Both the position numbers and the translations under genes were made by a program. From Phycisphaerae bacterium (GTDB taxonomy: Bacteria; Planctomycetota; Phycisphaerae; UBA1845), in contig JABWBH010000035.1 of assembly GCA_013360585.1 (NCBI GenBank), positions 1 through 46,763 of the forward strand: a stretch of 46,763 nucleotides of DNA, given 5' to 3'. Under the pieces are notes generated by a model that worked only from the letters and a program-made list of their open reading frames with translations, was not told the DNA's origin and made no database searches. Of this stretch, positions 1 through 46,763 are shown piece by piece. The first letter of the stretch is position 1, and each line of letters starts with the position of its first letter.

Positions 1-184
1 GCCCCGCACCCGTGTCGAGCCGACCCCTCACACCTGCCCGGTACGCGTCAGCGAATCAGCCTACCAAGCCCCCCCCCCCCCGATGTCAAGAGATTTTTTG
101 AGACGCGCCTGATTTTTCGCGTCGCCCGCCGCAAGATCCCCAAGTCCGCGAGTCCCGAACCCTCACACGCGGTCTCAAACCCGC
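1..184. other. Leading non-coding stretch with C13 tract
   Basis: No gene is recognisable here. The stretch contains a homopolymer of 13 C at 69-81 and a T-rich patch at about 92-97 and 113-117. It leads directly into the GC-rich repeat tract upstream of malQ. The small ORFs that can be drawn here have no recognisable sequence. Confidence 0.5.
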
Positions 185-204
185 ATGAAAGCCCGGAATC
201 TCTC

Positions 205-413
205 GCTCCCTCACGGTCGCGGCTCGGAGCCGCGCGCGTCAGCAAGCGAACCTTCCGATCCTCCCTGGCGGGGGCGCTCCCGCATCGGCGCTCGCACGCG
301 CGCGCTCCCGCATTCGCGCTCGCACGGTGCGCTCCCTCACGGTCGCGGCTCGGAGCCGCGCGCGCTCCCGCATTCGCACTCGCGCGGTGCGCTCCCTCAC
401 GGTCGCGGCTCGG
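205..413. repeat. GC-rich interspersed/tandem repeat tract upstream of malQ
   Basis: A 34-bp unit beginning GCTCCCTCACGGTCGCGGCT occurs at 205-238 and 331-364, and a truncated copy occurs at 391-413. A related unit beginning GCGCTCCCGCATTCGC lies between them at 302-330 and 362-390. The blocks 302-361 and 362-421 therefore form a 60-bp tandem pair. Each main unit contains the self-complementary core CGCGGCTC-GGAGCCGCG, so it could fold into a hairpin. The tract is open in the malQ frame and would read as PHGRGSEPR-type peptide, but malQ most likely starts downstream of it. Strings of this kind are, from memory, common in planctomycete genomes as a dispersed repeat. Confidence 0.85.
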
Positions 414-463
414 TAGGGGGGGCGCCCGCTCGCTTACGAGTCGTTTACGGTAAGGTAGCGGGC

Positions 464-2056
464 ATGAATCCGGCGTTGCGCCAATACCTGGAGCCGTCGC
501 CGTCGCCGGCTGAGCGTGCCTGCGGGGTTCTGCTGCACATGACGTCGCTTCCGGGCGGGTTCGGGTGCGGTGATCTGGGCGGCGCGCGGCGATTTCTTGA
601 TTACCTGCATGCCGCTGGGGTTCGCTGGTGGATGATGCTGCCGGTGCATCCGGTGGATCGCAGCGGTTGTCCGTACAAGACCTCCTCTGTGTTCGCCGCC
701 AGTCCGCTGATGATCGACCTGGACGACCTGGTCGAGCAGGGTCTGCTGGATCGCGCGACCGTGCGGCGGGCGGCGGCGCGGGCTCGGCGGGAGGGCGCGG
801 CGAGGAGTCGGAGGGCGAGTGCGGCGAGGGGCGACTCCTCCGATCGGTCGGACTACGCGGCGGCGGGGGCGATGCGCATGCCGCTCCTGCGGGAAGCGTT
901 CCGGGAGTTCCGGGCGTCCGGGCTGTGCGACCGGCTGGATTACGTTCACTTTGTCAGGTCGCAGCCGTGGGTGGACGACTTCGCGGCGTTCGCCGCGCTG
1001 AAGCGCGCCCACGGCGGGCGGGCGTGGACGTCGTGGCCGAGGGCTGCGCGAAGAATGACGCCGGCGGACCGGGAGCGTCTGACGGAGTCGCTCGGCGAGG
1101 CGTTCGAGTTTTCGCGGTTCTGTCAGTTCATTCTGGATGAGCAGTGGGGGCGGTTGCGCGACGAGGCGTCACGGCGCGGGGTGGCGCTGCTCGGGGATAT
1201 TCCGTTTTTCGTGGCGCATGACAGCGCGGACGTCTGGGCGTCGCCGGAGTTGTTCGAGCTGGATCGGAAGGGGCTGCCTCGGACGGTCTCGGGGGTTCCG
1301 CCGGACTTGTTCAACCGCCGCGGGCAGCGCTGGGGGCATCCGCAATACCGGTGGCGGACGCACGTTGAGACGGGTTTCGCGTGGTGGGTCGCGCGGTTCG
1401 GGCGCTCGCTGGAGATGTTCGACGCGGTGCGCCTTGATCATTTCATCGGGCTGCACCGACTGTGGTCGATTCCGGCGGCGGATCGGGACGCGCGGCGCGG
1501 GCGCTGGATCCGGACACCGGGAGAGGAACTGCTTTCCGCGTTGCGCAACCGGTTCGGGGAGCTTCCGGTCGTTGCGGAGGATCTGGGTGTGCTGACGCGC
1601 CGAGCTGCGGAATTGCGGGATGCTTTCGGGTTTCCGGGGATGCGCGTGCTTCAATTCGGGTTCGGGGACGAAAGCGCGGGGTCGCGGTATCACCGGCCCG
1701 AGGGGTATCCGCGGAAGTGCGTGGGGTTCACCGGAACGCACGACAACGACACGTTGAAGGGCTGGCTGGAGTCGCTTCCGGAGGCGACGTTCGAGCGCGT
1801 GAGGCGTTATGCGGGCGTCGGTCGCTCGGGCGTTCATGAGGCGCTGATTCGACGGCTGCTGGAGTCGGAGGCGGACCTTGTGATGCTGCCGATGCAAGAC
1901 GTGCTGCGGCTGGGCGGGGATGCGCGGATGAACCGTCCGGGCGTGGCGCGGGGCAACTGGCGGTGGCGACTGTCGGCGCGGCAGTTGTCGGAGTCGTCGG
2001 CGCGGCGTTTGCGCGAGCGGATCGAGGAAAGCAGACGTCTTGTTCACAACTCGTGA
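464..2056 (+). CDS. malQ: 4-alpha-glucanotransferase (amylomaltase, GH77)
   Basis: This cytoplasmic disproportionating enzyme transfers alpha-1,4-glucan chains between maltodextrins or to glucose, in glycogen/maltodextrin metabolism. The 530-residue product has the usual GH77 length and motifs. The nucleophile is probably D325 in the RLDHFIGLHR stretch, the acid/base E372 in VVAEDLGVL, and the third acidic residue D427 in FTGTHDNDT. The N-terminal motif GVLLHMTSLPGGFGCGDLG is also typical of the family. A longer reading frame reaches back to 185, but its first 93 codons only translate the GC-rich repeat, so ATG 464 is preferred. An Arg/Ala/Ser-rich insertion lies at about residues 100-130. 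The neighbouring hydrolase gene converges on it with a 39-bp gap and I see no terminator hairpin there. No other glycogen genes are adjacent. Confidence 0.95.
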   Translation: MNPALRQYLEPSPSPAERACGVLLHMTSLPGGFGCGDLGGARRFLDYLHAAGVRWWMMLPVHPVDRSGCPYKTSSVFAASPLMIDLDDLVEQGLLDRATVRRAAARARREGAARSRRASAARGDSSDRSDYAAAGAMRMPLLREAFREFRASGLCDRLDYVHFVRSQPWVDDFAAFAALKRAHGGRAWTSWPRAARRMTPADRERLTESLGEAFEFSRFCQFILDEQWGRLRDEASRRGVALLGDIPFFVAHDSADVWASPELFELDRKGLPRTVSGVPPDLFNRRGQRWGHPQYRWRTHVETGFAWWVARFGRSLEMFDAVRLDHFIGLHRLWSIPAADRDARRGRWIRTPGEELLSALRNRFGELPVVAEDLGVLTRRAAELRDAFGFPGMRVLQFGFGDESAGSRYHRPEGYPRKCVGFTGTHDNDTLKGWLESLPEATFERVRRYAGVGRSGVHEALIRRLLESEADLVMLPMQDVLRLGGDARMNRPGVARGNWRWRLSARQLSESSARRLRERIEESRRLVHNS

Positions 2057-2095
2057 GAGTGCGCCGGGGAGGCGATAAGTTTCGGTCATCCGGGT

Positions 2096-2941
2096 TCAGG
2101 GCGCTCGGAAGAAGTCGCTTTCTTGACATCGGGGGTCGGTGTCAAGGACTTGCGGGCGCGGATCGGCGGGGTGCGGGGTCTGTGAGGCGTGGAGGGGCAT
2201 CAGGTGCGGAAGCTGCGCGGCGAGGAACCGCGGATTGATCCAGCCGGTGTGCCCGCCGTGATGATGGCGCGCGGACCAGCCGGGTTGCCAGTGTACTTGT
2301 TGAAGCCGGCGGTAGGCGTCCGCGCAATCAGGATCGGACGGTCTGGGAATGACAAAACCGGATTGTCCGGCTGAGACGGTGCGAACGCGATCGATCGTGC
2401 CGAAAAGGCGTGTTCCGACGCCGAGGAGAAAACGATCGCGGCGGCTGACGCCGACGACGCAGCGTTGCACGCGGCTGAGCGCCGCGGTCAGATCGTACGT
2501 CGGCGAAATCGCGGGCGCGAGCAGGAGCATCGACGCGATCGGACGATCTTCCCGGAGGCGTTCGGCGGCGAAGACGGCGACGCCGCACCCGCCGCTGTAA
2601 GCGGCGAGGTGGATCGACCGGTCGGGGGTCCGGCGCTGCAGGGCGCGGATGTCACGTGCAAGACGGCAGGCCGCAACTTCGTTCTTACGCCGCCACATCA
2701 GGTCGGTGAGCAGGTCGCCGCGCAGTCCTGCGTGCCAGTTAAAGAGCACGGTGTGAGCGCGGGTGCCTGCCTGACGCAGCACACGACGGATCATCAGCGG
2801 CGCGAACTGCCAGCCCCCGACGCCGTCGAGCAGGAACAACGTCACGGGTGCGTCCGGATCCTCGTCGCGCGGACATCCGTGGCGGACGAGTTCCTCGGCA
2901 TAAGCCCGCAGGACGGTCAGGCGGTTCAGCAGGAAGCCCAT
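2096..2941 (-). CDS. Alpha/beta-hydrolase-fold protein
   Basis: The 281-residue product looks like a serine hydrolase of the alpha/beta fold. The probable nucleophile is S116 in LAAYSGGCGV, an A-x-S-x-G version of the elbow. A likely catalytic histidine lies in HHHGGHTGW (about residues 226-231). The stretch LLLAPAISPTYDL after the elbow fits the strand that carries the acid region. There is no signal peptide or membrane segment, so it is probably cytoplasmic. A GGGAG motif lies about 11 bases before the start. It is the last of three leftward genes (thioredoxin-like protein, DUF4920-like lipoprotein, hydrolase) with gaps of 103 and 84 bases, which may be one transcript. The substrate cannot be told from the sequence. 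Confidence 0.7.
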   Translation of the reverse strand: MGFLLNRLTVLRAYAEELVRHGCPRDEDPDAPVTLFLLDGVGGWQFAPLMIRRVLRQAGTRAHTVLFNWHAGLRGDLLTDLMWRRKNEVAACRLARDIRALQRRTPDRSIHLAAYSGGCGVAVFAAERLREDRPIASMLLLAPAISPTYDLTAALSRVQRCVVGVSRRDRFLLGVGTRLFGTIDRVRTVSAGQSGFVIPRPSDPDCADAYRRLQQVHWQPGWSARHHHGGHTGWINPRFLAAQLPHLMPLHASQTPHPADPRPQVLDTDPRCQESDFFRAP

Positions 2942-3025
2942 CGCGCTGATGCTCCCGCGGGTAGACGCGGCGGCGGACCTTTCTCCCTCCAGCGTGGGCG
3001 TTCGCCGGCGCGCCGACGTCCGCCG

Positions 3026-3523
3026 TCAGCTTTTCGTCGGATCAAGCCCGAAGATGCGAGCGCTGGGCGACGCGACGCGGACCTGCTTCTGCGGGCCGAC
3101 GATTTTCTCGACTTCCTCCGCCGACTTTCCCGCGTCCTCGGCGATGTGCCTCGCCTGCGGCTGTGAAATCTCCTCGACGAGGATCTGCCCGCGAACGACC
3201 GCCTTCCGGCCGACGGCTTCGACCGGGATCAGCCGGCCCTCGATCGGACAAGTGAAGCGGATCATCAGCTTCTCGTCGGGGTTACGTCCGGCGAGGGTCA
3301 TCCAGCAGCCCTTCATGCGGCAGACGTTTTCGACGCGGCCGCTGACGAGGACGGTACGGTTAGCGTAGGTGTCGGGGTGAGCAAGGATTTCGGTCGCCGC
3401 GACAGGCCTCTCGTCGGTGTCCTGAAGCGGGTCTCCGAATTCCGCGAACGTCTGCGACGAAGCGCACCCAGCGCCAAGCAGCAGAAGGGCAAAGATTCCG
3501 GTGACGTTTCTGATCGTATTCAT
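3026..3523 (-). CDS. DUF4920-like lipoprotein
   Basis: The 165-residue product begins with a short positively charged segment and a hydrophobic stretch ending in LLLGAGCAS, a good lipobox, so it is probably a lipid-anchored periplasmic protein. The mature part has the ENVCRMKGCWMTLAGR motif that I associate with the DUF4920 family, where two cysteines flank a GCWM core, followed by an OB-like KLMIRFTCP...VRGQI section. ATG 3523 is chosen because an AAGGAG ribosome-binding site lies 8 bases upstream and the signal sequence starts there; the frame can be extended to 3577 without gaining recognisable sequence. It lies between a TlpA-type thioredoxin gene and a hydrolase on the same strand. The conserved cysteines make a redox or metal-binding link to the thioredoxin possible, but this is inference. 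Confidence 0.8.
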   Translation of the reverse strand: MNTIRNVTGIFALLLLGAGCASSQTFAEFGDPLQDTDERPVAATEILAHPDTYANRTVLVSGRVENVCRMKGCWMTLAGRNPDEKLMIRFTCPIEGRLIPVEAVGRKAVVRGQILVEEISQPQARHIAEDAGKSAEEVEKIVGPQKQVRVASPSARIFGLDPTKS

Positions 3524-3626
3524 TCTGTGTGCTCCTTGAGGATCGTGGTTCCACGTTGCCGTCATTGTCCGCGCCATGTTTCGCCTGATTCGCCGCTTCC
3601 TCCAGTCTCTCGGCGCCGAGGATGCT

Positions 3627-4988
3627 TCAGGGCGTCGGCGTTTTTCCGGCGGCGTCCGACGCAGGCTTCGGTGCGGCGGTTTTCGCCAGCTCGGCGTCGA
3701 TGATCCTGCCCAACTGGTCGGCCAGTCCCGGACCGAACCCGGTCTGACGGTGCGCGATCCTGCCGTCGGGAGAGATGATGACGAACCCCGGCAGGCTGGA
3801 TACGCGGTAATCGCGCATCAGTTCCGCGGCTTTGAGGACATGAGCATACCCGGTTGCTTTCTCCGCAAGCATGCGTTTCGCCGGCGCGGGATCATTTTCA
3901 ACATTGACGCCGAGCAGAACGAAGGCCTTGTCCTTGTACTTCGCGTGAATCTTCTCCAGGTCCGGCGCCGCCATCAGGCAGGGTTTGCACCACGTCGCCC
4001 AGAAATCCAGCAGCACGACCTTGCCCTTGAATTCCGCGAGCGAGCGTTTTGTTCCCGAAAGATCCTCGAGTTCCCACGCCGGGGCCGGGTCACCGACGCT
4101 GAGACGGTCTCGCTTCTTCCGTCCAGACTGGTCCTCGGTCTGCTCTGCGGATTCGGGGGTGGCGGGTTGCGCCGGGACGGCGGGCGCGGGCGCGGGCGCC
4201 GTCGCGATGTCCTTCTTCGGCTCCGGCGGCATTGCAAAGGCGTCGGCTGGGGGATCGTGATTCAGGCGGAGGTTCGTGATCTCCATCACGACTCCGGTTT
4301 CCGCCTGCTCACCGGTGATGTCGGGAATCTTGACGAGTTTGTATTCGATGCGGCGGGGGATCGCATCGGACTCGGCGATGAAGCAGCGGTAGCGGAAGAC
4401 CTTGCGTTGCAGGCTGTCGGGAGGCAGCAGCCGGCTTTCCTCGGATTCGGAGAAAAGCATGACGACGATGCAGGGGACGCCGCCGACGGTCTGACGGCCT
4501 TCAAACTCAAACGTCGTCGGCTGGAGCAGGTAAGGCATGCGCGCGACGTTGAAAAGTTCTTCAAGCGCGAGCTTGATCTCCTCGCGGCGGATGATGGAGC
4601 GGTCCTCGGCGGGCTTGCCTTTGAAGACGACGTCATCTTTTTCGAAGCGGATCGCGAAGGTTTCGCCGTCGTAGACCAGGTGAAACGGGTTGGACGATCC
4701 GTCCTCGTACCCCCCGCGGATGTTGATCTTCGCGCCGACCGGGTCGTCCAAGGTCAGCGGCTGAAAGACGACGTGGCCCTTCAGGCGCGGGACGCGCTCG
4801 TCCAGCGGTTTGCCGACTCCGTAGCGTTGGACATCGTACTCGCCGAACCGGATGCCCTCCACGGCCTTGGACATCCGGGCCAGCAACGCTTTGACGTCAG
4901 GTACGAGATCGGCGGTCTGCTCCGCGGGTGCCGTCGTCGTCGGCGTCTGAGGCAACCCGGAAACCAAGGCCAGCAGCAAGGCAAGCAT
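3627..4988 (-). CDS. Secreted TlpA-type thioredoxin with N-terminal DUF2092-like domain
   Basis: The 453-residue product starts with a short signal sequence (MLALLLALVSG). An N-terminal domain follows (about residues 20-260) whose strands (INIRGGY, PFHLVYDGETFAIRF, VFKGKP) resemble the outer-membrane-carrier-like DUF2092 family. A Pro/Ala/Glu-rich linker comes next, then a C-terminal AhpC/TlpA thioredoxin domain (about 295-435). The active site is WATWCKPC with C334 and C337, and the cis-proline region reads SSLPGFVII. This architecture suggests an extracytoplasmic thiol-disulfide oxidoreductase tethered to a lipid- or ligand-binding beta domain. ATG 4988 is preferred to the upstream starts because a GGGAG site lies 9 bases before it and the hydrophobic segment begins there. 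It is transcribed divergently from thiL and is followed by the DUF4920-like lipoprotein. Confidence 0.85.
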   Translation of the reverse strand: MLALLLALVSGLPQTPTTTAPAEQTADLVPDVKALLARMSKAVEGIRFGEYDVQRYGVGKPLDERVPRLKGHVVFQPLTLDDPVGAKINIRGGYEDGSSNPFHLVYDGETFAIRFEKDDVVFKGKPAEDRSIIRREEIKLALEELFNVARMPYLLQPTTFEFEGRQTVGGVPCIVVMLFSESEESRLLPPDSLQRKVFRYRCFIAESDAIPRRIEYKLVKIPDITGEQAETGVVMEITNLRLNHDPPADAFAMPPEPKKDIATAPAPAPAVPAQPATPESAEQTEDQSGRKKRDRLSVGDPAPAWELEDLSGTKRSLAEFKGKVVLLDFWATWCKPCLMAAPDLEKIHAKYKDKAFVLLGVNVENDPAPAKRMLAEKATGYAHVLKAAELMRDYRVSSLPGFVIISPDGRIAHRQTGFGPGLADQLGRIIDAELAKTAAPKPASDAAGKTPTP

Positions 4989-5232
4989 GATCACGGACTC
5001 CCGTAAAATTGAGATTGCGCCCCGTGGCGTTCGAATCCCGGACTTCTTATCCTTTCCGCTCCGCGTCCCCGTCCGCATCGTTACGGTGACGCCCGGAGGC
5101 GTCGGATATGCACCAAGATAGACGAGGAAGGCGTCAAAGGACAAGCGCTCAGCACCCTGCCGGTCACTTAGGTTTGCAAGAATCCGGATCCGAAGCCCGA
5201 GTGCTGCCGAGGTCCGGGGCTGAGGCGATAAC

Positions 5233-6156
5233 ATGATGCGTTTTGACGAGGCTCGCTTCGTCACCGCGCTGAGCCGCGCCTCGCGACGCGGACGCCTCCG
5301 GATCGGGGTGGGAGACGATCTGGCGTGGGTTCAGGGGAGCGGCGACCGGGGTTTCCTCCTCGGGGCCGACATGCTGCTGGACGGTGTTCACTTCGACACC
5401 CGCCGGCACACCATGAGGGCGATCGGACGGAAAGCGGTCGCCTGCAACCTCAGCGACTGCGCGGCGATGGCGGTGCGCCCGGTGGCGACGACGGTTTCGC
5501 TCGCGCTTCGACGCGGCATGACGATGCGGCAGGCGAACGATCTTATGCGCGGCGCCGCGGCGGCTGCGAAGGAGTTTGACGCGGAGATCGCGGGCGGAGA
5601 CACGACGGTCTGGGATCACCCGCTGGCGGTCGACGTGGCGATCGTCGCCGAGCCTTATGCAAGGGTTCAACCCGTGCAGCGCGACGGAGCGCGTGCGGGC
5701 GACCGGATTCTTGTGACGGGCCCGCTGGGCGGGAGCCTGCTGGGCAAGCACATGACGTTCACGCCGCGCGTCGGCGAAGCGCGGCGCCTGGCGCTGAGGC
5801 TTGGCGCGAGGCTTCACGCGATGATGGACGTGAGCGACGGGTTGCTGCTGGATCTGCATCGGATGTGCGCGGCGTCGAGGGTCGGGGCGTGTCTCGTCGA
5901 GGAGGAGGTGCAGGAGGCGGTCAGCGCTGCGGCACGGCGTGCCGCGGTCCGGGATGGGCGGAGCGCCCTCGATCACGCGCTTTCGGACGGCGAGGATTTC
6001 GAGTTATTGATTGCCGCCGCGGTTGATGATTCCGAGATACGCCGACTCGGCGTCCCGCTGATTCCGATCGGGTGGGTCCGCAAGAGCGGATTCGTGATGC
6101 GGCTGGCGTCCGGGCGGATGCGGCAACTGAGGCCGGCAGGATACGTACACCGGTGA
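5233..6156 (+). CDS. thiL: Thiamine-monophosphate kinase
   Basis: ThiL phosphorylates thiamine monophosphate with ATP to give thiamine diphosphate, the last step of cofactor synthesis. The 307-residue product is near the usual family length. It shows GVGDDLAW (D28, D29), the metal/phosphate-binding DMLLDGVHF (D46, D50), NLSDCAAM (D75), a GGDTT turn, ILVTGPLGGS, MMDVSDGLLLDL and LSDGEDFELL. These are the conserved PurM-fold ThiL motifs. The gene starts ATGATG, so 5236 is an alternative start. It ends in the base run GTGA, into which the start region of tsaE runs, so the two genes are probably translated together. The upstream gap of 244 bases to the divergent thioredoxin gene should hold promoters for both, but I could not pick out a convincing pair of hexamers. 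Confidence 0.95.
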   Translation: MMRFDEARFVTALSRASRRGRLRIGVGDDLAWVQGSGDRGFLLGADMLLDGVHFDTRRHTMRAIGRKAVACNLSDCAAMAVRPVATTVSLALRRGMTMRQANDLMRGAAAAAKEFDAEIAGGDTTVWDHPLAVDVAIVAEPYARVQPVQRDGARAGDRILVTGPLGGSLLGKHMTFTPRVGEARRLALRLGARLHAMMDVSDGLLLDLHRMCAASRVGACLVEEEVQEAVSAAARRAAVRDGRSALDHALSDGEDFELLIAAAVDDSEIRRLGVPLIPIGWVRKSGFVMRLASGRMRQLRPAGYVHR

Positions 6157-6161
6157 AGCTG

Positions 6162-6638
6162 ATGACGACGTGGGGCTGCGAGACATCAAGCGTGGAGGAG
6201 ACGGTGGCGCTCGGGCGGCGGATCGGGGAGTCCCTCGTCGGAAACGTCGTCATCGCCCTGGTCGGTCCGCTCGGCGCGGGAAAGACGCACCTGGTCAAGG
6301 GTATTGCGACCGGCAACGGGCTTCCCGACCCCGCCGCGGTAACGAGTCCGACCTTCGTGTTGGTCAACGAATACGACGGGCGTTTGCGGTTGCGGCATCT
6401 TGATCTTTACCGGGTGCGGTCGAGCCGCGAGCTTTTCGCACTGGGCTTCGAGGAAATGCGGGAGTCGGGAAGCGCGGTTGTTGTGGAGTGGGCGGATCGG
6501 TTTCCGGATGCGATGCCGGACGAAACGTTGTGGATCACGATCACGCCTCAGGCCTCGGAGGGGGGGCGGCGGTTCGAGTTTCGCGCAAACGACGTCACGA
6601 CAGGGCTTATCCTGCAATCGATCGTCGGAGGTTCGTAA
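6162..6638 (+). CDS. tsaE: tRNA threonylcarbamoyladenosine biosynthesis ATPase TsaE
   Basis: TsaE is the small P-loop ATPase that works with TsaB and TsaD to make the t6A modification of tRNAs that read ANN codons. The 158-residue product carries the Walker A motif GPLGAGKT at residues 35-42 and the family signatures SPTFVLVNEY, HLDLYRV, GFEEM and VEWADR. Two starts are possible. GTG 6153 overlaps the thiL stop codon, while ATG 6162 has a GGTGA sequence just ahead of it and begins at the family's usual N-terminus; I chose the latter. The coupling of thiL to tsaE suggests a shared message. Its end lies 18 bases from the end of the convergent Rieske gene. TsaB and TsaD are not in the window. 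Confidence 0.93.
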   Translation: MTTWGCETSSVEETVALGRRIGESLVGNVVIALVGPLGAGKTHLVKGIATGNGLPDPAAVTSPTFVLVNEYDGRLRLRHLDLYRVRSSRELFALGFEEMRESGSAVVVEWADRFPDAMPDETLWITITPQASEGGRRFEFRANDVTTGLILQSIVGGS

Positions 6639-6656
6639 TTCGTCTCCGCGGCATGA

Positions 6657-7007
6657 TCAGAGCGCCCCGCGGCACGAAGACGCGGCGGGGGAAGGGCTGG
6701 ACAGATCGGCGAAGATCACACCATCCTCGACGCGCGTGGGATAGACGGGAACACGAGCGAGCGCGGAATGCGTGCAGACCCCGGTTTCGAGGTCGAACTT
6801 CCAGTGATGCCAGGGGCACGCTACCGTGCCGCCCGCAAGTTCGCCGCCGGCCAGGTTTCCGCCCGCGTGCGGACAGCGGTTGTCGAGGACGTAGCAGCGC
6901 GGCGGATCCTCGAGGCGGTAGACGGCGAGTTCGCGGCCTTGACGGATCACGAAGACGCCCCTGCCGATCGGGCAGCGGTCGCACTCGATGATGCGGGTCC
7001 ACGACAT
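6657..7007 (-). CDS. Small Rieske [2Fe-2S] ferredoxin-like protein
   Basis: The 116-residue product is a stand-alone Rieske domain without a membrane anchor. Both iron-sulfur ligand pairs are present: C45 and H47 in RCPHAGG, and C64 and H67 in ACPWHHW. The segment KFDLETGVC follows, as in NirD-type and dioxygenase-ferredoxin-type Rieske proteins. It probably acts as a soluble electron carrier. Two more cysteines near the N-terminus (ECDRCPIG) are unusual and could bind another metal or be incidental. ATG 7007 is chosen because it begins the recognisable domain; an in-frame extension to 7115 would run into the signal peptide region of the divergent amidohydrolase gene. No oxygenase or nitrite reductase subunit lies nearby, so its partner is unknown. 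Confidence 0.88.
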   Translation of the reverse strand: MSWTRIIECDRCPIGRGVFVIRQGRELAVYRLEDPPRCYVLDNRCPHAGGNLAGGELAGGTVACPWHHWKFDLETGVCTHSALARVPVYPTRVEDGVIFADLSSPSPAASSCRGAL

Positions 7008-7070
7008 CCGCGACAGGGTAACGCAGCGCGGCAATGCAGGGAAAGGGTTCAGATTTTTCCGAGGACAGAC

Positions 7071-10000
7071 ATGTGCAAGGCGAATCAACCGGCGTTTACC
7101 CGCAGTCGTTGTCATCGTAGCGCCAAGGCGGTGAGCTTCTCACGTTTACGTTCGGCCGCGGAGCTTCTTTGCGCGGCGCTGGCGCTGAGCGCGACGGCGG
7201 TCCGGGCGGAGTTTGTCACGCCGACGGCGATCGTCGACGCCCGCATCGTCACCGGGACCGGGGAGATCATTGAACCGGGAACTCTCATCCTCGCGGAAGG
7301 GCGGATTCTTGCGCTGGGCAAAAGCGGAACGATCGTCATTCCGCCGGACGCGGAGCGGATCGACGCGACAGGTCTGACGGCTTATCCGGGATTCATTGAC
7401 GCGATGTCTCTGCTGGGCGTTCCCGACGCTCCGCGCACCGAGGAGGCCCGGCAGCGTCTCGAGGATGAGCTTTTCGACGCCCGTGAAGGGCCGGCGTCGG
7501 AGTCGAACGAGGCCGCCCGTCGGGGCATCCGGGCGCATCTTCGCGCCTACGATGTTTACGCGCCGAAGGAGGAAGCGCTGACGGCGCACCGCAAGGCAGG
7601 GTTCACGTCGGCGCTGATCGTGCCGCGGGCGGGTATTTTTGCGGGCCGCAGCGACTTGATGAACCTGTCGGATGCGCCGATCCGGCGGACCCTCGTTCGC
7701 GGCGACATCGCGATGCACGCCACCTTCGAGACAGGCGAGCCGGGCGACTACCCGGGGACGCTCCTCGGCGAGATTGCGCTGCTGAGGCAGACGCTGCTGG
7801 ACGCCCGGTGGTGGACGCAGATGAGAGAATACGCCGCCCGTCACCCCCGGACGGCGCCTCGCGTGGCGCATGACGCGGATCTCGATGCGCTTCAGGCCGT
7901 GCTCGCGCGGCGGCAGCCCGTCGTCTTCGAAGCAAACTCCGAAGTCGAGATTCGGCGGGCGCTGACCCTGGCGGACGAGTTCGGACTTGATCCGATCCTC
8001 AGCGGCGCCCGCGAGGCGCACAAGATGGCTGACCTGCTTCGGGATCGCGGCGTTGCGGTGATCGTCAGTCTGCGTTTCGACGAGGAGCCCGAATTCGGAA
8101 GGAAGAAACCGGAGGCGCCCCGCAAGCCGGACCTGGCGCCTGCGGCGGGCAATCCGCCCGAGTCGGTGGCCCCCCCTGACGCCGCGGATCAGAAGAGTAA
8201 GGCGTCCGATCCGGATAAGTCCCCGTCCCAGCCTGCGGAGGTGAAATCCGAGGAAAAACCTGAGGATCGTGAAGCGCGGTTCGAGCCGGTGAAGGTCCGA
8301 CAGGAGCGCCGCCGGCTCTGGGAGGAGCAGGTCGGCAACCTCACGAAACTCATCGAGGCGCAGGTGCCGGTGGCGGTCCGAACGAGCGATCTGAAGAATG
8401 CGGAAGAGTTTTGGAAGAACCTTCGCAAGGTCATCGAGCGCGGTCTGACGGAGGAGGCTGCGGTGCGCGTGCTGACCAGTTCGCCTGCACAGATTCTCGC
8501 CGGGAGGACGACGTCGGCGGGGGCGGACCTGCGCCATCAGGTGGGATCGCTCGCGCCCGAGCGCCTTGCGAACGTGACGCTGATGTCAGCGCCGCTGACG
8601 GATGAAAAGGCGAAAGTCCGCTACGTCTTTATTGACGGCCGGAAGTTCGAGTTCGATCCCTCGGAGAAGGAAAAAGGGTCGGATAAGAAACTCGGCGATG
8701 ACAAGACGGAGCCGACTCGGAGTGCCGCTGCACAAGACGAAAAACCCTCCGTCCCGGACGGCGCGGCGGCGGAAGGGGCCGCACCCACGGCGGCTTCCGA
8801 ACCGCAGGAAGAGCGTGGTCCGTCGTTCGAGTCGGAAATCAAGGCTGACCGGATTCCGAAGACGCGCACGGGCGGCAACGTGCTGATCCGCGACGCGACG
8901 GTGATCCCGGTCTCAGGACCGACGCTCCCCCGGGCCTCGATTCTTGTGCAGAACGGAAAGATCGTGCAGATCGGCGAGGACGTTACCGTCCCCGACGGAG
9001 TGACGGTGATAGACGCCTCAGGGCGCTTCGTCATGCCCGGAATCGTCGACGCGCACTCGCATCTCGGGATTGACGGGGTCAACGAGTCTGCGCTTTCGAT
9101 CAGCGCTGAGGTGCGGATTGAAGATGTGATCAACCTGTCGATGACGGGGGTGTACCGGGCGCTGGCGGGCGGCGTGACGACGGCGCACGTGATGCACGGG
9201 TCCGCCAACCCGATCGGCGGGCAATGCGACGTCATCAAGCATAAGTATCTGCGCCCGGCTGCGGAGGCGGTCGTGCCTGATGCACCGCGGACGATCAAGT
9301 TCGCGCTGGGCGAGAACGTGATCCAGTCCAACCGGCCCACGGCGGGCCCCGCGCGGCGGTTTCCGGCGTCCCGGACGGGCGTGGAGACGACTTACCGCCG
9401 AGCGTTCGAGGAAGCTCTGGACTACGCACAGAAGCACGCCGAGTACGCCCGCCGCCGGGAGGCTGGGGAGGACGTTCCGCCGCCGCGGCGTGATCTGCGT
9501 CTTGAAGCGCTGAGCGAGGTTCTGTCGGGAACCCTTTTCGTACATTGTCACTGCTACCGCTCGGACGAAATCCTCCGGTATCTCGATCTGATGGAGGAAT
9601 ACGGCGTGCGCGTGGCTGTCCTCCAGCATGTCTGGGACGGCTACCGGATTGCGCCGGAGATCGCCCGTCACGGATGCGGCGCGTCCAGCTTCGCATCGTC
9701 GTGGGCGTACAAGATCGAGGCGGAGCAGGCTGTCCCGCACAACGCGGCGATGCTCGCCCGTCACGGCGTGTGCGCCTCGATCAATTCAGACTCGGCGGAT
9801 TACATCCGCTACCTCGCGTCGGAAGCGGCGAAGTCAATGCGCTGGGGTGGGCTTGGCGAGATCGAAACGCTGCGCCTGGTGACGCTGGACGCGGCTCGTC
9901 AGCTTCACGTGGATCACCGTCTCGGAAGCCTCGAGGTCGGCAAGGACGCGGACCTGGCGATCTTCAACGGACACCCGCTCAATACCTTCAGTAAATGTGT

Positions 10001-11372
10001 CATGACGCTGATTGAGGGGGAGGTCTACTTCGAGGATGACCGTCCGGAGGCGTCGCCGGGCGCGGCGGAGGCGCCGTCCGTCCGGGACATTCGGCGGGCG
10101 ATTTCCCCGGCCGAGCATCGCGCGTACGCGATCCTCAACGCGACCGTGCATCCGATCAGCGGTCCGCCGATCGAGCGCGCGAACGTCATCATTCTGGACG
10201 ACCGGATTCATGCGGTGGGACCGGGCGTCGAAGCGCCGCCGGGCGCGGGGGTGCTGGACGCCGAGGGGCTGCACGTCTACCCCGGACTCATCGATGCGGG
10301 AACGACGGTGACGCTCGACGAGGTCGAGTCGCTGCGGGCGACGAACATGAGCGGCGAGATCGGCACGTTTCAGCCGGATGTTCGGGCGGCGTCGGCCGTG
10401 TATCCCTTCAACGTTCACGTGTTCACGACGCGGGCGTCGGGGTTCACGACGGTGCTCGCCGTGCCGCGCGGACCGCAGATCGCCGGTCAAAGCGCGATCG
10501 CGCAGCTCGACGGCTGGACCGCGAAGGACATGTTCCTTTCCGAGTCCTTCGCGCTGCACGTGACGCTGCCGACGTTGCCGCTGCATCTGCCACAGGAGGA
10601 TCGGTCGAAGCGAGAGGAGGAGCACAAGAAGCAGATCAAGGCGCTGGAGGACTTCCTCACCCGGGCAAAGCATTACGCCGCGGTGAAGGACGCGGGCGCC
10701 GCCGCCGGAGCGAGGCGCGCGTACGACGCGCGGCTCGAGGCGATGCGGCCCTTTGTGCGCGGAGAGCGCCCCGTCGTGTTCCACGCCAACGCGCACGCAC
10801 ACATCGTCGAGAGCGTCGAGTTCGCGCGGAAGCACGAACTGAAGTGCGTCATCTTCGGCGGACAGGAGGCGTGGAAGAGCGCCGCAGACCTGGCGAAGCA
10901 CGGCGTCGCCGTGATTCACAGCGGACCGACGGGCATGCCTGGCGAATTCGACCCGTGGGACTCGGTATACCGGTGCGCCGGGGAGCTGGATCGTGCCGGG
11001 GTTCCGGTCGCCTTCGGGTCCGGCGCGGCGGATGTCGCGTTCACGATGCCGATGGACGTCGCGCTTTCCGTCGCGCACGGCTGGACGGCGGAGCGAGCGG
11101 AGCGCGCGTTGACGCTGGGTGCGGCGGAAATCCTCGGGATCGCCGACCGGCTGGGTTCGATCGAACCGGGGAAGCAGGCGGACCTGATCGTGTCGACGGG
11201 TTCACCGATTCAGGCGGCGACGCGGATCACGCACGTGTTCATCCGCGGTGCGCCGGTGGATCTGGCGAACATGCACAGCGAAAACGTCGGCCGGTTCTTG
11301 CGCCGTCCCGCGCCGTCGCTTCCGCCTGCGCCGACGTTGCGTGGTCCGAAGAATCTCACCCGGACGCCGTAA
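7071..11372 (+). CDS. Exported protein of three tandem amidohydrolase-like domains
   Basis: The 1433-residue product has an N-terminal signal sequence (hydrophobic core about residues 30-45, cleavage likely after VRA). Three amidohydrolase modules follow. Each starts with an A-x-V-x-P/T-I/V-SG-type beta strand and a YPG-(F/L)-ID or MPG-IVD motif, and each ends in GSLE/PGK-x-ADL. Module 1 (about 48-540) reads YPGFIDAMSLLG, with no metal-binding HxH, and holds a charged Pro/Lys/Glu-rich linker. Module 2 (about 600-985) reads MPGIVDAHSHLG with H662 and H664, plus FVHCHCYRS (H825, H827), LQHVWDGY (H853) and NSDSADYIR (D907), so it should bind metal. Module 3 (about 1014-1405) reads YPGLIDAGTTVTL and again lacks HxH. 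ATG 7071 has a GAGG site 6-10 bases upstream. The substrate is unknown; imidazolonepropionase- and dipeptidase-like enzymes share the fold. Confidence 0.88.
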   Translation: MCKANQPAFTRSRCHRSAKAVSFSRLRSAAELLCAALALSATAVRAEFVTPTAIVDARIVTGTGEIIEPGTLILAEGRILALGKSGTIVIPPDAERIDATGLTAYPGFIDAMSLLGVPDAPRTEEARQRLEDELFDAREGPASESNEAARRGIRAHLRAYDVYAPKEEALTAHRKAGFTSALIVPRAGIFAGRSDLMNLSDAPIRRTLVRGDIAMHATFETGEPGDYPGTLLGEIALLRQTLLDARWWTQMREYAARHPRTAPRVAHDADLDALQAVLARRQPVVFEANSEVEIRRALTLADEFGLDPILSGAREAHKMADLLRDRGVAVIVSLRFDEEPEFGRKKPEAPRKPDLAPAAGNPPESVAPPDAADQKSKASDPDKSPSQPAEVKSEEKPEDREARFEPVKVRQERRRLWEEQVGNLTKLIEAQVPVAVRTSDLKNAEEFWKNLRKVIERGLTEEAAVRVLTSSPAQILAGRTTSAGADLRHQVGSLAPERLANVTLMSAPLTDEKAKVRYVFIDGRKFEFDPSEKEKGSDKKLGDDKTEPTRSAAAQDEKPSVPDGAAAEGAAPTAASEPQEERGPSFESEIKADRIPKTRTGGNVLIRDATVIPVSGPTLPRASILVQNGKIVQIGEDVTVPDGVTVIDASGRFVMPGIVDAHSHLGIDGVNESALSISAEVRIEDVINLSMTGVYRALAGGVTTAHVMHGSANPIGGQCDVIKHKYLRPAAEAVVPDAPRTIKFALGENVIQSNRPTAGPARRFPASRTGVETTYRRAFEEALDYAQKHAEYARRREAGEDVPPPRRDLRLEALSEVLSGTLFVHCHCYRSDEILRYLDLMEEYGVRVAVLQHVWDGYRIAPEIARHGCGASSFASSWAYKIEAEQAVPHNAAMLARHGVCASINSDSADYIRYLASEAAKSMRWGGLGEIETLRLVTLDAARQLHVDHRLGSLEVGKDADLAIFNGHPLNTFSKCVMTLIEGEVYFEDDRPEASPGAAEAPSVRDIRRAISPAEHRAYAILNATVHPISGPPIERANVIILDDRIHAVGPGVEAPPGAGVLDAEGLHVYPGLIDAGTTVTLDEVESLRATNMSGEIGTFQPDVRAASAVYPFNVHVFTTRASGFTTVLAVPRGPQIAGQSAIAQLDGWTAKDMFLSESFALHVTLPTLPLHLPQEDRSKREEEHKKQIKALEDFLTRAKHYAAVKDAGAAAGARRAYDARLEAMRPFVRGERPVVFHANAHAHIVESVEFARKHELKCVIFGGQEAWKSAADLAKHGVAVIHSGPTGMPGEFDPWDSVYRCAGELDRAGVPVAFGSGAADVAFTMPMDVALSVAHGWTAERAERALTLGAAEILGIADRLGSIEPGKQADLIVSTGSPIQAATRITHVFIRGAPVDLANMHSENVGRFLRRPAPSLPPAPTLRGPKNLTRTP

Positions 11373-11703
11373 CGCAAGGGGGTGCGTCCTGCGCCGCGTC
11401 AGGCCGACGGGCGGATGTCGCCGTCCGTCGCCGAGCGGTTGCAGCGTGCGACAAGAAGTCACAACTTGTCACGAGGCTGTACTGGCCTGCTCCACGCGGG
11501 CGTTGTAAGCTTAAATTGCCGAAGAAGATGCAGGCGCCGCGTGGGCGCCTGGGCGGCGAGCGGCCGGCGCGTGGGGTGTGCGCGACCGGAGAAACGTCGC
11601 CGTGCCGGGAGGGAGTCCCTTCCGGCGCGATGACGTCAACAATATCGGCGAAGGTCGCCGGACCCCGCACGTGCGGCGGCTCGGCAGGATGGAGGATTGA
11701 CAC
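11373..11703. other. Gene-free spacer with two inverted repeats
   Basis: No credible gene lies in these 331 bases. An inverted repeat GACAAG-N9-CTTGTC at 11450-11470 has an operator-like form. A hairpin with an 8-bp perfect stem CAGGCGCC / GGCGCCTG lies at 11531-11551 with loop GCGTG and no T-run after it. A strong GGAGG site directly precedes the next gene's start. The spacer probably holds the 3' end of the amidohydrolase message and the promoter and leader of the next gene. Confidence 0.4.
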
Positions 11704-13650
11704 ATGAAACGAATCGGGTGTGGGGGCTTGTGTGTGCTGGGTCTGATGTTCATGACCCTGCCGGCGTCGGCGGGGTCGGTCCCCGAGCAGTTCACGCTCG
11801 GGCGCTACGTGCCCGGCAACGTCTGGTTGTACATGCACGAAGTGCATAACCCCGAGCGCGCCTTCATCGATAAGGAGTACGCCGAGGTCTTCGAGGCGTT
11901 CCACAAATCCGGCATCATCAACGACGTCAAGAGCCTGGTGATGTCCAACATCCCGTCGGAGGAGGACAAGGCGAAGGCCAACGAGGCGCTGAGCACGGCG
12001 GTCAAACTGCTGGAGAGCGTCGAGTGGGGGCGGATGACCGAGAAGGAGTTCGTCTACGCGCACCGCATGCAGGCGCCGATGCCCGAGTATGTCTTCCTGT
12101 TCCGCGGCGCCGAGGGCAGCGGCGAGAAGAATTTCAAAGGACTGCGCGACATCGTTCACTCGATCGTGGGCTTCGCCACCGAGGCGATGAAGCAGAACAT
12201 GCCCCAGGGCGAAGGCGCCCCGCCGATGCCTGTGCTTGAGTTCAAACAGATCGACGGCAACGACAATCAGTGGACGCTCGCGTTTCCGATCCCGATGCCG
12301 TATTCGCTCGACCTGGTTCGCGACGGTGACGTCATCGGCATCATCCTCGGCGCGTCGATCAGCGGCGAGGTCCGCGGGCTGATGTCCGGCAAGGGCGCCG
12401 TCCCGTCGATCGTGGACAACGCTCGTTTCCGCGAGGCGCTCAGTCAGGTTCCCAGCCCCGAGAACGGGATGGAGTTCTTCGACGTCAAGATGATGTTCGA
12501 GAACATCAACGGCATCGTGCAGATGGCGCTGTCGCAGGGGGGGCCGGGCGAGGAGATCGAGAAGATCCGCGCCGTCATCGGCAAGGTGCGCGGGATGATC
12601 GACTTTGTCGATTACGTCCTGGTGACGCACGAGACGGAAGGCGTCCGCGACATCGGCACGTCGGTGTGCCGCATCCAGGCGGAGAAGAAGGACTCGCCGA
12701 TCTGCAAGGCGCTGACCGATCGCAAGGCGTTCGACGCCTTTGACAAGTATATCCCCGCGGACGCCACCGGGTTTTCGATGGGGACGGGCATCAACTTCGG
12801 CCTGCTTTACACGACGATCATCAATTTCATCGAGAAGGACGTCCCCGAAGGCGCGGCGGCAATCGCCGAGTACCGGGCGAAGCTCGCCGAGGTCGGGTTC
12901 GACCCCGAGAAGGACATCTTCAGCTGGCTCAGCGGCGAGTACGTCGTGATTGAGCTGCCGTCCTCCGGTCCGGCAAGCCCGATGGGGATGGGCGGCGGTG
13001 AGTTCGCCCTCATGCTGCGGGTCTCCGACGCTGCGAAGGCGAAGGAGCGGCTCAACACGTTCGTCGAAAAGGCCAAGGCGAACCTGCCTCCCGAGGCGCA
13101 GCAGCAGGTGGCGATCAACGCCGCCACCGGCGTCAGCGCCGAGGGCTTCCACGAAGTCAAGATCATGCAGCTTGCGATGATGATGCCCGGACTGGTTCCC
13201 GTCTTCGGCGTGGCCGGAGACTGGCTGTGCGTCGCTTCCTCGGCTGCGGCGGTCAACAAGTGTCTGGCGACCGCCTCCGGTGACGCGCCGAGCATCAAGA
13301 CCAACGAGCGCTTCCAGAAGGAGGGTCTGACCCCGACCGGTCCGGTGACCAGCGTGAACTTCACGGACTTGAGCAACATGGGGCAGGAGCTGGGGATGGT
13401 CTTCGGCATGATGGGGATGATGAGCATGGCGGTCCCGCCCGGACCGGAGGGCAAGCCCGCCCGCGACATGCTCACGATCCTGACGAAGCTCGGGCCCGTC
13501 ATGGCGAAGCTGGACTTCTTCAGCTCGGAAGCGTCGATGACCACGTTCGACGGGACGACGTGGAAGACGAAGAGCGTCATCACCTACAAGGATCCGAAGG
13601 CGTCGGCCCCTGCCGCGGATTCCGGCGCCTCCAGCTCGGGGAAACCGTAG
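11704..13650 (+). CDS. Exported DUF3352-like protein
   Basis: The 648-residue product begins with a typical signal peptide (cleavage likely after PASA, residue 23). Its mature part is a long soluble protein with repeated segments of the type found in DUF3352-like planctomycete proteins, for example VWLYMHEVHNPE near the N-terminus, YVFLFRG, GMEFFDVKMMFE and DWLCVASSAAAVNKCL. Such proteins often follow the pattern of an exported protein monitoring its own fragments, but no enzymatic motif is visible and the function is unknown. An excellent GGAGG ribosome-binding site precedes ATG 11704. The gene is single and is followed 32 bases later by a strong intrinsic terminator, so it forms its own transcription unit. 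The C-terminus is Ser/Ala/Gly-rich. Confidence 0.75.
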   Translation: MKRIGCGGLCVLGLMFMTLPASAGSVPEQFTLGRYVPGNVWLYMHEVHNPERAFIDKEYAEVFEAFHKSGIINDVKSLVMSNIPSEEDKAKANEALSTAVKLLESVEWGRMTEKEFVYAHRMQAPMPEYVFLFRGAEGSGEKNFKGLRDIVHSIVGFATEAMKQNMPQGEGAPPMPVLEFKQIDGNDNQWTLAFPIPMPYSLDLVRDGDVIGIILGASISGEVRGLMSGKGAVPSIVDNARFREALSQVPSPENGMEFFDVKMMFENINGIVQMALSQGGPGEEIEKIRAVIGKVRGMIDFVDYVLVTHETEGVRDIGTSVCRIQAEKKDSPICKALTDRKAFDAFDKYIPADATGFSMGTGINFGLLYTTIINFIEKDVPEGAAAIAEYRAKLAEVGFDPEKDIFSWLSGEYVVIELPSSGPASPMGMGGGEFALMLRVSDAAKAKERLNTFVEKAKANLPPEAQQQVAINAATGVSAEGFHEVKIMQLAMMMPGLVPVFGVAGDWLCVASSAAAVNKCLATASGDAPSIKTNERFQKEGLTPTGPVTSVNFTDLSNMGQELGMVFGMMGMMSMAVPPGPEGKPARDMLTILTKLGPVMAKLDFFSSEASMTTFDGTTWKTKSVITYKDPKASAPAADSGASSSGKP

Positions 13651-13682
13651 CGCGGGCGTTCCGGAACTCGGGCGTCAAACCC

Positions 13683-13714
13683 AGCCGGGTGCGGCACGCC
13701 GCGCCCGGCTTTTT
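13683..13714 (+). terminator. Rho-independent terminator after the DUF3352-like gene
   Basis: The arms AGCCGGGTGCGG (13683-13694) and CCGCGCCCGGCT (13699-13710) pair along their length with one G-T wobble around a CACG loop, and a run of T follows (13710-13714). It lies 32 bases after the stop codon of the exported protein and between converging genes. Confidence 0.88.
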
Positions 13715-13791
13715 CATGCGCTCTGACCGCTCAGAAGAACCGCGGAAGGGGCTGCCCGAGCCGCGCTGCTCATTGTAGCGCAACGTCGCCG

Positions 13792-15453
13792 CTACCGGTT
13801 CGCATGCTGCGCGACGCGCGTGCCGCGCCACAGCAGCGTCAATTGAACGAGGACGACGATGAGATTCAGGAACCACCAGGTCAACATGCCGAGAACGAAG
13901 CGGTCCTGACCGAGAGAATGAGTTGCGGTCTGAAAGAACGAGCCACGATCCAGATCCCTGACAATCACCGTGGACCACAACGCTCCCGCCACCGCCCACA
14001 ACACCAGGTAGCCCGACTGATACCCAGCTATCTGCATCGACGCGGGAAGCAGGTTGCGTCGCGTCTGCCACCCCGCGAGCAAGCCGATCAGCAGCGCCGC
14101 GACCAACGATTCCGCAAGACCGACGAGGGTGCAACCGATGCCGAAGCAGATGAGGGCCGCGACCATCTCCGGGCAGGCCTCCCGGAACGGATCGCCGTCG
14201 GCGCCCACGAGGATCGCGAAGATGAACCCCATCACGGTGGCTACGAAGGTCAGCAGCAAGCTCACGCCGACGAAGGACCGCCACTGCGACGAAGGCGACG
14301 CGCCGCGCACCTGGCGACCCAGCTTGCGCGGGGCCGTCAGCGCCAGGATCGCTGTGTCGAGGTACGCCGCGACGCACCCCCGCGCTTCTCGGTGCTCCCA
14401 CGGCGACCCGGCGTGAAAGCACTCGCCCAGGGCCCGCTCGGCGGATTCGCCGCATTCCGGACATCGCGGTTCGACCAGGTGCGTCAGGTTGTACCCGCAG
14501 AACTCGCAGGTCGGGGCGCGCGGCGGCGCGGACGGCGGACGAGCGACTCCGGCGCAGGCAAGCAGCGTTCGGACGCCGAACGCGATCGCCAGAAACACCA
14601 GCGTCACTCGGGCTTCATCGGGATACCGCACCGGCAGAGGAAGCGAGGCGTAGTGCGCCTCCCACGCGGCCTGATGCGCGGCGTAGTATTCCTGCATCTC
14701 ACGTTGGTAGACATCGGCCTTCGTCTTGAATTCCGCCCACTCCGCTTCCGTGCCGGGCGTGCCCAGGAGGCTCGCCGGCATCGGCGGTGCTTTCGGCGGA
14801 ACACCCTTGAACTCGAAATTGCGCGCGGCGACGGCCGCATCGATCCAGTACCCCAGCAGCCCCAGCAGGACGAGCAGCACGACGGGCGCCGGCAGGAACA
14901 GGTAGATCGTGCGAAGCGCGTGGCGAAAGCTCGATGCAAGTCGTTCGCGGACCGCTCCCCACGGCATGATGACCAGCGCGGCGATGATCAGTCCGAGCTC
15001 CCAACCCCCCAGGACCAGCGTGATGAATCCGATCTCCCCGGCGGACAGACTCCGGACCAGGATCAGACCCTCCAGCTCCCGATTGAACGCCTGCCACGGC
15101 CCCGTCCCACGATTCCAGTTTCCGTCAAAGGTGCTCGTGAAGAATATGCTCGCCAGGAAGATCAGGCCTGACATGAAAACATGCCACGCGTACATCCACC
15201 CCAGCCGCTCCCCCGCAAGACGGGATGCAGTCCAGCGCGGCGCCGCCAGCAGCGTCACCGGGCTTAAGAGAAGGATGAAGAAGTTCAACTTGTGCGCCTT
15301 GTGCGCCTTCCCCGGCGCAGCCGCGCCCTCGGCGACGGGAACGTCATGAGAAACGGGCGATATCCGCGCGCCTTCGGTTCCGCCGTCCCCGACGGCGCCG
15401 ATCGAAGGCGTCGTGGGTGATGAAGCGTCGTGTCCGTCTGATGTGGCGCTCAT
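13792..15453 (-). CDS. Polytopic membrane protein with central zinc ribbon
   Basis: The 553-residue product has about nine hydrophobic segments: four in the first 260 residues, then a soluble zinc-binding part, then four or five more. The central motif is CEFCGYNLTHL followed by RCPECGES, four cysteines in two CxxC pairs, the planctomycete-type zinc ribbon. A hydrophilic, Ser/Gly-rich N-terminal tail precedes the first membrane segment. No catalytic signature is visible and the function is unknown. The start is uncertain: ATG 15453 begins a plausible tail, but an upstream ATG at 15540 overlaps the DUF423 gene by 29 bases. It lies downstream of that gene on the same strand and may share its message. 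The converging DUF3352-like gene is separated by its terminator. Confidence 0.72.
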   Translation of the reverse strand: MSATSDGHDASSPTTPSIGAVGDGGTEGARISPVSHDVPVAEGAAAPGKAHKAHKLNFFILLLSPVTLLAAPRWTASRLAGERLGWMYAWHVFMSGLIFLASIFFTSTFDGNWNRGTGPWQAFNRELEGLILVRSLSAGEIGFITLVLGGWELGLIIAALVIMPWGAVRERLASSFRHALRTIYLFLPAPVVLLVLLGLLGYWIDAAVAARNFEFKGVPPKAPPMPASLLGTPGTEAEWAEFKTKADVYQREMQEYYAAHQAAWEAHYASLPLPVRYPDEARVTLVFLAIAFGVRTLLACAGVARPPSAPPRAPTCEFCGYNLTHLVEPRCPECGESAERALGECFHAGSPWEHREARGCVAAYLDTAILALTAPRKLGRQVRGASPSSQWRSFVGVSLLLTFVATVMGFIFAILVGADGDPFREACPEMVAALICFGIGCTLVGLAESLVAALLIGLLAGWQTRRNLLPASMQIAGYQSGYLVLWAVAGALWSTVIVRDLDRGSFFQTATHSLGQDRFVLGMLTWWFLNLIVVLVQLTLLWRGTRVAQHANR

Positions 15454-15511
15454 GTCGTTGGCGCAGCGTACTGCACGGCGTGAACTTCCGCGACGAGCCG
15501 TCTCCGTCGCT

Positions 15512-15916
15512 TCAGGCGCCCCGGTCAGGTCCGGCGGCATCCGCCCTTCCTGCGGCAGACCAGAGCAACGCCCACCCCGCCAGCAACGCCACCCCGCCGA
15601 CCGGCGTCACCATCGCAAAGACTCGCCCGCCGCCCAGCGCATATACGTAAAGACTCCCGCTGAAGATCGCCGTGCCGACGAGGAACGCCGCCCCGCTGGC
15701 TGTCGTCCATCGCGACGGCGCTCGCGCCGCAATCCACGCCACGCCGAGCAGCGCCAGGGCATGATACATCTGGTAGCGCGCGGCGGTCTCGAAAACTTCG
15801 AGGCGATCGGCGGCGAGGCGTGTCTTCAAGGCGTGGGCGCCGAAGGCGCCTGCGGCGACGGCCAGCAGGCCGTTGATCGCAGCGCCTCGAACCCAGAATC
15901 GCGATGTCCCTTTCAT
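15512..15916 (-). CDS. DUF423 family small membrane protein
   Basis: The 134-residue product has four hydrophobic segments and the typical DUF423 (YgdD/TMEM256-like) signatures: AAGAFGAHALK near the N-terminus, ARYQMYHALALLGVAW in the middle and GTAIFSGSLYVYAL in the third segment, with VTPVGGVALLAGW in the last. It is an inner-membrane protein of unknown role. The start ATG 15916 is preceded by a GGGAGCGGG purine-rich sequence about 8 bases away. It is followed by the zinc-ribbon membrane protein on the same strand, with which it may be co-transcribed. Confidence 0.88.
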   Translation of the reverse strand: MKGTSRFWVRGAAINGLLAVAAGAFGAHALKTRLAADRLEVFETAARYQMYHALALLGVAWIAARAPSRWTTASGAAFLVGTAIFSGSLYVYALGGGRVFAMVTPVGGVALLAGWALLWSAAGRADAAGPDRGA

Positions 15917-16208
15917 CTAAACCCGCTCCCGCAACGAGGGTCATGACGAAGGCTATCCTGCGGCACACCCTTGATAAACTCGAAGGAAGGGTAGCCGCCC
16001 AGGGGTGAAAAAACATTAATCCTGCTCCGCATGCCGCCGGCGGCGGGAAAAGGGGGCCGATCTTTGCGCCGCTTTCGTATTTCGTTAATCTTGCCCCAGC
16101 CTTCCGGCTTGAGGTTTACGCCCTAACGACTGAATAAGGGGGAAGCTCAGGCGGGGGCGTGATCGTCACGCTCCAGGGCGCGCGGCAATTCAATCGAGGG
16201 GGTTATCA
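15917..16208. other. Divergent intergenic region with AT-rich patches
   Basis: This 292-bp spacer separates the leftward DUF423 gene from the rightward lamin-tail/TSP3 gene and should hold promoters for both. Its AT-rich patches (about 16008-16020 and 16076-16092) stand out against the GC-rich background. I could not assign a -35/-10 pair with confidence. A GAGGGGG site precedes ATG 16209. Confidence 0.35.
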
Positions 16209-17993
16209 ATGCGGAAACATGCGTGGGTAGCGCTGGCGCTTTGCGCGCTGGCGGGTCAGGCGTCGGGGCAGGGGTTCCTGAGCGAGTTGCTCCTGGATCC
16301 GCCGTCAACCGACAACGGACAGGAGTTTGTCGAGATTCAGGCGGCGCCGAACTTCAGCTTCAGCGGCTGGTGGTTCCTGGTCATTGAAGGTGACGGAACC
16401 GGCGGCGGCGTCATCGACGTCGCGCTCAACCTCAGTTCGTATTCGACGGGCGCCAACGGCCTCCTGCTCATCCGCGACTCGGGCACAGTGCTCCAGCCGC
16501 CGCCGGACGGGAACACGAATGTCGTCATTTTCGACTTCAACCCCGACATCGAAAACGGCACGAACACCTACGTCCTGGGTTTCGGTGGTACGTTCACCGT
16601 CGGACAGGATCTCGACGCGGGAAACGACGGCACGCTGGACGCACCACTGCCCGGGTTCACCACGGTGGACGCCGTCAGCTACAAGGAGTTCGACGGGACG
16701 CCGGACGACGAGCATGAGTACGCCGACGATCTCGGCGGCACGGCGCTGGGGCGCTTCGAGTCGTACACGCCGGACGCCTTGCACCGCATCCGATGCGGAT
16801 CCAACGCCCTGCTCTGGGCCGGAGGCGTCGTTACGGGCACGTCGCCCGGTCCGTACAACTGGGACACGCTCCAGATGTTCGGGTGGCAGACGATCGGCGT
16901 GACTTCGCCGCCGACGCTGAACCCCGGCAACCTCAATTATTCGATCGTGGACTGCGACGGCGACTGCGTTTCGGATTTCGTCGAAGGCGACCGCGATGAC
17001 GACGGGATCATCGATGACTGCGACGCCTGCCCCGACGATCCGGATAACGATGCGGACGGCGACGGCGCCTGCGGAAACGTCGATAATTGCCCGGACGTGA
17101 GCAATAAGGATCAGTCGGATCGGGACGGCGATGGCGCGGGCGACGCCTGCGACGGCTGCCCGGACGATCCGAACAAGACCGAGGAGGGCGCGTGCGGCTG
17201 CGGCGTCAGCGACGACGACGCGGACGGCGACGGCACGCCGGACTGCCACGACGGCTGCCCGGACGATCCGAACAAGACCGAGGAAGGCGCGTGCGGCTGC
17301 GGCGTCAGCGACGACGACGCGGACGGCGACGGCACGCCGGACTGCCACGACGGCTGCCCGGATGATCCGAACAAGACCGAGGAAGGCGCGTGCGGCTGCG
17401 GCGTCAGCGATGACGACGCGGACGGCGACGGCACGCCGGACTGCAACGACGGCTGCCCGGATGATCCGAACAAGACCGAGGAAGGCGCGTGCGGCTGCGG
17501 CGTCAGCGACGACGACGCGGACGGCGACGGCACGCCGGACTGCAACGACGGCTGCCCGGATGATCCGAACAAGACCGAGGAAGGCGCATGCGGCTGTGGC
17601 GTCAGCGACGACGACACGGACGGCGACGGCGTCGCGGATTGCGTGGACAATTGTCCGGACGTTCCGAACCCCGGCCAGGAGGACTCAGACGAGAACGGCG
17701 TGGGCGATGCGTGCGAAAGCGGCGGCGACTGCACCGGTTTGGAGTTCCTCCAGATGGGCTGCAAGCTGCACCTGGACAACACGATTACCGTGGTGTCGAA
17801 GCTGTTCAACGGGCGTCCGGGGACGACGGTCACGTTCCGTCTCGACGACAACCCGATGACCGACTTCCCGCGCGTGGTGAAGGACAACGGCCGGGCCAAG
17901 GTGAAGTTCTTCCGCATTCCGAACGGACGACACTTCGTCGATCTCGTCGAGTGCGGCGTGGAAGCGAGCATCACCTGCGGTCCGCAACCGTGA
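16209..17993 (+). CDS. Secreted lamin-tail/thrombospondin type-3 repeat protein with C-terminal Cys domain
   Basis: The 594-residue product has a signal peptide (cleavage likely after QASG or ASGQ). An N-terminal beta domain follows that resembles lamin-tail domains (FLSELLLDPPSTDNGQEFVE, FLVIEGDG, GLLLIRDSG). From about residue 250 to 500 there is a long series of Asp-rich, calcium-binding thrombospondin type-3 repeats (DGDGTPDC, NCPDVSN, NCPDVPNP), five of which are nearly identical 33-residue copies. Residues 508-594 form a Cys-containing domain that also ends two other proteins of this island (21524-22651 and 22715-24856). The protein is probably a calcium-stiffened surface stalk with a C-terminal anchoring domain. 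ATG 16209 has a good GAGGGGG site. A perfect hairpin follows the gene. Confidence 0.88.
   Translation: MRKHAWVALALCALAGQASGQGFLSELLLDPPSTDNGQEFVEIQAAPNFSFSGWWFLVIEGDGTGGGVIDVALNLSSYSTGANGLLLIRDSGTVLQPPPDGNTNVVIFDFNPDIENGTNTYVLGFGGTFTVGQDLDAGNDGTLDAPLPGFTTVDAVSYKEFDGTPDDEHEYADDLGGTALGRFESYTPDALHRIRCGSNALLWAGGVVTGTSPGPYNWDTLQMFGWQTIGVTSPPTLNPGNLNYSIVDCDGDCVSDFVEGDRDDDGIIDDCDACPDDPDNDADGDGACGNVDNCPDVSNKDQSDRDGDGAGDACDGCPDDPNKTEEGACGCGVSDDDADGDGTPDCHDGCPDDPNKTEEGACGCGVSDDDADGDGTPDCHDGCPDDPNKTEEGACGCGVSDDDADGDGTPDCNDGCPDDPNKTEEGACGCGVSDDDADGDGTPDCNDGCPDDPNKTEEGACGCGVSDDDTDGDGVADCVDNCPDVPNPGQEDSDENGVGDACESGGDCTGLEFLQMGCKLHLDNTITVVSKLFNGRPGTTVTFRLDDNPMTDFPRVVKDNGRAKVKFFRIPNGRHFVDLVECGVEASITCGPQP
17154..17648 (+). 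repeat. Five 99-bp tandem repeats within the TSP3 gene
   Basis: Five units of 99 bp begin at 17154, 17253, 17352, 17451 and 17550. Each encodes 33 residues running GCPDDPNKTEEGACGCG, then VSDDDADGDGTPDC. Copies 1 and 2 end in CHD, copies 3 and 4 in CND, and copy 5 diverges near its end (DTDGDGVADCVD). The near identity at DNA level indicates recent duplication or homogenisation by recombination. Confidence 0.95.
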
Positions 17994-18053
17994 CGCGGTA
18001 AGAACGCAAACCCGGCAGGTTCGCGGCCGGGGATCAGCCAAGGGTCAAAAGGC

Positions 18054-18087
18054 GCGGGCCTGCGATCAAAACGGATCGCAGGCCCGC
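18054..18087. terminator. Perfect 14-bp hairpin between converging genes
   Basis: GCGGGCCTGCGATC (18054-18067) and GATCGCAGGCCCGC (18074-18087) are perfectly complementary around the loop AAAACG. The structure lies midway between the ends of two converging genes (17993 and 18138). No T-run follows on either strand, so it is either a bidirectional terminator without a U-tract or a protective 3' stem-loop. Confidence 0.7.
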
Positions 18088-18137
18088 ACTGTCATGGATG
18101 ATGCGTTTTCCAGGGCGTCCCCGCCGGGCGGACGGGG

Positions 18138-19337
18138 CTACGGCTTGGAGAAGGTGTTCTGGAATCCGCTGAAGTCCTTCAGGTCCACGTCGTTGTCGTG
18201 ATCGAGGTCGAGGAAGCGGCAGTCGCACAGCGTATCCGTCGGGTCAACGCGATGTCGCGCCAGGAAGTCCGGTCCGTCGAGGCACGCGGTCCATTCGCGG
18301 TGGTCAACGAGATCGAAGTCGCCGTCGAAGTCGAACTCCCCGGTGCGGATGCGGCGCATGAACAGAATGTCCGTGCTCTGCGCCGTGTAGTCCATGCGTA
18401 GGACGATCTCGCCGTGGTCGTTGATGTCGGGAACCCAGTGTTTGTTGGGACCGTCCGTAATCTGAAGAAACTCTCCATCGCGGTACAGCCAGACGTGCGG
18501 GCCGCGGAGGCCTTCATAGGATCGACGCATAACGATGTCGCCGCGGTTGTTGATACGCGGGTTCGATCCCCAGTCGGTCAACCGCTCGGTCACGCCGTCT
18601 CGCCAGATCCATAGCTCGCCCTCCGAAATGTCTGTAGCCATCCACACAATCGTTCCGGAGTCATTGATGGTTGGAACTTGCGGTTGGTGCATCCAATCCT
18701 GACTGATGACTCGGGCGACCCCATTGTCGTAATACCATACACGAGACTCCCAGGGTTCAGGACAGAAATCATAGTCCGTCCACGTACACATGCCGACATT
18801 GTTCAGCGCCGCCGCCTGATTGGTGTTCGTCCCGTCTGATACCATGCGAACGCGATGATTGCGTCGAAGGGCAATGTCAGCATCGGAATCCTCGCAGCCT
18901 GTTCCCCACCATTCAGTCCAGCCGAGGTGTTCCTGGTTGTTGATGGTCGGACCCGTCGCGGCAACGGGATTCTCGGCGACGAGAGTTTCCACCCCATCCT
19001 CGTAAACGATGATCTGAGTCGCGCCGGCGCCCTCTATACCCCTGCACCAAGTCATGACCCCGTTATTGTTAATGTCGGGCAGGACGTCACGGTCATCATT
19101 TACGGTGATGCGACTGAGAACACCGTTGTCGTACAGGATCACCTCCGTATCCGCCCAGCTATGGCCTATGCGCTTGGCAAATACGAGCTGTCCACATTCG
19201 TTGAGCCGCGCGGTGCTGTCATAGTGGGCGTCGGAAGTAATCTGGAGCAATTCGAAACCGTCGGGCACCTGGGCCAAGGCCGCCGGCACCGTGAATAAGA
19301 TAATGAGGTATCGAAGGCACCCCAAGTTTGAACGCAT
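18138..19337 (-). CDS. Secreted beta-propeller protein with dockerin-like C-terminus
   Basis: The 399-residue product has a signal peptide (LIILFTVPAALA, then Q). The body consists of repeated blades of the type EVILYDNGVLSRIT, DINNNGVMTW, HVWLYRDGEFLQIT and DINDHGEIVL, alternating a short description strand with a DIN/TIN turn, and looks like a six- or seven-bladed propeller. The C-terminus has two Asp-rich calcium-type loops, DFDGDFDLVDHREW and LDLDHDNDVDLKDFSGFQ, separated by about 30 residues that include a pair of cysteines. This is the dockerin-like tail common on exported planctomycete proteins. It may serve in surface sorting or calcium-dependent attachment. ATG 19337 has a GAGGGGAAG site upstream; the frame extends to 19376 without recognisable sequence. 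It is the last of three leftward genes. Confidence 0.82.
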   Translation of the reverse strand: MRSNLGCLRYLIILFTVPAALAQVPDGFELLQITSDAHYDSTARLNECGQLVFAKRIGHSWADTEVILYDNGVLSRITVNDDRDVLPDINNNGVMTWCRGIEGAGATQIIVYEDGVETLVAENPVAATGPTINNQEHLGWTEWWGTGCEDSDADIALRRNHRVRMVSDGTNTNQAAALNNVGMCTWTDYDFCPEPWESRVWYYDNGVARVISQDWMHQPQVPTINDSGTIVWMATDISEGELWIWRDGVTERLTDWGSNPRINNRGDIVMRRSYEGLRGPHVWLYRDGEFLQITDGPNKHWVPDINDHGEIVLRMDYTAQSTDILFMRRIRTGEFDFDGDFDLVDHREWTACLDGPDFLARHRVDPTDTLCDCRFLDLDHDNDVDLKDFSGFQNTFSKP

Positions 19338-19448
19338 GAGTCTTCCCCTCTCAAGGCGCAAACAGAAAACCCTCAAAAGTCGAGGCGGGAGGGCGGCGAC
19401 GGGTCCGACCGCCCCCCGCCTTCCGTTCCTTGACGCACAGACGAACCT

Positions 19449-20321
19449 CTACGGACAGGTTCCGGAGAAGATGGCCGTCGCTCCGTCCGCCACGCAGATG
19501 GACCCGCCGCGGTAGCAGATGTTTCCGGTCGTACACAGGGATTCATTGACGTTCAGCGTGCCCCCGGAAACGCAGATGAGCCCGGACAGCGCCGTACATT
19601 CTGCATCCAGGTTGGCGGTCCCGGACGTGATTTTCAGGCTTAAATCGCCGCTGATCTCCTCGTCGACCTCAAGAGTCCCTCCCGCCACGACGATCTGCCC
19701 GCCTCCCGACTTCCCATAGGTGTTGAGCGTGACCGTTTTGCCGCTCTCAACCAGGAGGGTGGCGTAAAGACTCAACTCGGTCTGAACCTCCAGGTGGCCG
19801 GACAGGAGAAAGCTCAGTGCGACTCCGTGTGCGATGGTGAGCACATCGCCCGAACCCCCTTTGATAAGCCCCTTGACTTCACCGACGATCCCGTCTCCGA
19901 CGCCGGGCGTCGCCGTGTTGATGATCCAATGATCTTGCACGATCACCAGCTCCGGGTCGTCGCCGGTTCCGGTCACGAAGCGCAGCTTCCCGTTGATGAC
20001 GCTGCTGTCCTCCTGGTCCGATCCGGTCCCGTGCAGCGTCAGCGTGCTGCCCTTGGGGATGTCGAGTCTCCCGCCGGTCTCGATGATGATCTGCAAGGCG
20101 TCGCCGTCCGCCCCGTTGAGCGTGCAGGTCTTCCCGTTGGGAATGACCGCGATATCGGACGAAGTGGGCGCATTGCCGCAATCCCAGTTGCCGTTCTCGC
20201 TCCAGTTGTTGTTTACCAGTCCCGTAAACTCACACGTTTCAGCCGTCGTCTGCGTGGTGAACAGACCGCAGCATGCCGACGCGAGAATTGCGGCGGCCTT
20301 CGTTTGAATCGTTCTTTTCAT
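19449..20321 (-). CDS. Secreted beta-helix-like protein
   Basis: The 290-residue product has a signal peptide ending near TAE. A WSENGNWDCGNAPTSSD motif follows, then many short strand-turn repeats (IIIETGGRLDIPKGSTLTLHG, LVIVQDHWII and so on), with the spacing of a right-handed parallel beta-helix. A late Cys-rich part includes CTALSGLICVSGG, CTTGNICYRGGSICV and a final SGTCP. No catalytic residues are obvious and it is probably a structural surface protein. ATG 20321 is preferred because an AAGGAG site lies just upstream and the signal peptide begins there. The next gene on the same strand (20441-20839) starts with a related motif and lies 119 bases upstream, so the two are likely paralogues. 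It does not carry the C-terminal Cys domain of its neighbours. Confidence 0.75.
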   Translation of the reverse strand: MKRTIQTKAAAILASACCGLFTTQTTAETCEFTGLVNNNWSENGNWDCGNAPTSSDIAVIPNGKTCTLNGADGDALQIIIETGGRLDIPKGSTLTLHGTGSDQEDSSVINGKLRFVTGTGDDPELVIVQDHWIINTATPGVGDGIVGEVKGLIKGGSGDVLTIAHGVALSFLLSGHLEVQTELSLYATLLVESGKTVTLNTYGKSGGGQIVVAGGTLEVDEEISGDLSLKITSGTANLDAECTALSGLICVSGGTLNVNESLCTTGNICYRGGSICVADGATAIFSGTCP

Positions 20322-20440
20322 CGTACGCTCCTTGTGTATGACCCATCGCGTCCGGAAGGGACGCGGGCATGAAGAAATCCGTTCCGCGGCGCTTGGCGCG
20401 AAGCGCTGCGCCGCACGCTCATACCTGGCGCACCCTTCGC

Positions 20441-20839
20441 TCACTCGTCACAGGACAGCAGCGTACTCGACACGATCGCCCCGCCGCCCATCGCAACCTC
20501 GACCGGCCCGACGATCGTCAACGAATCGACCTTCAGCGTCGGCGATCCGCTCACCACGCCGAAATCCACATCGCCTTCGATCGTCAGGTCGTCGATCTCC
20601 TCGTCCGGGTCGCCGGCCCCGTCCACGAGATCCACCGTCCAGCTTCCGCTCGGAATGAGCGCGTCATCGCCGGTGTCATCCGGAAAGCAGAACGCACATC
20701 CTGCCGAGAACCAGTTGGCCGTCGTACTCCAGGCGTCGTCGCCGCCGTTGCCCGTCCAGGTGAACGACGCACCCAACAGCGCCCCGCTCAGCAACACAAA
20801 CCCTAAGCCCGGCAGAACCCACTTCCTTCTGGAAATCAT
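20441..20839 (-). CDS. Short secreted beta-helix-like paralogue
   Basis: The 132-residue product begins with a signal peptide (MISRRKWVLPGLGFVLLSG). The motif FTWTGNGGDDAWSTTANW follows, then DDALIPSGSWTVDL and LTIEGDVDF...LKVDSLTIVG. The order W-x-x-x-NW, a D-x-A-x-IP-x-G turn and then short beta repeats is the same as in the neighbouring 290-residue gene, but only about half as long, ending in SCDE. It may be a shortened paralogue or a free-standing domain. A GGGAG site lies ahead of ATG 20839. It is probably the first gene of the leftward group of three. Confidence 0.65.
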   Translation of the reverse strand: MISRRKWVLPGLGFVLLSGALLGASFTWTGNGGDDAWSTTANWFSAGCAFCFPDDTGDDALIPSGSWTVDLVDGAGDPDEEIDDLTIEGDVDFGVVSGSPTLKVDSLTIVGPVEVAMGGGAIVSSTLLSCDE

Positions 20840-21008
20840 ACCGACTCCCTTCCTGGTCCTAAAGGAAAATCCCGCGCCGGCCTCGCCGGCTCCCCAGCCG
20901 GCGCGCGCGGAGGAAACACGCTTGAAGTACTGGGTGAACGTGCGACGATCGGTGGAGTAAACGAGGCGGGGAAACCGGTCGGGACTCCAACCGTTCGCAC
21001 AAGGCGAA

Positions 21009-21137
21009 TTAGAACGATGCGCTATTCTTGCGGGGGGGGGGCATCACAGGAACACGCCCGGACCCACAGAACGGGCAGGAATCCGGCGTCATGCGACGCA
21101 GAGTGCTGATCCACTGATGGATGTCCGAGCGACTCAT
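21009..21137 (-). CDS. Possible small CxxC protein (uncertain)
   Basis: A 42-residue ORF starting MSRSDIHQWIS contains DSCPFCGSGRVPV, a CxxC knuckle like half a zinc ribbon. It ends in PPPRKNSASF, where the prolines come from a tract of 10 C on its strand. A longer start exists at 21200. There is no clear ribosome-binding site. The ORF could be a gene remnant or chance. If real, its homopolymer tract could slip and change the C-terminus. Confidence 0.2.
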   Translation of the reverse strand: MSRSDIHQWISTLRRMTPDSCPFCGSGRVPVMPPPRKNSASF

Positions 21138-21456
21138 CCGGCTAAATCCAAAGCGAAGAACACCGCTCAGTTCGTAGGTTGAAGAATGATAACCGCCCAC
21201 GCATTGAAATACAAGGATAATTCATAACCCCTTTGCGGAATGTCGGTTATCACGCGACGGCGATATCGAACCAGGTCCGCTCCTGGGGTTGCGCTGCCGC
21301 GCCAGGGGGAAAAGAAGCGAGTTCTTCGGGGTACTCCCGGGGGACTTGAAGCGGCGTGCCGTAACGTTGGGCATCGCACGGGAGCGGCTCGCCAAGCCGT
21401 CCGCCGATGATGTGTTCACTCCAACAATTTGACGGTGTCGCCGGCGTGGAATGGGT

Positions 21457-21462
21457 TATACT
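21457..21462 (+). promoter_or_regulatory. Candidate -10 box TATACT
   Basis: TATACT lies 61 bases before ATG 21524 in an AT-rich patch. The nearest TTGACG (21429-21434) is 22 bases away, too far for a standard spacer, so only the -10 element is credible. Confidence 0.3.
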
Positions 21463-21523
21463 AGGCCACATGGGACATCGCCCCCGGAATGCGAAGATAC
21501 GGACTGCGGTCCAGGAGGTTCTC

Positions 21524-22651
21524 ATGGCTTCGAGGCATTTGATCCCTGCTCTGCTCTGCGTGCCACTCAATATCGCGTCGGCCCAGGAGGCGCTGCGCGC
21601 GCTGCTGCCGCCCGGCGCGACGCCGCCTGCGCCCCTCGCCGCGGAAGTGACGGCGCCGCCGGAATCCCCGGCCGGAGAGGACGTGATCTATGACAGTCTG
21701 TGCATAACAAACGAACAGCGCTATGACAACGGGTTTGGATCGTGGTGCGGCGGCGGCGATGTGTTTGGCGGGCGATTCAATTATGAAACGGCCGATGATT
21801 TCGTGCTCCGCGGCGACTGCACCGTCACGTCCATGACCGCGGATTTCGTCAGCTTCCTCGCCGACCCGACGTCGTCCGCATGCGTGAGCTTCTATCGGCT
21901 GACGGGCGACGGCCCGCCTGATGACGAAGCCGCGTGCCAGACGGTCTCGAGGGATCTGGTGGTGACGCCCTTCTCGGACACGGTCTTCGGGTTGCAAGGT
22001 CATCGCGTTCGCGCGCAGATTTCCTGTGCGCTACCGCCTGGTCGTTGGGCGGCGGTCATGCAGCCGATATCCGGCGACTGGGGTTACGTCCTCGGATCGA
22101 CATCGCCGAATCCGTGCGGCGGAGATGCGTCAATCAGCACGTGGAATCGGCTTGGACGCGGCGGTCTCCACGATTGCTGCCAGATTGCCTGCACGAGGGA
22201 TTGCGACTTTACGTGGTACAACCTCGGGGAGAGTCACGGCGACGCCACGCTGTCCATGCGCATTACAACGGAACCGTGTGAGCCGCGTCTTGGCGCCTGT
22301 TGCTTCGACGACGGAACCTGCCGCGAGATGGGAGATGCCGAGTGTTCTTCGGAAGGAGGGGCGTTTCAGGGCGAGGGGGTTGAGTGCGGACGACAGTGTC
22401 TGTGCCCGCTCGTGAAGGAATTCACGGCCCAATGCCGCAGGGACGGCGGGCGGATCCGCGCCGTGGTCCGCTTCACCGGACCGCACGCCGACGGGCAATC
22501 CGTGACGATCCGCATTGACGAGCAGGAAACGAGCGTCCCGGTGATCGGCCGCCGCGCCCGACTGCGCTCGGGGCCCTTCTCGGGCGAGCATGTCGTCGCG
22601 ATGACCGACCCGGATTGCGGAAACCGCGTTGTCGTGAACTGCGGCGGGTGA
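21524..22651 (+). CDS. Secreted ADDF-type beta-sandwich protein with C-terminal Cys domain
   Basis: The 375-residue product has a signal peptide (LLCVPLNIASA, then Q). The body contains an ETADDFVLRGDCTVTSM segment and aromatic-rich strands (FTWYNLGES, DATLSMRI) of a type I recall from planctomycete secreted proteins. After it comes the Cys module ACCFDDGTCREMGDAECS with EGGAFQGEGVEC, also familiar from planctomycete exported proteins. Residues 294-375 form the C-terminal domain, CPLVKEFTAQC, a VTIRID strand, GRRARLRS, GEHVV and two further cysteines. It aligns with the ends of the 16209-17993 and 22715-24856 products. ATG 21524 has a strong AGGAGG site. A GC-rich hairpin overlaps the stop region. 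It converges with the Kelch gene. Confidence 0.8.
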   Translation: MASRHLIPALLCVPLNIASAQEALRALLPPGATPPAPLAAEVTAPPESPAGEDVIYDSLCITNEQRYDNGFGSWCGGGDVFGGRFNYETADDFVLRGDCTVTSMTADFVSFLADPTSSACVSFYRLTGDGPPDDEAACQTVSRDLVVTPFSDTVFGLQGHRVRAQISCALPPGRWAAVMQPISGDWGYVLGSTSPNPCGGDASISTWNRLGRGGLHDCCQIACTRDCDFTWYNLGESHGDATLSMRITTEPCEPRLGACCFDDGTCREMGDAECSSEGGAFQGEGVECGRQCLCPLVKEFTAQCRRDGGRIRAVVRFTGPHADGQSVTIRIDEQETSVPVIGRRARLRSGPFSGEHVVAMTDPDCGNRVVVNCGG

Positions 22652-22674
22652 GGCCGTTGGCGGTCGCCGCGGCC
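22652..22674. other. GC-rich hairpin between converging genes
   Basis: GGCCG (22652-22656) pairs with CGGCC (22670-22674), and GGCG (22659-22662) with CGCC (22665-22668), giving an interrupted stem right after the stop codon at 22651. No T-run follows on either strand. It may limit read-through between the two converging genes. Confidence 0.4.
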
Positions 22675-22714
22675 GACAGAAGCAACCGACATCCCCTGAT
22701 CGGATCCGGTCGCC

Positions 22715-24856
22715 TCACTCGCAATCCGTCGCCGAGCAGCGCCGCAAGCTGCGGCATTGAAGGATGCAGACGTCATGCGGACCCGCGTCCACGTTGCGCC
22801 ACTTCGCGCGCAGACGCCGACCGGGCGCCTCCACCAGGATCATCCGCAGGTCGTCGTCGTCCAGCGCGAAGGTGACGGGCGTTCCCGCGGGCTGGTGGAC
22901 CACGGCTGACGCCTTGATCACGCCGCGGCCGCGCCCGTTCCGACAAGTCGTGCGCACCTCGCCGATCCCCTCACACGGATCGTCGCCGTCGACGTACCCA
23001 TCGCAATCGGTGTCCACCCGGCGCTCCCACCATGGGAGTCGATCGGTGTCGAAATGGTACCCTTCTCCGCCAAAATACTGAAGCGCGTCGCGGGCTTCGT
23101 CATACGCCATCGCGTGATGGTAAGCGGGGACGGGCGCGCGCCCGAGAGCCTTCCACGTTTCCCCGTCCCACGCCCACAGATCATCCATATCCCGGCTGCT
23201 GCCGGTTCCGCCGTAGACGAGGGTGACGCCGCGCTTGCTGTCGTACGCCATCGCATGCCAGTACCGCGGCGGCGGGCCGGTTGTCGCGCGGAGCGTCCAG
23301 ACTTCGCCATCCCATTCCCAGGTGTCGCCGAGCGGGCCGTTCTCGTTCCCCCCAAACATCACCATGACGCCGCGGCGGGAGTCGAACGCCATTTCCGGCG
23401 CTCGGCGGCCAACCAGCGCCTCACCCACCACCTGTCGCCACGAGGAGCCGTCATAAAGCCACGTTTCGTCAATATGCGCCGTCGGTCCGAACCCCGACGG
23501 ACTTCCGAAGAGCACGATCTCCTCGCGCCACGAGTCGTAGGCCATCGCCGGGTTATTCCTGGGTCCCGGGTCTTGGGGCAGGTCTTCGACCCGAGTCCAG
23601 ACTCGGCCGTCCCACTCCCAGGTGCCGACATAGTTGTTGACGAGCGAACCGCTCCCGCCGTAAAGCACCGTCACGCCGCGACGACGATCAAACGCCATCG
23701 CATGATCCCGCAGCGCAGGCGGATCGGAATGCTCAGGGACCAGCCACCCGGCGCCCGCCCACTCCCACGTCGCCTGGCTGGCGATGAACCGGTTCTGACC
23801 GACGACGACCGTCCGCCCGCGAACCGAATCATACGCCATCGCGTGTTCAGTCATGACCGCCGGCCGCCCGTTAATCATGCTCCGCCATTGCTCCCCGTCC
23901 CAAAGCCAGGGGCGCTCCTCCCATGCCTCGCGCACATTTCCGCCAAAGAGCATGCAGACGCCGTGCGCCGCGTCGTAAACCATCGCCGTGTACTGCCGGC
24001 CGGGAGGCGACTCTTCCACGTTGCGCAAGGCCCACTCTTCGCCCTTCCATTCCCAGGTCTCGACGGCTCCCTGATTCGACGGAGATCCGACATTGACAAG
24101 CACGCGCCGCCGCTCGTCATACGCCAGCCCCGGGTTATTGCCGGTGTTCGGTCCGTCCGCCGCAAGCTGCACCCAGGAGTCGCCCTGCCATTCCCAAAGC
24201 CCGGAACGGAAGGCGTAAAACAGGATCGATTTCCGCACGCCCGATGGGGTCAGCGAAAACCCGCCCCACCGAGGCGGTCCGACCTCCGTCACCGGTTGCC
24301 AAGATTCACCGTCCCACGACCAGGTCACCCAGTTCGTCCTGTTGTCCTGCGATTGTCCCACAAGCAGCAGGCGCCTTGCGACCGCGTCGTAGGCAAGCTC
24401 GTAGGGCGGACGCATGTGCGGCGCTTCGACGTCCCGCTGCGTCCACGTGCGGCCGTCCCACTCCCACGTGTCGGCATGCTCCTGCCGTTCCGTCGTACCG
24501 CCAAACAACACCGTCTTTCGCCTCCCTGCATCGTAGGCCATCGCGGCTCCCTGCCGCGTGCTCGGCGACGGACCGCTGTACGCCACGGGTTGCCAGACCA
24601 CGCCGTTGGATTCCCACGTGTCGTTCAACCTGGCTCCGGGGTTGAAGTACCCGCCGAACAGCACGGTCACGCCGCGCGCCGAGTCGTACGCCATCGCGTG
24701 GTCCTCCCGCGTGAACACCGCTCGCGCCGACCACACCAGGCATTCGTCATTGGCGCGGACGACGGTCCCGAGCGCGGCGAAGGTCAGGACGGCGAGCACC
24801 GGCATCCGCCCTCTGCGATCCCGATCCGGCAAGTGAACTTGGTACGGTGCTTTCAT
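22715..24856 (-). CDS. Secreted double Kelch beta-propeller with C-terminal Cys domain
   Basis: The 713-residue product has a charged N-terminal region and a signal sequence (MPVLAVLTFAALGTVVRA, then N). About twelve Kelch-like repeats of the form HAMAYDSARGVTVLFGG, then DTWEWDG-x-x-W follow, enough for two six-bladed propellers. The last repeat runs into a calcium-type DTDCDGYVDGDDPC turn. Residues 628-713 form a domain with CEGIGEVRTTC, VTFALDDDD, GRRLRAKW, GPHDV and terminal cysteines. It aligns with the ends of the TSP3 protein and of the ADDF-type protein. It is probably a cell-surface binding or scaffold protein. ATG 24856 is preferred because an AGGAGG site lies 9 bases upstream; the frame extends to 25024. 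It is transcribed away from serS. Confidence 0.88.
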   Translation of the reverse strand: MKAPYQVHLPDRDRRGRMPVLAVLTFAALGTVVRANDECLVWSARAVFTREDHAMAYDSARGVTVLFGGYFNPGARLNDTWESNGVVWQPVAYSGPSPSTRQGAAMAYDAGRRKTVLFGGTTERQEHADTWEWDGRTWTQRDVEAPHMRPPYELAYDAVARRLLLVGQSQDNRTNWVTWSWDGESWQPVTEVGPPRWGGFSLTPSGVRKSILFYAFRSGLWEWQGDSWVQLAADGPNTGNNPGLAYDERRRVLVNVGSPSNQGAVETWEWKGEEWALRNVEESPPGRQYTAMVYDAAHGVCMLFGGNVREAWEERPWLWDGEQWRSMINGRPAVMTEHAMAYDSVRGRTVVVGQNRFIASQATWEWAGAGWLVPEHSDPPALRDHAMAFDRRRGVTVLYGGSGSLVNNYVGTWEWDGRVWTRVEDLPQDPGPRNNPAMAYDSWREEIVLFGSPSGFGPTAHIDETWLYDGSSWRQVVGEALVGRRAPEMAFDSRRGVMVMFGGNENGPLGDTWEWDGEVWTLRATTGPPPRYWHAMAYDSKRGVTLVYGGTGSSRDMDDLWAWDGETWKALGRAPVPAYHHAMAYDEARDALQYFGGEGYHFDTDRLPWWERRVDTDCDGYVDGDDPCEGIGEVRTTCRNGRGRGVIKASAVVHQPAGTPVTFALDDDDLRMILVEAPGRRLRAKWRNVDAGPHDVCILQCRSLRRCSATDCE

Positions 24857-25119
24857 CGTTCGTGGCCTCCTGGCGGTGACGCCGTTTTCCGGTCGGTCGT
24901 CCGTTCGACTCCGGAAACCGGCGGCCTCGATATCCCTACGCTCGGCAGGGGTGCAGGGTTCGCGCCGCCTATGATAACGCGCCGCTCGTGGCGATCGTAC
25001 CCGGAACCACCGGTTTTTATTCAAGGCGTATGCGGCGGGGATGCCCGTTACGGCTCCGCAGGCGGCGGAAACCGTCCCGTTTGCGTCGATCCGGGTGATC
25101 CGGTAATCCCTTCAGGGCT

Positions 25120-26454
25120 ATGCTGGATCCGAAATTCATACGTGAGAACCCGGAGCTGATCCGCCAGGCCGCGGCGGCGAAGCGCGTCGCCTGCGACGTG
25201 GATCGCCTGATCGCCGTGGACGCCCGCCGCCGCGAAATCCAGGTCGAACTCGACGGACTGCGCGGCAAGGTCCGCGAAGGCGGCGAATTGATGGGTTTGC
25301 TCCGCAATCCCAAATCTCCCGCCTACAAGCAGGCGCTATCCGCGGGCAAAACCGAGGCCGACATCAAAGCGTTCGCCGACCAGACGCAGGCGGAACTCAC
25401 CGGGCTGAAGCCGCGCATCAAGGCGCTTGAAGACGAGGAGCAGACGGTCGCGGCGGAGTTCGACCGCCTCATGCTCACCGTGCCGCAACCGGCGGACCCC
25501 GATGTTCCGCCGGGCAGGGACGACACCGAGAACGTCGAGATCAAGCGCGTCGGCGAGGTGCGACGGTTCGACTTCGAACCGAAGGACCACGTCACGCTCG
25601 GCACGGAGCTGGGCATTCTCGACATCGAGCGCGGCGTCAAGCTCGCCGGCAGCCGCAATTACATCCTCAAAGGAGACGGCTCGCTGCTGCATCAGGCCGT
25701 CCTCCGCCTCGCCCAGGACATGATGATCGCCCGCGGGTTCGTTCCGATGACGGTTCCCGTGCTGGTGCGCGAGGACGTGATGGTCGGGACGGGGTACTTC
25801 CCCGCGGGGCGCGACCAGGCGTACCTCTGCGAACGCGACGCGATGTCGCTCGTCGGAACGGCGGAAGTCCCGGTCACCGCCTATCACTCCGACGAAATCC
25901 TCGCCGAGGGCGACCTGCCGAAAAAGTACGTCGCGCAATCCACCTGCTTCCGGCGCGAGGCCGGCGCCGCGGGCAAAGACACGCACGGTTTGTACCGCAT
26001 TCACTTATTCGAGAAAGTCGAGCAGGTGGTGATCTGCCGCAACGACGTGGAGGAGTCCAAGCGCTGGCACCACGAAATCCTGAAGAATGCCGAAGACGTG
26101 CTGGCGGCGCTGAAGCTGCCCTACCGCGTGGTGAACGTCTGCACCGGCGACCTCGGACAGGGACAGGCGCAGAAGTTCGACGTCGAAACGTGGATGCCCT
26201 CGCGCGGCGGTTACGGCGAGACGCACTCGGCCTCGCGCTTCTACGAGTTCCAGGCGCGCCGCCTGAAGCTGCGCTATCGTGACGGCGCGAAGAAGAACCA
26301 CTACTGTCACACGCTTAACAACACGGTGATCGCCTCGCCGCGCATCCTGATCCCCATCCTGGAGCTTTATCAGAACGCGGACGGAACGGTGACGATCCCC
26401 GAAGCCCTGCGCCCGTACCTCGGCGACCGGGTGCGGATCGAGCGATCCGGCTGA
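25120..26454 (+). CDS. serS: Seryl-tRNA synthetase
   Basis: SerRS charges tRNA-Ser and also the selenocysteine tRNA where present. The 444-residue product has the family layout: an N-terminal two-helix coiled-coil arm that holds the tRNA (about residues 25-115, with many charged residues), then the class II catalytic core. Core motifs include TAEVPVTAYHSDEIL, motif 2 CFRREAGAAGKDTHGLYR at about residues 275-292, HLFEKVEQVVI, the EVETW-like KFDVETWMPS and motif 3 NNTVIASPRILIPILE, where the Arg is kept but the usual first Gly is replaced. A CAGGG sequence lies just ahead of ATG 25120. The gene ends convergently with the metallopeptidase, whose terminator lies in between. It is a housekeeping gene and marks the edge of the exported-protein island. 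Confidence 0.97.
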   Translation: MLDPKFIRENPELIRQAAAAKRVACDVDRLIAVDARRREIQVELDGLRGKVREGGELMGLLRNPKSPAYKQALSAGKTEADIKAFADQTQAELTGLKPRIKALEDEEQTVAAEFDRLMLTVPQPADPDVPPGRDDTENVEIKRVGEVRRFDFEPKDHVTLGTELGILDIERGVKLAGSRNYILKGDGSLLHQAVLRLAQDMMIARGFVPMTVPVLVREDVMVGTGYFPAGRDQAYLCERDAMSLVGTAEVPVTAYHSDEILAEGDLPKKYVAQSTCFRREAGAAGKDTHGLYRIHLFEKVEQVVICRNDVEESKRWHHEILKNAEDVLAALKLPYRVVNVCTGDLGQGQAQKFDVETWMPSRGGYGETHSASRFYEFQARRLKLRYRDGAKKNHYCHTLNNTVIASPRILIPILELYQNADGTVTIPEALRPYLGDRVRIERSG

Positions 26455-26547
26455 GTCGCCGGCCCTTTTACGGAGCCTCATCGGGCGGTCGCTGCACACC
26501 TCGTCGATCGTAGCCTTTTGAATGACAGGCGCTCGCGTCCCGCCCCG

Positions 26548-26572
26548 CAAAAAAGATCCGTCGATGGATCTT
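26548..26572 (-). terminator. Rho-independent terminator of the metallopeptidase gene
   Basis: Read on the minus strand, AAGATCC and GGATCTT form a perfect 7-bp stem around the loop ATCGAC, followed by six T (plus-strand A at 26549-26554). It lies 92 bases after the stop of the leftward M2-type peptidase gene. Confidence 0.85.
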
Positions 26573-26664
26573 GCCCGCCCGTTGAAGAACTCATGATCGG
26601 CCTTGGGGATGCCGGTTTTACCTGGTGACATTCGCGTCTCGGTTACGAAACCGCGTCACGGCGT

Positions 26665-28362
26665 TCAACGTACGAACTGCTCAGCAAAATACTTCGCGGT
26701 GAGCGGTTCGCCGGTGGCGCGTTTCGTCAGTTCGTTCCACGAGTAAAGGTTTCCGGGGCCGAAGACCTCCCGCCGGAGGTAGTCGCCGGCTTTCGTCTCA
26801 CCGAAAAAGCTGGTTTCGCCGGGCGACGCCTGCCCGAGGACGCGACGGGCGATCGTGTTGCGGACCTGGGCCGCGAAAAGGTCGCCCATCAGGTAGCTGT
26901 GATAGTAGACAGGCTCGGTGAGGATATGCACCTTCGCGGCGTAGTCGGGGCGGTCGGTGGATTCGGGCGGGTTCAGAAGCTGGTAGCGCTTCTTGAGACC
27001 CCACCAGAGCTTGCCGAGATCTTGATCCGGCTGGGTGTACAACCCGTGTTCGAACCGCACCATCACCTGGGTCCAGCGGGCGAACATGAGTTTCTCCATC
27101 CGAAGGGCGTCGGCCGCCGCCCGGCCCGCGGCCGCCGCTTCGTCCGCTTTGAGCTTGCGGACGCGGGCGAGGAAATCCGCGTTCTTGACGATCGCGCCGA
27201 ACATCATCGCGACGCCTTCGGTGGTGATGCTGTGCGAGGCCTCGCGCAGGGTGAAGGGAAGAGCGCGGTCAATGTACTTGTCGTAGACGGCGTGTCCGAT
27301 CTCGTGCATCGTGGTGTCGGCCCAGTACAGGTTGGGCTTGATGTTGCAGAGGACGCGGATGTCGCCTTCACGGTCGATGTCGGTGGCGAAAGCGTGCGGG
27401 CTTTTACCTTCCTTTTCGAGGAGGTCGCTGCGGGCGAAGATGTCCTCGCATTCGAAGCCGAGGCTCTGGTAATAATGCTTGGTGAGGGCGACGAGGTCCA
27501 CATCGCGGTAGACGGCGTCCAGATCCACGCCTTCGACTTCCGGCGCCTCCTGAAAGAAGAGGTCACCGAAATGCCACGGCCTCAGGTCGGATTCCGCGAC
27601 GCCGAATTTTTTCGCCCGCGCCGCGTCGATGCGGGCCTTGATTTCGGCGAAGGGCGCGGCGGTCAAGCGGTCCAGTTCATCAAAGAGGGCGAAGAAAGGC
27701 TCGGGCTCGATCTCCTGCGACGCGAGTTTGTACGCGTGAAAGTCCGGGTAGCCGAGCTGGCGGGCCAGTTCGTTGCGCAGGGCGACCAGTTCGCGCAGCT
27801 TTCCGTCGGCTTTGCGCCCGACCTGCATGTATCCCTTCCACGCCGCTTCCGCCTGCTTCGAGTCCGTCGTTTCGGCGAGGATCGCGCGGACTTCGTTCTC
27901 GGTGAGGAGCTTGCCGCCGACGTCGCTGCGGTGGGTGTTGAAGGTCTGCTCGATGTCCGACTGAAGATCGACGATGCGGTTTTGCAGGTCCGGATCGGCG
28001 TGGGCGGCCAGGAGGTGAAGGCGCATGACTTCAAGCTGCCGGCGTTCCACGGGGTCGGTCACGGCGCCGCTCTTGAGGATCGCGTTGACCCGATCCGCGA
28101 GGTACGTGTCGCTGTGCAGGGCGACGAGCGCCTTGTCGGCTTTTTTTTTGCGGTCGAAGGCTTCGTTGGAACCGGTGGTGCTGGCCTCCCACCAGGCGCG
28201 GTTGGCCTCGATCAGCACCGGCTGATACCGAGTGGTGTACGCTTTGATCAAAACCTTGGCCTCCTGCTCCGGGGGCATCGCGGGCTTCTCCGTCTGCGCC
28301 GCCGCGCCGTGAAATGAACTCGTCAGAATCACCACCGCAAGCGTTGTCCTCAGCATCTTCAT
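26665..28362 (-). CDS. Exported M2-type zinc metallopeptidase
   Basis: The 565-residue product has a signal peptide (cleavage likely after AAA-Q) and the zinc-binding HEIGH motif with H353, E354 and H357 in DTTMHEIGHAVYD. A likely third ligand is E382 in SITTEGVAMMFG, about 25 residues later, the spacing seen in angiotensin-converting-enzyme-like peptidases. The C-terminal PVYYHSYLMGDLFAAQ is also typical of the M2/M3-like families. It probably acts as a secreted or periplasmic dipeptidyl carboxypeptidase. A run of nine A in the coding strand (28141-28149, giving KKK) is a possible slippage site. ATG 28362 follows a GAGGACAGGG purine-rich stretch; ATG 28356 is an alternative. The gene is divergent from the phosphoesterase and has its own terminator. 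Confidence 0.92.
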   Translation of the reverse strand: MKMLRTTLAVVILTSSFHGAAAQTEKPAMPPEQEAKVLIKAYTTRYQPVLIEANRAWWEASTTGSNEAFDRKKKADKALVALHSDTYLADRVNAILKSGAVTDPVERRQLEVMRLHLLAAHADPDLQNRIVDLQSDIEQTFNTHRSDVGGKLLTENEVRAILAETTDSKQAEAAWKGYMQVGRKADGKLRELVALRNELARQLGYPDFHAYKLASQEIEPEPFFALFDELDRLTAAPFAEIKARIDAARAKKFGVAESDLRPWHFGDLFFQEAPEVEGVDLDAVYRDVDLVALTKHYYQSLGFECEDIFARSDLLEKEGKSPHAFATDIDREGDIRVLCNIKPNLYWADTTMHEIGHAVYDKYIDRALPFTLREASHSITTEGVAMMFGAIVKNADFLARVRKLKADEAAAAGRAAADALRMEKLMFARWTQVMVRFEHGLYTQPDQDLGKLWWGLKKRYQLLNPPESTDRPDYAAKVHILTEPVYYHSYLMGDLFAAQVRNTIARRVLGQASPGETSFFGETKAGDYLRREVFGPGNLYSWNELTKRATGEPLTAKYFAEQFVR

Positions 28363-28672
28363 GCACCCTGTCCTCAGAACCCGGCATAAGCGACGCCGGA
28401 AGACGCCGATGCGCTCCCGGACCGCGACGTTAGATTACGCCGACGCCACGTTGCCGGGAAGCGGCTGCGCGAGCGGCGCTTCCGCAGCGCTCAGGTTGCG
28501 CGAATTCACGAGGTCTTCTTAATGCGATCGCAAGACACGCGGCTGCTGGTGAATTAGACTGCGCGGGGGTGAAGCCCCGGGCCGGCGGAACCTCAGTCGC
28601 TGGGGAGACGGGGAGCGGGCCATCATCGGCGGAGGATCGCGTGGAGCGGGCAATCATCGGCGGAGGATCGCG
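28363..28672. other. Divergent spacer between peptidase and phosphoesterase
   Basis: No gene is visible in these 310 bases. They include a short hairpin-forming GGGGTGAAGCCCC at about 28566-28578 and AT-rich patches at about 28515-28525 and 28550-28560 that could belong to promoters. At the right end lies the 31-bp direct repeat described separately. Confidence 0.35.
28612..28672 (+). repeat. Duplicated 31-bp unit carrying the ribosome-binding site
   Basis: The unit GGAGCGGGC[C/A]ATCATCGG, then CGGAGGATCGCG occurs at 28612-28641 and again at 28643-28672, with one difference. Each copy carries a GGAGG Shine-Dalgarno sequence, but only the second is at the right distance (about 6 bases) from ATG 28673. 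Confidence 0.85.
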
Positions 28673-30292
28673 ATGTTGAGCAGGAGGATCGGGCGGGCGT
28701 GGGGAGGTCGAGCGGTGGCGGCGATGGCGATCGGGGGGTGCGTCGTTGCTGCCGCAGGACATGAGGGGCACGATGAGCCGCGCCCGGCACAAGCCGCAGC
28801 GGCGCCCACCGGGCAGGTGAGGGGGATCGTGTTCGAAGACCTCAACCGGAACGGCAAGCGCGACGAGGGCGAGCCGGGTATTCCCGCAGTGCGCGTCAGC
28901 AACGGGCTGGACCTCGTGTATACGCGGTCGGACGGAGCGTACGAGCTTCCGGTCGGGGAAGACACGATCCTTTTTGTCGTGAAGCCGGCGGACTGGATGA
29001 CCCCGGTGGACGAGCACAAGCTGCCGAAGTTCCACTACATTCACAAGCCCGCCGGTTCTCCGCCGCTGAAATACGCGGGCGTGGCGCCCACGGGGCCTCT
29101 GCCTGCATCCGTGGATTTTCCACTCCACCGTCGCCCGGAAGCGTCGAAGTTTCAGGCGTTGATCTTCGGCGACACCCAGCCGCGCAATCAGCGCGAGATT
29201 GATTACATGGCGCACGACGTGATCGAACCGCTGATCGGATCGCCGGCGCTGCTGGGCGTCACGCTGGGGGATATCGTCTTCGATGATCTTTCGCTTTTCG
29301 GAAGTCTGAACGCCACGGTCGGGAAGATCGGCATCCCGTGGTACAACGTGCTGGGCAATCATGACATGAACTTCGACGCGGCGGACGACCGGCACTCGGA
29401 TGAGACGTTCGAGCGCGTTTACGGACCGCCGTATTACTCGTTCGACGTGGGCCGGGTTCACTTCGTCGCGCTGGACAACGTGGTCTGGATCGCGAAGACG
29501 GGGGACCAGGACGCACATTACGTCAGCGGGCTGGGCGAACGCCAGATGCAGTGGCTGGTGAACGACCTGAAGCTGGTGACGCCGGAGCATCTCGTCGTGC
29601 TGATGATGCACATTCCGCTGCGGGAGACGAAGGAGACCGCGGCGATCTTCGCGGAGCTGGCGCGCTTTCCTTACACCCTGTCGCTGTCGGCGCATGCGCA
29701 TTTTCAGGAGCACGTGTTCTTCACCGACAAGGAGGGGTGGACGCGCGCCGAGCCGCATCATCACGTCATCTGCGCGACGGTCTGCGGAAGCTGGTGGGGA
29801 GGCTTGAAGGACGAGAACGGCATTCCGCACGCGACAATGTCCGACGGCGCCCCCAACGGGCACAACCTCATCACGTTTGACGCCGCGCAATACACGATCG
29901 AGTTCCGCGCGGCGCGCCGCCCAGCCGATCATCAGATGAGCATCCACGCCCCCGAGGTGATCGCCGCCGCGGACGCGGGCAAGACGCTCGTGACGGCCAA
30001 CGTTTTCGCGGGCAATGAGAAAACGCGCGTGCAGATGCGCGTCGGCGACGGGGCCTGGGCGGACATGACGCCGACGACCGCGATGGACCCGACGTTCGTC
30101 GAGGCGGTCGCGGCCGAGGCGAAGATCCAGCCGCCGCCGGAGAACAAGCTGCCGAAGCCGACGCGCACGCCGCATCTGTGGACGGCGACGTTGCCGAGCG
30201 CTCCTTCAAAAGGGACGCACGTCATCGAGGTTCGCGCGACGGACATGTTCGGCCTGACGCATACCGGGCGGCGGGTCATCCGGGTGGAGTAA
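28673..30292 (+). CDS. Secreted calcineurin-like phosphoesterase with N-terminal SdrD-like domain
   Basis: The 539-residue product starts with a signal peptide, then a beta domain (about 48-145) with GIVFEDLNRNGKRDEGEPGI and SDGAYELPV, the SdrD B-like form common in exported metallophosphatases. The metallophosphoesterase domain (about 155-400) has IFGDTQPRN (GDT for the usual GDxH), TLGDIVFDD, VLGNHDMNF, LMMHIPL and SAHAHFQEH (AHAH for the usual GHxH). The last 130 residues are another beta domain with THVIEVRATD. It is probably an extracytoplasmic phosphodiesterase or phosphatase. The start is right after the duplicated GGAGG region. It ends 27 bases from the end of the converging zinc-ribbon gene. 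Confidence 0.9.
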   Translation: MLSRRIGRAWGGRAVAAMAIGGCVVAAAGHEGHDEPRPAQAAAAPTGQVRGIVFEDLNRNGKRDEGEPGIPAVRVSNGLDLVYTRSDGAYELPVGEDTILFVVKPADWMTPVDEHKLPKFHYIHKPAGSPPLKYAGVAPTGPLPASVDFPLHRRPEASKFQALIFGDTQPRNQREIDYMAHDVIEPLIGSPALLGVTLGDIVFDDLSLFGSLNATVGKIGIPWYNVLGNHDMNFDAADDRHSDETFERVYGPPYYSFDVGRVHFVALDNVVWIAKTGDQDAHYVSGLGERQMQWLVNDLKLVTPEHLVVLMMHIPLRETKETAAIFAELARFPYTLSLSAHAHFQEHVFFTDKEGWTRAEPHHHVICATVCGSWWGGLKDENGIPHATMSDGAPNGHNLITFDAAQYTIEFRAARRPADHQMSIHAPEVIAAADAGKTLVTANVFAGNEKTRVQMRVGDGAWADMTPTTAMDPTFVEAVAAEAKIQPPPENKLPKPTRTPHLWTATLPSAPSKGTHVIEVRATDMFGLTHTGRRVIRVE

Positions 30293-30319
30293 TCTCGGCG
30301 AGATGTTCCTGCGCGGATC

Positions 30320-31444
30320 CTAAGGCGGTGGCGCGCGATCCGGAGACGCGGAGTCAATTTCGTCGAGAGGTTCGGGTTCGGCGTTTCCAGCCGAGGGAGC
30401 CGGCGTGACCGGTTTTTCAGAGGTTAGAACGTCGGTTCCCGTGTCGGGTAACGTCATCGGCGTGGTGGCGTCGCCGGACGGAGCGTCGCTCGGAGGGGCC
30501 ATGTCCGCGGCGGCAGCAGGCAAAGTCGCGGGTTCCGTTGTGCGACGATCGGAGCGGGAGCGGATCACCCCGAGGAAAACCGCCGCTACCAGAATGAGCA
30601 TCGCGACGATGACCCAGGTCACACGCACGCCGGCGATCCGCGCGGGTTCATCCACCGGGTCCGCTCCGGCCAGCGCCTGACTCTCCTCGAGCACGGCGGT
30701 CAGGGCACGAAGTTCCTCGGTGATCATCTCCGGCGTCACGCCGCGCATCGGCGCGTCCGGCGGAAAGAACGCGGGAGACTCCCGTCGGCGCACCTGAGGC
30801 GAGCGATCGACGAGATGCGCGGAGACGGCCGCGTCAGCCGAGGTCCGCCCGCCCGCGCGGCGGGCCGCACCGTCCGGAGGCAGATGTTGCGAGCGGAGGA
30901 TCGCGGAGTCGGTCAGCGCTGCGGCCTGCGGAGCACCGTCCAGGTGCGACAGGCACGCCGGGCAGTAAGCGTCCGTCGGCTGCACCGGTTCGGAGCAGCT
31001 CCAGCACATGCCCAGGTGCTTCGAGAGCCCCGGGGTCTCGCCGGCGAAGCGCCACTGAAAATCCGTCGTGGGACCGCGGACGATCGACGTGGCGGTGATG
31101 ACGCCCTTGCGCACCTGCCGCAGCAGGCGTTCGAAGGAAATGCCGGGGAAGGGGCGGACGTGTTCGTAAACGATCCAGGGTCCGGCTGCCTCCTTCATCT
31201 TCGCCCGCATCGACGGGGACAGTTCCTGCCCGCAGTGGTGGCACTCCTCCGCGCCGCGCGGAACGAGCAATCCGCAGGAGACGCAGGGTTCACACTGGCC
31301 GTGCCAGACTCCGGCGCCTGACGGGCTGAGCGGACCCAGCCCCTCGCGCGCGGCGACTTCGAGGGGATGATCGCCGGGCGGCATCTCGCCGTTGCCGCCG
31401 AAGACGCCGGTATGAGCTCCTTCAATATTTGCTTTGCCGGTCAT
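30320..31444 (-). CDS. Zinc-ribbon/GYF-like protein with one membrane segment
   Basis: The 374-residue product has two CxxC pairs near residues 55-72 (CVSCGLL and CHHCGQE), then a GYF-like segment (ISFERLLRQVRKGVITATSI, RGPTTDFQWRFAGETPGLS) typical of proteins that read a short polypeptide motif. A second zinc ribbon follows (CWSCSEP and YCPACLSHL). A single membrane segment lies at about residues 275-295 (VTWVIVAMLILVAAVFLGVI), followed by a Ser/Thr/Pro-rich tail of about 75 residues. The soluble zinc-ribbon part is thus probably cytoplasmic and the tail external. The function is unknown. It lies between converging and divergent neighbours and looks like a one-gene unit. Confidence 0.75.
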   Translation of the reverse strand: MTGKANIEGAHTGVFGGNGEMPPGDHPLEVAAREGLGPLSPSGAGVWHGQCEPCVSCGLLVPRGAEECHHCGQELSPSMRAKMKEAAGPWIVYEHVRPFPGISFERLLRQVRKGVITATSIVRGPTTDFQWRFAGETPGLSKHLGMCWSCSEPVQPTDAYCPACLSHLDGAPQAAALTDSAILRSQHLPPDGAARRAGGRTSADAAVSAHLVDRSPQVRRRESPAFFPPDAPMRGVTPEMITEELRALTAVLEESQALAGADPVDEPARIAGVRVTWVIVAMLILVAAVFLGVIRSRSDRRTTEPATLPAAAADMAPPSDAPSGDATTPMTLPDTGTDVLTSEKPVTPAPSAGNAEPEPLDEIDSASPDRAPPP

Positions 31445-31626
31445 GCGCCGCGGATCCCGTCACGGGGGAGGCGCGTCGTTACTCTCCGAACGACCCGCGT
31501 CGGCCCGCCGAATCTTCCGGGCGATTCTAGGCACGCGACACAACCGAAACAACGCACCGGCTGGCAGCGATCCGACCCCGACCCCGGCTGTCCGGTCCGG
31601 GCGGTCTCGATTATCCTGCCCGCCTC

Positions 31627-33429
31627 ATGCACGACATTTCGCTTATCACGACGATCGCCGCAGGGTTCACGGGGGCGTGGATCTTCGGGTTGCTCACGCA
31701 GCGTCTCGGGATGTCTCCGATCGTCGGGTATCTGCTGGCGGGGGTGCTGATCGGTCCGCACACGCCGGGATTCACCGCGGACGTGAAACTGGCGCAGCAG
31801 CTCGCGGAAGTCGGGGTCATCCTGCTGATGTTCGGTGTCGGGCTGCACTTCCACCTGAAGGACTTGCTCGCGGTCCGGCGGATCGCAATTCCGGGGGCGC
31901 TGGGGCAAAGTCTCGTCGCCACCGTCTGCGGGATCCTCATTTACTCGGCGTTGGGGATGTCCTCCCGATCGGGGCTGGTGCTGGGGATGGCGATGGCCGT
32001 GGCGAGCACGGTCGTCCTTATGCGCGTTCTGATGGATGCTCACGCGCTCAACTCCCCGGAAGGACATGCGGCGGTCGGCTGGCTGATCGTCGAGGACATT
32101 CTCACGGTGTTGCTGCTGGTGCTGATTCCGGTGCTGGCCGGAAAGCCGGCGTCGGACGCGATGGGGCAAGCGGAGGCGCCGGCGGGCGCACTGGCGTTCT
32201 GGAAGGCGCTGGGGATAAGCCTTCTGAGGCTGGGAGCGCTGGTGGCGCTGGTGATGTTCGCCGGGTCGAAGATTCTGCCGCGGATCCTGGTGGCGGTTGT
32301 GCGTTTGCGGTCCCGGGAGTTGTTCACGCTGACGGTGCTGGTGATCGCGGTGGCGGTGGCGGCGGGGTCTTACGTGATTTTCGGGGCGTCGATGGCGCTG
32401 GGGGCGTTCCTCGCCGGGATGGTGGTGGCGCAGTCTCCGGTGAGTCATCAGGCGGCGGCGGACGCCCTCCCGATGCGCGACGCTTTCGCCGTTCTTTTCT
32501 TTGTGTCGGTGGGCATGTTGTTCGACCCGCGGTTCCTTTTCGAGGAACCGGTGATGATTCTCGCGGCGCTGGGGATCATTCTCGTCGCGAAACCGCTGGC
32601 GGCGCTCTTCATTGCCGCCGTGCTGGGATACCCGGCGCGCACCGGGCTGACGGTCGCGCTGGGGCTGGCCCAGATCGGCGAGTTTTCGTTCATCCTCTCG
32701 GACCTCGCGCGGCAGCACGGGTTGATGCCGGAAGCCGGAGGCAGTGTGCTCGTCGCGGCGGCGATCCTGTCGATCTCGATCAACCCGCTGATTTTCCGCT
32801 GGCGACCGGCGCTGGAGGCGCGACTTCAGCGGTCGCCGGTGCTGTGGCGTCTGATCAACGGACGGGCGGCGCGGCGCGCCGCGCGGGCCAACGTGGACAC
32901 CGCGTACGCCCTGGCGACGCCGGAGGAGCGGGCGTCGGCGACGTTGGCGGAGCGTGGGCTGGCGATCGTCGTCGGATACGGACCGGTGGGGCGCTCGGTG
33001 GATGCGATCCTCCGCGAAGGCGGGCTGAACACCGTCATTATCGACCTTAACATGGACACCGTGTTCGAGCTTCGGGAGCAGGGACGTGCGGCGATCTTCG
33101 GGGATGCTTCAAGCCCCGGCATCCTTGAACAAGCCGGACTGGCCCGGGCGTCGCACCTGGTTGTGACGCTCCCGCATTCGACGGATCGGGCCGCCGTGGT
33201 CGCCACCGCCAGGCAGCTTAACCCGGATGTGCGGTTGCTGGTGCGGGCGAGGTATCTGCGCGAGCGCGGACACCTGATGCAGGCGGGGGCGACGCAGATC
33301 GTGTTTGAAGAAGCGGAGGCCGCCGTGGCGCTGTCGCGCCTCGTGCTGATCGAGACGGGCGCCGACCCGGACCGGACAGCGCGGGCGATCCACGTTCTCC
33401 GCGCGAACCTGGATGAGCAGGCCGGTTGA
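31627..33429 (+). CDS. ybaL: YbaL-type monovalent cation:proton antiporter
   Basis: The 600-residue product belongs to the CPA2 (KefB-like) family. Twelve or so membrane segments fill the first 400 residues, with LGMSPIVGYLLAGVLIGPHT, GVILLMFGVGLHF, LPMRDAFAVLFFVSVGMLFD and GLAQIGEFSFIL all present and closely matching E. coli YbaL. The C-terminal part is an NAD-binding RCK (TrkA-N) domain with the Rossmann motif IVVGYGPVGRSVD and an aspartate at the end of the second strand (VIIDLNMD), followed by FGDASSPGILEQAG. The cargo is probably K+ or Na+ in exchange for protons. It is followed after 56 bases by the two ABC permeases and may be co-transcribed with them. Confidence 0.93.
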   Translation: MHDISLITTIAAGFTGAWIFGLLTQRLGMSPIVGYLLAGVLIGPHTPGFTADVKLAQQLAEVGVILLMFGVGLHFHLKDLLAVRRIAIPGALGQSLVATVCGILIYSALGMSSRSGLVLGMAMAVASTVVLMRVLMDAHALNSPEGHAAVGWLIVEDILTVLLLVLIPVLAGKPASDAMGQAEAPAGALAFWKALGISLLRLGALVALVMFAGSKILPRILVAVVRLRSRELFTLTVLVIAVAVAAGSYVIFGASMALGAFLAGMVVAQSPVSHQAAADALPMRDAFAVLFFVSVGMLFDPRFLFEEPVMILAALGIILVAKPLAALFIAAVLGYPARTGLTVALGLAQIGEFSFILSDLARQHGLMPEAGGSVLVAAAILSISINPLIFRWRPALEARLQRSPVLWRLINGRAARRAARANVDTAYALATPEERASATLAERGLAIVVGYGPVGRSVDAILREGGLNTVIIDLNMDTVFELREQGRAAIFGDASSPGILEQAGLARASHLVVTLPHSTDRAAVVATARQLNPDVRLLVRARYLRERGHLMQAGATQIVFEEAEAAVALSRLVLIETGADPDRTARAIHVLRANLDEQAG

Positions 33430-33485
33430 CCGCGGAGCCCGGGGGGCGCGGCGTGCGATGCACAGCCGGCGTCCGGAGAGGCGAC

Positions 33486-34382
33486 ATGAGGCACGGGGGG
33501 CGCAGCATCGCAGGCTACGTGTTCGTCGCCCCGGCGACTTTGTATCTGATCGTGTTCGCTTTTCTTCCGATGGGCGTTGCCGCCTGGTCGAGCCTGCACC
33601 GTCATCATCTCGTCCGGGCGGAGGCACGTTACGTCGGCCTCGGCAATTACAAAGAACTCGCGGCCGACCCTTTCTTCCGCAATGCCGCGTGGAACTCGCT
33701 GATGTTCGTGGGGATGGCGGTTCCGCTGGGGATGATCCTGGCGTTGGTTGCGGCGCTGCTCGTCAATGAGAAAGTGCGCGGCGCCGCGTGGTTCCGCACG
33801 ATCTTCTTCATCCCGGCGGTGAGTTCGCTGGTGGCGTTGTCGATGGTGTGGACGTGGGTGTACCTGCCGGACCGGGGGTTGATCAACGCGGGGCTGAAAC
33901 TGCTGGGATTCTCGGGGGACACGGATTTCCTCCGGGACACGCGGTGGGCGCTGCCGGCGCTGGTATTCATGAGCGCGTGGATCGGGCTGGGACCGAGGAT
34001 GATCATTTTTCTCGCCGGGTTGCAGGGCGTTCCGCGATCGCTGCATGAAGCGGCGGAGCTGGACGGGTGCGGCGCGTGGGGGCGGTTTCGAAACATCACG
34101 TGGCCGACGCTGCTGCCGACGACGTTCTTCGTCTTCGTGACCTCCACGATCGCGTGTTTCAAGCTCTTCACCGAGGTCTACGTCATGACCCAGGGTGGTC
34201 CGCGGCGCACGACGGACGTCCTCGCGTATCACATCTTCAAGACGGCGTGGACCGAGTTCGAGGTAGGCAAGGCCTGCGCGCAGTCGTACGTCCTCTTCGG
34301 GATCATCCTGCTGGCGGCCTTGGCGCAGTTCGCGTGGATGCGCCGGCAGGTCCGCCAGGCCGAGGAAGGAGCCGCGGGGTGA
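33486..34382 (+). CDS. ABC transporter permease, MalF/UgpA type
   Basis: The 298-residue product has six membrane segments and the conserved binding-protein-dependent permease EAA loop, EAAELDGCGAWGRFRNITWP, near residue 200, where the ATPase docks. The N-terminal GYVFVAPATLYLIVFAFLP and the PGxxxNP-like YLPDRGLINAGLK stretch fit the carbohydrate uptake family. ATG 33486 has a GGAGAGG site about 4-10 bases upstream; the frame extends to 33426. Its stop codon overlaps the GTG start of the next permease by 4 bases. No ATPase or substrate-binding protein gene is adjacent, so substrate choice cannot be inferred. Confidence 0.93.
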   Translation: MRHGGRSIAGYVFVAPATLYLIVFAFLPMGVAAWSSLHRHHLVRAEARYVGLGNYKELAADPFFRNAAWNSLMFVGMAVPLGMILALVAALLVNEKVRGAAWFRTIFFIPAVSSLVALSMVWTWVYLPDRGLINAGLKLLGFSGDTDFLRDTRWALPALVFMSAWIGLGPRMIIFLAGLQGVPRSLHEAAELDGCGAWGRFRNITWPTLLPTTFFVFVTSTIACFKLFTEVYVMTQGGPRRTTDVLAYHIFKTAWTEFEVGKACAQSYVLFGIILLAALAQFAWMRRQVRQAEEGAAG

Positions 34383-35218
34383 TCCGGAAAGGGCTGACCT
34401 ATCTGATGCTCGCGGCGTTCGCGGCGTTCACCCTGGCGCCGCTGCTGTGGATGGTGCTGGTGTCGCTTCGTCCGGCCGGTTCGGAGCTGCCGACGTTCCC
34501 GGCGCTGGTCGAAGGTGTCTGCTGCGGCGCGTTTCACTGGGAGAATTACGCCTATGTCCTGGGCTTCCGCGAGCTTCCCGTCGCGCGGTTCGCCTGGAAC
34601 AGCGTCGTCGTGACCTGCGGCGTCGTGGGGTTTCAGCTTGTCTTGTGCTCCACGGCCGCCTACGCCTTCGCCCGGATCCCGTTTCCGGGGCGAGGCCCGC
34701 TTTTCGCCGTGTTTCTTCTGACGATGATGATTCCGTCGCAGGCGATGATCGTCCCGCTTTTTCTGGTCGTGAAGGAGCTGGGCTGGCTGAACACCTACGC
34801 CGGATTGATCATTCCCTACCCTTATCTTTCCACCGCGTTCGGGACGTTCCTGCTGCGGCAGTTCTTCGCCGCCGTCCCGAAAGCGCTGGATGACGCCGCG
34901 CGCATCGACGGATGCGGACACTTCGGCGTCTTCCGCCACGTGATCCTGCCCTCATCGAAACCGGCGCTGGCGACGATCGCCGCCTTCGCCTTCATCTGGA
35001 CGTGGACCGACTTTTACTGGCCGCTGCTTTCCACCAGTTCCGTCCGGATGCGCACCCTCGAGGTCGGATTGTCGGTCTTCAAGCACGCTTACGGCATGAC
35101 GAACTGGCCGCTCCAGATGACCGCCGCGGTGATGGTCACGACGCCGGTGCTGGTGATGTTCCTCCTGCTCCAGCGATTCTTCGTCCGCGGTGTAGTCATG
35201 TCCGGCATCAAGGGCTGA
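34379..35218 (+). CDS. ABC transporter permease, MalG/UgpE type
   Basis: The 279-residue product has six membrane segments and the EAA loop DDAARIDGCGHFGVFRHVIL (about residues 172-191), which matches the second permease of sugar transporters. The start is GTG 34379, overlapping the upstream gene's TGA, with AAGGAG 7 bases ahead, so it is translationally coupled to its partner; the ATGs further in would remove part of the first membrane segment. It would form a heterodimer with the preceding permease. The ATPase and binding protein must be encoded elsewhere. The next gene converges. Confidence 0.92.
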   Translation: MIRKGLTYLMLAAFAAFTLAPLLWMVLVSLRPAGSELPTFPALVEGVCCGAFHWENYAYVLGFRELPVARFAWNSVVVTCGVVGFQLVLCSTAAYAFARIPFPGRGPLFAVFLLTMMIPSQAMIVPLFLVVKELGWLNTYAGLIIPYPYLSTAFGTFLLRQFFAAVPKALDDAARIDGCGHFGVFRHVILPSSKPALATIAAFAFIWTWTDFYWPLLSTSSVRMRTLEVGLSVFKHAYGMTNWPLQMTAAVMVTTPVLVMFLLLQRFFVRGVVMSGIKG

Positions 35219-35244
35219 TCCGCGTCACTCCGCGGCGACGACGA

Positions 35245-35273
35245 CTCTTCTCTCCGGTCAGGCCGGCGAAGAG
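35245..35273. other. Interrupted inverted repeat after the permease gene
   Basis: CTCTTC (35245-35250) pairs with GAAGAG (35268-35273), with CCGG (35254-35257) and CCGG (35263-35266) inside. It lies between converging genes 27 bases after the permease stop and could stabilise or end the message. There is no T-run. Confidence 0.3.
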
Positions 35274-35326
35274 GCCGCTGCTGCGTCAGGTCGTTGCGGA
35301 TCGCACCAAGCGGGCGCTGCGGCGCG

Positions 35327-35521
35327 TCAGCGATTGACGCCCCACAGATCGTTGGTGAACTGCGTCACCACGATGTTGAGCATCCCGTTGATCGCGGTGC
35401 GCATGCCGCCGGCAAGTTGCGTCTGGAGATCGTTAGTCGTGCAAGGCCCCAAGGCGGCGAACGCCGAACCGCTTATCACGCTGACCACGATGAACTTCCT
35501 TAAAACCTTCGTGCTGCGCAT
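35327..35521 (-). CDS. Very small exported protein
   Basis: The 64-residue product starts with a signal peptide (MRSTKVLRKFIVVSVISGSAFA, cleavage after AFA). A short mature segment follows (LGPCTTNDLQTQLAGGMRTA, INGMLNIVVTQFTNDLW) with one cysteine and an amphipathic helix-like rhythm. Proteins of this size and ending are recognisable to me only as hypothetical planctomycete proteins. ATG 35521 has a GGAAGG site about 6 bases upstream; the frame extends to 35554. It is downstream of the porin gene on the same strand with a 151-base gap holding two hairpins. The function is unknown. Confidence 0.62.
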   Translation of the reverse strand: MRSTKVLRKFIVVSVISGSAFAALGPCTTNDLQTQLAGGMRTAINGMLNIVVTQFTNDLWGVNR

Positions 35522-35592
35522 GTCACACCTTCCGGAAAACCAACAGAAATCCACTTGTCCTGAGCGGCAGGCTCATCGCATCAACATGAATC

Positions 35593-35636
35593 GCGGACCT
35601 CCGGTCCGCACGGACCCGGGGGCGCTCCACAGCGCC
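35593..35636 (-). other. Two hairpins between the porin and the small gene
   Basis: GCGGACC (35593-35599) pairs perfectly with GGTCCGC (35603-35609) around TCC, and GGCGCT (35621-35626) pairs with AGCGCC (35631-35636) around CCAC. On the leftward porin message they lie 36 to 79 bases after the stop. They may serve as a terminator without a T-run, or protect the 3' end. Confidence 0.4.
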
Positions 35637-35672
35637 GATTCAAATGCGGGAAGCCTGCAACTCCCCACCTCA

Positions 35673-37220
35673 TCAGAACTTGAATGCGTACTGCACATAA
35701 AACAAATCCGCATCCTCGCTGGGGCGCGTTCGGATGATGAACGTACTGTCCCAGAAGTGAGACCACCCGAACAGCATTGAGGAATGCGTGTCGATCTGCC
35801 AGGCGAGCGTCACGTCAAGCTCGTGACCGATCTCGGAACCGCTGTGACCCGTGGGGTCCCGACGGACGACCGCTCCGCCCGCGTCATACATGGCGTCGCG
35901 TTCGGCGTTCAGCCAGAACGTGTGATACCACAACCCTGTCTTGAGCTTGTCCGGAATCGGGGACGCAGTCAGATTGACATTGACGGCGTGGACGTTCTGG
36001 CGACCGATCAAATCGAGATAACCGAAGTAGGCGTGCCCGAGAGGAAAGAGCTGATCAAACGTTCCGACCTTGCCGTCACGCGGGTGCTCATCGCCGCTGG
36101 CCCAGTCGAAGCCGGCGCCGATCCGCGGCTTCCAGCCGCAATCGGCCAACGTATAGCCCGTATCCACGAGCCAGCTCCACGCCTGGATCGTGTCTCCCGC
36201 CCATCGACCCCACTGCCCCGACAACTCGGCCTCGTAGTCCCAGTTGCCGGTCTTGCCCCAGAAGCGGCTCCCCAGGGTCAGGCGCGTGACGTCCCCACCC
36301 TTGCCGTTGGGGTTCAGCCGGATCGGACCGCGGGGCGTCACCCGATCCCGCGTGTCATCCACGCCGAAGAAATACACATCCACGCCGTGGCGGGGGATTC
36401 CCTTGTAAGTCACGTACAGCCCGTAGAGATCGTAGTCCTCCTCATAGTGGTCCATCCGGGCGCCGTGGGCGAACACCGGTTTGGCGTAGAACACGTCCGC
36501 GTCCCACTGCTCGCCTTTCCAGAAGATCTTCACGGCGTCAAACCGCCTGCGGACATTGGCCCAGTCCAGAGGCGAGATCAATCGCTCCTTTCCGTAAGCC
36601 ATTTCCTGGCGTCCGATCCGCACCGTCAGCTTGGAGCCGCCGCCGAAGGGTTTGATGTCGAAGAACAACTGATGAAGGTCGTTGCGGTTTTCGTCGATCG
36701 GACGGTCCGGGAGGTTCCGGTCTTCCTCATGCGCGACGATGAACTGCGCAAAAACACGCGCCCAGTCCTCATATTTCAGGTCGAAGTGCAGCAGGTAGCG
36801 GTAGAGCTGAAAGGTATCCTGAGTGATGTAGGCTCGGTTGAAGTTCTTGTTAGTCTCGGCCTCGAGCCGGAAACGAAACTCCCCGCCGATGCTCAACCTC
36901 AGATCCTCGCCGAGATGAATGTTCTTGATCGGGTTAAAGAAATCCGCCTGATAGGAATCCGGCGGACCGTCGAGGTACGAAAAATCATCGTCGTACCTCA
37001 GGTTCATGTACTTGGGCTTGCGAAGCTCGGGCTTGGCTGGTTCGGCCGGAGGCGGCGCTTCGGCGGGCTTGGCCGCCTCGGACGCAGCGGGCGGCGACTC
37101 CTGTTCCTGTGGCCGATGTCCGCTCGCCGGAGCAACCCAGCCGGCGGACACGCCCGGAATCAGACCGCAGGCTACGCCCCCCACCCACGCCATCCCGAGC
37201 CGTCGCCGCTGATGCTTCAC
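35673..37220 (-). CDS. Outer-membrane porin, alginate-export type
   Basis: The 515-residue product has a signal peptide (GMAWVGGVACGLIPGVSA, residue 26) and a Pro/Ala/Glu-rich spacer. The rest is a long beta-barrel region rich in alternating aromatic strands (LRLSIGGEFRFRLEAE, YRYLLHFDLKYEDWARVFAQ, KLTVRIGRQEMAYGKERL, DAVKIFWKGEQWDADVFY) and ends in a Phe, VQYAFKF, as barrel proteins do. The R-x-G-RQE motif fits the alginate export (AlgE-like) porin family. The start is GTG 37220, because GGAGG lies 6 bases before it and the signal peptide begins there. The upstream in-frame sequence to 37673 is not protein-like. The cargo is probably an anionic polysaccharide or oligosaccharide, by family analogy only. 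Confidence 0.87.
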   Translation of the reverse strand: MKHQRRRLGMAWVGGVACGLIPGVSAGWVAPASGHRPQEQESPPAASEAAKPAEAPPPAEPAKPELRKPKYMNLRYDDDFSYLDGPPDSYQADFFNPIKNIHLGEDLRLSIGGEFRFRLEAETNKNFNRAYITQDTFQLYRYLLHFDLKYEDWARVFAQFIVAHEEDRNLPDRPIDENRNDLHQLFFDIKPFGGGSKLTVRIGRQEMAYGKERLISPLDWANVRRRFDAVKIFWKGEQWDADVFYAKPVFAHGARMDHYEEDYDLYGLYVTYKGIPRHGVDVYFFGVDDTRDRVTPRGPIRLNPNGKGGDVTRLTLGSRFWGKTGNWDYEAELSGQWGRWAGDTIQAWSWLVDTGYTLADCGWKPRIGAGFDWASGDEHPRDGKVGTFDQLFPLGHAYFGYLDLIGRQNVHAVNVNLTASPIPDKLKTGLWYHTFWLNAERDAMYDAGGAVVRRDPTGHSGSEIGHELDVTLAWQIDTHSSMLFGWSHFWDSTFIIRTRPSEDADLFYVQYAFKF

Positions 37221-38104
37221 GGTGGACCTCCGCTTTTCCTTGCTCAAACACAACCATCCCTGCACGGGGCGATCGACATGAACGAGGCATGTCAGAGCTT
37301 CGCAACGGGTGCGGCCAAGCCTCCCCTTCTCAACGGCGACATCAGGTTTCGTCGAACACCGGTGCGAGGCAGCAGCGCTCAGGGCTGGATCGATGAACCG
37401 GAGCATCCTTCGCCCTGCACAGATCATCGAGACAGAACGTACGGTTGAGATATCGGCGCGCCTGCGATGGTTGCACCAGCAATTCGGATTCCTCGACGGA
37501 AGACCGCTTCCTGCCGACGACGCCCCGCCCGCGCCACGCATCGCAGGACGGATTCCTTCAACGGCGGTTCGGAGCAATTCGCATGCCGTCTTCGAGTGAG
37601 CACCATCCGGAATCGGCACATGTTCAACTCGCACGCAAGACGGCCGATCTTCGCTTGACATCCCGCCGCTCAAAGAACTGGCTGCGCGATTTGGCTACGC
37701 CGGTGGAAAATCCATCAACGACAACCTGCGCCGTTTCACAGGGTTCGGGCGGGTCGATGCGGTCGCGGGAGAACCGCGAAGCCGCCGCCACCGCACGAGG
37801 CGTCGATCCCCGGTCGACGGTTGACGATGAGGCTTACCTCCCGGAACCGGTCTCACAGGCCTGCCCTGTCCGCAGCACGTTCTGTTGCACCCCGTTACAA
37901 CGGTTGCCGACTTTCTGATGAACGCGCCCTTTCTGAAATGCGACACCGAGACTCCTTCGCGTTGTGAACAGGCCGACGATGTCATTCGGGCGCCGGTGGA
38001 GTGTCGCCGGAGGGGGTTGCGGTGAAGACAGCGCTCGGTTTTGTCCGATAAGCGCGTGACGGTTTCAGAGGAGCGAGGCGGAAGGATGAGGCGCGGGAGC
38101 GGCG
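37221..38104. other. Gene-poor stretch before fliM
   Basis: These 884 bases contain several overlapping ORFs on both strands but none with a believable start, ribosome-binding site and family motif together. The first part is the promoter and leader of the porin. The middle holds a possible decayed HTH fragment (listed separately). The last part is slightly less GC-rich and leads into fliM. It may be a degraded gene or a regulatory spacer. Confidence 0.45.
37600..37824 (+). pseudogene. Possible decayed helix-turn-helix fragment (uncertain)
   Basis: A plus-strand frame bounded by stops at 37597 and 37822 has no usable start. It includes DIPPLKELAARFGYAGGKS followed by INDNLRRFTG, which resembles the second helix-turn-helix of AraC-type regulators (LAARxGF...FxRxFRRxTG). 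The rest is Arg-rich and featureless. This could be a remnant of a regulator gene or a chance match. Confidence 0.2.
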
Positions 38105-39115
38105 ATGTCGGAAGTGCTGGATCAGAGTGAAATCGACGCCCTGCTTGCGGCGGCGGGAACCTCGGGCGTGGAGGAAACTCCCGCGGCGGCGGAACGCGTC
38201 CCTCGGGCGGGCGCTGCGGCGGCGACGGTCAAACCGTATGACTTCAAGCGTCCGGAGCGCGTCAGCAAAGAGCAGATGCGCGCGCTGGAGGCGATTCATG
38301 AGACGTTCGCCCGGAACCTCGGCGCGTCGCTGTCCGGGTTCCTGCGTACGATCGTCGAAGTCCGCGTCGCCACGGCCGAGCAGCTCACTTACAGTGAATT
38401 CATCCACGCCCTCCCCAACCCGACGAACTTCAATCTCCTCTCCGCCGAGCCGCTGCAGGGGCAGCTCTGCCTCGAGCTAAGCCCGATCATCATCTACCCG
38501 ATCATTGACCGCCTGCTGGGCGGATCCAGTTCGGAAGTGTTCATTCCCCAGCGTCCGCTGACGCTGATCGAGCTTCGGCTCGTGCGGTGCATTACCGACC
38601 GCGCGGTGGCGTCGCTCACCGAGGTCTGGAGCGAGCTGGTGGACGTCAAGTTCGAACTGCGCGAGGTGGAGAGCAACCCGCATCTGGTGCAGATCGTCGC
38701 GCCCAACGAAGTCGTGATCGTGCTGGGGATGGAGATCCGCCTCGGCAGCCGCGCGGGAACGATGAGCCTGTGCATCCCCTACAAGGTGATCGAGCCGGTG
38801 ATGGAGAAGCTGGCGTCCCAGGGGTGGGTGGCGTATCAGCGGCAGGCGGTATCCGAGAAGCGGGAGAAGGAGATCGCCCGGAACATCGCGGCGACCTGGG
38901 TGGATCTGCGAGCGTTTCTGGCGCAGACGACGATCACGGTCCGCGAGCTGAAGACGCTGGCTGCGGGCGACATCATCCAGACCGCCAAGCCGCGCACGGC
39001 GGACCTTATCCTTCAGGTCAACGGGTTGAATACGTTCGCCGGAGCGCTGGGGCGCCACAAGGATCACTTCGCGCTGCGCATCACGCGCCGTGCGGAGGTC
39101 GAAGAACCGCTTTGA
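38105..39115 (+). CDS. fliM: Flagellar motor switch protein FliM
   Basis: FliM is the C-ring subunit that binds phosphorylated CheY and switches flagellar rotation. The 336-residue product has the CheY-binding N-terminal motif QSEIDALLAAA (residues 7-17). A disordered Ala/Pro-rich linker follows, then the CheC-like middle domain with KEQMRALEAIHETFARNLG, YSEFIHALPNPTNF and IIYPIIDRLLGG. The C-terminal SpoA domain contains LRAFLAQTTITVRELKTLAAGD, then FAGALGRHKDHFALRI. Length and order are normal. No other flagellar gene is in the window. The gene start is ATG 38105, with a weak purine-rich leader. It converges with mqnD. Confidence 0.95.
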   Translation: MSEVLDQSEIDALLAAAGTSGVEETPAAAERVPRAGAAAATVKPYDFKRPERVSKEQMRALEAIHETFARNLGASLSGFLRTIVEVRVATAEQLTYSEFIHALPNPTNFNLLSAEPLQGQLCLELSPIIIYPIIDRLLGGSSSEVFIPQRPLTLIELRLVRCITDRAVASLTEVWSELVDVKFELREVESNPHLVQIVAPNEVVIVLGMEIRLGSRAGTMSLCIPYKVIEPVMEKLASQGWVAYQRQAVSEKREKEIARNIAATWVDLRAFLAQTTITVRELKTLAAGDIIQTAKPRTADLILQVNGLNTFAGALGRHKDHFALRITRRAEVEEPL

Positions 39116-39175
39116 TCCGCTCGGCGGAGGCCGGCGTCGCCCCGGTCGTCCGCGCCGCCACCGGACCGAGGGGAC

Positions 39176-40015
39176 TCAGCCGACGAATCTGATGTTCTTC
39201 GTTTCGGGCGTCAGGCCCGCGACGTGCGCCTGACGCAGGAGTTCGCGGACAGCCTCCCGCCCGGCGTCTCCGTAATCCACCGTCCAGTGATTAACGTACA
39301 TGCCGACGAACCGGTCCGCCTGATCGCGGAGGAGGTCGCGCCCGTATTTCAAGGCGTGTTCGACCGCTTCGGTACGATGTGCCAGACCGTATTCGATGCT
39401 GGATTTCAGGACGGCGGCGATTTCTTCAAGGTTGGCGGCGCCGAGATCCTTGCGGATCGCGTTGCCCCCCAGCGGCAGAGGCAGCCCCGTCCGCTCCTTC
39501 CACCACGCCCCGAGGTCGATGACGCAATGCAGGCCGTGACGGCGGTAGGTCAACTGCCCCTCGTGGATAATCAGCCCCGCATCAGCCTCGCCTGCCGCGA
39601 CGGCGTCGAGAATCTGATCGAACATGATCACGCGGTGGCGGAACGACCCGCGACCGAGGGCGAGGTTCACAGCGAGATACGCCGTCGTCATTTCTCCCGG
39701 GACGGCGATCAAGGCGCCGCGAAGACGGTCCGGGGCGAGCGGTTCGCGGGCGACGATCATCGGACCGTATCCGTCGCCCATGCTGGAGCCGCAGTTGGTC
39801 AGGGCGTAGCGGTCGGCAATGAAAGGAAAGGCGTGAATGCTGACCGCGGTGATGTCCAGTTCGGCGCGCAAAGCCCGCTCGTTGAGGGTTTGAATGTCCT
39901 GGAGGATGTGCTCGAACGTCCAGCCGCGGGCGTCCACCTTGTTTGCGGCGAGGCCGTAGAACATGAAGGCGTCGTCCGGGTCGGGACTGTGTCCGAGGGT
40001 CAGGTGTCGGTTCAT
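39176..40015 (-). CDS. mqnD: 1,4-dihydroxy-6-naphthoate synthase
   Basis: MqnD catalyses the last-but-few step of the futalosine route to menaquinone, turning cyclic dehypoxanthine futalosine into 1,4-dihydroxy-6-naphthoate. The 279-residue product shows the family start TLGHSPDPDDAFMFYGLA, then ITAVSIHAFPFIADRYAL, the GYGPMIV strand, ADAGLIIHEGQLTY and LGGNAIRKDL. These match the periplasmic-binding-protein-like MqnD fold. No MqnA, MqnB or MqnC is nearby. The start ATG 40015 is divergent from the phosphatase gene that starts at 40165. It indicates that the organism uses menaquinone made by the futalosine pathway. Confidence 0.93.
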   Translation of the reverse strand: MNRHLTLGHSPDPDDAFMFYGLAANKVDARGWTFEHILQDIQTLNERALRAELDITAVSIHAFPFIADRYALTNCGSSMGDGYGPMIVAREPLAPDRLRGALIAVPGEMTTAYLAVNLALGRGSFRHRVIMFDQILDAVAAGEADAGLIIHEGQLTYRRHGLHCVIDLGAWWKERTGLPLPLGGNAIRKDLGAANLEEIAAVLKSSIEYGLAHRTEAVEHALKYGRDLLRDQADRFVGMYVNHWTVDYGDAGREAVRELLRQAHVAGLTPETKNIRFVG

Positions 40016-40164
40016 GCTTCGATGTGGGCGTCGGCGGCGCGGCGGCCTACACTGGTCCGCCCCGGCGACGACGGGTATATTCCGCGCGCATTACATCCGC
40101 CGGGGGTCCGGCGGGCAAGCATTCCGCGGTCGGCGCCGCGACCGCACGCAGGGAGGTCGGGCTT

Positions 40165-41790
40165 ATGCGCATCATCCTGACGGATCAGCGGGAGACGCAG
40201 CCGCGCAGCCTGGAATTCTCACACGCCGCCGTGTCGATCGGGTCTGACAGTTCGAACATTCTGCAATTGCCTTCAACGGGCGTTCCGGGCTTCCTGGCGA
40301 TGCTCATGCCCCATCATGATTCGGATCACGAGAAGTGGAGCTACATCCCGATCGACCAGTCCGTGCCCGCAATGCTCGACGGCGAGCCGATCCGTCAGCA
40401 GACCGTCCTGTCCGACGGAGACGAGATCCGCATCGACCGCTTTCAGATGAAGTTTGAATTGCCCCCTCCCGCCGCCGCCGGTTCGTCCGAGCCTGGCGCG
40501 CTGAAGATTCTCCAGCGCGTGCGCGAACACCCGCTGCCGCCGGGGTCCGAGACGCACCGTCCGGTGGAGGAGATCGTGCTGAAACCGGAGGCGGCGCGAG
40601 CGCTGGCGCGTGCGTCGCTGGCGCTGTCGCGCTGCGAGGACATCCCCGCGTTGGTCGAAGCGGCGTCAGATGCTTTGCTGGAGCTGCTCGGGGCGCGGCG
40701 AGTTTGGGTGGGTCTGCGTCGCGGGCCGGCCGGCGGCCTGGAATTCACGGGCGGAAAGATGCGCGACGGCAGCCTCGCGCCGGAACCGCCGCTGAGAGCG
40801 ACGTTCGAATACCGCTGCATGCAGCGCGGACAGCAGATTCGGATCATCCGGTGCGAGGAGGAAGGCGTGCAGAACTGCCTCGCGGCGCCTCTTCCGGGAT
40901 CGGGTGCGGCGCTGGGCATCGCTTATGTGGACGCGGGGACGAACGATCGCCCGCTCGGTCCGGTCGAGATGGACGTGCTGGCGGCGACGGCTGAAATGAT
41001 AGGAGCCTGCGCCGAACGCCTCGCGGAGGAGCACGGGGCGTTCCGGCGCCGGCTGGCCAGCGCCGAACTGGCGTTGCTGCGGGAAACGCAGACGCGGGTC
41101 GATCCGTCGCACCTGCCGACCTGGCCGGGTTTGCAGGTCGCCGCGTTCGCCCGGTGCGGCGACGAGCGCGGGGGCGATGTGTACGACGTCACGCGGCTGC
41201 CTAACGGACTGGCCGCGGTGACACTGGCACACGTCCGGGGAGATGTGATCGGCGCGGCGATCGGAATCTGCGAAGTGCGCAGCGCGTTCCGGGTCGCGTC
41301 GTTTCATGCGGATCCGCCGCATATCCTGATGCGCGAATTCGGCGTCCTGATGCGTGCGGCGCATCCTCCGCGTCAACTGGACGCCGCGGCGATGATCATC
41401 AACCCGCGGTCCGGGGCGGCCGAGGTCTGCACCGCGGGGAACATCGGCGTCCTCGCCATCGACGAGCGAGGCGAGCCGCATTTGTGGACGACCTTGGACG
41501 CCCCGCCCGCGGGGGCGCAGGAGCACTACGAATACGCACGCCGGTCGGTGCGCATTCCCGAAGGGCACAGTGTCGCGTTGTTCTCGCCCGGCGCCGCGGC
41601 CGCGATGGACCCCGAGGGCAACCCCCTCGGGCGCAATCGGCTGATTGAAGCCCTTTGCGACGGATTCGGGCAGCCCGCGTCGGCCGCCGTGGAGGAGTTG
41701 CTCGCCGATCTGGCGAGTTTCTTCAGGGAAGGGCGGGCAAAAGACGATATCACGGTGTTGATGCTGCACCGGCCCGTCACGGCGGTGTAA
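40165..41790 (+). CDS. FHA-like, GAF-like and PP2C (SpoIIE-type) phosphatase
   Basis: The 541-residue product has three parts. Residues 1-100 resemble an FHA domain (LEFSHAAVSIGSDSSNILQL, LSDGDEIRIDRFQMKFEL), but the usual Arg and the S-R-x-H pocket are not evident, so phosphothreonine binding is doubtful. Residues about 145-290 look like a GAF sensor. Residues about 318-541 are a SpoIIE-type PP2C phosphatase, with RGGDVYDVTRLPNG, CTAGNIGVLAI and the metal-binding DD near the end (KDDITVLML). The usual DVSGHG segment reads LAHVRGDVIGAA, with the Asp replaced by His, so activity may be reduced. ATG 40165 has a GGGAGG site about 8 bases upstream; the frame extends to 40024. It probably controls an anti-sigma or anti-anti-sigma factor, by analogy. 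Confidence 0.85.
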   Translation: MRIILTDQRETQPRSLEFSHAAVSIGSDSSNILQLPSTGVPGFLAMLMPHHDSDHEKWSYIPIDQSVPAMLDGEPIRQQTVLSDGDEIRIDRFQMKFELPPPAAAGSSEPGALKILQRVREHPLPPGSETHRPVEEIVLKPEAARALARASLALSRCEDIPALVEAASDALLELLGARRVWVGLRRGPAGGLEFTGGKMRDGSLAPEPPLRATFEYRCMQRGQQIRIIRCEEEGVQNCLAAPLPGSGAALGIAYVDAGTNDRPLGPVEMDVLAATAEMIGACAERLAEEHGAFRRRLASAELALLRETQTRVDPSHLPTWPGLQVAAFARCGDERGGDVYDVTRLPNGLAAVTLAHVRGDVIGAAIGICEVRSAFRVASFHADPPHILMREFGVLMRAAHPPRQLDAAAMIINPRSGAAEVCTAGNIGVLAIDERGEPHLWTTLDAPPAGAQEHYEYARRSVRIPEGHSVALFSPGAAAAMDPEGNPLGRNRLIEALCDGFGQPASAAVEELLADLASFFREGRAKDDITVLMLHRPVTAV

Positions 41791-41828
41791 CAATTCGTAA
41801 CGCCCTGCAACCGAAGGCGTTAACGACC

Positions 41829-41857
41829 TTGGCCGGGAACCGTCATTCCGGTATACT
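41829..41857 (+). promoter_or_regulatory. Sigma-70-type promoter for the CAP-domain lipoprotein
   Basis: TTGGCC (41829-41834) and TATACT (41852-41857) are separated by exactly 17 bases. They lie 67 bases upstream of ATG 41924 in a region clear of other genes. Confidence 0.65.
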
Positions 41858-41923
41858 TGCAGCGACTCGGAGGGTTCGGTTCAGGCGCAGGACGCGCCTG
41901 ACAAACGGTGGGAGGACGGCGGC

Positions 41924-42553
41924 ATGACGCTCACAGGCAAGTTGACGCGGGTTTTCGGACTGGCGGTCTTGTTCGCCGCGGGGTGCTCGGCGACCGGTAC
42001 CGACGGCGATGGCGCGCCGAAGGAAATCAGCGGCGACGCCGAAACCTGCCTTACGCCGGAAGACCTGGACCGGATGTCCGGTCAGCTTGTGCAGCTCACA
42101 AACCTGGAGCGGGCCTCGGTGGGACTGCCCCCGGTGACGCGCGTCGAACCGCTCGACCGCATCGCGGCGGACTACGCCTGTCGGATGATCGAGGAAGGCT
42201 TCTTCGCCCATCATGATCCGGCGACGGGCGAAGGTCCGGGGGCTCGCGCCGCCCGCGTTAACTATCGCTACTACTTCGTCGGGGAGAACCTCGCCGCAGG
42301 ACAGACCAGCGCGGCGGAGGTCATGCGGGAGTGGCTGGCCAGCCCCGAGCACCGGGAGATCATCCTCTCCTCAAAGTGGACCGAGATCGGCGTCGGCGTC
42401 CGCGCGGGCGGGATTTACGGTTTGTACTGGGTGGTCGAGTTCGCGCAGCCGGCGCGGCGCCCGGCGGCTCCGGTCGAATCCGTCCCGGCGGCGGTCAGCG
42501 CGGTCGTCGACGCGGAAGCGGTCAATCCCGTGTCGATCGCCGAAACCCCCTGA
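41924..42553 (+). CDS. CAP-domain (SCP/PR1-like) lipoprotein
   Basis: The 209-residue product has a signal peptide with a lipobox (LAVLFAAGCSA), so it is probably lipid-anchored on the outside of the membrane. A CAP domain fills about residues 50-185. Motifs include LVQLTNLERASVGLPPV, FFAHHDPATGEGP with the likely active histidine, YYFVGENLAAG, MREWLASPEHREIIL and the final GLYWVVEFA. Bacterial proteins of this family (YkwD-like) are often found near the cell wall, but their activity is unclear. ATG 41924 follows a GGGAGGACGG site and the promoter noted above. The E1 gene converges on it 27 bases beyond. Confidence 0.9.
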   Translation: MTLTGKLTRVFGLAVLFAAGCSATGTDGDGAPKEISGDAETCLTPEDLDRMSGQLVQLTNLERASVGLPPVTRVEPLDRIAADYACRMIEEGFFAHHDPATGEGPGARAARVNYRYYFVGENLAAGQTSAAEVMREWLASPEHREIILSSKWTEIGVGVRAGGIYGLYWVVEFAQPARRPAAPVESVPAAVSAVVDAEAVNPVSIAETP

Positions 42554-42580
42554 GCTGGCCCCGGCGCGACGAGCACACGA

Positions 42581-44842
42581 TCATCCTCGCGCAACGTTCA
42601 ACGCTTCGCGCACCACATCGTTCACCTGCGGGATCACCAGATTCGCCGCCGCCGCCAGAGGGATATACGTATCCAGCGCGTTGAGGCGTCGCGCGCGGAC
42701 CTCACCGCCAAGACGCTCACCAATGACCGCGAGGATCGCTTCCGCCACGCCGCCTGTCCGGCGTCCTTCATCCACGACGAGGACGCGGCCCGTCGCTTTC
42801 GCCTGATCGAGAATGAGCGTCTCGTTCAGCGGGCTCAGCCAGCGCAGATCGACGACGCGCGCCCGGACGCCGTGGCGCTCAACCAGCGTCCGCGCCGCCC
42901 GCAGCGACATGTGCAGTCCGTTGGCGAAGGTCAGGATCGTCAGGTCTTGCGCATCTTCGTCGTACACGCGCCCCTCGCCGAGCGGGATGTGTTCGCCGGG
43001 CGGCGGATAGGCGAACTGCCACTTCCCGTCCTTTTCCTCGTGAAGATCCTTCGTCATGTACAGCGCGATCGGCTCGAGGAACGCAATCACGCGCCCGTCG
43101 ACCTTCGCCAGCGCCAGGCAGGTCCGCATCATGCGCACGGCGTCGTCGCCGCGGGCGGGCGTGGCGATCACCAGCCCCGGAACGTCGCGCAGCGCCGCGA
43201 TGCTGTTGTCGTTGTGAAAGTGTCCGCCGAACCCCTTCTGATAGCCCCACGCATTGATGCGCATCACCATCGGATTGCGGTACTGCGCGTTGGAGAAGAA
43301 CTGAAGCGAGCAGGCCTCTCCGCGAATCTGGTCTTCCGCGTTGTGATAGTACGCGAGATACTGAATCTCCGGGATCGGCAGCAGCCCGAGGTGCGCCGCC
43401 CCGATGCCCATCCCGAGGATCGTCGTCTCGTCCAGCAGTGTGTTGAACACCCGCGCCGGACCGAACTTCGCGTGCAACCCCGCCGTGACGTAATACACCC
43501 CGCCCTTTTTCGCCACGTCCTCGCCGAAGATCATCGCCTCGGGGTACTTGATCAGCAGGTCCGCCAACCCCGCATTGATGAGCGCCGCCATGTGTTTCGG
43601 CGCCGTCCGCTCCGGCAGGCGGGATTCGTCTCCGAAAACCCGGAGGCGTTCCTCCTGCGGCGCAAGGCGGGAAGCCTCGGCACAAACCGCGTCCGGATGA
43701 TAGGGCGCGAGAGGCTCGATCACCTGCGCAGCGGACGTCAGTTTCGGCGCCGCTTCGGCGAAGGCGACGGCCTCCTGGACACGGCGGCGCACCGTCTCGT
43801 AAAAATCGAGGAGGTCCGTCGGCGTCATCAACCCGAGTTCAAGGACGCGCCGCGCGGACGTCAGCAGCGGATCCTTCGCTTCGGCGGCCTCAATCTGCTC
43901 CCACGTGTGATACTCCGTCTCGGGGTCACTGCCCGCGTGCCCGAGCAGGCGGACCACCTTCAAATGCAGAAAAACCGGCCGGCGACGATGCCGACACACC
44001 TCGATCGCCTCTCGCACGACCGGCTCGCCGGCAACCAGATCCAGACCGTCCGCGGCGAAATACAGGATCCCTGGACGGTGGCGCATCGACGCCTCCACCC
44101 ACCCGGGCGGGGTATGAACGCTGATCCCGATCCCGTTGTCCTCGCACACGAAAAGCAGGGGGACCGGAATCTGCTGATGCGTCGCCCAGCCCGCGGCATT
44201 GAACGCCGTCTGCGCCACCGCGTGATTGACCGAAGCGTCGCCGAAGCTGCACACCACGATCCCGTCCTCGGGGATGGTCGCCGCAAGCCCCAGCCGCTTC
44301 GCACGCCTCAGCGCCAGCGCCGCGCCGACCGCCTTCGGAAGGTGGCTGGCGATCGTGCTCGTCTGCGGAGGCACGTGCATCGGAACGCTCCCCCAGACCT
44401 TGTGACGACCGCCCGAGATCGGGTCGTCGGCGCTGGCGGCGAACGACAGCATCGTGTCGCGGATGAAATCCTGCCCCGGAACCTGCCTCGCCCGCTCCGC
44501 GAGAAACGCCCCCGACCGGTAATGAAGAAACGCCAGGTCCGTCGGCCGGGTGAAACGTCCGAGCAGCGCGTTGCCCTCGTGCCCCGTGCTGCCGATCGTG
44601 TAAAAACCCGTCCCTCGCGCCCGCATCTGCCGCGACGCCAGATCCTGATGCCGGGCGATCATCTGGGACTCGAGCAGCTCAATCAGATCCCGTCCCGACA
44701 GCCCCCCGGCTTCTTCCAGAGCCTCATCCGGATCGCGCTGCGCGCGAAGCGATTCACGCCAGTTCTCCAGCAGAGCGACGAAGTTGCGGTCCACGATGGC
44801 CGCCCGGTTGAAGCGATTAACCGTTGTTTCAGGCACCGACAT
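42581..44842 (-). CDS. Fused alpha/beta E1 component of a 2-oxoacid dehydrogenase
   Basis: The 753-residue product joins the two subunits of a thiamine-diphosphate-dependent E1 in one chain. The alpha half (about residues 55-390) has GSTGHEGNALLG, HYRSGAFLA, the cofactor motif GDASVNHAVAQTAFN at about 200 and CEDNGIGIS. The beta half (about 415-753) has MIFGEDVAKKGGVY, then FNTLLDETTILGMGIGAAHLG, GFGGHFHNDN, VIATPARGDDAVRMMR and RVLVVDEGRRTGG. It probably decarboxylates branched-chain or other 2-oxoacids and hands the acyl group to an E2 encoded elsewhere. ATG 44842 is preferred because the longer frame to 45019 is not family-like; the ribosome-binding site is weak. It converges with the CAP gene. 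Confidence 0.92.
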   Translation of the reverse strand: MSVPETTVNRFNRAAIVDRNFVALLENWRESLRAQRDPDEALEEAGGLSGRDLIELLESQMIARHQDLASRQMRARGTGFYTIGSTGHEGNALLGRFTRPTDLAFLHYRSGAFLAERARQVPGQDFIRDTMLSFAASADDPISGGRHKVWGSVPMHVPPQTSTIASHLPKAVGAALALRRAKRLGLAATIPEDGIVVCSFGDASVNHAVAQTAFNAAGWATHQQIPVPLLFVCEDNGIGISVHTPPGWVEASMRHRPGILYFAADGLDLVAGEPVVREAIEVCRHRRRPVFLHLKVVRLLGHAGSDPETEYHTWEQIEAAEAKDPLLTSARRVLELGLMTPTDLLDFYETVRRRVQEAVAFAEAAPKLTSAAQVIEPLAPYHPDAVCAEASRLAPQEERLRVFGDESRLPERTAPKHMAALINAGLADLLIKYPEAMIFGEDVAKKGGVYYVTAGLHAKFGPARVFNTLLDETTILGMGIGAAHLGLLPIPEIQYLAYYHNAEDQIRGEACSLQFFSNAQYRNPMVMRINAWGYQKGFGGHFHNDNSIAALRDVPGLVIATPARGDDAVRMMRTCLALAKVDGRVIAFLEPIALYMTKDLHEEKDGKWQFAYPPPGEHIPLGEGRVYDEDAQDLTILTFANGLHMSLRAARTLVERHGVRARVVDLRWLSPLNETLILDQAKATGRVLVVDEGRRTGGVAEAILAVIGERLGGEVRARRLNALDTYIPLAAAANLVIPQVNDVVREALNVARG

Positions 44843-45101
44843 GCGCAAGACGTTAAGCCGTCTAACGAGCGGCGGCAATCTGCGACCCGGAATCCCAGCG
44901 AGGTTGTTCCCTCGTGGCCGACCCGCGATAAACCCCGGCTCCGGCCAGGGACACAGCGTGGCGTCGTTGCGTTGAGCGTCAACAACGATAGCCTTTCCGA
45001 AGTGGCGGACAAAGCCCACCCCTGCCGAGGCAGGAATGCCTGGGCGACGTTCGTCGTTACATCGTGCGTTTTCGCTGACTTCCTGTCATGGAGACCGGTC
45101 G

Positions 45102-46514
45102 ATGTGTTCAAAATCATATCAATACGCAGCCGATCGTTTTCAGAAACGCGGCGGGCTGCGCGCGGCAGCGATCATCACCGTTGCGTGGGTTGCGCAGAAT
45201 GGAACTGCCCAAAACGATCCACACGTCGCTGCCCCACAGGAATCCCTGCGCATGATGTGGTCCGTGGATCTGAAAGCGCCGTCGTTCGGCTCCGCGGCCG
45301 CGGGGGACCTGAACGGCGACGGAAAGCCGGAAATCGTGTTCGGAACCTATTTCAATGACGGTCATGTCTATGCCCTGAACGGCGCTGACGGTCGCGTGCT
45401 CTGGAAACATCGATCGGATGGGGGACCGTTCGACGCCTCCATCCTGATCCTCGACGTGGACCGCGACGGCAAACCTGAAGTGCTCTGCGCCGATTCGGCG
45501 TACGGGACTTTGTACTGCCTGAACGCAAAGGGAGAGGTTGTCTGGAAATACAAGGGGCAAAGCGGAACGGATTCGCCTCCCGCGGCGGCGGACCTCGACG
45601 GCGACGGTGAGATGGAGATTGTGTATGGAACCATGAAGGCGGGAGACCGTGACGGCTTTGTGAATTGCCTAAGCGCCAGGACCGGGAAAGGGATCTGGTC
45701 CGTCGCGGTTCCGGGACATATTCAATCCGAGCCGGGTCTGGTGGAGGTCAACGGTGACGGCGTCCTCGATGTTCTCGTCACCAACTGGATGGGCGACAAC
45801 CGGCTTCGCGCGCTGTCCGGAAAAGACGGTAAAGAGCTGTGGCGTTTCGACACCGGGGACTGGATCTATCACGGAATCAGCGCTGCGGATTTCGACGCCG
45901 ACCAGAGGCCGGAAATCATCGTGGCGGACCGCAAGGGCACGGTCTGGATGCTCCGGGCAACCACCGGCGAGCGAATCTGGGAAACCCGACTGGAAGGTGA
46001 GGCGGAAGGAATGGTCTTCGCTCCGACGACCCTGGTCGATGCGGACCGGGACGGCATCCCGGAGATCGTCGTTTGCGGAACGAACCTGCACCTGCTGGAT
46101 TCGAAAGGCAAGGTGCGCTGGCGAAACAGCTACGGGTACCGCTCGATTGCGCGTGGCGTTGCGGTGGCGGATGTCGATGGCGACGGCGTGCCGGATCTGA
46201 TCTTTGGGGAGGGTACCACGCTTCGCGCCGTCCGGGCGGATACAGGAGGCGAGGTTTTCGCCTATGACCTGAAAACGAAAAACGATCCTTACGAAGGCAT
46301 CGACCACGCTCCTCTGATTCTCGACGTGGATGGCGACGGTCAACTCGACATCTTCGTGGTGGTGGGGCGCGGACTCAGCGGAAACGACGAAGCGACAAGT
46401 ATGAACAGGAATTACGGGCGCGCCGTTGCCCTGCGCACCGCAAGCGGCCGGGCCGACGCGCGAAACGCCTGGACAACATTCCGAGGCAACAATCGCCGGA
46501 CGGGCAGTCAATAA
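45102..46514 (+). CDS. Secreted FG-GAP/PQQ-like beta-propeller protein
   Basis: The 470-residue product has a long charged N-terminus before a hydrophobic core (GLRAAAIITVAWVAQNGTAQ), probably a signal peptide. The rest has eight calcium-type repeats of the form D-x-D/N-x-D-G-x-P-E-I/V-V, for example DLNGDGKPEIVFG, DVDRDGKPEVLCA, DLDGDGEMEIVYG and DVDGDGVPDLIFG. These alternate with quinoprotein-like VYALNGADGRVLWK strands, so the fold is a beta-propeller of the FG-GAP (integrin-like) type. It may display or bind surface polysaccharide or protein. The end FRGNNRRTGSQ is typical of PQQ-like propellers. ATG 45102 has a GGAG site 7-10 bases upstream; the frame extends to 45036. It is divergent from the E1 gene. 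Confidence 0.85.
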   Translation: MCSKSYQYAADRFQKRGGLRAAAIITVAWVAQNGTAQNDPHVAAPQESLRMMWSVDLKAPSFGSAAAGDLNGDGKPEIVFGTYFNDGHVYALNGADGRVLWKHRSDGGPFDASILILDVDRDGKPEVLCADSAYGTLYCLNAKGEVVWKYKGQSGTDSPPAAADLDGDGEMEIVYGTMKAGDRDGFVNCLSARTGKGIWSVAVPGHIQSEPGLVEVNGDGVLDVLVTNWMGDNRLRALSGKDGKELWRFDTGDWIYHGISAADFDADQRPEIIVADRKGTVWMLRATTGERIWETRLEGEAEGMVFAPTTLVDADRDGIPEIVVCGTNLHLLDSKGKVRWRNSYGYRSIARGVAVADVDGDGVPDLIFGEGTTLRAVRADTGGEVFAYDLKTKNDPYEGIDHAPLILDVDGDGQLDIFVVVGRGLSGNDEATSMNRNYGRAVALRTASGRADARNAWTTFRGNNRRTGSQ

Positions 46515-46763
46515 GCGTCGGTTCGCGCATTGAGGGTAGGTCGGTGGCCAGCGGTCGGTCATTCCGGCCTTCGCCTCGTTCCGAAACCCGCTTCCTGACA
46601 GGCGCGGTTCGGCAAAGCAAGCGCCGAGGATCTCAAAGGTAGTTCGCTTACCAATACGGCGTTTGCACCTAGGCCCAAATCAAGCGTTAAATAGTGCCAG
46701 GTTGCCACGTTGGTGTCACCGGTGTGGCAGCGCGCAGATGGAGCGCGGCGGCCGGGCGGTCGC

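Follow-up and report, generated by a model that had tools for sequence, protein, structure and literature searches.

The window, that is the whole stretch of DNA analysed here, is 46,763 nucleotides long and belongs to a Phycisphaerae genome (G000) of 4.24 Mb in 84 contigs, 97% complete. Three of its proteins, called 'carriers' below, end in copies of one cysteine-bearing domain. The features concerned are the following, with strand in brackets:

16209..17993 (+): carrier 1, a 594-aa secreted protein with TSP3 repeats ahead of the domain (Pfam TSP_3, 1.2e-10; signal-peptide-like N-terminus)
17730..17990 (+): domain copy 1, 87 aa, ending ...CGPQP (leave-out profile E 4.6e-19; AlphaFold2 model)
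21524..22651 (+): carrier 2, 375 aa from an internal ATG (listed open reading frame start 21407)
22292..22402 (+): small GACC..DGTC..C..C module immediately upstream of copy 2 (position by script)
22403..22648 (+): domain copy 2, 82 aa, ending ...CGG (leave-out profile E 4.1e-14; AlphaFold2 model)
22715..24856 (-): carrier 3, a 713-aa secreted Kelch beta-propeller (listed open reading frame start 25024; Pfam Kelch, 3.1e-31; signal-peptide-like N-terminus)
22718..22975 (-): domain copy 3, 86 aa, ending ...CE (leave-out profile E 2.1e-15)

The three open reading frames (ORFs) and three domain spans claimed by an earlier note on this DNA proved exact, and the frame that it had described, C-x9-C-x19-G-x2-VT[FI]-x-[LI]-D, is present in each protein (residues 508, 294 and 628). 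Its x19 spacing is identical in the three window copies, but it is not a rule of the family, as it varies in an alignment of 29 members. Among the N-terminal parts named in that note, TSP3 and Kelch were recovered by Pfam, whereas 'lamin tail' and 'ADDF-sandwich' had no Pfam match. Carrier 2 gave no Pfam match; its N-terminus, MASRHLIPALLCVPLNIASAQ, looks signal-peptide-like by eye and scored 1.6, a fail, in a crude signal-peptide script. One of the 87 carriers of the genome (see below) is listed by NCBIfam as similar to the MYXO-CTERM cohesion protein MtsC, which has TSP3 repeats, and we infer that this entry corresponds to carrier 1. In the same gene, at window positions 17157-17615 (+), five identical CPDDPNKTEEGACGCGVSDDD units follow one another at a spacing of 99 bases; they are a likely site of repeat-number change.

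Two neighbouring genes were also noted. At 18138-19376 (-) lies a secreted-looking protein with an Asp-rich, dockerin-like tail, recognised by eye (no Pfam match), so that a dockerin-like tag and the Cys domain seem to occur only a few kb apart. A protein with a weak match to the G8 domain (Pfam, 8.5e-6), at 19449-20444 (-), adjoins the carriers.

A family of C-terminal domains

The claim that the three ends form one family was borne out: a profile of 83 other copies, themselves recruited via a 29-row profile (A1) in which all three window copies are represented, matched them at E values of 4.6e-19, 2.1e-15 and 4.1e-14. Used in a six-frame search of the window, the 83-copy profile retrieved the three ends at 1e-16, 4.8e-13 and 1.1e-11, and nothing else in the six frames at E up to 1. 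A single-sequence search from copy 1, on the other hand, found copy 3 at E 0.13 only, with copy 2 unlisted; the coherence of the family rests on intermediate members.

In the own genome, single-sequence searching yielded 36 matches at E up to 10. Profile A1, built from window copy 2 and 28 of these matches, gave 99 at E up to 1; a wider profile, A5 (86 sequences), gave 102 at E up to 1e-5. Six of the 99 were set aside (five weak, one with an internal stop), and 91 of the 93 that were followed could be read as ORFs. Subtracting three fragments and one internal copy leaves 87 carriers, and these, minus ORF L109, provide the 86 domains used for counts of cysteines and end residues. Since 53 of the 84 contigs hold at least one of the 99 matches, the 'small accessory island' suggested by the earlier note had to be abandoned; the window itself also contains SerRS and GH77 genes.

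The two outcomes that had been named as fatal to the proposal, ends failing to unite or matching an already named domain, were both absent, as one profile unites the ends and no named match was found in Pfam or NCBIfam. None of the 29 members attained a Pfam cut-off, and the best NCBIfam E value was 0.0048, in line with the remark that no named family was recognised. A literature search of titles and abstract openings, with most subscription papers beyond its scope, found no account of this domain. Most likely, it is a family new to Pfam and NCBIfam, within a known kind, the C-terminal surface-sorting modules.

The position of the domain at the chain end is strict. Matches end at most 12 residues from the stop in 89 of the 91 ORFs, and, counted without alignment, the chain stops 0 to 2 residues past the last cysteine in 84 of 86 domains, Cys-Pro being the chain end in 47 of these 84. 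The same 0 to 2 residues were found in 20 of 20 copies from each of two other genomes, G229 and G200, these being the 20 strongest-scoring domains of each rather than a random sample. One copy of the own genome is clearly internal, 365 residues before the end (L029, contig C3:1-3000); its flanking stretches look FG-GAP-like by eye, and the ORF is possibly a fusion of two genes. In L109, 67 aa follow the match, and they seem to contain a second, degenerate copy. Two proteins of a further genome, G202, each bear one internal and one terminal copy (loci L161, L166, L168 and L169), separated by GACC..DGTC..C modules of the kind that precedes window copy 2.

There are also proteins that are little more than a signal peptide and the domain, at L004:3983-4279 (99 aa) and L008:3070-3426 (119 aa). 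Short open frames bearing the domain occur elsewhere, with 105 aa in G199 and G201 and 120 aa in G200. Together, the stand-alone proteins and the matching short frames suggest a function of the domain in its own right.

The carriers belong to many unrelated, mostly secreted families. A signal-peptide-like N-terminus was detected by the crude script in 79 of 87 carriers, compared to 5 of 50 internal control stretches, and two of the eight failures start at the edge of the available sequence. Lipoprotein anchoring was considered and discarded, a lipobox-like motif being present in only 3 of the 79. In NCBIfam naming, 'choice-of-anchor' denotes an N-terminal domain found with varied anchors; among the first 25 of 65 NCBIfam families, the 87 carriers include at least three choice-of-anchor B proteins, at least three Q, at least three J and at least one V. 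Other families, among those listed (first 25 of 48 for Pfam, 25 of 65 for NCBIfam), are subtilases, M14, M12 and M23 peptidases, Kelch, BNR, Sortilin-Vps10, LVIVD, CHRD, PHB depolymerase and peptidyl-arginine deiminase.

Predicted fold, cysteines and charge

AlphaFold2 was run on copies 1 and 2, which are divergent. Both models have seven strands, with pLDDT values of 95.4 and 95.5, and the domain is thus predicted to be a seven-strand Ig-like sandwich. Fold neighbours in the PDB are generic Ig and FN3 domains (best Z 9.1 and 9.7), and Foldseek returned no neighbour at E up to 0.001. Structures from type IX secretion (T9SS) are absent among the best 50 fold neighbours listed, which says nothing either way. 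Three solved relatives by sequence, 8prj (5.2e-9), 8prs (2.2e-4) and 8pra (0.0059), matched profile positions 29-58 only; they were set aside because no single stretch passes alone, and were read as summed weak matches to repetitive chains.

Most copies have four to seven cysteines, and the number is even in 69 of 86 domains. Alignment columns 0, 11, 99 and 111 hold a cysteine in 76, 73, 82 and 86 of the 86 rows, respectively. Cysteines co-occur in the column pairs 0-99 (p 1e-4), 91-106 (5e-13), 22-53 (1.7e-10) and 18-75 (3e-9), p values that ignore kinship among the copies. This co-variation points to disulfides within the domain, with columns 11 and 111 as the probable remaining pair. On window copy 1, the disulfides expected are Cys 1-75 and Cys 11-83. 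A free terminal thiol was considered, since the last cysteine is kept in 86 of 86 domains and that of column 11 is lost in 13. Where the latter is lost, a cysteine upstream of the domain is present in 10 of 13 cases, against 20 of 73 otherwise (Fisher p 0.001). The free-thiol idea is weakened by the GCGC-like subgroup, as 8 of its 8 members have a cysteine just upstream of the domain.

Domain and carrier body differ in charge. Lysine makes up 7.8% of the domain and 1.1% of the rest of the carrier, and, over the 79 carriers (of 87) in which 60 or more residues precede the domain, the net charge per 100 aa is +3.9 for the domain compared to -6.8 for the body (Wilcoxon p 1.2e-14). In these pairs, 70 domains and a single carrier body are net positive. 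Among the strongest-scoring samples defined above, 20/20 domains of G229 and 16/20 of G200 are net positive. Basicity is no defining trait of the family, however, because the copies from genomes with few of them are not basic as a set (three of six net positive).

The columns that are at least half Lys/Arg are 5, 7, 12, 25, 27, 66, 68, 71 and 73. They correspond on copy 1 to residues 6, 8 and 12 in strand A, 22 and 24 in strand B, 53 and 55 in the loop before E, and 57 and 59 in strand E. The basic residues alternate within the strands, and, going by Ig topology rather than coordinates, A, B and E would share a sheet, so that these side chains may form one outer face.

Distribution across genomes and exchange of tails

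In a phylum-wide sample of 199 genomes, searched with A1 at E up to 1e-5 and with at most 28 candidates scored per genome, the own genome was the sole match. Within the family, searched with A5, 11 of 51 genomes matched: five are rich, six have one to three copies, and 40 are without. The rich genomes are G000 (102 copies), G199 (80), G200, G201 and G229 (at least 109 each), and they represent four species of one genus (G000, G199, G200 and G201) and one sister genus (G229). Across the order, 12 of 114 genomes matched at 1e-6, of which two lie outside the family with one copy each; G250 and G299, with a single copy each in this search, are known as matches only. Short matches in G251 and G252, of the same order, were unconvincing as members. 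The copies that were read in the sparse genomes of the family are C-terminal, save for the two G202 proteins described above.

A single copy is present in three genomes of other genera, G214, G233 and G223 (loci L038, L158 and L159), always on one common carrier whose bodies are 49 to 52% identical; L158 had no Pfam match. This carrier may be ancestral, or the gene may have been transferred. Separate expansions in the two rich genera were also envisaged: a tree of 125 domains needed 15 label changes, compared to a mean of 18.9 and a minimum of 15 in shuffles, which indicates that subtypes interleave between the two genera, on short domains that resolve poorly.

Were the domain an anchor, its carrier families should bear different anchors in genomes that lack it. 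Tails were therefore compared for two carrier families, with labels assigned by a home-made dockerin profile and, for the IPTL type, by pattern. For choice_anch_B (32 genomes matched, 30 loci, one per genome), there were five Cys domains, 13 dockerin-like tails and five IPTL-type tails; in the remaining loci, four tails were of other kinds, two lay off the stretch and one met a stop. The five Cys domains are those of G000, G199, G200 and G201, plus G220 from outside the genus, and in G000 the domain is borne by 3/3 choice-of-anchor B proteins, judged by coordinates. For the M14 peptidases (32 genomes matched, 30 loci), the counts were four Cys domains (G000, G199, G200 and G201), 14 dockerin-like and three IPTL-type tails, and nine off the stretch. 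G229 does not contribute to either comparison, having no choice_anch_B match and lying outside the M14 set. When Pfam was run on five tails of each label, two of the dockerin-like ones passed the cut-off, one fell below it and two had no match; among the IPTL-type ones, one passed as IPTL-CTERM, two fell just below the cut-off and two had no match.

Other tags are fewer in the rich genomes. PEP-CTERM proteins number 6, 5, 8, 7 and 10 in the five rich genomes, compared to a median of 15 (3-57) in 31 further genomes of the family (p 0.007), and dockerins number 8, 6, 18 and 21 in four of them (G229 being outside the sample), compared to a median of 44.5 (16-130) in 18 others (p 0.0025); the ranges overlap, and four of the five rich genomes being of one genus, kinship weakens both p values. 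A low number of other tags need not imply the domain, as G234, G241 and G245, of the same order, have no PEP-CTERM and no domain.

Surface retention and its rivals

Gram-negative envelopes can use C-terminal tags to choose the exported proteins that are kept at the surface, and to our knowledge few such tag families have been described. Three known systems come close to the domain. PEP-CTERM combines a short motif with a transmembrane helix and a basic tail, and 87% of the proteins have fewer than 10 residues past the model; the pattern by which it was recognised is much the same as here, with many copies at the very end of unrelated secreted proteins in a patchy set of lineages (PMC1569441). 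Like the present domain, PEP-CTERM and IPTL-CTERM with exosortase (PF07589, PF18203) are lineage-patchy C-terminal tags with many copies per genome, and IPTL-type tails occupy the same carrier families in other genera. The difference is that here we find a folded domain with no transmembrane helix, two models showing no hydrophobic helix; none of the 29 members had a Pfam match to either tag. Dockerin type I (PF00404) is likewise a C-terminal module, and in other genera it occurs on these same carrier families. A dockerin consists of two Asp-rich calcium loops, which are visible in the dockerin-like tails, whereas the domain is a mostly basic beta sandwich, and Dockerin_1 is absent from the 15 Pfam families listed for the 29 members. 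MYXO-CTERM, which goes with myxosortase, also places an invariant cysteine near the C-terminus of surface proteins, dozens per genome (PMC11980579), but the present domain has no transmembrane helix or Arg-rich tail past its last cysteine, only the 0 to 2 residues reported above.

That the shared end is, as such, a surface sorting or anchoring module appears probable from the sequence comparisons. With more reserve, we favour the fuller reading of a genus-wide C-terminal domain that sorts or anchors proteins at the surface, in the place taken by dockerin-like and IPTL/PEP-CTERM tails in relatives. Carriers would exit the cytoplasm by Sec, judging from their putative signal peptides, and the last 80 or so residues are predicted to fold into the Ig-like sandwich. 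Disulfides suggested by cysteine co-variation would tie the region of the first strand to the last strand, the chain stopping at this clamp. The outer face of the A-B-E sheet, rich in Lys/Arg, may then dock on a surface partner, perhaps together with the fixed C-terminus; the basic face suggests an anionic polymer, most likely of the envelope or matrix, and the acidic carrier would be retained there. That the basic face docks non-covalently is a tentative proposal for the working mode, somewhat short of an even bet, and surface retention of the carriers is the putative outcome.

A different account is a type IX-like export signal, in which a dedicated outer-membrane machine reads the domain, delivers its carrier to the cell surface and may also cut the tag away. 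The corresponding tail models (Por_Secre_tail, which we take to be TIGR04183 / PF18962) do not appear among the 15 Pfam and 8 NCBIfam families that make up the full lists for the 29 members at E up to 0.1. A search for SprA, the T9SS translocon, found no match in the genome, and none in control genomes either, and was therefore uninformative. The T9SS signal is also C-terminal, of similar size and a seven-strand Ig-like sandwich (predicted in our case), with the signal in its last 22 residues (PMC4804311), and many unrelated secreted carriers per genome, the fixed chain end in 84 of 86 domains and the presence of about 100 copies would fit such a signal. Here, however, most copies have four to seven cysteines with pairwise co-variation, a Cys-clamped end and a Lys-rich face, and they come from planctomycetes, not Bacteroidota. 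Stand-alone copies, together with internal and paired ones, are easier to reconcile with a binding module than with a signal that is cleaved and discarded; we consider type IX-like export rather unlikely.

The domain may alternatively have no part in anchoring and be just an Ig-like end-cap or a module that binds a ligand, multiplied by chance in one lineage. Generic Ig/FN3 neighbours would agree with this, as would a likeness to the Ig-like Big_3_5 (PF16640), matched weakly by 11 of 29 members (best E 2.7e-5); but the best score of the 29 members taken singly, 25.1 bits, is below the cut-off of 35.5, and the Cys clamp sets the domain apart. The strict end position, the exchange with known tags within individual carrier families and the fewer other tags make this reading improbable. 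Equally, Lys and Cys side chains could join carriers and stand-alone proteins into an extracellular sheet, the domain being a matrix-building or cross-linking unit. The lysine excess and the stand-alone proteins, with matching short frames in three other species, are in keeping with such a unit, but an even number of cysteines in 69 of 86 domains, with pairwise co-variation inside the domain, leaves few for links, and we hold cross-linking to be quite improbable.

Returning to surface sorting or anchoring, the two-genus Phycisphaerae lineage could have replaced much of its dockerin- and exosortase-type sorting with a new Ig-like tag, served by its own machinery or surface receptor, and moved many choice-of-anchor proteins onto it. 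Such a separate sorting system is possible rather than probable. With about 100 carriers per genome, a confidently predicted fold, a patchy distribution suited to partner profiling and exchanges with two known tag types, surface-protein sorting in these planctomycetes becomes directly testable. The domain accounts for the ends of about 100 proteins per genome in uncultured bacteria, including the metagenome-assembled genome (MAG) BroJett003. This record, presumably from an anammox reactor, was retrieved in a pattern search for one subtype together with Bin_14R, SJ659 and SURF_32, all of them Planctomycetota or Phycisphaerae/Phycisphaerales MAGs.

The 'mobile anchoring, sorting or binding module' of the earlier note agrees with the C-terminal place, the secreted carriers, the roughly 100 matches, the unrelated N-termini and the exchange with dockerin-like and IPTL-type tails. 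At one locus of the own genome (L098, contig C80:64500-73600), five carriers with a single domain subtype form a tandem array. Detectable likeness between their bodies is limited to one pair (26% identity over 277 aa), which gives the impression of a domain handed on from one gene to its neighbour.
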